Assembly: GCA_025354565.1 (NCBI GenBank)
Contig: JANXMQ010000055.1
Coordinates: forward strand, 1 to 53,898
DNA length: 53,898 bases
Direction: 5' to 3'
Source: Akkermansiaceae bacterium
GTDB taxonomy: Bacteria; Verrucomicrobiota; Verrucomicrobiia; Verrucomicrobiales; Akkermansiaceae
Below, piece by piece: positions 1 through 53,898 of the stretch (positions are counted from its first letter, which is position 1; the number at the start of each line of letters is the position of its first letter). A model generated the notes under the pieces. The model saw only the letters and a program-made list of their open reading frames with translations. It made no database searches and was not told where the DNA came from. A program made the translations under genes and the position numbers.

Positions 1-57
1 GGATGGTTTCTTCATGGTGCCGTGAAGATACCATGTTAGGCACCTTCCAATCATCCG

Positions 58-108
58 CCGAAGCAGTCAGGCGAGCTCGAGCCTTTCAGGCTCGCCCGCC
101 TGCTTCGG
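58..108. repeat. Large imperfect stem-loop (REP-like)
   Basis: The arms CCGAAGCAG and CTGCTTCGG enclose further nested complementarity (GGCGAGC against GCTCGCC, GAGCCT against AGGCTC), giving an almost continuous hairpin of about 50 nt. It lies just upstream of a RAYT transposase fragment, the usual position of a REP palindrome. The association is inferred from proximity. Confidence 0.6.
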
Positions 109-187
109 ACGGCGTGGAAATGGTACCAGTCCCCGCAACGCGACAAAAATAGATTGACGCGGGGTCTGAATTGGAACAAAAGTCTGT

Positions 188-388
188 ATGGCGAGGCCGT
201 TGAGATTCCAGTATCCGGGGGCGGTCTATCATGTGATGGCCCGTGGCGATGGCGGAAAGACGGTTTTTGATACCGATGACGACCGGCTGGTGTTCCTGAA
301 ACGACTGGAAGAGACTTGTGGAAGTTGTGGCTGGCGGCTGCACATGGGCCATCCTAGCTCGGTGAGCCGGCAGGTCAGCAATGTGTAA
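188..388 (+). pseudogene. Truncated REP-associated tyrosine transposase (RAYT), N-terminus
   Basis: The first 50 residues or so carry the typical start of TnpA_REP/Y1 proteins (MARPLRFQYPGAVYHVMARG, then a DDRLVFLKRLEE-type segment). The HUH motif and catalytic tyrosine region are absent: after about codon 52 the frame runs into unrelated sequence and stops at 386-388. Intact members are usually over 150 residues, so this is a 5' fragment. It is fused almost exactly, in the same frame, to an IS66 remnant, which suggests insertion or deletion between two mobile elements. A hairpin lies upstream. Confidence 0.8.
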
Positions 389-766
389 CGGGATAAGAAA
401 CTGGGAAAACTCATCAATGAACTGGAGAAAATGTTGCAGTGCGGGGACCCCAGAGATGCCAAGGCCGAAACACTACGAAAGCGATTACTTCCCGGAGCAC
501 GCGAATATGACGAAGTCTTCGCCTTCATCCGCTTTGATGGTCCGCCGACGAACAATCATGCGGAACGAGCGTTGCGACCGCTGGTGATTTTCCGCAAAGT
601 CTGCCTTGGATCGCGCAGCCGTACAGGATCGGAAAACATCATGATTTTCAGCAGCCTCGCCGAGACCATGAAGCTCCAAGTGGGCAACGTCATCGACCTT
701 TTTCAGGCCTTGTTCGCAGGCTCAGCGAGTCAGGCTCACGCACAAATTTTCCCTGATAAATCGTGA
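389..766 (+). pseudogene. IS66-family transposase, C-terminal remnant
   Basis: The frame reads RDKKLGKLINELEK and then a characteristic IS66 DDE C-terminal block: DGPPTNNHAERALRPLVIFR, then KVCLGSRSRTGSENIMIFSS. The conserved NNxAER motif with the last acidic catalytic residue is present. There is no start codon, and the first few hundred residues of a normal IS66 transposase are missing. The remnant stays open from the stop of the RAYT fragment to its own stop at 764-766, so it is the 3' end of an element rather than a functional gene. Confidence 0.85.
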
Positions 767-1070
767 GAGTAATCAGCTAAACTGTTACTTTGCCCTTCCA
801 GTCATGCGCCCGGCCCTTCGGCTTTCCGAACCCTGCCTATCCGATTCCCCAACCTTTCTGAACCATCCGGCTGGACGAAGGACACTCAAGCCTTCTTTCG
901 CCCCTCCGCCGCCTGTCTTGCCCGTTGACTTCCAAACGATTCCACCTCTATCCTCACCACGTAAGAAACTTCAGCCCGCCGAAGCATATCGATATGCAGG
1001 TGGGCTAACAACCACTGTTGTGCCAGAAAATAATTCTCAGAAATCACTTTCCGCCCCGCCCTAAGAATCT
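767..1070. other. Non-coding or unassignable stretch
   Basis: A plus-strand open frame (804-1064) exists but has proline/serine-rich, shadow-like composition and no recognisable motif. No tRNA-like fold or clear promoter was seen. It probably consists of degraded sequence left after the mobile-element insertions. Confidence 0.4.
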
Positions 1071-1370
1071 ATGTCTGATCCCCAGATTTTCGAATATATG
1101 AGCCGGATGAACTCCGACAAGCTGACTGAGATACTTCATCTGCGCGATCGAAACGAATGGGTAGAAGATGCTTTTCTGGCCGCAGAGGAAATCCTTACCG
1201 AGAGGAGAAAATCCTTCGTCTCAATCAAAGAATTCAGAACAACATTCCAATGGGAACCACTGGAAGGCACCGCAACCCGATTACAAAGAAGGAAAAGAAA
1301 AATCCAAAAGTGCATATGCGGTTATGACTTGTGTGTTTTGCCCCACAGAACTGCGCCTTCCGCTTACTGA
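1071..1370 (+). CDS. Small hypothetical protein, possibly the 5' part of a frameshifted gene
   Basis: The 99-codon frame begins MSDPQIFEYMSRMNSDKLTE, an acidic helical start resembling small proteins that precede zinc-ribbon or J-domain segments in this phylum. The last 40 residues or so (basic, then a C-x-C near the end) overlap the next gene in another frame. The zinc ribbon proper lies in that other frame. Two readings are possible: two genes overlapping by about 47 nt, or one gene with a frameshift around 1230-1320. Family not recognised with confidence. Confidence 0.5.
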   Translation: MSDPQIFEYMSRMNSDKLTEILHLRDRNEWVEDAFLAAEEILTERRKSFVSIKEFRTTFQWEPLEGTATRLQRRKRKIQKCICGYDLCVLPHRTAPSAY

Positions 1371-1731
1371 AGGTAGGTATCGGTGCCCAACTTGCCAAAT
1401 GTGTTACGCACTAAAATTGCTAAGCAGGTCGCCTCTGATTTACTTAATCGCACAGACAGAACCCGCAAAGACATCATACCAGCCGCCACCGCCCAAAAAA
1501 GAAAAGCAAAAGATGCCGCCCCCTGAGGTGCAGTCCGCATTCTTAGTTCTAGATTTAACTTCAAACTCAACTCTCATTGAGGCACGTGCCAATTACCGAA
1601 AGATGATACAATCTTGTCACCCCGATAAAGTCTCTCACCTTGATCGTGATATAAAAGCGGCAGCCGAACAAAAAACCAAAAAGCTAAATGAAGCAATTTC
1701 TGTCATCACATCCTTCTTTAAATCAACTTAA
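1324..1731 (+). CDS. Zinc-ribbon and J-domain protein
   Basis: A 135-residue protein. It opens with a CxxC...CxxC zinc ribbon (C3, C6, C21, C24), passes through a proline/lysine-rich linker (about 50-67), and ends in a J-domain of about 65 residues with the diagnostic HPD at 99-101. J-domains stimulate the ATPase of DnaK-type Hsp70s; here the domain is C-terminal, so the ribbon probably binds a client or partner. ATG 1324 was chosen because the ribbon follows directly. The same frame is open further upstream (to 1168), so a frameshifted fusion with the preceding ORF is possible. A group II intron end lies about 10 nt after the stop. Confidence 0.6.
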   Translation: MTCVFCPTELRLPLTEGRYRCPTCQMCYALKLLSRSPLIYLIAQTEPAKTSYQPPPPKKEKQKMPPPEVQSAFLVLDLTSNSTLIEARANYRKMIQSCHPDKVSHLDRDIKAAAEQKTKKLNEAISVITSFFKST

Positions 1732-1740
1732 GAAGCACAA

Positions 1741-2185
1741 TCGGGTCGAGGTGACCGGATTGCGCCCGTCACCCCTCCCACACCACCGGACATGCGGGTT
1801 TGACTACGTTCCTCCGTCCATGCGGTCAGGCTTCGCGGTTTTTTCTGAGCCGCTATCGCGGCCATGGCATTGCATCCGGCGGTTCCTATCAGACGACGGA
1901 GACAGGCCGTGACTTGTCTCCGTAGTGAAGTTTGATCCAGATTTCCCTCATTTCGGGAACTCCTTGTTCCTTCAGCCATTGGTTATTCAAGCACCGATGC
2001 ACGATCTTGTTACGACTCATGCGCCAGTATCCTTTTCGGCTCCGCGTTGCCATGTGAACCTTCTCAGGGTTCGCCCCCAACTTTAGCAGGTTTCGCCTTT
2101 GCGGGCCGGGGCGTTTCCATTGTTTATCCTCCCTGCGGGACGATCTGCAAAGTGGCTTCGCATCAGATGAGGCGCTATCGCGCAG
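1741..2185 (-). mobile_element. Group II intron, 3' remnant (maturase C-terminus plus domains V-VI)
   Basis: On the minus strand the C-terminal DNA-binding part of an intron-encoded reverse transcriptase/maturase is visible: RRNLLKLGANPEKVHMATRS, then NQWLKEQGVPEMREIW, with the stop at 1889-1891. Downstream, the two halves of a domain V-like stem (about 1871-1886 and 1782-1798) are followed by a domain VI-like hairpin (GGTGAC/GTCACC) and an intron end of the form CCCGAT near 1741. The RT palm and the 5' intron half are missing, so the intron is dead. It lies immediately after the stop of the J-domain gene. The domain V stem encloses about 72 nt instead of a tetraloop. Confidence 0.75.
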
Positions 2186-2277
2186 GGGCAGTCCAATAGT
2201 ATAACCTGACTCGCCTTCTCACGGAGACAACAAGTAAAAGTGAGAGGAGCGAGGATGTTTTCATCGCTGGAAACTTG

Positions 2278-3165
2278 TTAGTTCCGCCAGAGCCAGCGCA
2301 GCGTATCGGGGAAGATCGCGCCGCCAAGTTTTCCGTCGTGGCCATCGTGGCCCCAGACATAACGGTAGTCGTACTTCGCAAACTTGAGCGCCGCCTCCAT
2401 CTGCATGTTGCCCAGCGGCCATGAGCCGTGCTCGTTGTCGAGATCGTGGATGCCATCTTGGAAAAACGCGCGGATCGGTTTCTTGGGCGTCTTGCGGATC
2501 ATCCCCGGATAGGCGTCGCCGCCGCAGATGTTGGCGAAGGATCCGATCTGGGAGATCACCTTGTGGAAGGCGTCCGGTCGTTGCCAAGCGACGGTCCATG
2601 CGCAGATGCCGCCGGAACTCATGCCGCAGATTGCGCGCTGGTCGGGATCGGTGGTTAAGTTAAATGTCTTGCCGACTTCTGGCAGGATTTCATCTAGCAG
2701 GAAACGGGCGTAGGCATCGGACAAGGTATCATATTCGACGCTGCGGTTGCTGGATTTCCAAGGTTCCTTCGGCAACTCAGCCGCCAGGTTGCCGGGGTTG
2801 ATGAAGATGGCGATCATCGGCGGGATCACTCCAGCGTGGATGAGATTATCTAACACCACCGGCACGCGGAACTGGCCGGTGGGATTCGCGTAGTTGTGAC
2901 CATCTTGAAAGACGATCAGAGAGGTCGGTTTTTTCGGGTCATACTGCGCTGGCTGATAGACCGAATAGGCGCGGATGGTTCCGGGAAAGACCTTCGAGTC
3001 CTTCCACACGAAATCGGTTACTTTGCCCTTGGGCACGCCGCCTTTCACCATCGAATCCGGTCCCAGCACGGGCGGCGGCATTTCCGGCAGGGACAGGACC
3101 GGGGAGGTGTCTTCGGCAGAGAGGAGGACCGGAAACAGGCCCAGAAGCAGGAGGGGTTTGATCAT
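2278..3165 (-). CDS. Secreted esterase of the alpha/beta hydrolase (Fes/esterase D-like) family
   Basis: A 295-residue protein with a short hydrophobic signal peptide (MIKPLLLLGLFPVLLSA). The mature part is an esterase-type alpha/beta hydrolase: a segment SLIVFQDGHNYANP, a nucleophile elbow GMSSGG (S183), and C-terminal histidines in GHDGHDG (H273 or H276) as the likely catalytic base. Relatives include enterochelin esterases and feruloyl/acetyl-xylan esterases, often acting on plant polysaccharide decorations. The substrate cannot be read from sequence. It is last in a minus-strand run after lspA (84 nt gap) and may be co-transcribed. Confidence 0.8.
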   Translation of the reverse strand: MIKPLLLLGLFPVLLSAEDTSPVLSLPEMPPPVLGPDSMVKGGVPKGKVTDFVWKDSKVFPGTIRAYSVYQPAQYDPKKPTSLIVFQDGHNYANPTGQFRVPVVLDNLIHAGVIPPMIAIFINPGNLAAELPKEPWKSSNRSVEYDTLSDAYARFLLDEILPEVGKTFNLTTDPDQRAICGMSSGGICAWTVAWQRPDAFHKVISQIGSFANICGGDAYPGMIRKTPKKPIRAFFQDGIHDLDNEHGSWPLGNMQMEAALKFAKYDYRYVWGHDGHDGKLGGAIFPDTLRWLWRN

Positions 3166-3248
3166 CCACCCTAAACGCGTGTCGGGGTTCTATCTCTTTC
3201 AACGCCTTGGTGTAGAGTCAGATTCCAAAAGTCGGAGAGTCGGCACGA

Positions 3249-3836
3249 TCAAGCATGCGCTTTACTTTTCGCGGCCTGCTCGTCGCGGATACCGCCGATG
3301 AACAACAGCACGGCGGCGACGCAAATGGAGGAGTCCGCAACATTGAAGGCTGGCCACCAGCCACCGCTGTTAGGAACGAGTTTATCGTAAAGCGGGAGCT
3401 TGAACGCGAGGAAATCCACCACATAGCCTTGGGCAAGGCGCGTCCACAAACCAGCCGCCTGATACTCAACCAGCAAAAACCCTTGCACCAGCCTGTCCGT
3501 TAGATTTCCGAGAATCCCGCACAGCAGCAGGGCCACGGCGATTTTTGAAAGCGGATGGACGAAGTAGCCTTTTTTCCAGACGATGCGAAGCGCGGTGAGC
3601 ACGATGAGCGGCACGCAGAGGAACACGATCGGTGCCCAAGCCGTGCCGTTGCCGAAACCGAATGCCACACCCTGATTGTGGACCCGGACGAGGTGGAAGA
3701 AATTTTCAATCACCGGGATGTCATGCGCCTCGGGCGACCATGGCGGCGGCAGGTGGCCCACTGTCCAGAATTTCGTGATCTGGTCGAGCACGTAGAGTGG
3801 CAAGGTCAAGGCGCAGAAAAGTTTGGGAAATGTCAT
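3249..3836 (-). CDS. lspA: Lipoprotein signal peptidase (signal peptidase II)
   Basis: A 195-residue inner-membrane aspartic protease that removes signal peptides from diacylglyceryl-modified prolipoproteins. Four hydrophobic segments are visible. The catalytic aspartates lie in NLTDR (D114) and FNVADS (D168), and the VHNQGVAFG block is typical of the family. The frame is open for another 100 codons upstream, but that part is the antisense of the DUF1501 gene; ATG 3836 (MTFPKLFC) gives the usual length. It follows the DUF1501 gene by about 105 nt on the same strand. Confidence 0.92.
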   Translation of the reverse strand: MTFPKLFCALTLPLYVLDQITKFWTVGHLPPPWSPEAHDIPVIENFFHLVRVHNQGVAFGFGNGTAWAPIVFLCVPLIVLTALRIVWKKGYFVHPLSKIAVALLLCGILGNLTDRLVQGFLLVEYQAAGLWTRLAQGYVVDFLAFKLPLYDKLVPNSGGWWPAFNVADSSICVAAVLLFIGGIRDEQAAKSKAHA

Positions 3837-3940
3837 GATGAAAGTGCTCGGCGGAATCTGAAAGACCCAGGCAAGAGTCGCAAGCGCCAAAGCCGTGTGG
3901 TCATTACAGAGTGGATTCGCGGTCCGTGAGAGGCTTGGAG

Positions 3941-5371
3941 TCACGCTAGGATTTTTTTCACGACGTTGCCGTGGACGTCGGTGAGGCGGAAGTCGCGGCC
4001 TTGGGCGCGGTAGGTGAGCTGGGTGTGGTCGAAACCTAGCAGATGGAGGATGGTGGCATTGAGATCGTGAACGTGGACTTTGTCTTCGACGGAATTGAAG
4101 CCGAGTTCGTCGGTCTTGCCGAGTTCCGTGCCGCCGTTGGTGCCGCCGCCGGCCAGCCACATGGTGAAGGCGTTGGGGTGGTGGTCGCGGCCATCGCTGC
4201 CGCCCTGAACCATCGGAGTGCGCCCGAATTCGCCGCCCCAGATGATGAGGGTTTCGTCTAACAATCCACGCTGTTTGAGGTCTTTGATGAGAGCGGCGCA
4301 GGCCTGGTCCACGTCCTTGCAGTTTTTCTTGAGGTCATTGGTGAGGTTGCCGTGCTGGTCCCAGGATTCGTGAAAAAGCTCGACGAAGCGGACGCCGCGC
4401 TCGACGAGGCGGCGGGCGAGCAGGCAGTTGTTAGCAAAGGAGCGTTTTCCCGGCTCGGCCCCGTACATTTCCCGGATGTTTTGTGGCTCCAGTGAAATGT
4501 CGGTGACTTCGGGGGCAACGTCTTGCATGCGGAAGGCCATCTCAAAGGCGGCGACGCGGGAGTTAATTTCCGGGTCGCCGATGGCTTCGAAGCGGCGGTG
4601 ATTGAGGCGGTTGACGGCGTCGATGGTGCTGCGCTGTTGGGCGCGGGTGATGCCCTTGGGATTGGATAGATAGAGGACGGGTTCACCGATGGAATTGAAG
4701 CTGACGCCGTCGTGGACGCTGGGGAGGAAGCCGGCGGACCAGTTGTTATTGCCGCCGGACGGACCCTTGAGGCCGGAGGACATCACGACGAAAGCGGGCA
4801 GGTTATCGTTTTCCGAACCGAGGCCATAGCTGACCCACGAGCCGAGCGAGGGCCGCCCGAATTGCTGGGAGCCCGTGGCCATGAGCACCTGTGCGGGGGC
4901 GTGGTTGAAGGCGTCCGTGTACATGGAACGGATGAGAGAAATGTCGTCCGCGCAGCCGCCGATGTGCGGGAGGATGTCCGCCATTTCCATGCCGCACTTG
5001 CCGTAGCGCTTGAATGGAAATTTGGAGCCTAACAGTTTGTTTTCCGGGCGGATGAAGGCCGAGCGGTAGCCCTTGAGAAGTTCGGCTGGCGGGGTTTTGC
5101 CATCCATTTCCCGGAGCACGGGCTTGTTGTCGAAGAGGTCGAGGTGGCTGGGAGCGCCGCCCATGAACAGGAAGATGACGTTCTTCGCCTTCGCCGGGAA
5201 ATGCGGTGGCCTTGGGGCGTGCGGGTTCGCGAAGACGGAGGCGGCAGAAGACGTGCCTTTTCCTAACAGGGAGGCAAGTGCGACGGAGCCGAGGCCGAGG
5301 CCGCAATCCTTGAGGAACCAGCGGCGCGAGAAGGAGCGCTGGACATCGGCGAGGGTGGAGTCCGGGAGCAT
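3941..5371 (-). CDS. DUF1501 protein with Tat signal
   Basis: A 476-residue protein with a twin-arginine signal (SFSRRWFLKDCGLGLGS, R16-R17), so export in folded form is expected. The body is a DUF1501 domain, related to the sulfatase/alkaline phosphatase fold: FLFMGGAPSHLDLFDNKP near the start and GGEFGRTPMVQGGSDGRDHH near the end. Such proteins are greatly expanded in Planctomycetes and Verrucomicrobiota and almost always follow a DUF1549/DUF1553 gene, as here with 3 nt between them. The function is unproven; a role in periplasmic polysaccharide or sulfated-glycan breakdown is often suggested. Confidence 0.9.
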   Translation of the reverse strand: MLPDSTLADVQRSFSRRWFLKDCGLGLGSVALASLLGKGTSSAASVFANPHAPRPPHFPAKAKNVIFLFMGGAPSHLDLFDNKPVLREMDGKTPPAELLKGYRSAFIRPENKLLGSKFPFKRYGKCGMEMADILPHIGGCADDISLIRSMYTDAFNHAPAQVLMATGSQQFGRPSLGSWVSYGLGSENDNLPAFVVMSSGLKGPSGGNNNWSAGFLPSVHDGVSFNSIGEPVLYLSNPKGITRAQQRSTIDAVNRLNHRRFEAIGDPEINSRVAAFEMAFRMQDVAPEVTDISLEPQNIREMYGAEPGKRSFANNCLLARRLVERGVRFVELFHESWDQHGNLTNDLKKNCKDVDQACAALIKDLKQRGLLDETLIIWGGEFGRTPMVQGGSDGRDHHPNAFTMWLAGGGTNGGTELGKTDELGFNSVEDKVHVHDLNATILHLLGFDHTQLTYRAQGRDFRLTDVHGNVVKKILA

Positions 5372-5374
5372 GGG

Positions 5375-8300
5375 TTAGTTTTTGGTGATGGTTTCGTCGA
5401 GGTTGAGCAGGACGCGGGCGACAGCGGTGGCGGCCGTGAGTTCGGGCAGCGGGTCGGCGGACAGGTTCACCGTGACGGGCTTGTAGCTATCGAGAAAAAG
5501 TTTTGCCTGCACGGGATCGTTAGCGCGACTGGTCTCGTAGAGGGACACCAGCACCTCGGTTTCCTCAGCATCCGGCCGACGGGAGGTGCAGCGTTCAAAG
5601 GCGTGCTCGATTTTTTCGCGGAGCGTGCCGGAATCGGTTAGTATGAGGTGGGCGAGGCCGAGCGCGGCTTCTAACGAGACTTGTTCGTTGAGCGTGACGA
5701 GTGCTTGGAGGGGCGTGGTGGAAACCGTCCGACGCACGCAGGCGATTGAACCGTTAGGCGCGTCGAAGCTGGCGAGCATGGGATACGGCACGGAGCGGAA
5801 GCGGAAGGTGTAGAGGGCGCGGCGGTAGCGCTGGGAATCCGTTTCAACGAACCAAGTTTTCGGCCCATAGGATGCGGGTCGCTCGAAAAGGTAGCTCGGC
5901 GCGGGCGGGAAAACGCTACGGCCGCCGATGGCCGGATCGAGCAGACCGGAGGAGGTGAGTTGGATGTCACGCACGGTTTCCGCCGGGACGCGGAGGCGCG
6001 GGCCACGCGCGAGCAGGCGGTTTTTCGGATCACGGTCGCGCAGGGAGTCGCTGGCAGTCGATGCCTGCTGATAGGTGGCGCTGGAGGTGATGAGACGGTG
6101 GATGTGTTTCATGTCCCAGCCGCTTGCCATGAACTCGCAGGCGAGCCAATCGAGCAACTCAGGATGCGAGGGTTTGGCCGCTTGATGGCCGAAATCCTCG
6201 GCCGTTTCTAGCAGCCCGATGCCAAAGTAAGCCTGCCAGATGCGGTTGACGAAAACGCGTGCGGCGACCGGTGAGGCGGGATCGACGAGCCATTTCGCGA
6301 AAGTGAGCCGGGACTCAGGATCGCCCGGCGGGAGCGGGTGAAGGAAGGCGGGGACGTGGGGTTTGATGAGCTGCTTCGGCTGGGTCTGATCGCCGCGCTC
6401 GAAGAGGTGGGTCGCGCGCGGCGTTTTGACCTCGGCAGCGACAAGTGCCCAAGTGGGTTGCGGAATTTTTGCGTAGAGGGCTTCGATTTTCGCGGTCTCG
6501 GTAGCGAACGCCGGGTTGATTTCCCGCCAATGGGCGAAGAGGCGGTTGGTTTGTTGCGAACTGCGTTTTTGCGGATCAGTTAGAAGCGCTTCGAGAACGA
6601 CGGGCGGGAGTTGATCCAGCGCGTTGGGGAGGGTGGAGGCGACGGCGAGGCGAATGCGACCGAGGTTGTAGGTCTGGTTGTCGTCGGAGTTATAGCCGCC
6701 ATGGCGCTCGATGAGGTTGTATTTGAAATGAGTGGTGCCTGCGCTTTTGAATGGCTCCGTGAGTTCGAATGTTAGAACTGCAGGGTCGTTGTTGCGGGCG
6801 GGGTCGCGTTCGTTCGTCCAAGCGGTTTTTTCATCGCCGTCCAGAGCGAAAGCAGCGGGGCCGGTGCGGCGATCGTCTTGGATGCGCTTTGCGTCGTTGG
6901 GGAAACGCATCGGATCGAGCTTCACGACGGACGGGTTGACGCTGGCGACGGGATGGACGAAGGACAGCTTGGTGAGTTTTGCGGGATCGGCTCCGGCGCT
7001 GAGGGCGAACTCGGAAAGCGCGCCGGTCCCACGGGTGGAGCGACCGGGGCCGGACAGGGGCAGGTAGGGATCGTTCAGCACCTCAAGGCGCGCGGAGCGC
7101 AGCTCCGGCAGCTCCAGGGAGGACGAGAAAACCTCGTCGCCACGGGTATTTGCGTAGCCCATGTTGATGACTGACTTGTCGGGGAGTGGCAGGTATTTCT
7201 GGCCGGAATCACCGAGCTGATAGAGTTCGAGCACATGCCACTCGGTGCGCGGTAGTGCGAGCATTTCTTGCTGCCATTCCGTGAAGGCGGTGTCCACGTC
7301 CGGTGATTTTTGATGGATGTTGGTGTCGATGGCGGCGATCTCTGCGAGCAAGGATTCCGTGCTTTGTTTTTCCTGGGGAGTGATGGCTGGAATTGAGGTT
7401 TCCTCGATGTTGTTCAGGAAGGCGTAGATGCCGTAGTATTCGTCATGGGCGAGGGGGTCATACTTATGCGCGTGGCATTGGGCGCACTGTACTGTTAGGC
7501 CGAGCACGGATTTCCCAATGGCATCGATGCGGTCGAAAACGCCCTCGATGCGGAATTGCTCGGGCTTGGCGCCGCCTTCTTCATTGGTCATCGAATTGCG
7601 CAGGAAGCCGGTAGCGATGCGGTCGTCCTGAGTGGCGTTTGGCAGGAGGTCGCCGGCGATTTGTTTCACGACGAACTGGTCGTATGGCAGATTCTCATTG
7701 ATCGAGGAAACAACCCAGTCCCGATAGAAATGGTTGTAGCGCGGGAGGTCCTTCTCGTAACCGGCGGAGTCCGAGTAGCGGGCGTCATCTAACCACTCGC
7801 GGGCCCAACGCTCGCCGAAGTGAGGACTGGCGATGAGGCGCTCGGCGATGACTTCCGATTTGCCGGGAGCGGCGAGTTCTTCAAGCGTCGGCGGGAGGCC
7901 GTCGAGGTCGAGCGCAAGGCGGCGGAGAAGCGTCGTTGGATCGGCGGGCGGGGAAGGCTGAATGCCCTCGGATTCGAGATGGGCGAGGACGAAATTATCG
8001 ATGGGATTTTTCACCCATGCGGCATTTTTTACGACTGGGACTGGCGGGCGCTTCGGGGCGATAAAAGCCCAGTGAGTACCCCACTCCGCGCCCTCGGCGA
8101 GCCACTGACGGATGAGGGAAATCTGCTCCGGTTTGAGGGGTTTCTTCTTTTTGGGCGGAGGCATGACCTCGTCTGGATCGGTCTCGGTGATGCGCTGCAA
8201 CAGCGGGGATGCGGTGGGGTTCCCCGGAATGATGACCTTACCGTCTTTGCCGCCTTTCATGGCTCTATCCCGAGTATCGAGGCGTAGCTCTGACTTCACC

Positions 8301-8434
8301 GCCTTCTCGTCCGGGCCATGGCAGGCGTAGCAGTTTTCCGAAAAAATCGGTTGGATCTGCGTGTTGAAGTCGATCTTCTCCGCAAGCAAAAGCGTCGGGG
8401 AGAGCGCCACGGTCCAGATGAAAGCAGATTGCAT
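5375..8434 (-). CDS. Planctomycete-type cytochrome c / DUF1549 / DUF1553 protein
   Basis: A 1019-residue exported protein. Order: signal peptide (MQSAFIWTVALSPTLLLA), a cytochrome c-like domain with CxxCH (C35, C38, H39) and a second-ligand region around the VMPPPKKKKPL segment, then DUF1549 (about 130-330), a beta-rich middle region, and DUF1553 (about 690-960). A GTG 168 nt upstream is in frame, but the leader it would add is not signal-like, so ATG 8434 is preferred. It is translationally close to the DUF1501 gene. Family members are assumed to act in periplasmic electron transfer coupled to polymer degradation; that is inference. Confidence 0.9.
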   Translation of the reverse strand: MQSAFIWTVALSPTLLLAEKIDFNTQIQPIFSENCYACHGPDEKAVKSELRLDTRDRAMKGGKDGKVIIPGNPTASPLLQRITETDPDEVMPPPKKKKPLKPEQISLIRQWLAEGAEWGTHWAFIAPKRPPVPVVKNAAWVKNPIDNFVLAHLESEGIQPSPPADPTTLLRRLALDLDGLPPTLEELAAPGKSEVIAERLIASPHFGERWAREWLDDARYSDSAGYEKDLPRYNHFYRDWVVSSINENLPYDQFVVKQIAGDLLPNATQDDRIATGFLRNSMTNEEGGAKPEQFRIEGVFDRIDAIGKSVLGLTVQCAQCHAHKYDPLAHDEYYGIYAFLNNIEETSIPAITPQEKQSTESLLAEIAAIDTNIHQKSPDVDTAFTEWQQEMLALPRTEWHVLELYQLGDSGQKYLPLPDKSVINMGYANTRGDEVFSSSLELPELRSARLEVLNDPYLPLSGPGRSTRGTGALSEFALSAGADPAKLTKLSFVHPVASVNPSVVKLDPMRFPNDAKRIQDDRRTGPAAFALDGDEKTAWTNERDPARNNDPAVLTFELTEPFKSAGTTHFKYNLIERHGGYNSDDNQTYNLGRIRLAVASTLPNALDQLPPVVLEALLTDPQKRSSQQTNRLFAHWREINPAFATETAKIEALYAKIPQPTWALVAAEVKTPRATHLFERGDQTQPKQLIKPHVPAFLHPLPPGDPESRLTFAKWLVDPASPVAARVFVNRIWQAYFGIGLLETAEDFGHQAAKPSHPELLDWLACEFMASGWDMKHIHRLITSSATYQQASTASDSLRDRDPKNRLLARGPRLRVPAETVRDIQLTSSGLLDPAIGGRSVFPPAPSYLFERPASYGPKTWFVETDSQRYRRALYTFRFRSVPYPMLASFDAPNGSIACVRRTVSTTPLQALVTLNEQVSLEAALGLAHLILTDSGTLREKIEHAFERCTSRRPDAEETEVLVSLYETSRANDPVQAKLFLDSYKPVTVNLSADPLPELTAATAVARVLLNLDETITKN

Positions 8435-8756
8435 GGCTGGCAAGAATTTACAGTTCGGACTTAGGCCCCGAAAAAGTCGTTTGGGTGACTCAGTGCGCGT
8501 GGGGAAGCGGGATAGTCCGTGATGCAAAAATGATGGAAAGCGGGAGGCTGAGTATCCACAGGGCCGTGGATTGGCCGAGGAAGGTGGAGTGTGAGAGGGC
8601 ACAGGTATGAATTCTGGTGTTTCAAGACCATCGTCACATTAACGTGAGCTTGGGGGCGGTTTTACCAATAAAAATGGATGAATTCCCGTTGGCCCACGAG
8701 TGGCGAATTATGACATAGTGATCGCGAGTCTTGTTCGCTTGACTCCCCTCGCTGAT

Positions 8757-8784
8757 TTGCAAGTCTCCCCACACAACATAATAC
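8757..8784 (+). promoter_or_regulatory. Candidate sigma70-type promoter of the amino-sugar operon
   Basis: TTGCAA (8757-8762) and TAATAC (8779-8784) are separated by 16 nt. This places transcription start near 8791, just before ATG 8802, and argues against the in-frame start at 8700. Confidence 0.45.
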
Positions 8785-8801
8785 CTGCCGAACGTACCGA
8801 C

Positions 8802-10535
8802 ATGAGCCAAAATCCAGCGACCGGTACTGATACCGATAAAAGCAGTTATAATCGACTCCTCCTTCTCGTCGCCGGGTTCGGCGGACTGCTTTACGGCATC
8901 GACATCGGGATCATCGACCCGGCGCTCGGCTATCTTGGGAAAACCATTTCCATGACCGAGGAGAATAAGTCGGTCATCGTCGCGGCGGTTTTGGGTGGCT
9001 CGATGTTTGCCTCGGTGATTGCCGGGTTTTTTGCGGACCTGCTAGGCCGCAAGTTGATGATGTTGATCAGCGCGGTGATGTTCGTCGCGAGTGTCGCGAT
9101 CATTTTCACCTCACAGACGTATGTGCCGTTGCTGCTCGGGCGTATCCTCCAAGGCATGAGCGGTGGCGTCATTGCAGTGGTTGTTCCGCTCTATCTAGCA
9201 GAGTGTTTGAAATCCGACACGCGTGGCAAGGGGACTTCCATTTTCCAATTCATGCTCACTTTCGGCATCGTCGCGGCGGCATTCGTCGGCGACTATTACA
9301 CGAAGCACGCGGAGGCGGCCATCGACCTTGCGGCTGGAGATCAAACAGCGATCATCGCCGCAGCCAACCATGCGTGGCGCGGGATGTTCCTCTCCGTGAT
9401 TTATCCGGGGCTCTTGTTCTTGATCGGCGGTTTCTTCATTTCTGAGTCACCCCGCTGGTTGTATCGCAAGGGGCGCAAAGAGCAGGCCCGCGCGGCAATG
9501 CTGCGCTCTCGCACAATGGCTGAAACGGATTTGGAACTTGCTGAATTGGAGACTGCTTTGACCCACGAACATGCGAAACCCAAGGTCAATTTCGGCGAGT
9601 CTTTGGGCGAAATTTTCACCCAACGGAAATACATCATCCCGTTTCTCATCGCCTGCGTCGTCCTTGGCTGCACCCAAGCCACCGGGATCAATTCGATTCT
9701 TGGCTTCATGAGCACCATCCTCCAGCAAGCTGGCTTGAGTGCGGCCGCCGCCTCGAAAAGCGGACTCTGGATCAAGATCCTCAACTGCGTAATGACCGTC
9801 GTCGCCGTGATGCTGGTGGATCGCAAGGGTCGTAAATTCCTCCTGACCCTCGGCACCGGTGGCATCATTCTCTCGCTCATCGTCAGTTCCGCCGTGTTCT
9901 ACTCGTTTGAATCAAAGCGGGTGGACGTTAAGGAAAAAGTCGAGAAGCTGATTTCCGCAGACACTCTGTATATTGATTTAACGAAAGTTGATTTAGGCCA
10001 GGTCGTCGGGGTTGGGCAGCCGATGCAGCTTTCCATTCTCTATGCGTATGGCGAGAAGCAGGGCATCACCGTTGCCATCAGCAACGATACCAAGACCCGC
10101 GTGCTCAAGGTCTCGCCACTACCAGGTGACAAGGAAAATGCCGCTAAGCCATTGCGCATCATCCGCGCACTGGCAGGACCGGTTCCCACCGAGACGACCG
10201 GCATTTTGATTGCCGTTTGTTTGGCGTTTTTCATCGCCTTCTTCTCCGTCGGCCCGGGAGTTTGTGTCTGGCTCGCTCTATCAGAATTGATGCCCACCCG
10301 CATCCGCTCCGTGGGCATGGGCGTCGCGTTGTTAGTCAATCAGGGCGTTTCCACCGGCATCGCCGCGTTTTTCCTGCCGATCGTTGGCAACTATGGTTAC
10401 TTCGCGATGTTCGCTTTCTGGGGCGCTTGCACGGTGGTCTATTTCATCACCGCCGCCTTCTTCCTGCCTGAGACCAAGGGCAAAACGCTTGAGGAAATCG
10501 AAGAGTATTTCGAGGGCAAAAAATCACCACGCTGA
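8802..10535 (+). CDS. Sugar porter (MFS) with a large extra loop
   Basis: A 577-residue MFS sugar/proton symporter. Seen: the start of TM1 with FGGLLYGIDIGIIDPALG, the loop 2-3 motif FADLLGRK, a TM7-like stretch with TQATGINSILGF, and the C-terminal signature PETKGKTLEEIEEYF. Between TM9 and TM10 (about residues 365-455) lies an unusually long hydrophilic segment with alternating charged and beta-like stretches, probably periplasmic, that sugar porters normally lack. It is the first gene of an operon with a ROK-like kinase, a PIG-L deacetylase and NagB, so N-acetylglucosamine or a related amino sugar is the likely cargo (inference). The next gene starts 2 nt after the stop. Confidence 0.88.
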   Translation: MSQNPATGTDTDKSSYNRLLLLVAGFGGLLYGIDIGIIDPALGYLGKTISMTEENKSVIVAAVLGGSMFASVIAGFFADLLGRKLMMLISAVMFVASVAIIFTSQTYVPLLLGRILQGMSGGVIAVVVPLYLAECLKSDTRGKGTSIFQFMLTFGIVAAAFVGDYYTKHAEAAIDLAAGDQTAIIAAANHAWRGMFLSVIYPGLLFLIGGFFISESPRWLYRKGRKEQARAAMLRSRTMAETDLELAELETALTHEHAKPKVNFGESLGEIFTQRKYIIPFLIACVVLGCTQATGINSILGFMSTILQQAGLSAAAASKSGLWIKILNCVMTVVAVMLVDRKGRKFLLTLGTGGIILSLIVSSAVFYSFESKRVDVKEKVEKLISADTLYIDLTKVDLGQVVGVGQPMQLSILYAYGEKQGITVAISNDTKTRVLKVSPLPGDKENAAKPLRIIRALAGPVPTETTGILIAVCLAFFIAFFSVGPGVCVWLALSELMPTRIRSVGMGVALLVNQGVSTGIAAFFLPIVGNYGYFAMFAFWGACTVVYFITAAFFLPETKGKTLEEIEEYFEGKKSPR

Positions 10536-10537
10536 CC

Positions 10538-11920
10538 ATGTCCACACCAACGCTCAAACCCGCCGTTTCCGCCCCGCTGGACTCCGGGTTCCAGCCCGCG
10601 ATCCGATTCAACCGTGAATATGTCCGGAGCGTGCGGGCGTCCGGCAAGGGCGTGCCACTGGTGCTCGGGCTGGAGCGCGAATGCGGCCTGCTCTCGCGAT
10701 TTGAAACCCTCGTCAGTCCGGTGTCCGATGCCGCGACCGTGCTTTATGTCGAGCGCTTGGTGAAATTTTTGCTCTGGGCCCGCGGCGGCTGGAAGCTCCA
10801 CGTCGGCGGCCCCGCAGCGATCGGCGAGTTCATTCGCAAGACTTACTCGGCACGCGGTGCGCGCAAGTTCGATTGCGAGATGATGGCTCTCGCCTACGGG
10901 CGGAAATTTGAAGTCGTCCTCACCACCGCCGACCGGGTCCCTGCCGCCAAAGACATGGAAGTCGCGGCTGGCGGACATCTCAAAGGTTGCCGCATCGGCT
11001 TCGACTTGGGCGCGAGCGATTACAAAGTTTCCGCCGTGGTCGATGGCGAGGCGATCTTCACCGAGGAAACTCCGTGGGATCCGAAAATCCAGACCAACCC
11101 GGAATATCACTATCACCACATTTCCGCCGCACTCCATCGCGCTGCGGCCTGTATGCCCCGCGTGGACGCCATCGGCGGTAGTTCCGCTGGTATCATCGTG
11201 GACAACGAAATCCGCGTCGCCTCGCTGTTACGGGCGATCCCAAAAAAACTTTTCCCCACCGCCGCTGCCGTTTTCAAACGCATCACGAAGGAATGGAACG
11301 TGCCGCTGGTGGTGATGAACGACGGCGATGTCACGGCGCTCGCGGGGGCGCTTTCGCTCCAACAGACAGGCATGTTAGGAATCGCGATGGGTTCCAGCGA
11401 GGCCGCCGGTTTCATGGATAAAAAAGGCCGCATCCTTGGCTGGCTCAACGAGCTCGCCTTCGCCCCGGTCGATTACAATCCGCAGGCCGCAGCCGACGAG
11501 TGGTCCGGCGACATCGGCATCGGCGCACTGTATTTCTCGCAACAAGCCGTCAACAAACTCCTGCCTGCGGCGAAAATCAAATTGCCCAAGGCCATGGATT
11601 TGCCCGAGCGTCTCAAGGAGGTCCAAAACCTGATGGCTGCGGGTGACGAACGGGCCGCGAAAATCTACGAAACCATTGGCGTCTATCTCGGCTACACGAT
11701 CCCTCACTACTTGGATTTCTACGATTACCAGCACATGTTAATTCTCGGCCGCGTGACCACGGGAACAGGCGGCGACATCGTTCTAACCAAGGCACGCGAG
11801 GTGCTAGCGAAAGAATTTCCCGAAGCCGCCCATACGGTCGAAATGCACGTGCCCGACGAAAAATCCCGCCGCGTTGGTCAGGCAGTGGCGGCGGCGAGCC
11901 TGCCCAAAGCGAAAAAATAA
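10538..11920 (+). CDS. ROK-like sugar kinase with N-terminal extension
   Basis: A 460-residue protein. The first 145 residues or so are an extension not found in typical ROK kinases. The ATPase core follows, with a phosphate-binding motif IGFDLGASDYKVSAV (around 153-167), an acidic active-site segment NDGDVTALAG, and AMGSSEAAGF in place of the usual G-T-G-x-G. Near the C-terminus GRVTTGTGGDI is visible. ROK enzymes phosphorylate glucose, GlcNAc or ManNAc at O6. Its place between the transporter and the deacetylase suggests GlcNAc kinase activity; this is inference. Start chosen at ATG 10538, 2 nt after the transporter stop. Confidence 0.75.
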   Translation: MSTPTLKPAVSAPLDSGFQPAIRFNREYVRSVRASGKGVPLVLGLERECGLLSRFETLVSPVSDAATVLYVERLVKFLLWARGGWKLHVGGPAAIGEFIRKTYSARGARKFDCEMMALAYGRKFEVVLTTADRVPAAKDMEVAAGGHLKGCRIGFDLGASDYKVSAVVDGEAIFTEETPWDPKIQTNPEYHYHHISAALHRAAACMPRVDAIGGSSAGIIVDNEIRVASLLRAIPKKLFPTAAAVFKRITKEWNVPLVVMNDGDVTALAGALSLQQTGMLGIAMGSSEAAGFMDKKGRILGWLNELAFAPVDYNPQAAADEWSGDIGIGALYFSQQAVNKLLPAAKIKLPKAMDLPERLKEVQNLMAAGDERAAKIYETIGVYLGYTIPHYLDFYDYQHMLILGRVTTGTGGDIVLTKAREVLAKEFPEAAHTVEMHVPDEKSRRVGQAVAAASLPKAKK

Positions 11921-11924
11921 GCTG

Positions 11925-12782
11925 ATGCAACTTCACTATCCCACTGCTCAAATTTTCATCCCCGACGGCCAGCCCGAAAATGAGGCGCTTTCACGCATCA
12001 CCCACCTCGGCATCGGCGCGCATCAGGACGATCTTGAGTTCATGGCGTTCCATGGCATCCTCGCCTGTTTCGCCCGCGATGACCGATGGTTCGGCGGCGT
12101 CACCTGCACCAACGGTGCCGGCAGTTCCCGCAGTGGCCCTTATGCTAATTTCACAGATGCGGAAATGATGACCATCCGCCGTCAGGAACAAAACACCGCC
12201 GCCGTGGTCGGTGGCTTTGGCGCGATGTTTCAGCTCGACTATCCGAGTAGTGCGGTGAAATCCCCGACCGCGCAGGAGCTCAAGAACGATCTTAAACAAA
12301 TACTAACAGCGACCCGCCCCGAGGTGGTTTATACCCACAATCCCGCTGACAAACACGACACCCACATCGGCGTGACGATCGCGGCACTGCAAGCCATGCG
12401 CGAGCTACCGCGCGACCAACGACCGAAGCAAGTCATCGGCTGCGAAGTCTGGCGGAATCTCGATTGGCTACCCGATGCCGACAAGGTGCTGATGGATGTG
12501 AGCGGTCGCGATAATCTAGCAGCCGCCCTGAATGGAATCTTCGACTCACAAATCGCCGGTGGCAAACGCTACGATCTCGCCACCCTCGGTCGCCGCTCGG
12601 CCAACGCGACTTTTTTCGATTCCCACGCCACCGACTCCGCCACGCAGCTCATTTTCGGCATCGACCTCACTCCGCTGGTGGCTGACGAATCGAAGGACAT
12701 CATTGAATTTGTCTGCGGCTTGATCGATCAATTCAATGCCGACGTGCGCCGGAAGCTCGGCCAAAAACTCGGAACGATCTAA
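11925..12782 (+). CDS. PIG-L/LmbE family deacetylase
   Basis: A 285-residue zinc-dependent N-acetyl-sugar deacetylase. The family signature is clear: LGIGAHQDDLEFM (AHxDD at 32-36), and further on THNPADKHDTHIG with the distal zinc histidine. No signal peptide is present, so it is cytoplasmic. ATG 11925 follows the kinase stop by 4 nt, and its stop overlaps the nagB start (TAATG). In this operon no NagA is present, so PIG-L probably removes the acetyl group from GlcNAc or GlcNAc-6-P before NagB acts. From family knowledge, some Bacteroidetes NagB proteins are fused to a PIG-L domain, which supports the link. Confidence 0.87.
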   Translation: MQLHYPTAQIFIPDGQPENEALSRITHLGIGAHQDDLEFMAFHGILACFARDDRWFGGVTCTNGAGSSRSGPYANFTDAEMMTIRRQEQNTAAVVGGFGAMFQLDYPSSAVKSPTAQELKNDLKQILTATRPEVVYTHNPADKHDTHIGVTIAALQAMRELPRDQRPKQVIGCEVWRNLDWLPDADKVLMDVSGRDNLAAALNGIFDSQIAGGKRYDLATLGRRSANATFFDSHATDSATQLIFGIDLTPLVADESKDIIEFVCGLIDQFNADVRRKLGQKLGTI

Positions 12783-13552
12783 TGGAAATCATCATCCAAC
12801 CCACCCCGGCAGCCGCAACCGATGTCGCCGCGAGGATCATCGCACGCCTGCTGCGCGAAAAGCCGGATGCGGTGCTCGGACTCGCCACCGGCAGCACTCC
12901 GCTGCGACTCTATCAGGTGTTAGTGGATATGAATCTCGACTGGAGCGGGGTCACCACTTTCAACTTGGACGAATACATCGGCCTGCCGCGCGAACACTCT
13001 CAGTCCTACCACAGCTTCATGTGGGAAAATCTTTTCCGTCATGTGAACATCAAGCGGGAAAATGTCCACATTCCCGACGGCAATGCGGCTGACATTCCCG
13101 CGTTCTGCGCGGCGTACGAGGCCGCCATCCACGCGGCGGGCGGGATCGACTTGCAAGTGCTCGGCATCGGCACCGACGGTCACATCGGCTTCAACGAACC
13201 CACCTCGTCACTCGCCTCGCGCACGCGCATCAAGACGCTCGCGCCGCGCACCCGCAAGGACAACGCGCGCTTTTTCGGCAGTGAGGAAGCCGTGCCGCAT
13301 CACGTCATCACCATGGGCATCGGCACGATCATGGAAGCACGCTTGAACCTGCTGCTTGGCTTTGGCAGTAGCAAGGCCAGCGCCATCGCCGAGGCCGTCG
13401 AAGGGCCGATCACTTCGCTCAATCCGGCCTCCATTCTCCAGATGCATCCGGTCGTGAAAGTCTGCCTCGATGAACCGGCAGCCAGCCTCTTGCAACGGGC
13501 CGACTACTATCGCTGGGTCTATGCCAACAAGCCCGCATGGCAAACCTTCTAA
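12782..13552 (+). CDS. nagB: Glucosamine-6-phosphate deaminase
   Basis: A 256-residue enzyme converting glucosamine-6-phosphate to fructose-6-phosphate and ammonia. Family motifs: LATGSTP (34-40), NLDEY (61-65, catalytic Asp) and GIGTDGHIGFNEP (128-140, with D132 and H134). Length and motif order are those of a normal short NagB. The start overlaps the PIG-L stop by one base. It closes the amino-sugar operon and feeds glycolysis. Confidence 0.95.
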   Translation: MEIIIQPTPAAATDVAARIIARLLREKPDAVLGLATGSTPLRLYQVLVDMNLDWSGVTTFNLDEYIGLPREHSQSYHSFMWENLFRHVNIKRENVHIPDGNAADIPAFCAAYEAAIHAAGGIDLQVLGIGTDGHIGFNEPTSSLASRTRIKTLAPRTRKDNARFFGSEEAVPHHVITMGIGTIMEARLNLLLGFGSSKASAIAEAVEGPITSLNPASILQMHPVVKVCLDEPAASLLQRADYYRWVYANKPAWQTF

Positions 13553-13640
13553 CGGGTAGTTGTTTGGAGCGTCATCAAACTGCTTTGTTGAAAGGCAATA
13601 CCTGACCCCATTCACTTTGACGTTGTGCCAAAAATTCAAA

Positions 13641-13676
13641 ATACCCCATTGACAGACTCCGCCAATGGGGTATCCA
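13641..13676 (+). promoter_or_regulatory. Promoter/operator of the HigBA-type module
   Basis: A perfect 11-bp inverted repeat, ATACCCCATTG (13641-13651) and CAATGGGGTAT (13663-13673), overlaps a TTGACA (13649-13654) and a weak TATCCA at 13671-13676 with 16-nt spacing. It sits directly before the toxin start, as expected for an autorepressed toxin-antitoxin promoter. Confidence 0.65.
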
Positions 13677-13677
13677 C

Positions 13678-14007
13678 TTGTCAGTAAATTTGCAATTCAT
13701 TGAGTCACCAGTCTATTTTGGCCAGATTGACGACTTACTGAGTGCGGAAGATCATCGCCAGTTGCAAATGCACCTGCTCGAACAACCAGACCGGGGTGAT
13801 GTCATCAAGGGATCTGGTGGTTTGCGTAAGTTGCGATGGGCTGGGTCAGGAAGAGGCAAAAGAGGCGGAATTCGCGTCATCTATTATTAGTGGCGTGGGG
13901 ATACAGCATTCCTGCTTTTTGCATACCCGAAGAACCCACAAAAGGATTTAACAGCGGCACAGGCAAAGTTGTTGAAAAATCTAATCGAATTTTACACCAA
14001 TGAATGA
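13678..14007 (+). pseudogene. higB: RelE/HigB2-type toxin interrupted by an amber codon
   Basis: The frame matches HigB2-like toxins over its whole length: FIESPVYF at the start, the core GSGGLRKLRWAGSGRGKRGG, then IRVIYY. A TAG at codon 71 (13888-13890) interrupts it. After it the same frame continues WRGDTAFLLFAYPKNPQKDL and ends in a normal toxin C-terminus, with its stop at 14005-14007 overlapping the antitoxin start. Without the amber it would be a 109-residue full-length toxin. The start codon is TTG 13678; the operator lies just before it. Either inactivated by one point mutation or misread at one base. Confidence 0.8.
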
Positions 14008-14291
14008 CAAGGACTTCCAGAAGCTCGTTGAGAGCGTCAAGCAGATGGGATCAATCATGCAAGGTGAGAGTATCCCGCACCGTCGAACCGTGTTGAGCAC
14101 AGTTGATGTTAAGGGCTTGCGGGAGCGGCTTGGCCTGACTCAGAACCAATTTTCCGGCATGATTGGTGTTAGCATCAAGACTCTACAGAATTGGGAGCAG
14201 GGCAGGCGTGAGCCAGAGGGGCCCAGCTAAGGCATTATTGCGAGTAGTCGAGAAGGAGCCCCAAGCTGTCATGAATGCTCTACACACATAG
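14000..14291 (+). pseudogene. higA: HigA-type XRE antitoxin with frameshift
   Basis: Residues 1-73 are a typical HigA: VDVKGLRERLGLTQNQFSGM, then a helix-turn-helix with IGVSIKTLQNWEQGRREPEG. At the run GGGGCCC (about 14218-14224) the frame ends at TAA 14228-14230. One base out of frame it continues perfectly as GPAKALLRVVEKEPQAVMNA and stops at 14289-14291. One G too many therefore explains the break. The DNA-binding domain is intact, so a truncated repressor of the upstream operator could still be made. Confidence 0.8.
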
Positions 14292-14413
14292 AAAAAGGGC
14301 TCTTCAGCATTTTTCAGAGGCGCTCTAAGTCCTAACGGAAAGGACTTGTGGGACAGATAAGACTGATGATCCTTGACGCTCGGGGGGCAATAGATTGGAA
14401 AGACGCGGCACCC

Positions 14414-16561
14414 ATGGCATTTCCCAAAGACTTTCTTTTCGGCACGGCGAATGCGGATCATCAGGTGGAGGCCCATGATCCGGGTTGCGAGGACGTGTGG
14501 GATGTGTGGGAACGCTGTCAGGGTCTAACAGCACGGGGACGGGCAACGGATTTCTGGAACCGCTATGAGGAGGACATCGCGGCGGCGGCCGGGCTCGGGT
14601 GCAAGTTGTTCCGGTTCTCGGTCGCGTGGGCGCGGGTGGAGACGGCGGAGGGAAAGTTCGATCCGGCGGCATTGGCGCATTACCGGCGGGTGGCGGAGTG
14701 CATCCGCGGGCATGGGATGAAGGTGATGCTGACGCTGCATCATTTCGTGTGGCCGGTATGGCTGGAGCGGGATTGCGGCGGGATGATTGGGGAAAAATTT
14801 CCCGATCTGTTCGCGCGCTATGCGGACCATGTGGCAGCGGCGCTGGGGGATCTGATAGATTATTGGATTACCTTCAACGAGCCGAGCCAGTTGACCTTCG
14901 GCTACATCAAGCCGTGGTGGCAGAGCCGGTATTACATGCCGCCGGGATTGCCGCGCGGGGCGGATGTGGATGCGGAGGCGGAGGCGGTGGGGCGCTTGAT
15001 CCCGGGACTTTTCCGTGCTCATGCGCGGGCGCGGGTGGCCATCCATGCCCGATCGCCCGGCGCGAAGGTGGGCGTGAATCCGATGATGACGGGTTTTCCG
15101 ACATGGCTGCAAATGCTGATGGATTGGGGGGCCTGCCATCGCGGACTGTCGGAAGCCCTATTTAAATTCACCCGCAGCGGAGCCTTGGTGAGCGAGAAAA
15201 GTAATGTGGATCTGGTGATCGGCGGGGTAACTGCGGAGAATCAAACGGGCTTCGAAATGAGCGATCCTTATCTGCGAACTGGCAAGGCGGTGTTGGTGGC
15301 GGCGGACTTCGACGGCGTAGGTATCGGCTCGCTAACAGGGAGGAAAGTGGGAGTCATTGCGATTGGCAATCAGCCGGTGGCGTGGGACCGCGACTTACCG
15401 CGAGAGTGCGGAAAGAAAATTTTCAGTAACTATGACACGGCCCGCGCCGCGCTGTTAGACGGGACGGTGGCAGCAGTTTATGGCGATGCCTATTTTCTGC
15501 TGCCACAAGGATTAGACGCTACGGCTGACCTACGCTTGCTGGCGACAGGTCTAACCGATGAGGCTTATGTGGTGGTCGCGCCGCACGGACATTGGAGTTT
15601 GCTGAAACGGGTGAACCGGGCGGTGGCGGCCTTCCAAGATGAGCGGGCGGAGACGATGGAGCGCGAGGAATCGCCAGCAACCAAGGCGGTGGCGAAGCGG
15701 GCGGAACGACCGGTTTCGCTGCATGAAGTTTGGCACGGCGGCGAGGACAATTCGCATGAAGTGCTAGAAAGCCGCGATGTGCGGCGGGTGCGGCGGCGAG
15801 GAAAAATCCGCATCGGGATTCGGACGGACGCCCCGGGAGGCTGGCAAAAGGGCGCGGGAGAAGGCCTGGAGATGAAGCTCGCACGGCGGATCGCCTATGA
15901 GATTTTTCACGATGAGAAGTGCGTGGAAATTGTGCCCATCGAGCCGAGTCACCGACTGAAAAACGTGGTGGCCAAGCGCGGATGGCTGAACTGGGCCTGG
16001 CGGTTCTGGGGGACGACGACGATGATTGCGAATGCGAACTGGTGGTATCTCGGCACGTCCGGGCGCTTGCCGGAGGAGCTGTGTCCGGCGGAGGCCGTGG
16101 GGGCGCAGGATTTCGTGGGACTGGATTATTACTGGGGCCTGCCCACGTGGAAGTTGGGGAAATTTAGGATGTTAGAGGAGGCGGCGCACGGGCGGTTTTT
16201 ACACGCCCCAGTCTGGCCGAAGGGCTTGTTTCATGCGCTCAAGCGGTTTCACCGATGGTTCCCAGAGCAAGAGCTTTTCATCGTGGAAAATGGCAGCGTG
16301 CCAGTGGCTAACGGGATTTCCCGGACGGATTACCTGCGCTCCCACGTCGCCGAGGTCGAGCGGGCGATTCAGCAAGGCGTTCCGGTGAAGGGCTACAATT
16401 TCTGGTCGATCACTTCCAACCGCGAATGGGGCCACGCCTTCGATCCTAACACCGACTTCGGCCTGTATTTCGTGGACCTCGACAAGGACCCGGAGTTGGC
16501 TCGGCAGGCGACAGCGGAGGTGGCGGTCTATCGGGAGATGATCGGGAAAGTTGAGAGTTGA
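14414..16561 (+). CDS. GH1 beta-glycosidase with an internal, circularly permuted solute-binding domain
   Basis: A 715-residue cytoplasmic protein (no signal peptide). GH1 halves: residues 1-255, with the start FPKDFLFGTANADHQVEA and the acid/base TFNEP (E156); and about 520-715, with DFVGLDYYWG, the nucleophile in FIVENG (E625) and YNFWSITSNREWGHAF. Between them lies an SBP_bac_3-type domain in swapped order: its second half first (NVDLVIGGVTAENQTGFEMS, SDPYLRTG, GRKVGVIAIGNQ, then EAYVVVAPHGHWSLLKRVNR), an Arg/Glu-rich linker (about 408-462), and its first half last (KIRIGIRTDAPGGW, EGLEMKLARRIAYEI, VEIVPIEPSHRL). ATG 14414 starts the GH1 domain; an in-frame start 66 nt upstream is less likely. 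The glycosidase activity is likely; ligand control by the nested domain is inference. Confidence 0.85.
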   Translation: MAFPKDFLFGTANADHQVEAHDPGCEDVWDVWERCQGLTARGRATDFWNRYEEDIAAAAGLGCKLFRFSVAWARVETAEGKFDPAALAHYRRVAECIRGHGMKVMLTLHHFVWPVWLERDCGGMIGEKFPDLFARYADHVAAALGDLIDYWITFNEPSQLTFGYIKPWWQSRYYMPPGLPRGADVDAEAEAVGRLIPGLFRAHARARVAIHARSPGAKVGVNPMMTGFPTWLQMLMDWGACHRGLSEALFKFTRSGALVSEKSNVDLVIGGVTAENQTGFEMSDPYLRTGKAVLVAADFDGVGIGSLTGRKVGVIAIGNQPVAWDRDLPRECGKKIFSNYDTARAALLDGTVAAVYGDAYFLLPQGLDATADLRLLATGLTDEAYVVVAPHGHWSLLKRVNRAVAAFQDERAETMEREESPATKAVAKRAERPVSLHEVWHGGEDNSHEVLESRDVRRVRRRGKIRIGIRTDAPGGWQKGAGEGLEMKLARRIAYEIFHDEKCVEIVPIEPSHRLKNVVAKRGWLNWAWRFWGTTTMIANANWWYLGTSGRLPEELCPAEAVGAQDFVGLDYYWGLPTWKLGKFRMLEEAAHGRFLHAPVWPKGLFHALKRFHRWFPEQELFIVENGSVPVANGISRTDYLRSHVAEVERAIQQGVPVKGYNFWSITSNREWGHAFDPNTDFGLYFVDLDKDPELARQATAEVAVYREMIGKVES

Positions 16562-16587
16562 TGCCTATCGAAGGAGCGTCGATCTGA

Positions 16588-17338
16588 GATCAAATCGTTA
16601 GAATTTCGCAGCGGCGGCGGACTGGATTTCCCAATTTCGTATTCGGACCCGAGGACATCGTCGTGGTTCTTGGCCAAGACGGATTGGTGGCAAACACGCT
16701 GAAGTATCTATCAGGTCAACCGCTGATCGGTGTGAACCCTGATCCGAAACGCTGGGATGGGCAATTGCTGCCCTTTCAAGTCGGTGATCTGAATCAAGTC
16801 ATGCGTGAAATCCTGCGCGGCGGTCGGAAGACTCATGAAGTCAACATGGCAGAAGCCAAGCTAAACATCGGACTCAGCCTCTGCGCCGTGAACGATTTTT
16901 TTTATCGGACTCAAGTCTCACGGCTCCGCGCGTTATCGCATCTCCAGTGGCGACAAGGCGGAAAACCACTCCTCTAGCGGAGTGATCGTCTCGACCGGAC
17001 TCGGATCGACCGGCTGGTTCAAAAGCCTGATCACCGGCGCGGCAGGGGTCGCGAGGGCTGCCGGAAAAGCCACGGGAGCCATCTCGCCAGATACCCGTTT
17101 CCCATGGGAATCCGATTTTCTCTATTTCACCGTCCGCGAGCCATTCCCGAGTAGAACCACGGGCACCTCGCTCATATTCGGCAAGGTCTTCACTGAGCAA
17201 CCGCTCGTTCTCGAGTCACAGATGGGGGAAAATGGCGTGATTTTCAGCGACGGCATCGAGCACGATTTCCTTGAATTCAACTCCGGCACCAAGGCCACCA
17301 TTTCGCTCGCCGCGCGTAAGGGACATCTGGTGGTCTAG
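16588..17338 (+). pseudogene. NAD kinase-like protein, truncated and frameshifted
   Basis: The frame opens without a start codon at 16588 and reads into NFVFGPEDIVVVLGQDGLVA, a glycine-rich motif of NAD/diacylglycerol-kinase-like proteins, then IGVNPDPKRWDGQLLPF. At a run of eight T (16896-16903) the frame must shift by one: the other frame continues SHGSARYRISSGDKAE, VIVSTGLGSTGWFKSL and runs to a stop at 17336-17338. The expected N-terminal 70 residues or so are absent. Loss of both the start and the frame makes it a pseudogene, although the T8 break alone could be a sequencing error. Confidence 0.7.
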
Positions 17339-17407
17339 CGGAAGCGGGAAAATTTTCCCCGACTCATCCGATTGACATCCCCCGCTTCATCGGAAGAATC
17401 CCACCCG

Positions 17408-18580
17408 ATGAAACGCAAGGCTTCCCGAAAACCAGCAACGCAGAAGGAAAGTCTCGCGATCCGCCCGGGAAATGACGCACCGCTCAGCCGTACTCAGGTC
17501 GAATTCAACCGACTGATGAAAACCCTCGAAGCCACCAAGGCCAGCCACTCCCGCGAGCAGGCGCGGCTCGACGAGGTGCTCGAAGTTTCCATCCGCGAGC
17601 TGATGCCGCTGGTCGAGGGTCTCAACCGTGCCAACCTGGACATCGTGTTGGGCGGGAGCAGGGCCCTGCAATCGCTCAAACTAACCGCCAAGCGCCGCCG
17701 CTGGTTCGTAGATCTCCTGAGCGGCAAGGCGTCTGAGTTGTTGGCTGATCCCGTGGGGCTTACCGAAGTGGAGCTTGCTGAGTTGCAGGCGATCACCGAG
17801 GAACTCGGGCCATGCGAAGACGAGCGGCGGATGAAGGAAAGCGAGGACGAGGAATTCGACTTTCTGCGCGAGATGCTCGAACAAACCGCGCGCGCCGCAG
17901 GTGTCGAGCTGGACCTCAGCGACCTCGACCCAAGCGCTGATCCCGAGGAATTCGAGCGCACCGTGCGCGAACGCCTCGGCGCGGCCGCCGCGCTTTTTGA
18001 AGACGCGTCCCCAACCGCCAAGCGCACGCGCAAACCCACCAAAGCGCAGGCCGAAAGGGAGCGGAAACGCCTCGAACTGGAGGAAGCCAAAAACCGCGAC
18101 CTCAAATCCCTCTTCAAACAACTCGCCAAAGCCTTCCACCCGGATCTCGAACCCGACCCACTGCTCAAGGAGCACAAAAAAGGCTGGATGCAGCGCCTCA
18201 ACACCGCCTACGCCTCTAACGATCTGCGGGAAATGCTCCAGCTCGAAATGGAATGGCTCGGCGAGGAAGCCACTAACCTCGCCACCGCCGGCGACGAGAA
18301 ACTCAAGGTTTACTGCATGGTCCTCAAAGAACAGATCGACGAGCTCAAGGCGAAGGCCCATCACCTGAAATACGAGCCGCAATACGGTCCGCTCCAGCGG
18401 TTCATCGACCCCTTTTTCGGCACCCTCGCCAATCCGGCGTCAATCAAACGCAAACTCCGCGAGGAGCTGAAACGCCACCACGGAATACTGGAAATCCTTG
18501 ATAAAAACGACGCCAACACCCGCCGCATGATCTACGAGTGGGCCGACGAACACGCCCGCCTTTCGAGCTGTCCGTTTTGA
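17408..18580 (+). CDS. J-domain protein with long coiled N-terminal region
   Basis: A 390-residue, strongly charged protein. Residues 30-130 and 210-240 are predicted helical/coiled by their heptad-like Leu/Glu/Lys pattern. A J-like segment follows, KNRDLKSLFKQLAKAFHPDL with HPD at 244-246, and a helical tail (300-390). The J-domain would recruit an Hsp70. Its internal position and the rest of the protein match no family I can name. ATG 17408 is preferred over the TTG start at 17372. No clear operon partner: the neighbours are remnants. Confidence 0.7.
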   Translation: MKRKASRKPATQKESLAIRPGNDAPLSRTQVEFNRLMKTLEATKASHSREQARLDEVLEVSIRELMPLVEGLNRANLDIVLGGSRALQSLKLTAKRRRWFVDLLSGKASELLADPVGLTEVELAELQAITEELGPCEDERRMKESEDEEFDFLREMLEQTARAAGVELDLSDLDPSADPEEFERTVRERLGAAAALFEDASPTAKRTRKPTKAQAERERKRLELEEAKNRDLKSLFKQLAKAFHPDLEPDPLLKEHKKGWMQRLNTAYASNDLREMLQLEMEWLGEEATNLATAGDEKLKVYCMVLKEQIDELKAKAHHLKYEPQYGPLQRFIDPFFGTLANPASIKRKLREELKRHHGILEILDKNDANTRRMIYEWADEHARLSSCPF

Positions 18581-18589
18581 AAAAACAGA

Positions 18590-18735
18590 GACCGTTCTGG
18601 GGCTTTTGGAGCAACGAGGTATTGGACGCGAAGCAACCGATGATGCGTTGACTTAATGCGATAAGTTCGGCGGGGGATTCGCCGGTGAACATGCCTCCCA
18701 TGATGTGCGGGAAATTGCTTGCGGTGACAGCTTCA
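18590..18735 (-). pseudogene. Short AlaRS-like or unknown remnant
   Basis: The minus strand reads ASNFPHIMGGMFTGESPAEL and a few further residues, then degenerates. FPHIMG also occurs in alaS of this window (residues 984-989), and the DNA shares 19 identical bases (CTCCCATGATGTGCGGGAA) with it. The similarity is too short to decide whether it is a gene fragment from an AlaRS-like protein or chance. Confidence 0.3.
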
Positions 18736-18931
18736 TCGCGTCGCCGAAGATCTTGGTTAGAAACAGGATCTTCTTTCCGTCGTGCGACCAGTCCGCGCGC
18801 TCGCCGAACCAAGTCATCTGCGTGATGTGGGCCGGCAGGTTTTCCTCGGGGCTGGTGGCGGGGGCTGGTGCCTGGGCAAAAGCACCGCCAGATAGCAGAA
18901 GTGATCCGAGGAAAGCGATTTGTGGGTTCAT
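18653..18931 (-). pseudogene. 5' fragment of an exported PD40/TolB-like protein
   Basis: The ORF starts with a signal peptide (MNPQIAFLGSLLLSGGAFAQ) followed by LPAHITQMTWFGERADWSHD and GKKILFLTKIFGDAM, the usual beginning of WD40-like (PD40) beta-propeller proteins from this phylum. After about 60 residues the similarity stops and the sequence becomes unrelated. The propeller is missing, so the gene is a truncated remnant. Confidence 0.65.
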
Positions 18932-19080
18932 GAGAGTTAGAGGGATGGGTCTTATCGGATTAAGTCTTCGAATGAGTTGCTTCCGGAATTTCGAGGTAAA
19001 GCCCAAAGGCGAAAATGCCTTCCTGTGGGTTCCCGGGGGCGGCTTGACATCGCCACAGTAACCCGGCCTGCTCTTTTGAA

Positions 19081-22000
19081 ATGTCTGTTCGAAAGGCCGT
19101 GCCGATTTCAGAGGCGGATTGGAGCATCGCGCCTCGTCCGCCATGGGTGGAGGCGCGCGAACCCGACTGGCAATTCGTGCCTCAGGAGGGATATCCCGTG
19201 ACCTTTCTGTTAATCGACGAACAGCACCATGTCGCCACGCAAGCGGTCTCCTACCATACGTTTCGCCGTGTTCTCACGCATGCCGCGGTGCAGTCGCTCG
19301 GGCAGGCGGAACTGGACTTTGACCCGGCGGCCCATCGCCTGCGGATCCACGAATTATCCGTGTGGCGGCAGAGCATCGCAGGCAATTGGGAAAAACGCTC
19401 CGTCACGCGGCAGGATGATTTCCTGATCCGCCAGCGCGAACAGCAGCTCGAACAGCAAATGCTGAACGGACGGGCGTCCGTCGTGGCGCTGATCGAAGAT
19501 TTACGGGTGGACGACGTGATCGAACTCGCTTGGACGCTGGAGCCACGTGATCCGATGCCAGGACTTCGTTTCACGGCGTTCCAGGCTTTCGCGTGGACCT
19601 GTCCGGTGGCCCGTGTTTCCTACACGTTGCATCTCGACGCCGGCGATCCCGTTTTTTGGCGGATGCACGTCCAACCGGGAATGCCGGAGCCCCCGGTGGA
19701 GGTCAGCGGGGAACAGGTGACCTGGAGTCAGGTGAAGCCTTCTCTCTTTGTGCAGGAGCCTAACGCGCCCGGCGACCAATGGCCGTTTCCGATGCTCGAA
19801 GTGTCGGGCTGGCGAGAGTGGTCCGAAGTCGCGGGTTTCATTGCGGCCCTGTGGGAAGACGCATTGATGGAAGGGGCTGAAGAATCGGCGGCCGAAGTCG
19901 CACGGCTAACGGTGGACGGTGACCTGGCGGCCTCGGTTCGCGCGGCGATCCGATTCGTGCAGGAAAATGTGCGCTATCTGGCCGTGGATTTTGGCCACGG
20001 GGGTGGAATTCTACCGAATGGCGCGGGCACGGTCCTGCGGAGGCGCTTCGGCGATTGCAAAGATAAAACCGTGCTGCTCACCGCGATGCTGCGTGCGCTG
20101 GGCCTGGAGGCATGGCCGCTATTGGTGGCGCCGAACTGGCGTGAAGCGGTTGCCCAGGTGCAGCCGTCCACCGCGGCCTTCGGCCATGCGATCGTGACCT
20201 TCATGCTGGAGGGCAAGCGCTACACCGTGGATCCCACGCTCATCGGGCAGGGCGGCGACCTTGCGCGGATGCTTCCTCCGCCGTACGGCTTCGGCTTGGA
20301 AGTGCGCGAAGGTGCCACCGCCCTGCTTCCTCTCGCGGAGCTTCCTCCGGCTGAACTCCTGCTGATGGAAACCTTCCACCTTGATCGCACGAAACCCGAT
20401 GAAGGTGCCGTGGAGCAGGTGTTGTCCGCCACTTCCTGGCTGGCGAACGACCTGCGGGCGACACTCTTGCGCGGAGGGAACGCGGCTTTTTTCAAGCTGC
20501 GGGCGGAGGCCCTGCAGAAGCATTTCCCCGCTCTCCTTCCCGACGACGGGAATCCGGAGGTCACGGACAATCTCCCGGAGAACCTGATCGAATTGCAGGC
20601 ACGCCATGCCCTCCCCACCTGGGGGCCTGCCGCGGAAGGGCCGCCCGGCAAATTCACCTATGGCGCGCACGGACTTTTTCTCGCACTGGATTACATCGGA
20701 GGGCCGGAAAAGCGCTCTCTGCCATGGGTTCTGCGCCATCCGATGAAGATCCAACACAAAGTGATCGTTAGAGGCCGATGCGTGCAGGCGACCAAGCCGG
20801 AAAAGCACCGTTTCAATGGCCCCGGGTTCAGCTATTCCTGTGACGTGACCGCCCGGCGGCACGAGGTCACCTTTGATTATTGCTGGCAGACAACCGCACC
20901 GAGAATCCTGCCGGAGGAATGGCCGGAGTATTGCAAGGAACGGGCCAAGGCACTCGACCGTGCCGGTGCGAATGTGGCCACGCCGGGCTTCTGGCAGAAC
21001 AAGAAACGCACGAACCTGCGGGGGATCATCAGCGGGGCGTTCGCGCTGATCCTCCTGATCAACTTTCTCTCCCGGTCCTTCCCCGCGCCCGAGCACGGTC
21101 TGGCGAGTGAACCGGCTACGGAACTGGATGATGCCACCCGCAATATGAAAACCGCCTCGGAAGCCATGGGCCGTGGTGACGTGAACATCGCCGAACCTAT
21201 CCTCGAGAAACTGCGTCCTTACTATGCGCGTAGCATTGGCTATCACCTCTTGCGCGCCGAGGCTGCGGTGCGCACCAACCATTTCGACCACGCGAGGGAA
21301 TCGCTTGCGGCCGCCCGCGGGCTGGATGCCTCCAACAACGGCATTGATGTCATCGAGGCGCTGCTGAGCGAAAAACTCGGCGACCTGACGGAGGCGAAGG
21401 GGATCCTCGATCGCGTTCTGTCGCGCGCTCCGAATGATACGGCGGCCCTCCTCGCGCAAGCTCGGGTCGCCGAGCAGCTCGGCGACACCGCCGGCGCGCT
21501 GCAGGGCTGGCAAAAACTGCTGACCCTCCGGCCCGCCTATGCCGACGGGCTTTTGCATTACGCGCTGCTGCTCTGGAAAACCGGTGATCACGAGCGGGCG
21601 GACAAGGCGATCCTAGATGCCATCCAGTCACAGCCAGCGCCCAGTTTCCTGCTCGAGTGCGCGCTTTCGGATTACTATGCCGGCACCGGCCGCTTGCCGG
21701 AATCCGCGGAGGCCGCGGGGCGTGCGGCCAAGCTCGCGCCCAACGTTCCTCCCATTGCCTATCGGAATGCCATGGCACAGGCAAAGGCCGGCAACAAAGC
21801 CGCGGCCATGGATCTCGCCCGGCAAATGACCCGCCAGTTTCCCAAACAGACTTCGGCCTGGAAAGCATTGGCAATTATTTCCGCCACCTCGGACGAGCCC
21901 GGGGTGGCTCGGGATGCATTCCTCAAGTGGCTTGAAATCGCCCCGAACGATTCCGACGCCCATGCCAATTACGGATTTTTTCTCTACAAAACAGGCAACA

Positions 22001-22179
22001 CGCCCGGTGCCCGCGCCGTGCTCGAGAAGGCTTCGCGCACCTTTCCCGGCGATGGCTTGGTGTGGATGAACTACTCGGTGGTGCTCTCGGCCCAAGGTGA
22101 AAGCGTGGCCGCAAGAACGGCCCGGCAAAGGGCCAACGCTTTGATGAGCGACAAAACTCTCAACGGTTTGATGCGCTAA
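19081..22179 (+). CDS. DUF3857/transglutaminase-like protein with TPR tail
   Basis: A 1032-residue protein. Residues 20-260 resemble DUF3857. A transglutaminase-like domain follows (about 280-400) with FGDCKDKTVLLTAMLRALGL (catalytic Cys about 325), FGHAIVTF (His about 368) and YTVDPT (Asp about 384). A membrane segment lies around 646-665 (GIISGAFALILLINFL), then at least eight TPR-type helical repeats run to the end. No signal peptide; it is likely anchored by the single membrane segment. Such proteins are common in Bacteroidetes and Verrucomicrobiota and their role is unknown. Convergent with alaS. Confidence 0.85.
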   Translation: MSVRKAVPISEADWSIAPRPPWVEAREPDWQFVPQEGYPVTFLLIDEQHHVATQAVSYHTFRRVLTHAAVQSLGQAELDFDPAAHRLRIHELSVWRQSIAGNWEKRSVTRQDDFLIRQREQQLEQQMLNGRASVVALIEDLRVDDVIELAWTLEPRDPMPGLRFTAFQAFAWTCPVARVSYTLHLDAGDPVFWRMHVQPGMPEPPVEVSGEQVTWSQVKPSLFVQEPNAPGDQWPFPMLEVSGWREWSEVAGFIAALWEDALMEGAEESAAEVARLTVDGDLAASVRAAIRFVQENVRYLAVDFGHGGGILPNGAGTVLRRRFGDCKDKTVLLTAMLRALGLEAWPLLVAPNWREAVAQVQPSTAAFGHAIVTFMLEGKRYTVDPTLIGQGGDLARMLPPPYGFGLEVREGATALLPLAELPPAELLLMETFHLDRTKPDEGAVEQVLSATSWLANDLRATLLRGGNAAFFKLRAEALQKHFPALLPDDGNPEVTDNLPENLIELQARHALPTWGPAAEGPPGKFTYGAHGLFLALDYIGGPEKRSLPWVLRHPMKIQHKVIVRGRCVQATKPEKHRFNGPGFSYSCDVTARRHEVTFDYCWQTTAPRILPEEWPEYCKERAKALDRAGANVATPGFWQNKKRTNLRGIISGAFALILLINFLSRSFPAPEHGLASEPATELDDATRNMKTASEAMGRGDVNIAEPILEKLRPYYARSIGYHLLRAEAAVRTNHFDHARESLAAARGLDASNNGIDVIEALLSEKLGDLTEAKGILDRVLSRAPNDTAALLAQARVAEQLGDTAGALQGWQKLLTLRPAYADGLLHYALLLWKTGDHERADKAILDAIQSQPAPSFLLECALSDYYAGTGRLPESAEAAGRAAKLAPNVPPIAYRNAMAQAKAGNKAAAMDLARQMTRQFPKQTSAWKALAIISATSDEPGVARDAFLKWLEIAPNDSDAHANYGFFLYKTGNTPGARAVLEKASRTFPGDGLVWMNYSVVLSAQGESVAARTARQRANALMSDKTLNGLMR

Positions 22180-22234
22180 AAATTCGCCGACTTCCAAGCT
22201 CAGGTGGTTGGGATAATGCAGCTCGGGCCGTCCG

Positions 22235-25200
22235 TCAGTTTTTAAAGAGAGCCACGGCGGCGGTTTTCATTTCCGCAAGTTTTGTCCGGTCCGGCGCGGC
22301 ACCCCTCGCCTGGTCCGGCTTGCCGCCGCCTTTGCCGCCGGCGAGGGCGGCGAGGTCGCGGAGGAGGTCGCCGGCTTTGAGGCCTTTCGCGAGGGCGTCC
22401 GGGCCGCAGTGGGTGGCGAGGTGGAGTTTTTCGCCGTCATCCACGATGAGTAGGGCGGGGCCGGTGAATTGCTTTTTCTTGAGGCCGTTTTGGAGTTCTT
22501 GGAGGAGCGAGGCGTCGGCCTCGAAGGAGACGATGATGGGTTTGCCATTCTTCGTCGCTGAATCGATGAGTTCTGATAGAGCCTCGTCTGCTAGAGATGC
22601 AGCTTGGGCGGATTGGATTTTTTTGATCCGCTTCTCGGCTTCGATGGCGGCGGCTTGAGTTTCCTCAAGTGTGCGCATGCCGTGGTCGTAGGTGGCGTTG
22701 ATCTGGGCGATGTCGGCACGCTCGACGAGCATGGCTCCCATGATGTGCGGGAATTCGTGGGCGATGACGGGTTCTCCGCCGAGAGCTGTTAGTTTTTCGT
22801 TGGCGGCTTTGAGTTTGGCGGCGGCGGCTTTAAGATCATGGTCCCATTTCTCTACAATCTCGCGAATGTGGTCCCAGGCGGCTTGGCCGCAGACGGCTTC
22901 AATGCGGCGGACACCGGAGGCGATGGCACCTTCGGATTTGATTTTGAAAAGGCCGATCTCGCGGGTGTTGCGGACGTGGGTGCCGCCGCAAAGTTCTTGC
23001 GAGTAGCCGTTAAGCGCGTGGGGTTCGCCGCCGATTTGGACGACGCGGACGAGGTCGCCGTATTTGTCGCCGAAGAACTGCATGATGTCCGGGCGGCCTT
23101 TGATGGAGGCGTGGGGGACTTCCTTCCAGCTAACCGAATCGTTGGCCTTGATGGAGGCGTTGACCTTTTCTTCCATGGCGGCGAGTTGCTCGGGCGTGAC
23201 GGCGGCGCTGTTGAAATCGAAGCGTAGGCGGTTTTCATCGACCGAGGAACCCTGCTGCGCGGCGTCGGCGGAAACGACTTCGTGGAGCGCCCAGTGGAGA
23301 AGGTGGGTGGCGGAGTGGTGGGCTTCGATGGGGCGGCGGCGTTGGGTGTCGAGACTCAGGACGACCTTGTCGCCGGGTTTGATTGACGATTGATGATTGT
23401 TGATTTCTGATTTTTGAATGATCAGGGCGCGGGCTTTGCCGATTTGTTGGACGCCGGTGACGGGTAGGCTGGGACTGGAAGTCCCAGCCACTTGAAGAGT
23501 TCCGGTGTCGCCGGATTGGCCGCCCATTTCGGCGTAGAAGACGGTCTTGTTAGTGATGACGAAAAGCGCGTCTTCCTGTGGGTGGATTTCGAGGATGGTG
23601 GCTTCGATGCTGTCATTCTCGAAGCCGGTGAACTCGGTGATGGCATCGGTGGAGATGTCGAGGGCGCGGATGATGTTAGATTTTTGAGCGGCGCGGGAAC
23701 GTTCTTGTTGCTCAGCCATGAGTTCATCAAAGCGTGGCATATCCACTTCGAGTCCGAACTCGGCACAGAGAAGTTCGGTGAGATCGATGGGGAACCCAAA
23801 GGTGTCGTAGAGTTCGAAAGCGATGTCTCCAGAAAAAGGGGAGCACACGCGCCCTCGCGTGTTGTCGGAGACGCCCCCGTCTCCGACATGGCCTGCAGGT
23901 TCACAAAACTCCCGGCACCAGGACCAACCATAGTCCCTCGCTTGCGTCACGAGGCCCTCGGTCACTGGATTGCCAATGATATAGTCATATTTTTCGATGA
24001 GATCGGATTCGCTGCGGATCAGCCGGTCAAACGACTCCTGATCCCAAAGGTGTTTGATGTTTTCATTTTTAAGGACGTTTCTCCGTTCCTTGAGGATCTT
24101 GTGTGAGGTAACGGATTTGATTGGCTGGAGAATTTCCGTAAGCGTGTAAAAAGTTGGGTTCGACTCGGAATCGTATGATTTCACCTGTGGCTCGAAAAGG
24201 AGGTGGACGTGATCCGGCATGACGCACGCGGCGTAGAGGTGGATCTGATTGAGCGAACGGGAGTAAAGGATGGAGTCGAGGACGATGGTGCGTTCGGCTT
24301 CGCTGAGGATGTCGCGGTCCCGGGTGGTGAAGGTGATCATGTATTTCCCCCATGGGCGCTCGAAGTGGGGAAGATTGCGGCGGGTGAAGGTGGGTTCGGA
24401 CGCTTTGGGTGAATTCGGGCCAATCTGAGGCGAGGGCGCCTCAGATAACACGCGAGGGCGCGTGTGCTCCCCGAAGAGTTTCAGACCACGATCCAGCGTT
24501 TGGTTAAAGCTGGATTCTTCCTGTTCGAGTGTTTGTCTAACGACATCCTGGCGGTTTATCAGTTCAGGAAATACCCCGCCCATTTCGCTGACGAGGGTTT
24601 CCACGAGCCCGCCGAAGAACGGCTTTTCTCCTGAGAATCCAAGCTGGCGGCCGTATCTAACGGCGCGGCGGAGGATGCGGCGGAGGACGTAGTTTCTGCC
24701 GTTGTTGCCGGGCATGATGCCGTCGGCGATGGAGAATGATAGAGTCCGCAGGTGGTCGGCGATGACGCGGAAGGCGATAGCGGTTTTCATTTCCTCGGTG
24801 AAGAGGGAACGGTCGGCACCGAGTTCGGGATAGATGTTAGAATACTTTTTTCCGCTGAGTTCTTCGAGCTTGCGGAAGATCGGTTGGAAGACGTCGGTGG
24901 CGTAGTTGCTAGGCTTTTCCGAGAAGTCGGTGAAGCCTTTGGTGTTCTGGATGATCGAACAGGCGCGCTCGAAGCCCATGCCGGTATCGACGTGTTTGGC
25001 GGGGAGCTCGCGGAAGCTGCCGTCGGCCTCGGCGTTGTATTGGATGAAGACGAGGTTCCAGATCTCGATGCAGAGGTCGGAGTCGTTGTTGACCAGGTTG
25101 CGGCCGGTGATGGGGTTGCCTTCGGGTGTTAGATCGACGTGAAGTTCGGAGCAGGGGCCGCAGGGGCCGGTTTCGCCCATCATCCAGAAGTTGTCTTTGA

Positions 25201-25702
25201 CGTTGCCGTGGACGATTTGGACGGCGGGATCACAGCCTTTGGAAACGAAGAGGGCGGCCCAGATGTCGTAGGCTTCCTGGTCGAAGTTGCCGGGATCGCC
25301 TTCCTTCGGCGCGTAAACGGAGGCGTAGAGGCGGTGCGCGGGCAGACCCCAGCGTTCGACGACGAGTTCCCAGGCCCAGGCGATGGCTTCCTTTTTGAAA
25401 TAGTTGCCGAACGACCAGTTTCCTAACATTTCGAAGAACGTGTGGTGATAGGTGTCGTAGCCGACATCCTCGAGATCGTTGTGCTTGCCGCCGGCGCGGA
25501 TGCATTTTTGGGTATCGGCGGCGCGCGGTGGATCGTAGGGGGCTTTTTCGACGCCCAGGAAATACGGGACGAACGGGTTCATCCCGGCGTTCGTGAACAG
25601 CAGGCCGGGCGACTGGGGGAGCAGCGAGGCGGAGGGGACGATGGTGTGCTGTTTTTCTCTGAAAAAATCGAGGAACGATTGGCGGATTTCGGCGGAGGTC
25701 AT
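22235..25702 (-). CDS. alaS: Alanyl-tRNA synthetase with an in-frame transposase insertion
   Basis: A single 1155-codon frame. Class II catalytic core 1-410 (FTNAGMNPFVPYFLG, HHTFFEMLGNWSFGNYF, ETGPCGPCSE), then about 212 foreign residues (412-623), then the AlaRS frame resumes at FSGDIAFELYDTFGFPIDL. The editing domain carries HHSATHLLH and CGGTH (zinc/catalytic residues), and a C-terminal DHHA1-type domain follows. Without the insertion the enzyme would be about 944 residues. The foreign part is a Y1/RAYT transposase with terminal hairpins. Two further repeat-derived segments lie in the editing domain (23467-23489, about 23379-23410). The enzyme is essential, so the protein must either tolerate the insertion or another alaS copy must exist. 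Confidence 0.92.
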   Translation of the reverse strand: MTSAEIRQSFLDFFREKQHTIVPSASLLPQSPGLLFTNAGMNPFVPYFLGVEKAPYDPPRAADTQKCIRAGGKHNDLEDVGYDTYHHTFFEMLGNWSFGNYFKKEAIAWAWELVVERWGLPAHRLYASVYAPKEGDPGNFDQEAYDIWAALFVSKGCDPAVQIVHGNVKDNFWMMGETGPCGPCSELHVDLTPEGNPITGRNLVNNDSDLCIEIWNLVFIQYNAEADGSFRELPAKHVDTGMGFERACSIIQNTKGFTDFSEKPSNYATDVFQPIFRKLEELSGKKYSNIYPELGADRSLFTEEMKTAIAFRVIADHLRTLSFSIADGIMPGNNGRNYVLRRILRRAVRYGRQLGFSGEKPFFGGLVETLVSEMGGVFPELINRQDVVRQTLEQEESSFNQTLDRGLKLFGEHTRPRVLSEAPSPQIGPNSPKASEPTFTRRNLPHFERPWGKYMITFTTRDRDILSEAERTIVLDSILYSRSLNQIHLYAACVMPDHVHLLFEPQVKSYDSESNPTFYTLTEILQPIKSVTSHKILKERRNVLKNENIKHLWDQESFDRLIRSESDLIEKYDYIIGNPVTEGLVTQARDYGWSWCREFCEPAGHVGDGGVSDNTRGRVCSPFSGDIAFELYDTFGFPIDLTELLCAEFGLEVDMPRFDELMAEQQERSRAAQKSNIIRALDISTDAITEFTGFENDSIEATILEIHPQEDALFVITNKTVFYAEMGGQSGDTGTLQVAGTSSPSLPVTGVQQIGKARALIIQKSEINNHQSSIKPGDKVVLSLDTQRRRPIEAHHSATHLLHWALHEVVSADAAQQGSSVDENRLRFDFNSAAVTPEQLAAMEEKVNASIKANDSVSWKEVPHASIKGRPDIMQFFGDKYGDLVRVVQIGGEPHALNGYSQELCGGTHVRNTREIGLFKIKSEGAIASGVRRIEAVCGQAAWDHIREIVEKWDHDLKAAAAKLKAANEKLTALGGEPVIAHEFPHIMGAMLVERADIAQINATYDHGMRTLEETQAAAIEAEKRIKKIQSAQAASLADEALSELIDSATKNGKPIIVSFEADASLLQELQNGLKKKQFTGPALLIVDDGEKLHLATHCGPDALAKGLKAGDLLRDLAALAGGKGGGKPDQARGAAPDRTKLAEMKTAAVALFKN
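23379..23410. repeat. Dispersed AT-rich repeat inside alaS
   Basis: GATTGACGATTGATGATTG followed by TTGATTT recurs in variant form at 52356-52388, and inverted at 52311-52325. Here it is translated within the AlaRS editing domain as part of SEINNHQSSIKPG, an insertion-like loop. Confidence 0.6.
23467..23489. repeat. Perfect palindrome inside alaS
   Basis: The arms GGCTGGGACT and AGTCCCAGCC enclose a GGA loop. In the alaS frame it encodes TSSPSLP between two editing-domain strands. It looks like a short mobile palindrome captured in the coding sequence. Confidence 0.65.
23838..24472 (-). mobile_element. REP/RAYT element inserted in alaS
   Basis: A 635-bp element bounded by perfect 26-bp inverted terminal repeats (23838-23863 and 24447-24472). 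Each holds a hairpin with arms ACACGCG/CGCGTGT. A second perfect hairpin lies inside each end: 23864-23887 (10-bp arms) and 24425-24444 (8-bp arms). Between them the minus strand encodes a Y1/RAYT domain: RRNLPHFERPWGKYMITF, the HUH motif MPDHVHLLF and a C-terminal block WDQESFDRLIRSESD, YIIGNPVTEGLVTQARDYGW. The position where many relatives have Tyr (ES-Y-DR) appears to be Phe, so transposition activity is uncertain. An internal ATG at 24340 could allow separate translation. Confidence 0.88.
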
Positions 25703-25728
25703 GGGGACTGTTTTGGGAAGATGGGATC

Positions 25729-25771
25729 GGGGCGAGACGCCCCTGCAACGGTCTGGCGCGAGACGCGCCAG
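25729..25771. repeat. Tandem pair of REP-like hairpins
   Basis: Two perfect hairpins with AGA loops: arms GGGGCG/CGCCCC (25729-25743) and CTGGCGCG/CGCGCCAG (25753-25771). They lie between alaS and the upstream acyltransferase gene. Their GCG-AGA-CGC core resembles the GCG-AGGG-CGC hairpins bounding the element in alaS. Confidence 0.7.
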
Positions 25772-25859
25772 CCACTGCGTGAAGGGCGGTGAAGATGCAG
25801 GAAGGCCGGGGACGGTGTAAAGCCTTGGCTAAATCGGTGATGAGGGGCAAGCGGGCCGC

Positions 25860-28409
25860 TCATTTGCGGGTGAGGAAGCCGTCGGGATCGAGGAAACAAC
25901 CGGCGGGGAGCGGCAGGCCGGCTTCCGGGGCGGCGGGGCCATGGGCGCGGAGGTTGCCATTTTCAGCGGGCAGGAGAAACCAACCGGGGAGGAGTTTTCC
26001 CCAAGTACCGGGTTTGTGGCCGGGCTGGAATTCGCTGTCCGCCTCGGGTCCGGGCGGATGCGGCATGGACATCGCGACAACCGTTCCGGCGACCGCCAAG
26101 CAGGGCAGGTGCAGCAGGTCCGCACGGTAAACCGGATCCAGCGCGCTTGGCCCAAAGTCGTAAAATAGGATTTTAGCCGCCAATTGTGTGACGCCTAACA
26201 TGGTTCGCAAGACATCGCCACCGACCCATGACGCGGCTTGTGCGCCATCGACGTGATCGTGGGATTTCACCGTGGCGGCGAAGAGTTCGGGAAATGTTAG
26301 CAGCAGGCCGGGGATCTCCAACACCACCGGATCGCCCGTTAGAATACAAAACGCCTGCTGCCGTTGCAACGCGTTGATCTGCCCGATCTGGTGGCCATTG
26401 ATCCATATCCGGCGGCGGGCGAACTCACCCGCCGTGCGGAAATTCTCCACAGCGGCGCCATTTCCCAAGGGCACCCGCTGGCCCCAATCGAGCGTGTCGA
26501 AGCGCTTGGCCATCGCCGCCGCAGAACAGACCAACATGCTTTGCCTAACGGTTTCCAAATCCGCCGCGTCCGGGGCGATTTCCCGACCGAAGGCGATGCT
26601 GATGGGAAAGGGCAGATGGTAAGGCAGCTTGCGGAAAAATTTGCCGCGTTCGTAGGAGAAAATCGAACCCCATGTGCCGTCACACCACATCGGGATCAGC
26701 GGGTGATCGGCCTTTTTCGCAATCAGCTCGAAGCCCCGGCGGAGGCCCGCGAGGGTGCCGGTGCGGGTCAGTTGGCCCTCGGGAAATAGGCAGACGAGGT
26801 CGCCGTTTTTCAAGGCGTCGATGGTGATGCGGATGGCCTCGCGCGGCTGGTCGCGGCGGATGGTGACGGTATTGAAAATGCTAACAAACAGCCGGATCGA
26901 GCGGCGCGCCATGAAGGCCTCGTCCATGACGAAACGGACCGGTCGCGGACAGACGGCGGAAATGTAAAACGCATCCGCGAAGGTGACGTGGTTCGGCAGC
27001 AGCAGCGCCCCGCCCTTGGCCGGGATACGCTCGGGGTGGACGGTCTTGATTCGATAGAGCGAACGAATCAAGACCCCACCTAACAGGCGGATAACATCGC
27101 CTGGCAAGAGCCGGAGGATCGACAGGCTCATGCCGCCGCAGATCACGCCGATGAAGATCATCTCCACCCGAAAGCCCATCGCGGTGGCCATACCGGCGGA
27201 TTTCACGCTGTATTCGATCACGCCGATCATTACTACGGCGATGATGCCCGCCATGCAGTCCTGGAGATTCACCGCAGATTGCAGCTCGCCGCGTTTGGCC
27301 GCCGGGTAGCGGTCCTGCATCCATGCGCTTAGGGGGGCGAGAAATACGGCGGCGGAAAATGCCAGCAGCGCGAGGGTTGTTAGGAAAAGCCAGCCGCCGG
27401 GGGTTAGGAAGGCCAGCAGCAGCGCCGTTAGAGTCATCGCCGCTGCGGCGACTGGCACCCAAGCGAGGTCGATGCGTTTGCGCAGCAGGAAGGACGCGAA
27501 ACCAAAACCCGCCGCCATGCCGAGCGAGGCCGCCGCGATAAATTTCGACGACAGCGTGCCGAAGCCCTCACCACCGCCGGTCATTTCCTCGGCAACTTTG
27601 AATGACCAGAGGTTGATAAAAGCGGCGAAACCCCAGAAAAACGCCACGCCGAACGACGCACGCCGCAGCGGTCCGTCGCGCCACAGATCCGCTAGATTGA
27701 GGAAATGGCTGATCGCCAGTTTCGCGGTGAATTTCGCCCCGCCCTGAGCCGGCACCTTTGGGATCGCCCAGGCCATCGCTAGGGCAGGAATCGAGAGCCC
27801 TGCCAGCCAAAGCAAGGGAATGAGCGCCGCGTGCCATGCCACGTCATCCCCGCCGCCATGCCCCTTGAAGCGGTGATCGAACAAGCCGCCAGCGACGATT
27901 TGCCCGGTGAGAATCGCCAGCATCGCCGACATTTGTTGGATTCCCGCCGCGAAGCCGAGGTGCTTCGAGCCGACGAGTTCCTTGTTGATCCCGATTTTCG
28001 CCGGACTAAAAAACGCCGACTGCACCGCCAGTGCGAAAAACCCGCAGAGTGCGGCTGGCATGTTTTGCAGCATCACCGAGACACAAATCCAGCCGAGCAC
28101 CAGCACCTGCGTGATCGCCGCACCCAGCATCACGCTGCGTTTGGAAAAGCGGTCGCTCACCCAGCCCGCGAGCGGCGCGAAGAGCACCATCGGCAGCGCC
28201 ATCAGCAGGCCAGCCGCCGAGGGCACGTCCACCTCCACCCCCGCGCCGACGGGGATCATTACCGAAAAACCAACAGCCGCGCCCAGCGGGATCAGGGTGA
28301 ATTGGGCGAGCTTGTCGTTGAAAGCGTTCTGCGTTTGCAGGACAATCATGCTCCAAAAGCCCAGCCACTGGCGGCGGGTGGGTTCGTTTTCAGGCAGTTC
28401 GTCAGACAT
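25860..28409 (-). CDS. MFS transporter fused to a PlsC-type acyltransferase
   Basis: An 849-residue protein. Residues 1-430 are an LplT-like MFS transporter (FWSMIVLQTQNAFNDKLAQF, then FAPLAGWVSDRFSKRSVMLG). From about 440 a PlsC domain follows, with LLPNHVTFADAF (NHxxxxD) and VCLFPEGQLTRTG. The last 210 residues match no family I recognise. In the known architecture of lysophospholipid recycling, LplT flips the lysolipid and Aas acylates it; this fusion would couple both. The C-terminal region sits where Aas has its acyl-ACP synthetase domain but shows no AMP-binding motif. ATG 28409 is chosen over an upstream start that lacks any domain. Confidence 0.88.
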   Translation of the reverse strand: MSDELPENEPTRRQWLGFWSMIVLQTQNAFNDKLAQFTLIPLGAAVGFSVMIPVGAGVEVDVPSAAGLLMALPMVLFAPLAGWVSDRFSKRSVMLGAAITQVLVLGWICVSVMLQNMPAALCGFFALAVQSAFFSPAKIGINKELVGSKHLGFAAGIQQMSAMLAILTGQIVAGGLFDHRFKGHGGGDDVAWHAALIPLLWLAGLSIPALAMAWAIPKVPAQGGAKFTAKLAISHFLNLADLWRDGPLRRASFGVAFFWGFAAFINLWSFKVAEEMTGGGEGFGTLSSKFIAAASLGMAAGFGFASFLLRKRIDLAWVPVAAAAMTLTALLLAFLTPGGWLFLTTLALLAFSAAVFLAPLSAWMQDRYPAAKRGELQSAVNLQDCMAGIIAVVMIGVIEYSVKSAGMATAMGFRVEMIFIGVICGGMSLSILRLLPGDVIRLLGGVLIRSLYRIKTVHPERIPAKGGALLLPNHVTFADAFYISAVCPRPVRFVMDEAFMARRSIRLFVSIFNTVTIRRDQPREAIRITIDALKNGDLVCLFPEGQLTRTGTLAGLRRGFELIAKKADHPLIPMWCDGTWGSIFSYERGKFFRKLPYHLPFPISIAFGREIAPDAADLETVRQSMLVCSAAAMAKRFDTLDWGQRVPLGNGAAVENFRTAGEFARRRIWINGHQIGQINALQRQQAFCILTGDPVVLEIPGLLLTFPELFAATVKSHDHVDGAQAASWVGGDVLRTMLGVTQLAAKILFYDFGPSALDPVYRADLLHLPCLAVAGTVVAMSMPHPPGPEADSEFQPGHKPGTWGKLLPGWFLLPAENGNLRAHGPAAPEAGLPLPAGCFLDPDGFLTRK

Positions 28410-28550
28410 TCGTGGCGGACCGTAGCCCCCGGATGCGGCCCCGGCAAGAAGTAGGAGCATGGATTATCCGGCCAAGGAATCCACACCGGGAAGCGGGCTT
28501 TCTGCCCATCGGCACCCGGGCCCCGGGGAAAATTCTCGGAGCTACAGAGT

Positions 28551-30161
28551 TCACTTTTGCGCCTTGGCCTGAAGGTAGGCGAGTGGCGATTTTTTATCCC
28601 GATAGACCTCGCCCGCAAGGGTCAGCGAACCATCCTTGCGCACCAACTGGCGGCAATCCTCGACCCAGTTGAAGGGTGCGTAGCGTTCCACGAACGGCGT
28701 CTCATCCAGCATCTTGGTCATCGCGGCAATGGCGGCTTTCTGTTGTTTGTCATTGGGCTTGGGGCTGTGGGTCCAGTTCGCGCCGTTGTTCCATTCCGTG
28801 ATCCACAGCGGGCGTCTCACGCGATCATGAATCGCTTTCAAAGATTGATAAAACTGGCTCGCCGCGCCCTTCGCATCATCCGGATTGGCGATGGCGTGAT
28901 AGTAATGCAGGGCGACGAAATCGACCCGCAGGCCTGTGGCGTCAGCCTTGTCGAGGAACTTATAAAGCCAGCCCTGCCCACCGTCCGAGGTCGCTGGTGA
29001 ACCGAGGCGCAAGCCGGTGGCTAACAATCCGGGCCAGGCATTGATGGCATCCTCGACCGCCATATTTGCCTGGTCCTTATGATCCGGCTCGTTGAAGCCG
29101 AGAAGGTGCGTGATGCTCTTGGCCTTCCAGTCCTGATCCAGCGAGGGCCACCAGCGATTCTGACTGATTCCCACATACTCATGATCCAGCGAGGACTTGG
29201 TGCCGATGTTCCAATCGTAAAACCAGCCGACATTGAGGTTCTGCCAGAGCGCGCCGCCGACCCCCTTTTTACTCACCCATCGCCACGGGAAAATGCGGAT
29301 GAAGCGCACGTCCGTATCAAGTCCCTGTGGCATCGTGTTGACCACCACATCGTGATCCTGGGCGACGTAGTTGACACTCGCGCCGGTCCCATTTTCCTTT
29401 TGTGCGAGGGTCGCCATGTAGCCGCGCCGGAGGACGAATGAACGGATCGATCCTTTCAAAGCGAGGAGCTTCGCAGGCGCGTATGCCTCATAACATTTCA
29501 GCGGCAACGAGGATCCAGAGAGATCCTTACTCGCATAAACCGTCATCGCCGGGAAATCCGCCGCTTGCGGGATGATCACCGTTCCCGCGCCGTATTGGAC
29601 CACCCGGATGTTAGTATCGACTGCCGCCTTCTCGCCATTGACCCGCATCTGGCTGAGAAACTTGGCGGCGACCTTGGATGGGGCGACGTTGTCAAAAATC
29701 AACCATGCATCGGATGCGGTGAAATTGATTTTACTGCCGCTGATTGGCTCACCGCCGCCCGTAACATGCAACTCCGTGCCGCCTTTCAAGGTCACCATTT
29801 CATCCGCGAGTGTTGCCACCGACTTCACGCTATAACCCGTGGACGTCGTGATTGGCCTGCTCGGTGTCTCCATGGCTGGAATTTTCCCGCCCCCCGCCTC
29901 TAGCAGCTTTAAGTATTTTTGATCCTCCGGCGTGAAGCTGGTGAAGGGCACCTCGAAGCTTTTCCCGTTAGAACCTTGGAGCACCACCCCGCCATTCTTC
30001 ATGCCGATGAACTCGGCCTCCATCGGTTGCGGGATGCCAACAAAGGCCCACTCCCTGGCCAGCAACTCAGGCGCATCGGCGAAAAGCAACAGCACGAATG
30101 CGATGACGGAACGCGCCACGCGTTTGCGGCGGGCAGTTGGGCGGGATGAAGTGGCTTTCAT
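28551..30161 (-). CDS. Exported GH128-like (Glyco_hydro_cc) protein with SHD1-like domain
   Basis: A 536-residue protein with a basic, Tat-less signal peptide (ending about FADAPELLA). An SHD1-like module follows, REWAFVGIPQPMEAEFIGMK and VPFTSFTPEDQKYLKLL, a domain typical of this superphylum. The catalytic part (about 240-530) is of the Glyco_hydro_cc fold: LGFNEPDHKDQANM (acid/base Glu) and RRPLWITEWNNGANW (nucleophile Glu). GH128 enzymes cleave beta-1,3-glucans. ATG 30161 gives the signal peptide. Divergent from tyrS. Confidence 0.85.
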   Translation of the reverse strand: MKATSSRPTARRKRVARSVIAFVLLLFADAPELLAREWAFVGIPQPMEAEFIGMKNGGVVLQGSNGKSFEVPFTSFTPEDQKYLKLLEAGGGKIPAMETPSRPITTSTGYSVKSVATLADEMVTLKGGTELHVTGGGEPISGSKINFTASDAWLIFDNVAPSKVAAKFLSQMRVNGEKAAVDTNIRVVQYGAGTVIIPQAADFPAMTVYASKDLSGSSLPLKCYEAYAPAKLLALKGSIRSFVLRRGYMATLAQKENGTGASVNYVAQDHDVVVNTMPQGLDTDVRFIRIFPWRWVSKKGVGGALWQNLNVGWFYDWNIGTKSSLDHEYVGISQNRWWPSLDQDWKAKSITHLLGFNEPDHKDQANMAVEDAINAWPGLLATGLRLGSPATSDGGQGWLYKFLDKADATGLRVDFVALHYYHAIANPDDAKGAASQFYQSLKAIHDRVRRPLWITEWNNGANWTHSPKPNDKQQKAAIAAMTKMLDETPFVERYAPFNWVEDCRQLVRKDGSLTLAGEVYRDKKSPLAYLQAKAQK

Positions 30162-30299
30162 GATTGTGGCCAGGGGATATGGCAGATGCAGTGTGCGGAT
30201 TTCGCGCACCGACGAAAGCAGCATTTTTCCTCATCGCTTTCCAGACTTGGCAGACTGCCGGGAATCGCCATTCTCTCGCCTCGCCTAACGGCGCTTTCC

Positions 30300-31481
30300 A
30301 TGTCTCCCGAACAACAACTCTCCCAACTCACCGCCGGCACCGCCAAGGTCCTGTCCGAAAAGGAACTCTTGGAAAAACTCCGCCTCAACCGTCCCCTCCG
30401 CATCAAGCTCGGCGTCGATCCCACCGCGCCGGACATCCACCTTGGCCACACGGTCGCCTTGGAAAAACTCCGCCAGTTCCAGCTCCTCGGCCACCAGGCG
30501 GTCCTGCTGATCGGCGATTTCACCGCCACCGTCGGCGATCCCACGGGCCGCTCGTCCACCCGCCCGCCGCTCACCCGCGATGAGGTGTTGGTGAATGCCG
30601 CCACCTACACCGACCAGGCTTTCAAAATCCTCGATCGCTCGAAAACCGAGATCGTTTACAACGGCGACTGGTTCCGCAAAATGAGCTACGAGGAAATCCT
30701 CAAGCTCAACTCCCGCGTCACCCTCCAACAGATGCTCCAGCGCGAGGACTTCCGCACCCGCCTCGATGCCGGCCAGGAAATCCGCCTTCACGAACTCCAA
30801 TACCCGATCATGCAAGGCTGGGACTCGGTGGAAATCCGCGCCGACGTCGAAATCGGCGGCACCGACCAACTCTTCAACATCCTCGTCGGTCGCGACCTTC
30901 AGAAGGAGGAAGGCCAACCGCAGCAGGTCGTCATGGTCATGCCCCTGCTCGAAGGCCTCGACGGTGTTCGGAAAATGTCCAAATCCTACGGCAACTACGT
31001 CGGCGTCAGCGATGCGCCGCAGGAAATGTTCGGCAAGCTCATGAGCGTCTCCGACGAGCTGATGGACCGCTACTACCTGCTTCTGCTAGGCGAGGCCCGC
31101 GACCCCGCCGGCCACCCGATGGATGCCAAAAAATCCCTCGCCGAGAAACTCACCAGCCGCTACCACGGCCCCGAAGCCGGCCCCGCCGCCCGCGCCGACT
31201 GGGACACGCGCTTCTCGAAAAAAGACCTCGCCGCCGCCGAGCTGCCAGAGATTTCCCTCGCCGATCTCCCCGCCGATCTCACCGTCCTCAGCCTCACCGC
31301 CCACGCTTTCCAAGCCGCCTTCGCCCTCGAAAAATCCAACGGCGAGTTGAAGAAACAATTCATCACCACCGGCTCCGTCCAACTCAACGGCGAGAAACTC
31401 ACCGACCCGAACGCTGTCATCACACCGGCGGCTGGCGATGTGCTCAAGCTCTCGAAAAAGCACGCGGTGAGGTTCGTCTGA
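30300..31481 (+). CDS. tyrS: Tyrosyl-tRNA synthetase
   Basis: A 393-residue class I synthetase. HIGH-like motif HLGH (47-50), KMSKS at about 225-229 within VRKMSKSYGNYV, and a C-terminal S4 RNA-binding domain (about 330-393, GSVQLNGEKLTDPNAVI). Charges tRNA-Tyr. An upstream in-frame start (30186) would run over the divergent promoter region, so ATG 30300 is used. This is the last clear core gene before the defence island. Confidence 0.96.
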   Translation: MSPEQQLSQLTAGTAKVLSEKELLEKLRLNRPLRIKLGVDPTAPDIHLGHTVALEKLRQFQLLGHQAVLLIGDFTATVGDPTGRSSTRPPLTRDEVLVNAATYTDQAFKILDRSKTEIVYNGDWFRKMSYEEILKLNSRVTLQQMLQREDFRTRLDAGQEIRLHELQYPIMQGWDSVEIRADVEIGGTDQLFNILVGRDLQKEEGQPQQVVMVMPLLEGLDGVRKMSKSYGNYVGVSDAPQEMFGKLMSVSDELMDRYYLLLLGEARDPAGHPMDAKKSLAEKLTSRYHGPEAGPAARADWDTRFSKKDLAAAELPEISLADLPADLTVLSLTAHAFQAAFALEKSNGELKKQFITTGSVQLNGEKLTDPNAVITPAAGDVLKLSKKHAVRFV

Positions 31482-31575
31482 TTTCACCAACTGGACCGCG
31501 GACTTCAGAGCGTTTGTTCTCTTTCGTTTCAAGGTCTGTTATTTGAGGCACCACAGACCTAAACACACAATACTT

Positions 31576-32463
31576 TCAAACCCCAGGGATTGGGGGATGA
31601 AACTCGTAGAGGCAGTCCGAAGCGATTCGCAAATGTGTTCGATCAATCGTTTTTCCAGTCTCGAAGCCTTCGAATTCACAGACGTAAACCAATCCTCCAA
31701 TATTTTTTCTTTTTCTGCCAGGATCCGCCATCACCTGAATGGCCATAGGTATGATCCAATCCGTCTTGTTTGATATGGATGCAGCATTTGCCTGACTCAC
31801 TATTTGATCGGGAAGAATACTTTCACCATGTTTTGCCTCGCAGGTGATTAATGCGGAGCACCGTTGATTGCCCACTACAAGCTGAGCGAGGAAAAGAGCG
31901 TCGATTTCGGTCTTTCGTAGTTTCAACGAGCTCTGAAGGTGCACTATTTCGTCGATTTGATGGGAAGAACGCAGAGCCATGTGAGTTGGAATCAAGCCTT
32001 GTTGGACGGCCACTTGTAAGAGCCACTGCTCATCCTTACGTCCGAGTTCGCGACTGGCCTTTGGAATCGTGATGCTTTGCATCCGATGGGTCGGCGTATC
32101 CTTGGTGGGACCAAATGACTCTTCAAATGGCTCGGTCTGACCGTCTGCATATTTGACGAATTCAAAGCAGTTGTTCCCACCTGTTCGTTGTTCGGCAGTC
32201 CATTGAAGTTGTAGCAATTCTTCAGGCCAGTTCTTATTGGCACTTGTGGCACGACGGATGAAATCCTTGAAAAAGTTCGCAAGATTCGAAGACGAGAGCT
32301 TGCCTCCTGTGGCGTCTTTGTTGATGGTTTCGATGGCGTCTTTAACATTGTCCAATGTAATCTTTGGATTTTCCAAGGATTTCGTTTCCTTGCTCCAGCG
32401 AGAGAAAAAGAGGTGCCTGATAACAGCTGTCTTTTTAGAGTCGGTGCCAATTCTTGTTGCCAT
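31576..32463 (-). CDS. Restriction endonuclease, PD-(D/E)xK type, partner of the C5 methyltransferase
   Basis: A 295-residue protein. The likely nuclease core is EIDALF...ALITCEAKHGE (D188, E209, K211), a PD-(D/E)xK pattern. The rest matches no family I can name; residues 1-130 may bind DNA. It follows the methyltransferase on the minus strand with 38 nt between them, a usual type II layout. Base composition is clearly more AT-rich than the flanking core genes, as for the methyltransferase, which suggests acquisition of the pair together. Specificity cannot be read. Confidence 0.75.
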   Translation of the reverse strand: MATRIGTDSKKTAVIRHLFFSRWSKETKSLENPKITLDNVKDAIETINKDATGGKLSSSNLANFFKDFIRRATSANKNWPEELLQLQWTAEQRTGGNNCFEFVKYADGQTEPFEESFGPTKDTPTHRMQSITIPKASRELGRKDEQWLLQVAVQQGLIPTHMALRSSHQIDEIVHLQSSLKLRKTEIDALFLAQLVVGNQRCSALITCEAKHGESILPDQIVSQANAASISNKTDWIIPMAIQVMADPGRKRKNIGGLVYVCEFEGFETGKTIDRTHLRIASDCLYEFHPPIPGV

Positions 32464-32501
32464 GTGGTTTATCCTGAAATGGGTAATGAAAGATATCGTG
32501 T

Positions 32502-33833
32502 TCAACTTGCGGAAATTGCAGCCAATCTTTCCCTCTCAGTTTCAACCTGTGAACGTTTGCGAGCGCCGCTCTTGCGGTCTCGCTTCTGATTCGGGCAAGC
32601 GACCCTCATATGTTCGGCAGCTTCAGACATTTCGAATGAGAGCACTCGCGGATCACCAAGTTTGATTGCTTTGGTGGATTGCTGTGGTGTGTGGCCCATC
32701 GCTGCGATGATCGCTGATGCAACTGCGCGTGCCAAGGGCGGGGGCACAGCATTTCCGATTTGGCGCGCTCCATGCCATTTGGTGTGATGGAAGCGAAACC
32801 AATCTGGAAAACCATGCAGGCGAGCCATTTCTCGGACTGTCACGCAGCGTGCGTATTTATAATGGACTGGGCGGGGGCTGGTAAATGCTCCTCGCGCGGC
32901 GTCCGTTCCCGCGCGAAGTGTGTTGGAGACGCCGTCTGCTGAGAGTTTGAAAAATCGGGAGATCGGCTCTACCGAGCCAGGTTGCGTTTCCGAAAATCGG
33001 CTTCTGGAAATTTCGGAATGAATAGTTCGAGTGCTAGATGTCAGAATTTGTGAATTCCAGATTCGACGCCTACCAAAATGCCACGCGGACGGTTCCATAC
33101 ATCTCATTTCGCGGGCATACTGTGAGGGCTCTCCCCAAGCGCTCGTGGCGACTTCATCGCTGTTGAGAAGCGTGCGAAAAGCGTCTGCGTTAGGGATGTC
33201 GTCAAGTGCGTCCCGGCATGAGGGACCATTGATGAGATTTATTTCAGGATAGCTATTGCTTTTGGAGCTTGTTGGGGCTGGGTAGAACGGAATATCTAGG
33301 CCTTTTTTGGCCCCCAACAGAAATAAGCGCCGCCGATCTTGAGGCACCCCGTAAGAGGCCGCGTTGAGAACGCACCATGGGAGTCGGACTGAGTATCCAC
33401 ATTCGTCGAACGCATCGATTAATTCCTCTAAGAAGGCTCGATGTGCTCCAACTGTGAGTCCTTTCACGTTTTCGAATACGAAGTAATCAGCGTCGAGTTC
33501 TGAAACTATTCGCACGAAGTCTAGGACGAGCGAGTTCCGTGGATCATCCAAGACCCTTTTGCCAATCATGGAGAATCCTTGGCATGGAGCGCCTCCGCAT
33601 ACCACGCTCACTTTTCCTTCAACTCCCGCAATAGCGCGGATTTCAGCCCCCGTTAAGTCTTGAACGGACCTTGGAATCACCGCGCATTCTGGAAAATTGA
33701 ATTCATGGATGCAGGCATGGATCGGATCGATTTCCACGGCGGCGGCGACATCAAAACCAGCTTGCTCGAAACCGAGCGACATGCCGCCCGCGCCTGCAAA
33801 TAGATCAATAGCAATTGGTCTCATTGGGTTCAT
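32502..33833 (-). CDS. dcm: DNA cytosine-C5 methyltransferase (type II)
   Basis: A 443-residue enzyme with the full C5 motif order: I DLFAGAGGMSLGFEQAGF (from about 10), IV GGAPCQGFS (C84 nucleophile), VI FENVKG (121-125), VIII QDRRRLFLLG, then a target-recognition region and IX/X RQIGNAVPPPLARAV. A C-terminal extension of about 55 residues follows motif X. It modifies DNA to protect against the adjacent nuclease. Start: MNPMRPIAID at 33833, with ATG 33824 as an alternative; the open frame further upstream has no motif. Confidence 0.9.
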   Translation of the reverse strand: MNPMRPIAIDLFAGAGGMSLGFEQAGFDVAAAVEIDPIHACIHEFNFPECAVIPRSVQDLTGAEIRAIAGVEGKVSVVCGGAPCQGFSMIGKRVLDDPRNSLVLDFVRIVSELDADYFVFENVKGLTVGAHRAFLEELIDAFDECGYSVRLPWCVLNAASYGVPQDRRRLFLLGAKKGLDIPFYPAPTSSKSNSYPEINLINGPSCRDALDDIPNADAFRTLLNSDEVATSAWGEPSQYAREMRCMEPSAWHFGRRRIWNSQILTSSTRTIHSEISRSRFSETQPGSVEPISRFFKLSADGVSNTLRAGTDAARGAFTSPRPVHYKYARCVTVREMARLHGFPDWFRFHHTKWHGARQIGNAVPPPLARAVASAIIAAMGHTPQQSTKAIKLGDPRVLSFEMSEAAEHMRVACPNQKRDRKSGARKRSQVETERERLAAISAS

Positions 33834-33984
33834 CCGAACACTTTTCGAACTAAATTCAAGTCTGAACTCGAGAAAAGAAACTGATCTGCAGCGCATCAAT
33901 GTGGATGCCTTGAGACAGGTCAAAAAAAACAGACATTGCGCGGTGCCGGGTAGGTGGAAGAGGGGCTGGGACTGCGGCGCAAAT

Positions 33985-34179
33985 TCAACTACCAATTTCC
34001 TTCAGCACCGCGTCGAGAGACCGGGTGGGTTCCGCTTGTGCGGCGGCTTTTTCTTCCCGCAGGGTGCGGAGATCCTCGTAGTTCTCGATTTCCGCCTGCA
34101 TTCGCAGGAACTCCTCATAGGGGAGAACGACGAATTCCTTGCGGCCGTCTTTTTCGATGATTTGCGGATGGATGCTCAT
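33985..34179 (-). CDS. Phd/YefM-type antitoxin
   Basis: A 64-residue protein beginning MSIHPQIIEKDGRKEFVVLP, then YEEFLRMQAEIENYEDLRTL, the typical Phd/YefM antitoxin pattern: DNA-binding N-terminus and toxin-wrapping helix. It follows the RelE-like toxin by 7 nt on the minus strand, so the toxin is first in the operon. It neutralises the toxin and probably represses the pair. Confidence 0.75.
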   Translation of the reverse strand: MSIHPQIIEKDGRKEFVVLPYEEFLRMQAEIENYEDLRTLREEKAAAQAEPTRSLDAVLKEIGS

Positions 34180-34186
34180 GGCGGGT

Positions 34187-34435
34187 TCAGCGGTAGGATT
34201 TCCTTCGATGGAGGATACGATATACAATGACTTGATCATCCGCGACTTCAAAAAGCACCCGGTAATCACCCGCCCGCATCCGGTATTCGGGGAAGTGGTT
34301 GCTGAGACGCTTCACGTCACCGCGAAGATTGTCCTCCAGCCACCGCAGGCGTTCGACCACCCGTCCACAATCCACCGAAGACAGGCTTTTGAGGTCCTTT
34401 TCGGCTTTCGATTTGAGTTCGATGCGGAATTTCAC
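34187..34435 (-). CDS. RelE/ParE-family toxin
   Basis: An 82-residue protein starting at GTG (MKFRIELKSKAEKDLKSL), with core RLRWLEDNLRGDVKRLSNHF and the C-terminal segment YRMRAGDYRVLFEVADDQVI, VYRILHRRKSYR. This is the RelE mRNA-interferase/ParE fold; basic residues near the C-terminus are those usually needed for activity. A 19-codon ORF upstream (MIHELTLQEVNSISLNSAT) ends on the toxin start and may be a leader or remnant. It forms a module with the downstream Phd gene. Confidence 0.8.
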   Translation of the reverse strand: MKFRIELKSKAEKDLKSLSSVDCGRVVERLRWLEDNLRGDVKRLSNHFPEYRMRAGDYRVLFEVADDQVIVYRILHRRKSYR

Positions 34436-34587
34436 GTAGCTGAGTTCAGGCTGATCGAGTTAACTTCCTGGAGGGTCAATTCGTGGATCATGGCTTCTTG
34501 CCTTCGATACGTTTGATTTCCTTGCCGAAGCCCAAGAGGTGTTCCTGATTATACATATTTTAATTTCCCAGACAAATCGAACGAGGC

Positions 34588-34995
34588 CTAAGGTTTCCAG
34601 AGCGGGACCATTTTTGATCGCCGGATTTTGCGATCCATGGTGGCAAGCGGAAGCTTAAGGGCACGGGCGGTTGCGACGATCAAACGATCCGCCGGGTCCC
34701 GGTGGAATGCGGCGGGGAGACGGTTCATTTCAGCGACAATTCCCGGTGTAATCGGCTGGATTCTTACGGTTGATGGTGATGCTGCGATCCGAAGCCAATC
34801 CTCGACCGTACCTTCGATTTTCACCCGGCCCATATCCACCAGCGTTGCGAATTCCCACAGGCTGATATCGCAGAGGACGGGTCGTGTTTCCGCAGAAAGA
34901 TCATCCAACGCGTTCCGCTCGACGTGGCTCAGGCTCGGGTCGCCGAGCATCCACCAGATCCAGATGTGAGTGTCCAAAACGGGGGGAGCGTTCAT
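34588..34995 (-). CDS. vapC: VapC-type PIN-domain toxin
   Basis: A 135-residue PIN ribonuclease. Acidic active-site residues are seen in VLDTHIWIW (D8), a mid-domain glutamate (SLWEFATL), HRDPADRLIVATA and LATMDRKI. Such toxins cut tRNA or rRNA. The start overlaps the antitoxin stop by 4 nt (ATGA), so the pair is translationally coupled. It is distinct from the RelE module 150 nt downstream. Confidence 0.88.
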   Translation of the reverse strand: MNAPPVLDTHIWIWWMLGDPSLSHVERNALDDLSAETRPVLCDISLWEFATLVDMGRVKIEGTVEDWLRIAASPSTVRIQPITPGIVAEMNRLPAAFHRDPADRLIVATARALKLPLATMDRKIRRSKMVPLWKP

Positions 34996-35219
34996 TTCAG
35001 TGCGTCGATTTCCTTTTCCTGAAGCACTGGCTCAAAGGGATCGCCTTGATAGCCGCCCTTGCCGCGGAGGGCCAGCCACGGCTTCGATTCCCGCTCGGCC
35101 ACGACTCGTGCGACGGGTTTGCCACGCTTGGTGATGACAAAGTCCTGGCCGGACCTCTGAACTTCATCCAACAATTGCAGGCACTTCGACTTGAACTCGG
35201 TCGCGGTGATTGTCTTCAT
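34992..35219 (-). CDS. Phd/VapB-type antitoxin
   Basis: A 75-residue antitoxin. The N-terminal AbrB/Phd-like segment MKTITATEFKSKCLQLLDEV, followed by VITKRGKPVARVV, is the standard Phd core; the C-terminal tail (EPVLQEKEIDALK) would bind the PIN toxin. It precedes the toxin with ATGA overlap. A perfect palindrome just upstream of its start fits autoregulation. Confidence 0.85.
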   Translation of the reverse strand: MKTITATEFKSKCLQLLDEVQRSGQDFVITKRGKPVARVVAERESKPWLALRGKGGYQGDPFEPVLQEKEIDALK

Positions 35220-35228
35220 AGTGACCAG

Positions 35229-35250
35229 TTTAAATGACCAGTCATTTAAA
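35229..35250. promoter_or_regulatory. Palindromic operator of the Phd-VapC module
   Basis: TTTAAATGAC and GTCATTTAAA form a perfect 10-bp inverted repeat with a 2-nt spacer, 10 nt before the antitoxin start. TGACCAGT also occurs twice here as a direct repeat (35222, 35235). Confidence 0.7.
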
Positions 35251-35624
35251 ACAAGTTGGATTATTTATATCTCCACGGATTTCAATTTCTCCGCACGGGC
35301 AGATCAACTTCACCTTCGGAAACCAGGTTCAAATCGAGCTCCCGTGCGTTCCGTTAGAGCGGAGTGTGTTCGGCATATATGACTGGGTTGCTGGCCGATT
35401 CACGCGAGTTGATCAAGGAAGCAAGCTGCCTGCTCGACCCATCGAACCACCCCACGTCCGGCCATCGGTGGTGCCGGTCATGGGTCGTAGAAGGTGCTGG
35501 GTTTTTGCTTCACGAATGCTACGGGGTCAGTGCTACGGGGTGCTACGGGGTCCAGTCCCGAATAACAGACATTGGGCAGTGATGGGTGCATGCTCAGGGT
35601 GGTGGTATGGTGATCCCCGCAATT
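35251..35624. other. Gene-poor stretch in the island
   Basis: Open frames here have no recognisable motif. GCTACGGGGT is repeated around 35518-35550 (three close copies). Nothing else assignable was seen. Confidence 0.4.
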
Positions 35625-35729
35625 TCAGACTGCTTCGAGGGCCACGCGTGCGATGAAACCGGAGAGGTCCGGAAACTGAACGCCGTAGGCCTTGCCGGGT
35701 TCGTGTTCGATGGCGATGGGGTAGTTCAT
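35625..35729 (-). pseudogene. hicB: HicB antitoxin with internal deletion
   Basis: The 34-codon frame begins as an exact HicB start, MNYPIAIEHEPGKAYGVQFP followed by DLSG, then jumps to FIARVALEAV, which looks like the very end of HicB proteins. The middle (about 80-90 residues) is missing without frame loss. The start overlaps the HicA stop by 4 nt as in intact hicAB operons. Confidence 0.65.
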
Positions 35730-35812
35730 GGCTTGTGGATTCCGGCCGATTTGAGGATGGCGCGGGCCGTCCCGACCGGCAGGTCTTTTTCGGGTGCGGC
35801 ACGGTGACGAAT
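35726..35812 (-). pseudogene. hicA: HicA toxin, 3' remnant with frameshift
   Basis: The minus strand reads PFVTVPHPKK in one frame and DLPVGTARAILKSAGIHKP in the next, the normal HicA C-terminus. The break is a run of five A where six are expected. The N-terminal part with the catalytic His is replaced by the fucosidase remnant of the opposite strand. Confidence 0.65.
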
Positions 35813-35937
35813 GGGCCACGCTCTTCCGCAAGGCCGGTGCGAAATATGTCGTCCCCACCGCCCTGCGGATCCAGCCTCCATCCAACCTCCCGCAATCCCC
35901 GGCCTACGCCTTCAAGATCACCGGCGACGCACAATAA
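35806..35937 (+). pseudogene. Alpha-L-fucosidase-like remnant
   Basis: The plus strand reads DEWATLFRKAGAKYVVPTA, very like the conserved N-terminal barrel region of GH29 fucosidases, and then jumps to a 25-residue C-terminal-like end (YAFKITGDAQ) with a stop at 35935-35937. Again two ends without the middle. Identification rests on one short motif. Confidence 0.45.
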
Positions 35938-36005
35938 CGGTTCCTACTCGCCAAGGCGGCGATGTTGGGGAAATCTCCGCGCGGGTTTCCTGATTTTCCC
36001 TTCCC

Positions 36006-37385
36006 ATGCGTCCGCTTCTCATCCTGCCCGGCGTGATTTTCCTGAGCGCCTGCGTGCTCGGCCCGGAACCGTCATCACCGGCCACCCACGCCCCCGCCGC
36101 CATCCGTGGCGATACCGCACCGCACGGCCCATCCTTCGGCGACAGGGCTTGGCGTAAGGTTTTCACCGATCCCACCCTGCGGCCGTTGATCGTGCGGGCC
36201 TTGAAAAACAACCCGGATCTCGTCGCCGCTACCTATCGCATCGAGGAAGCCCGCGCCCTCGCCGGGGCCGCCCGCGCCGCAGAGTTCCCCACGGTCGATG
36301 GCACCGCCGGTATCGCTTCCAATTACAGTTCGACCAATGCCGGGAAATCCAGCGGCAGCCGCAGTTCCGAGAACTATGAACTCGCAGCCGCGCTCAGTTG
36401 GGAAGTCGATCTCTGGGGTGGCATCCGGCGCGGCAACCAAGCCGCCCGCGCCCGCCTGCTCGCCGCCGAATTCCAGCGCGATGCCGTCCAAACGAGTCTC
36501 ATCGCCGCCGTCGCCACCGCCTACATCGACCTGCAAAACCTCGACGAACGCCTGGAAATCGCCCGCCGCACCGCCACCAGCCGCACCACTTCCCTCGATC
36601 TGGTGAAAACCCGGCGCGACGGTGGGGTCAGCTCGGATCTCGAGGTCGCGCAGGCCAAAGCCCTGCTCAGCCAAGCCCAAATCGCCATCCCCGTCACCGA
36701 ACAAGCCATTGCCGCCAAGGAAAACGAAATTCGCGCCCTGCTCGGCGAGTATCCCGGCGGAGTCGCCCGCAGCGGTGGCCTCGGGCGCTTGGAATCCACC
36801 CTCCGCATCGCTGGCGGATTGCCCTCCGCCCTGCTAGAACGCCGCCCGGACCTCGCCGCCGCCAATCAAACCTTCCAAGCCGCCACCGCCGACATCGGCG
36901 TCGCCGAGGCCCTCCGGCTGCCCACCCTCTCGCTCACCGGCAAAGGCGGGTGGATCAGCAGCGAGCTTCACAATCTGCTCTCCAGCGGATCGGGAAATTT
37001 CGCCGTCGGGCCCTCACTCGTCGGCCCTATTTTCGATGCGGGGCGCAGCGGCTTTGGCGTGAAAGCCGCCCAAGCCCGGGCCAAACAAGCCTTGGCCGAT
37101 TACCAGAAATCCGCACAACAAGCCTTCCGCGAAGCAGCCGACGCGCTCAATGCCTTCCAAAAAACCGGCGAAATCATCGCCCGCCGCAGCCAACTCATCG
37201 CGTCCCTCAAAAGCGTCTCCAGCCTCGCCCGCGAACGCTTCCGCGGCGGTAGCTCCAGCTACCTCGAAGTCCTCGATGCCGAACGCAGCCTCTTCAACGC
37301 CGAGCTCGACCTCACCGACTCCCGTCGCGATCATCTCCAAGCCGTCGTCCTCGCCTACCGCGCCCTAGGCGGCGGCTGGAAATAA
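36006..37385 (+). CDS. Outer-membrane efflux lipoprotein (TolC/NodT/OprM family)
   Basis: A 459-residue protein with a lipoprotein signal ending in LSAC (C16). Two OEP repeats are visible: LRPLIVRALKNNPDLVAATY with long helical hairpins, and LLERRPDLAAANQTFQAATA in the second half. Members form the outer-membrane channel of tripartite RND or MFP efflux pumps. No periplasmic adaptor or inner-membrane pump lies next to it, so its partner must be elsewhere. It is followed by a glutaredoxin gene after 27 nt. Confidence 0.92.
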   Translation: MRPLLILPGVIFLSACVLGPEPSSPATHAPAAIRGDTAPHGPSFGDRAWRKVFTDPTLRPLIVRALKNNPDLVAATYRIEEARALAGAARAAEFPTVDGTAGIASNYSSTNAGKSSGSRSSENYELAAALSWEVDLWGGIRRGNQAARARLLAAEFQRDAVQTSLIAAVATAYIDLQNLDERLEIARRTATSRTTSLDLVKTRRDGGVSSDLEVAQAKALLSQAQIAIPVTEQAIAAKENEIRALLGEYPGGVARSGGLGRLESTLRIAGGLPSALLERRPDLAAANQTFQAATADIGVAEALRLPTLSLTGKGGWISSELHNLLSSGSGNFAVGPSLVGPIFDAGRSGFGVKAAQARAKQALADYQKSAQQAFREAADALNAFQKTGEIIARRSQLIASLKSVSSLARERFRGGSSSYLEVLDAERSLFNAELDLTDSRRDHLQAVVLAYRALGGGWK

Positions 37386-37412
37386 AATCTCCTATCCCCT
37401 ATCCCCACTCCC

Positions 37413-37658
37413 ATGAACCTCCCCATTCTCTACATCAAACGCGGTTGCCCCTGGTGCGGCGAAGTCGTCGCCTACCTCGACCGCAAGAACATCGAAGTCC
37501 AAACCTTCAACGTCTCCGCCGACCGCGAGGCGATGCAGGAAATGGTCGCGCTTTCCGGCCAATCCAAAGCCCCCACCCTCGACTGGCACGGGCAGATTCT
37601 CGCTGACTTCGGCGTGGACGAGCTGGTTCCCTTTCTCAAGCAACACGGGATCCGCTGA
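37413..37658 (+). CDS. Glutaredoxin family protein
   Basis: An 81-residue thioredoxin-fold protein with the dithiol site CPWC (C12, C15) after a beta strand LPILYIKRG, and the cis-proline in KAPTLDW. Reduces disulfides or glutathione adducts. It lies 27 nt after the efflux protein and may be in the same transcript. Confidence 0.9.
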   Translation: MNLPILYIKRGCPWCGEVVAYLDRKNIEVQTFNVSADREAMQEMVALSGQSKAPTLDWHGQILADFGVDELVPFLKQHGIR

Positions 37659-37726
37659 GCTGGTAGAGCGCGTCGGCCCGCCGCGCCCATTTGTCGCCCG
37701 CATGGGTAAAGTCGGCGGCCCTACCT

Positions 37727-38161
37727 TTAACGGTTCGCGTCCTGCGAAGCCGCCCGCATGGCCGCGGTGTGGAGGATATTCACGATTTCCATCACGTCCG
37801 GATGATCGGTGGCCAGTCGGCAGAAATCGGTAAATTTTTTGCGGATCGTCCGATCCACGCCAGGAGGCCACTCGTCCGGGACTTCCTCAAATTTTGCGGA
37901 CTGGTTATTTGGTAGGATGTTCACCATCCGATCCGCGCTTGGCGGTAGCGAATCGTAAAGCCATGCCGCCACCAACTTCGACGCATGCTCCAGCGGCAGT
38001 AGCGGGAGCATTTTTCCCAACGATTTTTTATCCGGCAGGGCCGTCCCTCTCAGCCAACGCGAGATGTTAGTCGCACTGACCCCGGCCTCTTCTGCGAACT
38101 CTTTTTGGTTTTTCCTAACGGCTGCCAGCACAGTTTTAAGGCGTTGGCTGAAGCGGATCAT
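37727..38161 (-). CDS. XRE-family helix-turn-helix regulator
   Basis: A 144-residue protein with an N-terminal HTH (RKNQKEFAEEAGVSATNISR, then WLRGTALPDKKSLGKMLPLL) and a C-terminal helical part without recognised domain. It is divergent from the small ORF that opens the type III-like restriction locus, and the 85-nt intergenic region holds short inverted repeats (GTTTCG/CGAAAC, GCAATC/GATTGC). It may control that locus. Confidence 0.75.
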   Translation of the reverse strand: MIRFSQRLKTVLAAVRKNQKEFAEEAGVSATNISRWLRGTALPDKKSLGKMLPLLPLEHASKLVAAWLYDSLPPSADRMVNILPNNQSAKFEEVPDEWPPGVDRTIRKKFTDFCRLATDHPDVMEIVNILHTAAMRAASQDANR

Positions 38162-38246
38162 GTGGCGGATTATTCAGGCCCGACGCTCCGTTTCGCAACC
38201 CGAAACCCGGCTTGACGCAATCTTGCGATAAACGCATGATTGCGCC

Positions 38247-38426
38247 ATGAGCGATTCGATTGAGGTTCCGCGCACCCGAAAAAGGATTGCCTCCCCAAAG
38301 CCGCTGCTCCTGACCCCCGCCGAAGCGGAAACCCTGCGTGCCGCGGTCCAACGCATCATCCGCGCCTCGGAATCATCCGGCCTAACGGGATCACAACTGG
38401 AAAAGCCAAAACCCTCCCGCCGCTGA
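38247..38426 (+). CDS. Small basic protein preceding the helicase remnant
   Basis: A 59-residue ORF (MSDSIEVPRTRKRIASPKPL ... GSQLEKPKPSRR). Basic, with one short helix (AEAETLRAAVQRIIRA). It precedes the helicase fragment by 19 nt and is on its strand, so it is probably the first gene of the locus. No known family recognised. Confidence 0.5.
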   Translation: MSDSIEVPRTRKRIASPKPLLLTPAEAETLRAAVQRIIRASESSGLTGSQLEKPKPSRR

Positions 38427-38445
38427 TCGTGTCGCCGCCCGCCTG

Positions 38446-39145
38446 ATGGAAACCCTCGACAACATCACCCGCCTCCTTGGCGACGATCTGAAAAGCACCA
38501 TCACTCCCGGTGCCAAGCTCAAGATCGCGGCTTCCTGTTTCTCCATCTACGCCTATGAAGCGCTCAAGGCAGAGCTGGAACAGGTGGACTCCGTTGAGTT
38601 CATCTTCACCGCTCCCACTTTCCTCCATGGCGAGGCGACTGACAAATTGCCGAAGGAAAAGCGCGAGTTTTTCATCCCCAAGCTCGAACGCGAGCGCAGC
38701 CTCTACGGCACCGAGTTCGAGATCCGACTCCGCAATAAACTCACTCAGCGCGCCATCGCCCGCGAGTGCGCCGACTGGATCCGCCGCAAGGTGAGTTTCA
38801 GTTCGAACTCCACAAAATTTTCCATGCAGCAGATGGCCTGCATCCAGCCAACGGTCGGGGAACACCGAAGTCAAGCGGCTCCTCGATCTGGCGCGGACCG
38901 CTTGCAAGGGCCGTTCCGAACCCAGCCCCGGCCTGTGTGCCGTCTTCAACGCCGCGACCCAGGATGGGCGCAACATGAAACGCTATTCCGCCCTGCTCGA
39001 TCAGGTCATCCGCTCGGTGATCGACGTGAAGGAGGAAAGCGATCTCGACAGCCTCTTCACTCCCGGAAAAACCACCGCCCTCGTGGATTCCATCCGGGGC
39101 CTCGATGACTTCGAACTCATCTCCTTCCTCATCATCCAACCCTAA
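38446..39145 (+). pseudogene. Helicase (PLD-like/DEAD family), N- and C-terminal ends only
   Basis: Residues 1-125 or so match the start of large helicases with a phospholipase D-like N-terminus (KLKIAASCFSIYAYEALKAE, LRNKLTQRAIARECADWIRR). After about 38855 the frame shifts, and frame 2 reads the C-terminal end (NAATQDGRNMKRYSALLDQV, GLDDFELISFLIIQP, stop 39143-39145). The central part, with Walker motifs and the helicase core (several hundred residues), is missing. The locus thus lost its helicase. Confidence 0.7.
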
Positions 39146-39146
39146 C

Positions 39147-39800
39147 TTGTTCACCTTCCCGCCACAGACCGCCTTCGGTAAATCCGTCCCCAAGAGCCGA
39201 ATCTACACCCACGCCGCCCCCTCGCGGCGGGTGCGGGAGCTGTTTGTCTCGCAGCTTTCGGAAATCATTTGGGCGCACAAACTCTCCCCGGAAACCCTCC
39301 GCCTATCCGCCCGTCCCGGCGTGCCGGAGATCCAGATCTTCGACCTGACTTTGAAATCCTCCGTCCTCGATGACGAGGTTCTCCACGCCATCGACCGCGC
39401 CATTCCCTATCCGGTAATCCACCGCCTCCGTTCGGAAAACGGCATCGCCATCAGCGCGGCTTTCAAGCGTCCCAGCGAGGCGGACTCCGGCCAATGGGTC
39501 GTCGGCCCGCGTTTCACCACCGCCTTCTCACGACCCCTGACGGATTACCCGCCGCTGCCGACGGCCATCGATCTCGGTCGGCTGTATGCCGCCTTGTTCG
39601 CTCCCTTGCTGCCATTGCCAGCGAGGCCGGGCGAGGAATTGTCCGCCCACATCACCCGTTGCGAGACCTATCTCCGGCTCACGCGGCACATCGGCCAGCT
39701 CACCGCGAAAGTCCGCCGCGAGAAACAATTCAACCGCCGCGTGGTCCTCAACCAACAGCTCAAGCCGATTCAGTTAGAGGCTGCGGCCCTTGCGGAATAA
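39147..39800 (+). CDS. DUF4391 protein
   Basis: A 217-residue protein starting at TTG 39147 (MFTFPPQTAFGKSVPKSRIY), 1 nt after the helicase remnant stop. TLKSSVLDDEVLHAIDRAIP and NGIAISAAFKRPSE fit DUF4391, a family that is found between helicase and methyltransferase genes in type III-like restriction loci. The fold has been likened to a restriction or nucleic-acid-binding module, but the function is unknown. A palindrome overlaps its stop (39792-39807). Confidence 0.75.
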   Translation: MFTFPPQTAFGKSVPKSRIYTHAAPSRRVRELFVSQLSEIIWAHKLSPETLRLSARPGVPEIQIFDLTLKSSVLDDEVLHAIDRAIPYPVIHRLRSENGIAISAAFKRPSEADSGQWVVGPRFTTAFSRPLTDYPPLPTAIDLGRLYAALFAPLLPLPARPGEELSAHITRCETYLRLTRHIGQLTAKVRREKQFNRRVVLNQQLKPIQLEAAALAE

Positions 39801-39807
39801 ATTCCGC
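39792..39807. repeat. Short palindromic repeat (REP-like)
   Basis: GCGGAAT-AA-ATTCCGC followed by GCTCCAATTC. The same palindrome and tail occur at 50241-50256, and a related form at 45781-45797 (followed by GCTCC). Confidence 0.6.
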
Positions 39808-39830
39808 GCTCCAATTCCTGCTTCATTCTT

Positions 39831-41840
39831 ATGGAAAAACTCGACCTCCAAACCCCGGACTTCACCACCGCCAACATCGCACGGCTGGCGGAACTCTTTC
39901 CCCACTGCGTCACCGAAAGCAAACGCCCCGACGGCACGCCGAGACACGCCATCGACTTCGATCTCCTCAGCCAGGAGCTCTCCCACGATCTCGTCGAAGG
40001 CCCGCAGGAACGCTACCGCCTGGACTGGCCCGGCAAGCGCGAGGCGCTCGCCCTCGCCAACGAGCCGATCCGGAAAACGCTGCGCCCCAGCCGGGAAGAG
40101 TCGGTCGATTTCGATCACACGAAGAATCTCTACATCGAGGGCGACAACCTCGACGCTCTCAAACTCCTCCAGGAAACCTACCTCGGGACGGTGAAGATGA
40201 TCTACATCGACCCACCCTACAACACGGGGAACGATTTTATCTATGAGGATGATTTCACTGCGGAACAGGAAGCCTATCAACGGGGCGCGGGCGAGAAGGA
40301 CGCGGAGGGGAACCGGATGATGGATGAAGAGCGGTGGCGGCAAAACACAACGAGTAATGGTCGATTTCATTCGGATTGGTTGTCGATGATTTATGCGAGA
40401 TTGAAACTGGCAAGGAACCTACTTCGTGACGATGGGGTTATCTTCATCAGCATTGACGACGGAGAACAATCTAACCTGAAACGTTTGTGTGATGAAATAT
40501 TTGGCGAGGAAAGCTTTGTTGGTATTTTTCCCTGGCGTAAACGCACTGCCAAATCGGATGTTCCGTTCGGAGTTAGCCAAGATTTTGAGTGGGTCATTTC
40601 TTACGCAAACCATCAATTCATTGGCTGCATTTTGGGTAAAGGTCGCCAATATTACGAGACTCCAGATCTGGCTGGACGTCCATGGCGTGTTCACGATCTG
40701 ACAAAACAAACTAGTGCCTCCGAGAGACCAAATAGTTTTTTCACTATTATTAATCCAAAAAATGGAACCGAATACCCAGCAAATTCTAACAGGACTTGGG
40801 CTATTACCGCCGAAACATTTCCAAAATATTTAAAAGATAATCGTATCGTATTTCCAGGAGATTATGACTTTCTAAATCTGACACGGCCAGGGTTACGGTA
40901 TTTTAAGGCTGATGATGAGGCAAAATCAGGCGAGCTGTTTGGATTTGTGCCAGTAAGCACAAATCTCCCTAGCGAAGTTGGAATGAGCCAAGATGGGACC
41001 AAAAGTTTTGTAGAAATATTTGACAATAAGTTATTCAGTTTTCCGAAGCCTGTCTCTCTTCTGAAATACTTCACCCAAGTTTCAACAAACTTCGAAAAGA
41101 ATCCTATCATCCTCGACTTCTTCTCCGGCAGCGCCACCACGGCCCACGCAGTGATGCAGCTCAACGCCGAGGACGGCGGCACTCGCCGCCACATCATGGT
41201 CCAGCTTCCCGAGCCATGCGATGAGAAGAGCGAGGCATTCAAAGCCGGTTACGCCACCATCGCCGAGATCGGCAAGGAGCGCATCCGCCGCGCCGGGAAG
41301 AAGATTCTTTCGGAGTGGCAGGCGAAGCAGGCCAAGGAAAAGCCCGTGCAAGGCGATCTTCTTCATCCACCATCCCCGATCTCCGATCCCCCATCTCCTC
41401 CCGACATCGGCTTCCGCGTGCTCAAGGTGGACAGCTCGAACATGGCGGACGTTTACTATCAGCCGGACGAACTGACGCAGGACGATCTAACACTTCATGT
41501 GGACAACCTGAGACGGGGCCGCAGTAACGAGGATTTGTTATTCCAAGTGCTGCTCGATTGGGGGGTGGATCTTTCCCTGCCGATCACCCGGGAGACTTTT
41601 ATCATCGGAAAAAAAGCTAAGGACCGAGGAAAAGAGTATGAGGTGTTCTTCGTGGACGGGAATGCCGTGGCGGCTTGTTTCGACATGAATGTCTCGGAGG
41701 AGTTGGTGAAGGAACTGGCCAAGCGCACGCCGCTGCGCGCCGTTTTCCGGGATGCCGGCTACGCCAGCGACGCGGCCAAGATCAACATCGAGCAGATTTT
41801 CAAAGCCCTCAGCCCGCACACGGAACTGAGAACACTGTGA
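39831..41840 (+). CDS. mod: Type III-like DNA adenine methyltransferase (Mod)
   Basis: A 669-residue beta-class N6-adenine methyltransferase. Motif IV is YIDPPYNTGNDF (D127-Y130); motif I, FFSGSATTAHAVMQL, is around 427-440, giving the IV-before-I order of beta-class enzymes. The central part (about residues 165-420, nt 40320-41095) is visibly AT-rich, while both ends are GC-rich, and it covers the region where the target-recognition domain lies in Mod subunits. It modifies the recognition site and gives Res its specificity. ATG 39831. Confidence 0.9.
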   Translation: MEKLDLQTPDFTTANIARLAELFPHCVTESKRPDGTPRHAIDFDLLSQELSHDLVEGPQERYRLDWPGKREALALANEPIRKTLRPSREESVDFDHTKNLYIEGDNLDALKLLQETYLGTVKMIYIDPPYNTGNDFIYEDDFTAEQEAYQRGAGEKDAEGNRMMDEERWRQNTTSNGRFHSDWLSMIYARLKLARNLLRDDGVIFISIDDGEQSNLKRLCDEIFGEESFVGIFPWRKRTAKSDVPFGVSQDFEWVISYANHQFIGCILGKGRQYYETPDLAGRPWRVHDLTKQTSASERPNSFFTIINPKNGTEYPANSNRTWAITAETFPKYLKDNRIVFPGDYDFLNLTRPGLRYFKADDEAKSGELFGFVPVSTNLPSEVGMSQDGTKSFVEIFDNKLFSFPKPVSLLKYFTQVSTNFEKNPIILDFFSGSATTAHAVMQLNAEDGGTRRHIMVQLPEPCDEKSEAFKAGYATIAEIGKERIRRAGKKILSEWQAKQAKEKPVQGDLLHPPSPISDPPSPPDIGFRVLKVDSSNMADVYYQPDELTQDDLTLHVDNLRRGRSNEDLLFQVLLDWGVDLSLPITRETFIIGKKAKDRGKEYEVFFVDGNAVAACFDMNVSEELVKELAKRTPLRAVFRDAGYASDAAKINIEQIFKALSPHTELRTL

Positions 41841-41861
41841 GGATCAAAGGAACACTTGACG

Positions 41862-41888
41862 GAAAGCTGGAAAGCTGGAAAGCTGGAC
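41862..41888. repeat. Short tandem repeat before vapB
   Basis: GGAAAGCT is repeated three times in a row with a one-base period join, between the mod stop and the antitoxin start. Confidence 0.5.
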
Positions 41889-41890
41889 TC

Positions 41891-42151
41891 ATGAAAACAA
41901 CCCTTGATTTACCGGCGGATTTGGTTCGGGAAATGAAGTTCCGCGCGGTCCGCGAAGGGCGCAAGCTGCGTGAAGTGGCGGAAGAAGTGTTTCGCCGCGG
42001 CTTGGCGGCACCCTCTCCTGCGCCGGGTGTCCGCCATCGGGTGAAACTGCCGATCATTCCGACCGCTGCCGGAGCCAAGCCCTTCGATCTAAGCGGCGAG
42101 CGTCTGCTGGAGCTTGAACTGGAAGCGGCAGAAGGAGGCTCCAACGGATGA
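41891..42151 (+). CDS. vapB: VapB-type antitoxin within the restriction operon
   Basis: An 86-residue protein whose N-terminus (MKTTLDLPADLVREMKFRAV, then EGRKLREVAEEVFRRGL) is a ribbon-helix-helix-like antitoxin start. The C-terminal part is acidic and flexible. Its last 4 nt overlap the PIN toxin start. It lies between mod and res. Confidence 0.75.
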   Translation: MKTTLDLPADLVREMKFRAVREGRKLREVAEEVFRRGLAAPSPAPGVRHRVKLPIIPTAAGAKPFDLSGERLLELELEAAEGGSNG

Positions 42152-42585
42152 AGCACCTCTGCGACAGCAATGTGTTTCTCGCCCTCTCGGTGGAGCAACA
42201 CATCCATCATTCCCTAGCGGCAAGTTGGTTTGGAACTTTGACCGGAGAGGACACCGCCCTGTTCTGCCGGGCCACCCGGATTTCCTTCCTGCGGCTGCTG
42301 ACCCAGAAAATCGCGCCGGATTTCATACCCTTGACCAACCGCGCGGCATGGGACGCACTCGACCAGTTGATGGCTGACGACGCCACGGGATTTGAATCGG
42401 AACCCCACGGACTGGACCGAGTCTGGCGACAATTGGCGGATGGCAATGCTTCTTCCCCCAAGCTGTGGATGGATGCCTATCTGGCGGCGTTCGCCATCAC
42501 GGGCGGTCTGCGGATGGTCACCTTGGACAAGGATTTCCGAAACTTCGAACCCCACGGCCTCGACCTGCTCCTGCTTGCCAAGTGA
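42148..42585 (+). CDS. vapC: VapC-type PIN-domain toxin within the restriction operon
   Basis: A 145-residue PIN ribonuclease: [20 protein letters not shown] (first Asp), an E in mid-domain, [13 protein letters not shown] and [11 protein letters not shown]-like ([16 protein letters not shown]) with the remaining acidic residues. Coupled to the antitoxin by an ATGA overlap and followed after 25 nt by the res gene, so it may be co-transcribed with the restriction genes. Confidence 0.85.
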
Positions 42586-42610
42586 GGCTCCGCCGATTCA
42601 CCCGTCTCCC

Positions 42611-45600
42611 ATGAAGCTCCAGTTCAAACACAAGGAATACCAGTCGGACGCCGTTGAGGCGGTGGTCGATTGTTTCGCCGGGCAACCGAAAGTCGAGGGC
42701 GTAACTTACCGGCTTGATCCCGGTAAACTGGCCGTTTCAAAAACCCAGGCGGAACTGGACTACGGCACGGAGGCTTTCCGCAACGCGCCGCTCGCTCTGG
42801 ATGAGGCGCAGTTGTTAGTGAACATCCAGAAAATCCAACGTCGCCGGAATCTGCCACAATCGAAGGCATTGATTGCCACGAAAAGCGCCAAGGTGAACCT
42901 CGACGTGGAAATGGAGACGGGCACTGGCAAGACTTACGTTTACATCCGCACAATGTTCGAGCTGAACCGGCGATACGGGTGGAGCAAGTTCATCGTGGTG
43001 GTGCCTAGCATCGCCATCCGCGAAGGGATTCAAAAATCGCTGGAAATCACCGCCGAGCATTTTCTGGAGGATTACGGCAAGCGTGTCCGATTTTTCACCT
43101 ATGATTCAAAGCATCCTCACAAGCTGGAGAGTTTTTCCTCGGACGGCGGCATCAATGTGATGGTGATCAATGTCCAAGCGTTCAATGCCAAAGGCGTGGA
43201 TGCCCGCCGGATCGACATGGCGCTTGATGATTTCCAGTCGCGGAGACCCATCGATGTTCTCGCGGCGAACCGACCGATTTTGATTCTCGACGAGCCGCAG
43301 AAAATGGAGGGCGCGCAGACGGTCACCTCGCTGATGAAGTTCCAGCCGCTCTTCGTGCTGCGCTACTCCGCCACCCACAAGACCGAGCACAACAAGATTC
43401 ACCGCCTCGACGCACTGGATGCCTATAACCAGAAGTTGGTCAAAAAAATCCGCGTCCACGGCATCGCGCAGAAAGGCCTCAGCGGCACCAACCGCTATCT
43501 CTATCTGGAGTCCATCGTCATTTCGAGGCTGGCTCCGGTCGCGCGTCTTGAATTGGAAGTAAAGGACAAGTCCGGCAACATCCGCAGGATTCTCCGCAAG
43601 GTGGCTCGCGGTGAAAATCTCAAGACGCTCTCCAATGGTCTCGCCGAATACGATGGATATGTCGTCTCCGAGATAGATGCGCTGCATAACACGATCCGCT
43701 TCACCAATGGCCAGGTTCTAACTGCCGGAACGGTTGCGGGCGATGTGAACGAAAACACGCTCCGCCGCATCCAGATCCGCGAGACGATCCGCGCCCATTT
43801 CGACAACGAACGCCACCTGTTTTCCCAAGGCATCAAGGTGTTGAGCCTGTTCTTCATCGATGAAGTGGCGAAATACCGCCAATACAACGAGGCGGGCGAG
43901 CAGCCCGGAGAATATGCCTGCATTTTCGAGGAGGAATACAAACTCCAGCTCCATGAGGAGCTTGAACTGGAGGATACGCCCTATCAGCGTTTCCTCCGCG
44001 GGATCGAGCCAGCCATCACCCACAACGGATATTTCTCCATCGACAAAAAGAGCAAACGCCTCGTCAACCCGGAGATGAAGAAAAGGGGTGATGAAACCGG
44101 CCTGACCGATGATGTGGATGCCTACGACCTCATCCTCCGGGACAAAGAAACCCTGCTCTCGCTGCCCGAGGCGAATGACGATGATTCCACGCGCCGCAGG
44201 AAACAGGTGCGCTTCATTTTCTCCCACTCCGCCCTGCGGGAAGGTTGGGATAATCCGAATGTGTTCGTGATCTGCACACTCAAGCACAGCGATAGCACGG
44301 TATCACGCCGCCAGGAAGTCGGGCGGGGGATGCGCCTTTGCGTCAACCAGCACGGCGAGCGCATGGACAATCCGGCGACCGCCCACGACATCAACGTGCT
44401 CACCGTGGTGGCGAACGAGTCTTACGAGGATTTCGTTAGAGGGCTGCAATCGGACATCCATGAAAGCCTGTCGGAGCGCCCAAGAAAAGCGAATGAAGCC
44501 TATTTCACCGGCAAAATTCTAACCGGAATAAACGGTGAGGCGGACACGACCCTCACGCCGGAGATGGCGAAGCAAATTTACCGCTACCTGCTGAAAAACG
44601 ATTATACCGACGATCAAGATCACATCGCGGATGCCTACCATCAGGCGAAAAAAGAGGGTGTGCTTGCGGAGCTTCCAGACGATCTGAAGCCTCATGCCGC
44701 GCAGGTGTTCCAATTGATCGACTCCGTCTTTTCGGAAGGCGCGCTACCCCAATTCGGGAACAACCGGACACCCAGGACAAACGTCCTCAACGACAACTTC
44801 CACAAGACCGAGTTCCAGAATCTCTGGCGGAGTATCAACCGCAAGGCGGCCTACACCGTGGCCTTCGAAACCGACGAACTGATTTCCAAAGCGATCAAAA
44901 CGCTTAACAAGGATCTGCGTGTGGAAAAGCTCCGGTTTCAGGTCGTGCGTGGCGAACAGACCGATGCCATCGCACCGGAAGATCTTGTGGCGAAACAAAG
45001 CTTCGTCGTGCGGGCACGCGAGGCGGAATACATGCGCGGGTCGATCCGGGCGTCGGTTTCGTACGACCTGATCGGCTCCATTGCCGAGACCACGCAACTC
45101 ACACGCCGTACTATTTCAGCGATTCTTCAAGGGCTGGAACTTCCGGTCTTCGGGCAGTTCAAATCCAACCCGGAAGCATTCATTGCCCGGGCGTCGGTCC
45201 TGATTAAGGAGCAGAAGGCCACCATGATCATCGAGCATCTCGCCTATGATCCCATCGACGAGCGTTACGACTCCACGATTTTCACGGCGGTGAAGAGTGA
45301 AGAGAATTTTTCCAGTGCTTTCCGCGCCAAGCACCATATTTACGACTATGTGTTCACCGACTCCAAGGTAGAGAGGAAATTCGCGGAGGAACTCGACACC
45401 AACGCCGAGGTCACGGTGTATGGCAAACTGCCCAAGGGGTTTTCCATTCCAACACCGGTCGGTGACTACAACCCGGATTGGGCCATCGCCTTCGATTCAG
45501 CGAAAATGAAGCATGTTTATTTCATCGCGGAAACCAAGGGCAGCATGTCGTCCCTCGAGCTTCGGGAAATCGAGAAGGCCCGCATCAATTGCGCTCGCAA

Positions 45601-45682
45601 GTTCTTTGCAAAAATCACTTCCGACGAGGTCAGATATGACGTGGTGAGCAGTTACGAGAAACTGATGGAGTTGTTGAAATGA
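42611..45682 (+). CDS. res: Type III-like restriction endonuclease subunit (Res)
   Basis: A 1023-residue protein. Walker [21 protein letters not shown] at about 100, helicase motif II ILDEPQ at about 226, motif III-like [13 protein letters not shown], then motif VI-like [13 protein letters not shown]. At the C-terminus a PD-(D/E)xK nuclease reads [11 protein letters not shown]...FIAETKG (about 950-975). With Mod it forms the restriction complex, which translocates on DNA and cleaves. ATG 42611 ([20 protein letters not shown]) matches the family N-terminus; the frame open further upstream is antisense of the toxin region. Confidence 0.9.
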
Positions 45683-45768
45683 GCGCGGTGAGAAACCGCC
45701 TTTCCATGCGGCCGCCACCGTGTTTTCCAGCAGGTTTCAGCGCCGTTCATTTACTATTTCATTCGCAT

Positions 45769-45797
45769 CTCGCTGCGCGAGCGGGATGTAGTCCCGC
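45769..45797. repeat. REP-like double hairpin after res
   Basis: CTCGC-TGC-GCGAG followed directly by GCGGGA-TGTAG-TCCCGC, then GCTCC. The last part resembles the palindromes at 39792 and 50241. Confidence 0.5.
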
Positions 45798-45838
45798 GCT
45801 CCGTGGAGAGGCACTTGGATTTCACCTCCAATCCTTCT

Positions 45839-45867
45839 TTGACAATATCCCCGTATCGCTGTATTGC
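45839..45867 (+). promoter_or_regulatory. Candidate promoter of the second VapBC module
   Basis: TTGACA (45839-45844) and TATTGC (45862-45867) with a 17-nt spacer. Transcription would start near the ATG at 45874, so the antitoxin mRNA may be leaderless. Confidence 0.5.
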
Positions 45868-45873
45868 TTGCCG

Positions 45874-46134
45874 ATGAAAACGACCATTGATTTCCCTGAG
45901 CACATTCTCCACCGGGCGAAAACCATTGCAGTTCAGCGGAAAATCACCCTGAAAGAACTGGTCATTCAGGGCTTGGAATACGCCATCCGCCAGCCCACCG
46001 TAGATCCAGAGGCCGAGCGCAAGGCACGGGCCGCCGCGCTTATCGCCTCACTTGCACGAGGAAAAAATAGCGAACCCATCGGCCCTTTGAATCGGGATGA
46101 GATCTACGACCGCCAACAAGGAAAATGGGACTGA
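45874..46134 (+). CDS. vapB: VapB-type antitoxin
   Basis: An 86-residue protein: MKTTIDFPEHILHRAKTIAV with a ribbon-helix-helix-like start, followed by RKITLKELVIQGLEYAI. The C-terminal tail contains PLNRDEIYDRQQGKWD. Stop overlaps the toxin start. Confidence 0.75.
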   Translation: MKTTIDFPEHILHRAKTIAVQRKITLKELVIQGLEYAIRQPTVDPEAERKARAAALIASLARGKNSEPIGPLNRDEIYDRQQGKWD

Positions 46135-46538
46135 TGGTTTTCTTCGATACGAATATCTTCATCTACATCGTCTCGGCGGCTCCTGCGGATCGTGCCAAGC
46201 GGGAAATTGCGCAGCGTCTGCTGCTCGAGTTTGAATTCGGCCTCTCCGTTCAGATTCTTCAGGAATTCATGGATGTGACGCTCCGCAAGACACAGCTTGG
46301 CGTCACCCATGCGGAAATTTCAGACATGGTCCGGCACATGATTGGCTACCCGCTGGTCGAGACCTCCGTAGCCTTGGCCCAGCGTGCCTTTGAAATCAAA
46401 ACCCGCTTTGGGATCCGTTATTGGGATGCCGCCATGGTCGCCGCAGCCCTCGAACTCGGGTGCCATACGATTTATTCTGAGGATCTGAGTCACGGGCAAG
46501 ATTACGGCGGCATCACCGTGCTCAATCCGTTTTTATGA
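46134..46538 (+). CDS. vapC: VapC-type PIN-domain toxin
   Basis: A PIN ribonuclease of about 134 residues: MVFFDTNIFIYIVSAAPADR with the first Asp, then FEFGLSVQILQEFMDVTLR, YWDAAMVAAALELGCHTIYS and EDLSHGQDYGG. The acidic residues are all in place. An alternative start, ATG 46125, lies 9 nt earlier. It is coupled to its antitoxin by a TGATG overlap, and is the end of the island. Confidence 0.88.
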   Translation: MVFFDTNIFIYIVSAAPADRAKREIAQRLLLEFEFGLSVQILQEFMDVTLRKTQLGVTHAEISDMVRHMIGYPLVETSVALAQRAFEIKTRFGIRYWDAAMVAAALELGCHTIYSEDLSHGQDYGGITVLNPFL

Positions 46539-46742
46539 AAAAACCTTGGCTTTGCCGGATGATCCCGTTGCACAGCACATCGCCATCGAGCTCGTCCATG
46601 ATTTCTAACTGAAGCCACCCTGAGAGGCCTGCTTAAAAAGCAAAGATTCGCAAGATTCGCGGTGCCAAAATCTACTTGTTTCCCAGCATTGGCCATTCCC
46701 AACAGGCGCACTGAAGATCCGCGCTCCAATTTAAGCCAGCCT
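46539..46742. other. Gap with a REP-like half-site
   Basis: No gene seen. CCGCGCTCCAATTT (46713) repeats the tail of the palindromes at 39792 and 50241. Confidence 0.4.
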
Positions 46743-47666
46743 CTAAGCCAGCCGTCCCAGCTCTCTGGCCACGAGCATCAGCGTTTCACGCACGCCGGGA
46801 GCGAAGCCGCCGTCGGTTTGCATGGCGAGCATGACATTGCCCTCGCGGACGAATTCTAACGGTGTCGAACCGGAGTAAAGTTTCAAGCCACCACTGCCGA
46901 AGCCGAGGTTGGGGAGCAGGTGCTTTAGCGCCTCGATGGTGGTCATGTCCTGCGGAGTCACGCGGGAGATGTTTCTCATGCCGGGCAGGGCCTTCGAGCG
47001 TTGGAGAATTTCCTCGGGATTCATCTCACGGTCCACGCCGAAGATGGCCCGCAGTTCAAGCTGGCGGATCGAGAATGAATCGGATAGGTATTCCTCTGGC
47101 GCGGCTGGCGCAGGTGCTTGTTGGGGTGCCGGGGCGAAGGCGCTGGGCACAGCCACGGGTGGCGCTTGGGCGAAGGCGGGAGCCACCGCTTGCGCAAAGA
47201 CGGGCTGGGCCGCTGGTTCCTGCCACGCAGCGTATGCGGGTTGTGGCGCAGGCTGGGCAGCACGTTGGGGTTCGATGGAAAATGGCGAGGCCGGAGCCTG
47301 CTGCGGCGGCGCGGAAAATGGCGATGGCGCGGGCGGCGCGGCTGCTGGGGCGATCTCAAATGGTGAGGCGGCGTATGCTTTCGGCGGCGCGGCTTCGAAG
47401 CCGTATCCCTCAGTCGGCTCGGCCACTTGGAAGGGCGATTCCGTGCGACGGCGATCCGGTAAACGGACCGGACGCCCCGGTTCGAGAGTCCGCACCTCGT
47501 TGTGTTCGTCCACCACGGTGAACGGTGAGTCCTGACGCGCGGCTACAGAAAACGGGCTGGCGGCAGTGGGTGTTTCCACCGGCTCGTGAACCACCGCGAA
47601 CGGCGAATCTTGCCGCGCGGCCGGTTGATTTGGAAAGCTTTCGAAAATTCCTCGGTTCGTGCTCAT
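46743..47666 (-). CDS. SPF-repeat low-complexity protein with C-terminal domain
   Basis: A 307-residue protein. Residues 1-195 are rich in Ala, Pro and Gln and carry at least seven short SPF motifs (SPFAVV, SPFSVA, SPFTVV, SPFQVA, SPFEIA, SPFSAP, SPFSIE) at irregular spacing. The last 110 residues are a compact domain, FSIRQLELRAIFGVDREMNP and VMLAMQTDGGFAPGVRETLM, with a Roadblock/LC7-like feel, but this is a guess. The architecture (linear motifs in a disordered arm plus a domain) suggests a scaffold or localisation protein. Function unknown. Confidence 0.75.
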   Translation of the reverse strand: MSTNRGIFESFPNQPAARQDSPFAVVHEPVETPTAASPFSVAARQDSPFTVVDEHNEVRTLEPGRPVRLPDRRRTESPFQVAEPTEGYGFEAAPPKAYAASPFEIAPAAAPPAPSPFSAPPQQAPASPFSIEPQRAAQPAPQPAYAAWQEPAAQPVFAQAVAPAFAQAPPVAVPSAFAPAPQQAPAPAAPEEYLSDSFSIRQLELRAIFGVDREMNPEEILQRSKALPGMRNISRVTPQDMTTIEALKHLLPNLGFGSGGLKLYSGSTPLEFVREGNVMLAMQTDGGFAPGVRETLMLVARELGRLA

Positions 47667-47772
47667 TGGGGATTCGGAGTGGTTTGGATAGGCGAGGTAT
47701 CGGCGGCTCGCATCGCTCCACGAGAAAAAAGCTTAATATTCGCGGAAAGTCGAGCTTTCAGGCGAAAAATTT

Positions 47773-48330
47773 TCAACTTTCTTCCGCGCCCTCCAACAGC
47801 CGCTTGAGACGGTTTTTCATCGAGACCTTAGCCACCGCCGGCAAGCGGTCCACAAACAGGACGCCGTTGAGGTGGTCGATCTCATGTTGCAAGGCCCGCG
47901 CTAACAGCCCGTCAGTTTCGAGCACTAGCACCGAGCCATCGAGCTGCGGCAGCGTGGCCTTCACCGATTCCGGGCGGCGGACCTCGGCGCGGATACCTCG
48001 GATGCTCAGGCAGCCTTCCATGCCGAATTCCTTGGCCTGCCCGAAGGCGAGTTCCGGATTGATGAAAATCAACGGCATGACCGACACCAGATCCGCGTCC
48101 TCGCCATTCACCTTAAGAAAGGAAACGCAGGTCGGATCATGCGAAACATCGATGACCGCCAAGCGCAAATCCACGCCCAACTGCGGCGCGGCCAAGCCCA
48201 CGCCGTTCGCATCCACCATCGTGTCCAGCATGTCGGCGACGAGTTCGATGATTTCGTCATCCACCTGAGTGACAGGCCGGCAGCGTTGGCGGAGGACGGG
48301 GTGGCCGTATTGGACGATTTCGCGGATCAT
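47773..48330 (-). CDS. def: Peptide deformylase
   Basis: A 185-residue metalloprotease removing the formyl group from nascent proteins. Motif 1 GVGLAAPQ (43-50), motif 2 EGCLS (105-109; Cys ligand) and motif 3 HEIDHLNG (149-156; two His and Glu) are all complete. ATG 48330 (MIREIVQYGHPVLRQ) is the normal start. Divergent from rseP. Confidence 0.95.
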   Translation of the reverse strand: MIREIVQYGHPVLRQRCRPVTQVDDEIIELVADMLDTMVDANGVGLAAPQLGVDLRLAVIDVSHDPTCVSFLKVNGEDADLVSVMPLIFINPELAFGQAKEFGMEGCLSIRGIRAEVRRPESVKATLPQLDGSVLVLETDGLLARALQHEIDHLNGVLFVDRLPAVAKVSMKNRLKRLLEGAEES

Positions 48331-48454
48331 GGGGAACTCCCGCAAGCACTAGCGGAGGGAACGCCAAAGGTCAAACCCGAGAAAGCCCGGTAAATTTTAA
48401 TGGACTTGCCGGAAGCTCTGGTGTCGCTAGGTTGCCGAAGTTCTTTCCTCACCC

Positions 48455-49870
48455 ATGGCCATCATTTCCACCATTCTCAACGTGATCCTGCTTATCGTCA
48501 TCGTGGTGACGATTTTCAACATCATCATCTTCGTCCATGAACTCGGCCATTTCCTCGCCGCGAAATGGCGTGGCTTGCGGATCGACCGCTTCCAGATCTG
48601 GTTCGGTACGCCGATTTGGAAAAAGGAAATCAACGGTGTCCAATACGGTCTCGGCTGGATTCCCGCCGGTGGTTTTGTGGCCCTGCCGCAGATGGCACCG
48701 ATGGAGGCGCTGGAAGGCGGCACCAAAGATGATAAGCCGCTGCCGCCGATTTCCGCGCTCGATAAAATCATCGTCGCCTTCGCCGGGCCGCTGTTTTCGA
48801 TGATGCTCGCCCTGCTCTCCGCGGTGGTCGTATGGGGCGTCGGAAAACCGATGGATTTCATTCCCACTAAAACTGTCGGTGAGGTGGCCGAGGGCAGCCC
48901 AGCCGCCAAGGCGGGCATCCATCCCGGAGACACGATTCTCGCGATCAACGGCCAACCCGTGAACGGCTTCACCGGCACGCTCGACAGCATCCGCGAGAGC
49001 ATCATTCTCAGCAAGGGCCAGCAAATCGAGTTCACCATCCAGCGCGCCGGGGAAGCAGCTCCGCTGAAACTCATTTCCGAATTTGAAACCCCGAAAACCC
49101 AATGGTATCAACGCGGCGGCCTGCGCGAAGTCGGCTTCGGCCCGGAAATCCACCATATCGAAATCGGCTCCATCCTCAAAGGCAGCCCCGCCGAAAAGGC
49201 CGGGTTCAAGGAGGGCGACACCCTGATTTCCATGAATAACCGCAAATTCACGGCTGACGCCGAGGCGGTCGCATTCATCAAGGAAACGGGAGCGCATCCC
49301 ATCGAATTTGAGCTCACGCGCAACGGCAAGCCTCTCAAACTAACAGCAACTCCGGTTGTCCCGCTTTCTCCCGCCGGCAAGGGGCCGATGCTCGGCCTTG
49401 GTTTCTACGGCGCACCCTATCAGGACCAGACCATCGTCCATCCCGGGCCGTTCAAGCAGGTTTACGACAGCCTGCACATGATGTGGATTACCATCACCAG
49501 CGTCGTCGCGAAGGACTCCAGTATCGGCGTCGGCCATCTCAGCGGCCCGGTCGGCATCGCCACCTTGCTCTATCAGCTTCTGCAAATGGTGGATGGCTGG
49601 CAGCGCGTGCTCGGCTTCATGGTGCTCTTCAATGTCAACCTCGCCGTCCTCAACATGATGCCCTTCCCCGTCCTTGACGGCGGCCACATCACCCTCGCGA
49701 TTTTGGAAAAAATCTTCGGCCGTCCGGTCCAGGCCAAGCCCTTGGAGATTCTACAGACCATCTGCGCCCTCGCCCTCATTTCCCTGATGCTCTTCGTCAC
49801 CAGCAAGGACATCGGCGATAAATTCGGCCATGGCGGCTCCGCCAGCGAGCAGCTCGTCTTTCCGAATTGA
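48455..49870 (+). CDS. rseP: Intramembrane site-2 protease RseP
   Basis: A 471-residue zinc metalloprotease. The active site HELGH (28-32) lies in the first membrane segment, two PDZ-like regions lie in the middle (about 150-230 and 240-310), and the LDG motif is in FPVLDGGH near the C-terminus. RseP cleaves anti-sigma factors in the membrane, which releases ECF sigma factors. An ECF sigma/anti-sigma pair is 0.4-1.9 kb downstream. Function in this organism inferred. Confidence 0.94.
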   Translation: MAIISTILNVILLIVIVVTIFNIIIFVHELGHFLAAKWRGLRIDRFQIWFGTPIWKKEINGVQYGLGWIPAGGFVALPQMAPMEALEGGTKDDKPLPPISALDKIIVAFAGPLFSMMLALLSAVVVWGVGKPMDFIPTKTVGEVAEGSPAAKAGIHPGDTILAINGQPVNGFTGTLDSIRESIILSKGQQIEFTIQRAGEAAPLKLISEFETPKTQWYQRGGLREVGFGPEIHHIEIGSILKGSPAEKAGFKEGDTLISMNNRKFTADAEAVAFIKETGAHPIEFELTRNGKPLKLTATPVVPLSPAGKGPMLGLGFYGAPYQDQTIVHPGPFKQVYDSLHMMWITITSVVAKDSSIGVGHLSGPVGIATLLYQLLQMVDGWQRVLGFMVLFNVNLAVLNMMPFPVLDGGHITLAILEKIFGRPVQAKPLEILQTICALALISLMLFVTSKDIGDKFGHGGSASEQLVFPN

Positions 49871-49872
49871 TT

Positions 49873-50148
49873 TCAGAGCAGTTCAAGCCGCCATTCGAGG
49901 AACTCCAGATCGGCATTTCCGGCGACGGGTGGCGGGAAATTCGTGATTTCCTGGGCAGCGGTGGAGGCTCCTTCAGGCCCGCTAGGACAGGGAAGTGAAG
50001 GTGTTGCGGTGACTTGCCCGCGCAGATCCCGCGCGACCCACTGCGGCGACGACGGTTCAAGTTCAGGTTGGTTCGCTTGGCGCAACTTCATGGGCGCATC
50101 CAAGCCGGGAAATGTGAACGCATGATGCAGGCGACGTGAGAATTTCAT
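49873..50148 (-). CDS. Hypothetical protein
   Basis: A 91-residue ORF (MKFSRRLHHAFTFPGLDAPM ... EFLEWRLELL). It has coding-like composition but no recognised family. It lies between rseP and the REPIN, downstream of the anti-sigma gene on the same strand. Could be a shadow frame. Confidence 0.35.
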   Translation of the reverse strand: MKFSRRLHHAFTFPGLDAPMKLRQANQPELEPSSPQWVARDLRGQVTATPSLPCPSGPEGASTAAQEITNFPPPVAGNADLEFLEWRLELL

Positions 50149-50198
50149 GAATCCCTTGCGTGGGCTTTATCCCAAATCTCGATAACGAAGGACTCTTC

Positions 50199-50265
50199 AA
50201 TTGGGGCGCGGAATTGCTTCCGCACGCACCATCCAGACTCGCGGAATGAATTCCGCGCTCCAGTT
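50199..50265. repeat. REPIN-like inverted pair of palindromes
   Basis: Two palindromes, GCGGAA-TTGC-TTCCGC (50208-50223) and GCGGAAT-GA-ATTCCGC (50241-50256), face each other with inverted flanks (TTGGGGCGCGGAA on the left, TTCCGCGCTCCAG on the right). This is the REPIN form: two REPs head to head. Confidence 0.65.
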
Positions 50266-50288
50266 CGTCGTGCCGCAAGCACGTCGAT

Positions 50289-51182
50289 TCAGAACAGCTC
50301 CGTCAGCTTGCCGACCGGTGCCTGGCTCATCAGGAGATAGACGTTTTCATCATCTTCCCAGCGGGCGGACGCCCACTTCCCGTCTTGGGCGAAAACTGGC
50401 TTGCCCGTTTGCAGCAGCTCGCTGTTCACGTCTTCGCGGCGGAAAATGATCATGTGGACGAGGCCGTCCGCTCCCGTATGGAAGCAGATCAGCGAACCCC
50501 GCTTGCCATCGATCATCAACTCGCGGCAACCGAGACCTTTGAGATTTTTGAGTCCGTTCGGCAGATCGGCTGGGCTGGGTAGCTTGCGGTCCTGCAAGTG
50601 CCGGACGAGCAACTGGCGATCCTCCTGCTTTTCTTCGAGGTCAAATTTCGGCGACTCGAAGGTCCGCACGAAGCCCGCCTGCACCACCGCGATAGGCACG
50701 ACATGGCTTGCCGTTTTCACCCCCGGACTCATTTGGCGAGTGATGAAAAATGCCAGTGCAATGCCCGCCGCCGCCGCCAGCGGGATCGCAGCCCGGCGGA
50801 AGATCGAGATGTTCGATGGAGCCTTTTCCGGCGTCACCGTGCGCTCCATCGCCGTGATCAGCGTATCGCGCAGCGAGGCTGGTGGTTGGATCGAGGCCAG
50901 CGCACCGATCCAGGCCGCGTCGTTCGCGTCCTCCGCTTGGGGGAAATCCCCTCGCTCGGCCGCCAAACAAGCCAAAATGTCCTCGCGCAGATGTTCGGGC
51001 AAATCCACCGTGCCGAGCGCGTTGGCGAAGGCCGCATCAAAGGCTCGCTCGCTTGCCAGCCACTCGCCCAGCTCGCGGTTTTCCATCGCCAGCTTCAGCG
51101 CTTCCGTGAAATCAGGATCGCCCACATCCGTGCCATCCGGGCGGAAACTGCGGAGGATGAATCGTGCTTGCTCCTTATCCAT
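50289..51182 (-). CDS. Anti-sigma factor-like membrane protein
   Basis: A 297-residue protein: a cytoplasmic N-terminus of about 135 residues (DPDFTEALKLAMENRELGEW, helical, as in zinc-free anti-sigma domains), one membrane segment (FRRAAIPLAAAAGIALAFFI) and a periplasmic C-terminus (CRELMIDGKRGSLICFHTGA). It overlaps the ECF sigma stop by 8 nt. It would hold the sigma factor at the membrane. No classical HxxxCxxC zinc motif is present. Confidence 0.75.
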   Translation of the reverse strand: MDKEQARFILRSFRPDGTDVGDPDFTEALKLAMENRELGEWLASERAFDAAFANALGTVDLPEHLREDILACLAAERGDFPQAEDANDAAWIGALASIQPPASLRDTLITAMERTVTPEKAPSNISIFRRAAIPLAAAAGIALAFFITRQMSPGVKTASHVVPIAVVQAGFVRTFESPKFDLEEKQEDRQLLVRHLQDRKLPSPADLPNGLKNLKGLGCRELMIDGKRGSLICFHTGADGLVHMIIFRREDVNSELLQTGKPVFAQDGKWASARWEDDENVYLLMSQAPVGKLTELF

Positions 51183-51717
51183 GGCGGACTCCTTCCCGTT
51201 TGATCGTCAAAATGTTTTTCGGCGCGCTGGCAGGCTCGTCCGTCATCCGGCGGCGCAGCATTTCCTTACCGCGCGACAGCCGCGACATCACCGTGCCAAT
51301 CGGCACATCGAGAATCTCCGCGATTTCCTTATAGCTGTGTTGTTGCAAATAAAAAAGCGCCAGCGGCACCCGATAAGTTTCCTCAAGCGAGGCTAACAAA
51401 TCCATCGCCCGTCGCCCGTCCATCTGGCGTTCCGCGTCGTCCTGCGGGGCGGCCATCGCCTCCGCCGTTTTCTCATCTAGCGGCTCGTCGGAAAATCTTG
51501 AGGATCGCCTGCGTTGGCTGAGAAACTCCCGATGCAGGGTCGTGAACAACCAGGTCTTCGCCTTGGTCCGGTCCCGCAACTGACTGCCCTTCGCTGCCCA
51601 GATGCAAAACGTTTCCTGCACCAGATCCGAGGCCCGGTCCACATCACGGGTCAACGACATCCCAAAGCGAAACAACGCTTGGTAATGGGCATCGACTAAT
51701 TCCGCAAACTCACTCAT
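51175..51717 (-). CDS. ECF-type RNA polymerase sigma factor
   Basis: About 180 residues. Region 2: YQALFRFGMSLTRDVDRASD, LVQETFCIWAAKG; region 4: DLLASLEETYRVPLALFYLQ, HSYKEIAEILDVPIGTVMSR, LSRGKEMLRRRM. Two starts are close together (MPM at 51723; ATG 51717 chosen). Coupled to the anti-sigma factor, which overlaps its end. Confidence 0.92.
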   Translation of the reverse strand: MSEFAELVDAHYQALFRFGMSLTRDVDRASDLVQETFCIWAAKGSQLRDRTKAKTWLFTTLHREFLSQRRRSSRFSDEPLDEKTAEAMAAPQDDAERQMDGRRAMDLLASLEETYRVPLALFYLQQHSYKEIAEILDVPIGTVMSRLSRGKEMLRRRMTDEPASAPKNILTIKREGVRHG

Positions 51718-51764
51718 CGGCATTCATGGGAGCGGCGGCATTGAATTCTATTCCCAAAAAAATT

Positions 51765-52130
51765 TCAAGTTCCGGCGACTGTCTGCCAGCTCACTTCCTT
51801 CGCCTCCCGCCACAGCTCTTCGAGACCGTAATACTCGCGCAGTTCGTTGTCCATCACATGCACCATCACGTCGATGTAGTCCAAAACCACCCAGCGCGTA
51901 TCGGCCTTGCCTTCGGTCATCGTCGGTTTCACACCGTGAAGATCTTCCACCGTCCCCGCCACGTCGCGCAGGATCGCCCGCAGTTGCGGCATCGAGGAAC
52001 CCGAGCACACCACCATGTAATCCGTTAGACTGGAAATCCCGCGCATGTCCCACACCCGGATGTTTTCCGCCTTGATGTCGTCCGCCGCTTTCGCGCAGGC
52101 CAGTGCCAGTTCCTCACCTTGTATAATCAT
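51765..52130 (-). CDS. rsfS: Ribosomal silencing factor RsfS
   Basis: A 121-residue member of the RsfS/YbeB/Iojap family: VWDMRGISSLTDYMVVCSGS and RWVVLDYIDVMVHVMDNELR, EYYGLEELW. It binds L14 (uL14) of the large subunit and prevents subunit joining when nutrients are scarce. Confidence 0.95.
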   Translation of the reverse strand: MIIQGEELALACAKAADDIKAENIRVWDMRGISSLTDYMVVCSGSSMPQLRAILRDVAGTVEDLHGVKPTMTEGKADTRWVVLDYIDVMVHVMDNELREYYGLEELWREAKEVSWQTVAGT

Positions 52131-52310
52131 AATTTCCCTTCGGGGAGCGGCACTCTAGTCGATCCAAACCCGCCACACCAACCCAAAATTCCACCGCCCT
52201 GTCGCAAGACCTGCGGCTTTCTGCGCGGGAAGAGGTCATTCAATCTTCCTCAGCGTCACCTTCGCAACCTCTGCGCCTCCGCAGTTTCCTCTTCTTCCAA
52301 ATCAAAAAAT

Positions 52311-52388
52311 CCTCAATCGTCAATCAACCCGCGACAACCCGCCAGAAAGAAGATTCATTGACGATTGATGAATGACGATTGTTGATTT
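52311..52388. repeat. Inverted AT-rich repeats related to the one in alaS
   Basis: TTGACGATTGATGAATGACG and a following ATTGTTGATTT match the segment in alaS (23379-23410), and CAATCGTCAATCAAC at 52314-52328 is its inverted form. Confidence 0.55.
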
Positions 52389-52419
52389 GCATAGCTTCAG
52401 TCGCTGCCTCCAGCGGTTC

Positions 52420-52640
52420 TCGTGCGACTCACAAAGATCGCCACATGCAGATAAATCTCCGTCGTGCTAATACTTGTCGCGGCGTAGCCCTTGCGAAGAC
52501 GGATCATCGTGTCCCAGCAAATCCTGGATCGAGCGAAGGTCCGTCCCATTTTCTAACAAATGCGTCGCACCCGAGTGCCGCAACGCATGACTCGTCACCC
52601 GATTCCCGCCGCTTCCGCTGCCCGCTTGATTACCTCGAAG
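52420..52640 (-). pseudogene. Tyrosine recombinase, C-terminal remnant
   Basis: The minus strand reads [20 protein letters not shown] followed by [13 protein letters not shown], the catalytic Arg/His region of phage/integron-type recombinases. After a frameshift another frame has [10 protein letters not shown] with the catalytic Tyr. The N-terminal two thirds are absent. Confidence 0.7.
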
Positions 52641-52702
52641 TGCGGGCGGAACGCGGCATGCCTCTGACCATCGAGACCCTGCAAGTGGAAGTCGCAGTTT
52701 GA
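52640..52702 (+). pseudogene. HicB-type antitoxin, C-terminal remnant
   Basis: The last 20 codons read [17 protein letters not shown] and overlap the next start (TGATG), the usual coupling with HicA. The rest of the gene is replaced by the integrase remnant of the opposite strand. Confidence 0.45.
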
Positions 52703-52842
52703 TGCCCACCTTACCCACACTCAGCGGGCGGGACATCGTCAAAGTCTTCGGCAAAGATGACTGGGAAATGGTGCGGCAACGAGGCAGTCACATGATCCTC
52801 GTCAAGTCCGGCCAGATGATCACCCTCTCCGTTCCAGATTAA
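52702..52842 (+). pseudogene. hicA: HicA-type toxin, shortened
   Basis: A 46-residue [23 protein letters not shown], then [20 protein letters not shown] with the catalytic His in the RGSH motif. It ends ITLSVPD without the last 20 residues (TxxVP...) of complete HicA. TAATACAACTT occurs twice just after it (52840, 52857). Confidence 0.65.
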
Positions 52843-52868
52843 TACAACTTCCCGGATAATACAACTTC

Positions 52869-53093
52869 ATGGCGCGCCAAGTCAGAGAAGCGGTTCGCAA
52901 AGCAGGTATCCCCAAGCGCATCACTTCGCACACGCTGCGCCATTCCTTCGCGACGCACTTGCTGGAGTCCGGCACTGACATCCGCACCGTTCAGAGTCTC
53001 CTCGGCCATGCCGACGTCTCAACCACCATGATCTACCTCCACGTCATGAAACGTCCGGGCGCAGGTGCTCCCAGCCCCCTGGACCATCTTTAA
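52869..53093 (+). pseudogene. Integron-type tyrosine integrase, C-terminal fragment
   Basis: A 74-residue [23 protein letters not shown], then [20 protein letters not shown] and [20 protein letters not shown]. It contains the catalytic Arg, His, His and Tyr of the recombinase C-domain, and the tail PGAG-x-SPLD is typical of IntI-like integrases. The N-terminal 250 residues or so are missing. Confidence 0.75.
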
Positions 53094-53198
53094 ACCGATA
53101 AAATTTCCCCATATCCTGATTTACCGCTTGGCTCGCCAGCATGAACCCCCTATCAAGTGTTTTATGAACGAGGTCGCCAAGGTCTGTAATTTCGGGTC

Positions 53199-53236
53199 GG
53201 GTATTACCCTAATCACCGACCGGTCGGTTAATACCC
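53199..53236. repeat. Nested palindrome next to the integrase fragment
   Basis: GGGTATTA (53199-53206) and TAATACCC (53229-53236) enclose the perfect palindrome ACCGACCGGTCGGT (53215-53228). CCGACCGGTCG recurs at about 53244. May be a recombination or terminator site. Confidence 0.5.
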
Positions 53237-53649
53237 CCCAAACCCGACCGGTCGTTCAATAAGACTGTTCGGCAAGAAACCCACTCCCAGCCGTTGTTGA
53301 TTTCACCCCACGCTTCCACGCATTGCGCAGGTTTGAATCCATATCGTTCCAGCGCGGGAGCGAGGATTGGATTCCAGTCTTCCCACACTGCCACGACACG
53401 GAATGATTTCTTGCCGGCAGCGATGAACTGGCGGAACTGCCCTTTACCTTCGTTGGTGGCATTGACGGCCAAGATGTCCAGTCGATCTCCCGTGATTTTG
53501 GCGAGTCCAGCCATGCCGCTGGCGTGCTGGAATCGGCTGTATCCGGTGCCTAGGATTACGCCAACGGGGTCAGGCACGAACCGAACAAAGAAGCCAGAAC
53601 AAGGCTCCTGCTGGTAACCCGGCTTCACTCGTTTCGTTTTTATTTTCAT
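53209..53649 (-). CDS. Hypothetical protein, possibly cassette-borne
   Basis: A 146-residue ORF: MKIKTKRVKPGYQQEPCSGF, FQHASGMAGLAKITGDRLDI, GKKSFRVVAVWEDWNPILAP, ALERYGFKPAQCVEAWGEIN. The segment ALERYGFKP has an acetyltransferase-like look, but the rest does not allow a family to be named. ATG 53649 follows a short AT-rich stretch. It lies between the integrase fragment and the promoter at the end of the window. Confidence 0.55.
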   Translation of the reverse strand: MKIKTKRVKPGYQQEPCSGFFVRFVPDPVGVILGTGYSRFQHASGMAGLAKITGDRLDILAVNATNEGKGQFRQFIAAGKKSFRVVAVWEDWNPILAPALERYGFKPAQCVEAWGEINNGWEWVSCRTVLLNDRSGLGGINRPVGD

Positions 53650-53745
53650 GGTGTTAGAAAGGTTTTCCGCTCCGGTCAGCCGCACTCTCGCCGGTTGCCA
53701 GAGGGCGGACGTTCGCGGGAGAAAAAGAGCTTGACTCAGCAAACT

Positions 53746-53774
53746 TGACACGGGAGCGAGACTCTCGTAGATTC
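53746..53774 (+). promoter_or_regulatory. Candidate promoter
   Basis: TTGACA (53746-53751) and TAGATT (53769-53774), spacer 17 nt. Points to the CDS that runs out of the window. Confidence 0.5.
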
Positions 53775-53782
53775 CCCCCAGA

Positions 53783-53898
53783 TGGGCGCACGAGACAACA
53801 TGCTGGTATTTGGCTTTCAGAGCCTTGTGGCTTTTTCGTCCCCGGCTTTTGCCGGATCTTCGTCAAGTCGCGGGGTTTCGGATTATTTTCTCGAAGCC
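53783..53898 (+). CDS. Start of an unknown protein, cut by the window end
   Basis: ATG 53783 opens a frame that stays open to the end (MGARDNMLVFGFQSLVAFSS, PAFAGSSSSRGVSDYFLEA). The first part may be a signal peptide. A promoter lies 9-37 nt upstream. Too short for identification. Confidence 0.45.

Follow-up and report, generated by a model that had tools for sequence, protein, structure and literature searches.

In-frame RAYT transposons carried within alanyl-tRNA synthetase and other core enzymes of Verrucomicrobiota

Inteins and homing endonucleases are in-frame mobile elements that occupy fixed sites in conserved genes, are patchily distributed, and are exchanged between species. Rickettsia palindromic elements are mobile palindromes that are translated in frame inside proteins. 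The elements described here resemble inteins, as these are generally understood, in being in-frame mobile elements at fixed sites in conserved genes, with a patchy distribution and exchange between species. They differ in that the RAYT insert has no match to a splicing domain and appears to be retained in the protein, and in that its enzyme is an HUH transposase. With RAYT/TnpA-REP systems, REPtrons and TIRtrons, they share a Y1/HUH domain with Tyr and Asn, hairpin end repeats, and dispersed REP-like copies, and, in our phylum sample, one match of the lineage per genome. Known RAYTs are described as genes of their own, whereas those reported here are domains of host enzymes that lack their own stop codon and mostly lack their own ATG.

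In one study, the inverted repeats of TIRtrons are long and contain a GGGG-type motif, which is GGGGWSAS in some but not all of them, and REPs are described in ORFs, including tRNA synthetase and O. terrae genes, where they encode about 20 to 82 amino acids (PMC3733652). Like those in-frame REPs and the Rickettsia elements, the present locus is palindromic mobile DNA translated within housekeeping proteins; those inserts are described without a transposase, whereas here a whole conserved transposase gene is embedded. In TnpA-REP subclass 2.4, REPs are reported to be inserted in frame in tnpA-REP itself (PMC6006769). The read-through of an in-frame REP insertion is common to both cases; there the REP lies within the transposase, and here the transposon lies within a host enzyme. 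The same classification of Y1 proteins discarded unexpectedly long proteins as fusions or annotation errors (PMC6006769). A search confined to the open-licence PMC literature, with subscription papers outside its scope, turned up no paper describing complete RAYTs within housekeeping genes.

The RAYT element inside alaS

The window, a 53,898-nucleotide stretch of DNA from an Akkermansiaceae bacterium (contig JANXMQ010000055.1 of assembly GCA_025354565.1), contains the uninterrupted 1155-codon alaS frame that an earlier note on this DNA had described (Table 1). The product is identified as AlaRS by TIGR00344 (759 bits against a cut-off of 457). Pfam places tRNA-synt_2c at residues 5 to 413 (best stretch), Y1_Tnp at 454 to 557, tRNA_SAD at 885 to 935, and DHHA1 at 1061 to 1154. 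The class II core, the editing motifs, and C-Ala are all present, and the domains flanking the RAYT bear out the note's view that the AlaRS motifs on either side of the insert are intact. The residues of HHxxxH and CxxxH are invariant in 21 fusions. The note had also suggested looking for another alaS. A second intact copy was rejected, as none was detected in the window's genome (5.1 Mb, 257 contigs, 95.4% complete), and the fusion reading stands.

Table 1. Features of the fused alaS gene and its embedded element (window coordinates)
Feature	Coordinates	Strand	Evidence or remark
alaS, alanyl-tRNA synthetase with embedded RAYT	22235..25702	minus	1155 aa, single open frame
AlaRS N-terminal class II core, residues 1-413	24464..25702	minus	Pfam PF01411, residues 5-413
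Element upstream end: terminal inverted repeat, two hairpins, translated as low-confidence linker	24424..24472	minus	Arm match, folding, model
Complete RAYT element (635 nt), crossed by the open AlaRS frame	23838..24472	minus	Sequence; 12 further AlaRS of the genus have this type at this site
RAYT (HUH/Y1) domain, about residues 443-594	23921..24376	minus	NF047646; AF2; 4er8 match
ATG (Met455), internal start proposed by the earlier note	24338..24340	minus	Inside the domain's first strand
HUH motif, His498-Val499-His500	24203..24211	minus	Alignment; conserved in 120/122 and 122/122 embedded RAYTs
Catalytic Tyr574 (Tyr of DYIIGNPV)	23981..23983	minus	4er8 alignment; Tyr in 121/122 embedded RAYTs
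Element downstream end: terminal inverted repeat, two hairpins, translated as low-confidence linker	23838..23886	minus	Arm match, folding, model
AlaRS remainder: LYDTFGFP segment, editing domain, C-Ala/DHHA1	22238..23836	minus	Pfam PF07973, PF02272

The complete RAYT element that the note had recognized in alaS proved to be as described. The terminal 26 nt at either end form perfect inverted repeats, its 49-nt arms are 88% complementary, and each end folds into two hairpins (−30.2 kcal/mol, z −3.3, with 1 of 200 shuffles as good, and −31.8 kcal/mol, z −1.9, with 10 of 200). Like those of TIRtrons, the inverted repeats are long and carry a GGGG-type motif; the ends read GGGGAGCA and mismatch GGGGWSAS at letters seven and eight. 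A full RAYT domain is present, which sets the element apart from Rickettsia-type palindromic elements, short palindromes without a transposase.

The domain matches NF047646 over residues 446 to 594 (89.1 bits against a curated cut-off of 80) and has the TnpA-REP fold. When it was modeled alone with AF2 (mean pLDDT of 92, pTM of 0.87), its best PDB match was 4er8 (E value of 1e-7, TM of 0.62), and a profile alignment with 4er8 gave an E value of 5.5e-7. Residue 115 of 4er8, counted from the alignment, is a Tyr that we take to be the catalytic residue, and it aligns with Tyr574 of the window protein. The alignments thus contain the HUH motif, the catalytic Tyr, and the following Asn of class-2 Y1 transposases. 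Across 122 embedded RAYTs, the first His is conserved in 120, the second His in 122, the Tyr in 121, and the Asn in 122; the exceptions are a Ser for the Tyr in G025 and a Tyr for the first His in L227 and L245. The note had read Phe at the catalytic position, which is wrong, and this alignment and conservation reject a transposase killed by a Tyr-to-Phe change. With the catalytic Tyr in place, nothing visible marks the domain as tamed, a possibility that the note had raised. On these residues, the embedded RAYT looks active.

The flanking inverted repeats also occur dispersed in the window's genome, as is usual for RAYTs. Unlike a free-standing gene, the element has no stop and no convincing start of its own, and the AlaRS frame crosses it without a stop; the free-standing state is a usual feature of RAYTs and not a chemical definition of the family. 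A model of the whole protein, built from a 21-row alignment, had a mean pLDDT of 71.5 and a pTM of 0.40, with the AlaRS core poorly modeled. Its RAYT blocks had pLDDT values of 60 to 91, mostly above 73, while blocks 411 to 450 and 601 to 620, which largely coincide with the end repeats, had values of 29 to 47. Foldseek on that single model returned AlaRS structures together with 4er8 (E value of 1.9e-5).

Occurrence in AlaRS and other host genes

The genus sample comprised 73 genomes, mostly draft MAGs like most of the genomes examined in this work. A host tree was built from 57 AlaRS, leaving out five rows (G011, G072, G044, G058, and G015) and the second alaS of G037. A type-1 element is present in 13 of the 57, the window included, a type-2 element in 5, and neither in 39. 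Type 2 occupies the same AlaRS linker, has a RAYT 45 to 50% identical to that of type 1, and has different ends. The partial AlaRS of G011, G058, and G015 also contain RAYT pieces. The empty linker, which extends from TLDRGLK to LYDTFGFP, has a length of about 21 amino acids. Apparent remnants are found in three AlaRS without a transposase: G029 keeps the first four type-1 codons (GEHT), and G032 and G049 keep type-2-like ends. The note had named an assembly chimera as one outcome that would undo its reading. This is ruled out by the recurrence of the same in-frame fusion in so many genomes and by its presence in Ereboglobus sp. PH5-10 (L220), a record not titled as a MAG, in which the fusion frame is cut by the contig start. 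The AlaRS-RAYT fusion is old and shared.

The fusion is real, and the note's focus on AlaRS was too narrow, as RAYTs are also embedded in LeuRS, IspG, RecG, MetH, ThrRS, PriA, and HsdR. The window's genome itself encodes a LeuRS (L055, 1072 aa) and an IspG (L053, 828 aa) with in-frame RAYTs of another lineage than the one in AlaRS; the LeuRS insert lies in the region of the editing domain, whose Pfam match ends at position 143 of 185. An NF047646 survey of the 73 genomes, from which 40 regions were retrieved, contained fusions to IspG, MetH, LeuRS, and HsdR among the matches listed and one further fusion to a DNA methylase identified by motif only. NCBIfam confirmed the fusion hosts of seven examples, and Pfam identified an eighth as a PriA domain. 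At least 37 of the 73 genomes contain one or more embedded RAYTs, a tally that counts an IspG copy in G029 whose upstream part is in another frame and leaves out L149 and L174, long frames with a RAYT at the extreme end and unrecognized flanks.

The phylum was scanned with an alignment of the AlaRS-RAYT alone against a collection of 84,980 species, and the best 79 of 155 relatives were examined as loci. By their titles, 77 of these 79 come from Verrucomicrobiota groups, one from Kiritimatiellaeota, and one from a record titled only "bacterium". The O. terrae whose genes contain in-frame REPs is presumably Opitutus terrae, a Verrucomicrobiota species. The closest AlaRS fusions among the matches listed belong to Akkermansiaceae/Verrucomicrobiota MAGs. 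Sequence patterns assigned the hosts of the best 79 to AlaRS (37, plus 4 at a second site), RecG (19), MetH (11, at two sites), and ThrRS (4); four loci were left unlabeled, among which a PriA domain is present in L208, and the sequence of L226 looks like RecG. At least 100 amino acids of the same frame lie on both sides of the RAYT in 69 of the 79 loci, and six more are cut solely by a contig end (L207, L208, L211, L220, L226, and L233), so that 75 loci have their RAYT within a longer open frame up to the contig limits; the remaining four (L216, L242, L248, and L252) lack such a frame. Two RAYTs occupy one frame in the AlaRS of L209 and in the MetH of L257, where the first is cut by the contig start.

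In a phylum sample of 288 genomes, 7, one of them the window's, contain the AlaRS-RAYT lineage at an E value of 1e-25 or better, each with one match, and all 7 matches lie in frames of 730 to 1316 amino acids. As a control in the same 288 genomes, the best NF047646 matches listed were mostly in short frames, and by eye at least 8 rows reach 790 amino acids.

Selection, turnover, and REP copies

The strength of selection on the insert was compared with that on its host. Median dN/dS for type 1 was 0.115 in the RAYT versus 0.128 in AlaRS (78 pairs), and for type 2 it was 0.123 versus 0.122 (10 pairs), with saturated pairs excluded (for type 2, three of the ten). These values match, in line with the note's idea of an open fusion under selection, and indicate that the insert is not decaying and that purifying selection on it is as strong as that on AlaRS.

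Embedded RAYTs cluster by host gene, with 8 label changes on an 80-row tree compared to 46.8 for shuffled labels. On the AlaRS host tree, type 1 changed state 8 times compared to 11.7 when shuffled (as low in 1 of 500 shuffles), while type 2 was not more clustered than shuffled labels. The starred branches of that tree force at least six changes for type 1 and at least five for type 2, which rejects strictly vertical inheritance after one gain in AlaRS. On a quick wide tree with 43 open forks, AlaRS-embedded RAYTs changed at least twice on starred branches and 11 times on the best tree. The DNA identity of the AlaRS elements mostly tracks host identity, and the RAYT has a median dS of 1.14, no lower than the host value of 0.82, although dS values near or above 1 are unreliable. 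Because of these two observations, most type-1 AlaRS copies look old and not recently moved, and a purely recent spread in AlaRS is not supported.

Turnover at the sites is nonetheless evident. In most bins, identity among the AlaRS of G055, G021, and G042 is about 95%, yet the three contain type 1, type 2, and no element, respectively. IspG of G003 is 97.9% identical to that of G004 upstream of the insert, and their RAYTs are 69.5% identical; between G003 and G005, the upstream parts are 92.2% identical and the RAYTs 98.6%. No rise in identity was found at the IspG insertion site (G003 is cut downstream). Co-conversion of long flanks with the element was rejected, as bins of 90 or 150 nt gave no rise in identity at the site. 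As judged from these comparisons, elements are exchanged at fixed sites, most clearly in IspG.

A 60-nt probe for the type-1 end had at least five matches in 13 of 14 type-1 genomes compared to 4 of 47 others (Fisher P = 4.7e-9, with kinship ignored). In this test, the partial AlaRS of G011 was counted as type 1, 12 of the 73 genomes were set aside because their AlaRS was incomplete or undetected, and match counts include the element's own ends and are bounded by the number of candidates scored. Many REP copies occur without a type-1 AlaRS in G018, G023, G028, and G041, as well as in G002, G027, and G068 among the 12 left out. In the window's genome, type-1-like ends occur as inverted pairs, and one REP family has six closely similar copies at different places, of which two are covered partly. 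A search for polymorphism at a REP site found the neighboring gene and no informative empty site. No RAYT close to the AlaRS-embedded one was found elsewhere in this 95.4%-complete genome, and for this reason the embedded RAYT is likely the source of REP-copy movement.

Readings of the fusion

We consider it probable that the RAYT transposon is translated as part of a core enzyme, folds there as a domain of its own, uses the promoter, start, and stop of its host, and still serves its REP family. Transcription and translation of alaS would yield an AlaRS-RAYT fusion protein, with the promoter, ribosome site, start, and stop all supplied by the host gene, as the RAYT has no stop or convincing start. 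The end repeats would be translated as two flexible linkers, between which the RAYT would fold independently as a tethered domain, with the AlaRS core on one side and the remainder of AlaRS on the other. The position of the insert in a linker would leave AlaRS functional. While joined to AlaRS, the RAYT would probably still bind and cut single-stranded hairpin ends, both those of its own element and those of dispersed REP-type copies. Its in-frame position in an indispensable gene would assure expression and make removal costly, since removal would require an exact in-frame change; assured expression and hard deletion would account for the near confinement of this RAYT lineage to indispensable genes. 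We infer, in short, that the full-length protein is made, is active, and is maintained by being trapped in an essential frame.

The broader proposition, to which we give an even chance, is that this class of transposon is normally a translated, nonspliced domain of essential enzymes, with no stop, promoter, or ATG of its own, with ends that are read through, with fixed, permissive sites in a few core genes (alaS, recG, metH, thrS, leuS, and ispG) that it targets or at which it is exchanged, and with REPs that it mobilizes as a fusion. Such a class would be intein-like in life history but without splicing. A bacterial transposase could then persist for long as a domain of an essential enzyme without being spliced out, and an insert of about 200 residues would be tolerated at particular positions by aminoacyl-tRNA synthetases, a helicase, and methionine synthase. 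This suggests how a RAYT stays expressed and hard to delete and offers a natural test of addiction by reading frame. AlaRS, RecG, and MetH that appear too long in Verrucomicrobiota need not be annotation errors, and their natural insertion sites may interest protein engineers.

The RAYT could have been domesticated as an accessory domain of AlaRS, for example in nucleic acid binding, so that selection would act through a benefit to the host and not through transposition. Purifying selection equal to that on AlaRS, the mostly parallel divergence of host and insert in AlaRS, and the single match to this lineage in each carrier of the phylum sample are all expected of such a domain. We nevertheless regard domestication as unlikely, as the same RAYT lineage is embedded in the unrelated enzymes RecG, MetH, ThrRS, and AlaRS, the site in close relatives is often empty, refilled by the other type, or occupied by remnants, and the hairpin ends, the dispersed copies, and the full catalytic set are all retained.

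Slightly less likely still is a tolerated passenger, i.e., a RAYT that is translated but idle and that persists because in-frame hits in permissive spots survive purging. The inserts do lie between domains (in AlaRS and at one MetH site) or where the host match resumes beyond them, and the in-frame remnants without a RAYT core in G029, G032, and G049 have persisted. However, a dN/dS of about 0.12, the near-complete conservation of the catalytic residues, and the recent exchange of elements at the IspG site do not fit an idle insert.

Translation of the RAYT also or only from an internal start, with the fusion being incidental, is very improbable. The note had proposed the ATG at 24340, which is a poor start because it lies inside the first strand of the domain and reads Leu or Phe in four of the five type-2 AlaRS. 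In the 45 codons before the RAYT core, an ATG was present in 18 of 21 free RAYTs compared to 16 of 77 and 4 of 40 embedded ones (pooled Fisher P = 1.6e-9); this 45-codon stretch runs into host sequence in some copies. When GTG and TTG were counted too, the difference shrank (20 of 21 free compared to 61 of 77 and 36 of 40 embedded). The loss of ATG in embedded RAYTs is therefore clear in these sequences, although the copies that keep an ATG and the more numerous ones with some possible start codon could allow internal initiation, including at GTG or TTG. A Shine-Dalgarno-like stretch before the possible start is uncommon in embedded copies (17 of 77 and 2 of 40; 5 of 21 free), and copies that are open downstream have no stop before the host sequence resumes, so that a separately initiated RAYT would lack a stop codon of its own.

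Of the note's interpretation, the complete element, the intact AlaRS, and the selected open fusion stand, Phe for Tyr is wrong, and the start at 24340 and intein-like removal are unlikely. Rfam gave one sub-threshold match in the insert, to a family other than introns, which rejects an intron or other known RNA. Removal of the element from mRNA or protein to leave a normal mature AlaRS has the same very low probability as internal translation: inteins and homing introns likewise occupy fixed sites in conserved genes, are patchy, and are exchanged, but the window protein has no HINT or intein domain match in Pfam or NCBIfam, the residues around the element ends are Gly-Glu and Pro-Phe and not those of an intein, and an element spliced from RNA needs no end-to-end open frame, yet 75 of the 79 loci keep one to the contig limits.

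Host frames of in-frame RAYTs

Defence genes are hosts of RAYTs in addition to core genes, because in-frame RAYTs lie in HsdR frames and in a frame with a DNA-methylase-like motif. HsdR frames with an in-frame RAYT occur at three loci (L145, L153, and L171), with the HsdR identity confirmed for L153. The methylase-like frame (L173, genome G032) is 2003 aa long and its motif was recognized by eye. The position of the RAYT within IspG of genome G048 (L182) differs from that in the IspG of other genomes.

A single host frame can carry two RAYTs. The 1540-aa AlaRS frame of a Pedosphaera sp. MAG (L209) contains two, one per site, and the end repeats differ between them. Both MetH sites are RAYT occupied in one MetH frame of the Verrucomicrobia MAG AV37 (L257), where the contig start truncates the first RAYT.

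The AlaRS linker and alaS surroundings

The AlaRS linker that receives the RAYT elements also holds other inserts of ∼25 to 60 extra aa in six genomes (G062, G028, G018, G069, G005, and G040), and no obvious RAYT or REP signature was found in these inserts. The linker measures 73 aa in G040 (L093) versus 21 aa in its close relatives, the AlaRS of G035 (L090) and G038 (L092).

Genome G037 has a second alaS (L107, contig C28) in addition to its RAYT-bearing alaS. This copy shows 52% identity across its first part and is either a paralogue or a contaminating contig. In the window, alaS is adjoined by a long ORF.

Neighbor of alaS in the window
Feature	Coordinates	Strand	Reading by eye
866-aa ORF	25860-28460	minus	putative MFS-type transporter and acyltransferase fusion

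REP pairs in the window's genome

Several REP pairs (L044, L049, and L050) of type 1, the element kind in the window's AlaRS, have alike, TGTCTCGTAAA-like flanks and look as if they were nested inside another repeat family. A REP-pair family at four other loci (L033, L034, L036, and L045) has an additional inverted repeat outside the RAYT-type ends, and this outer repeat suggests that a second, different transposase may also mobilize the family. Three of the four loci have GGCGATCAAGCTAGGG as the outer repeat at one end of the pair, and its complement lies at the opposite end.
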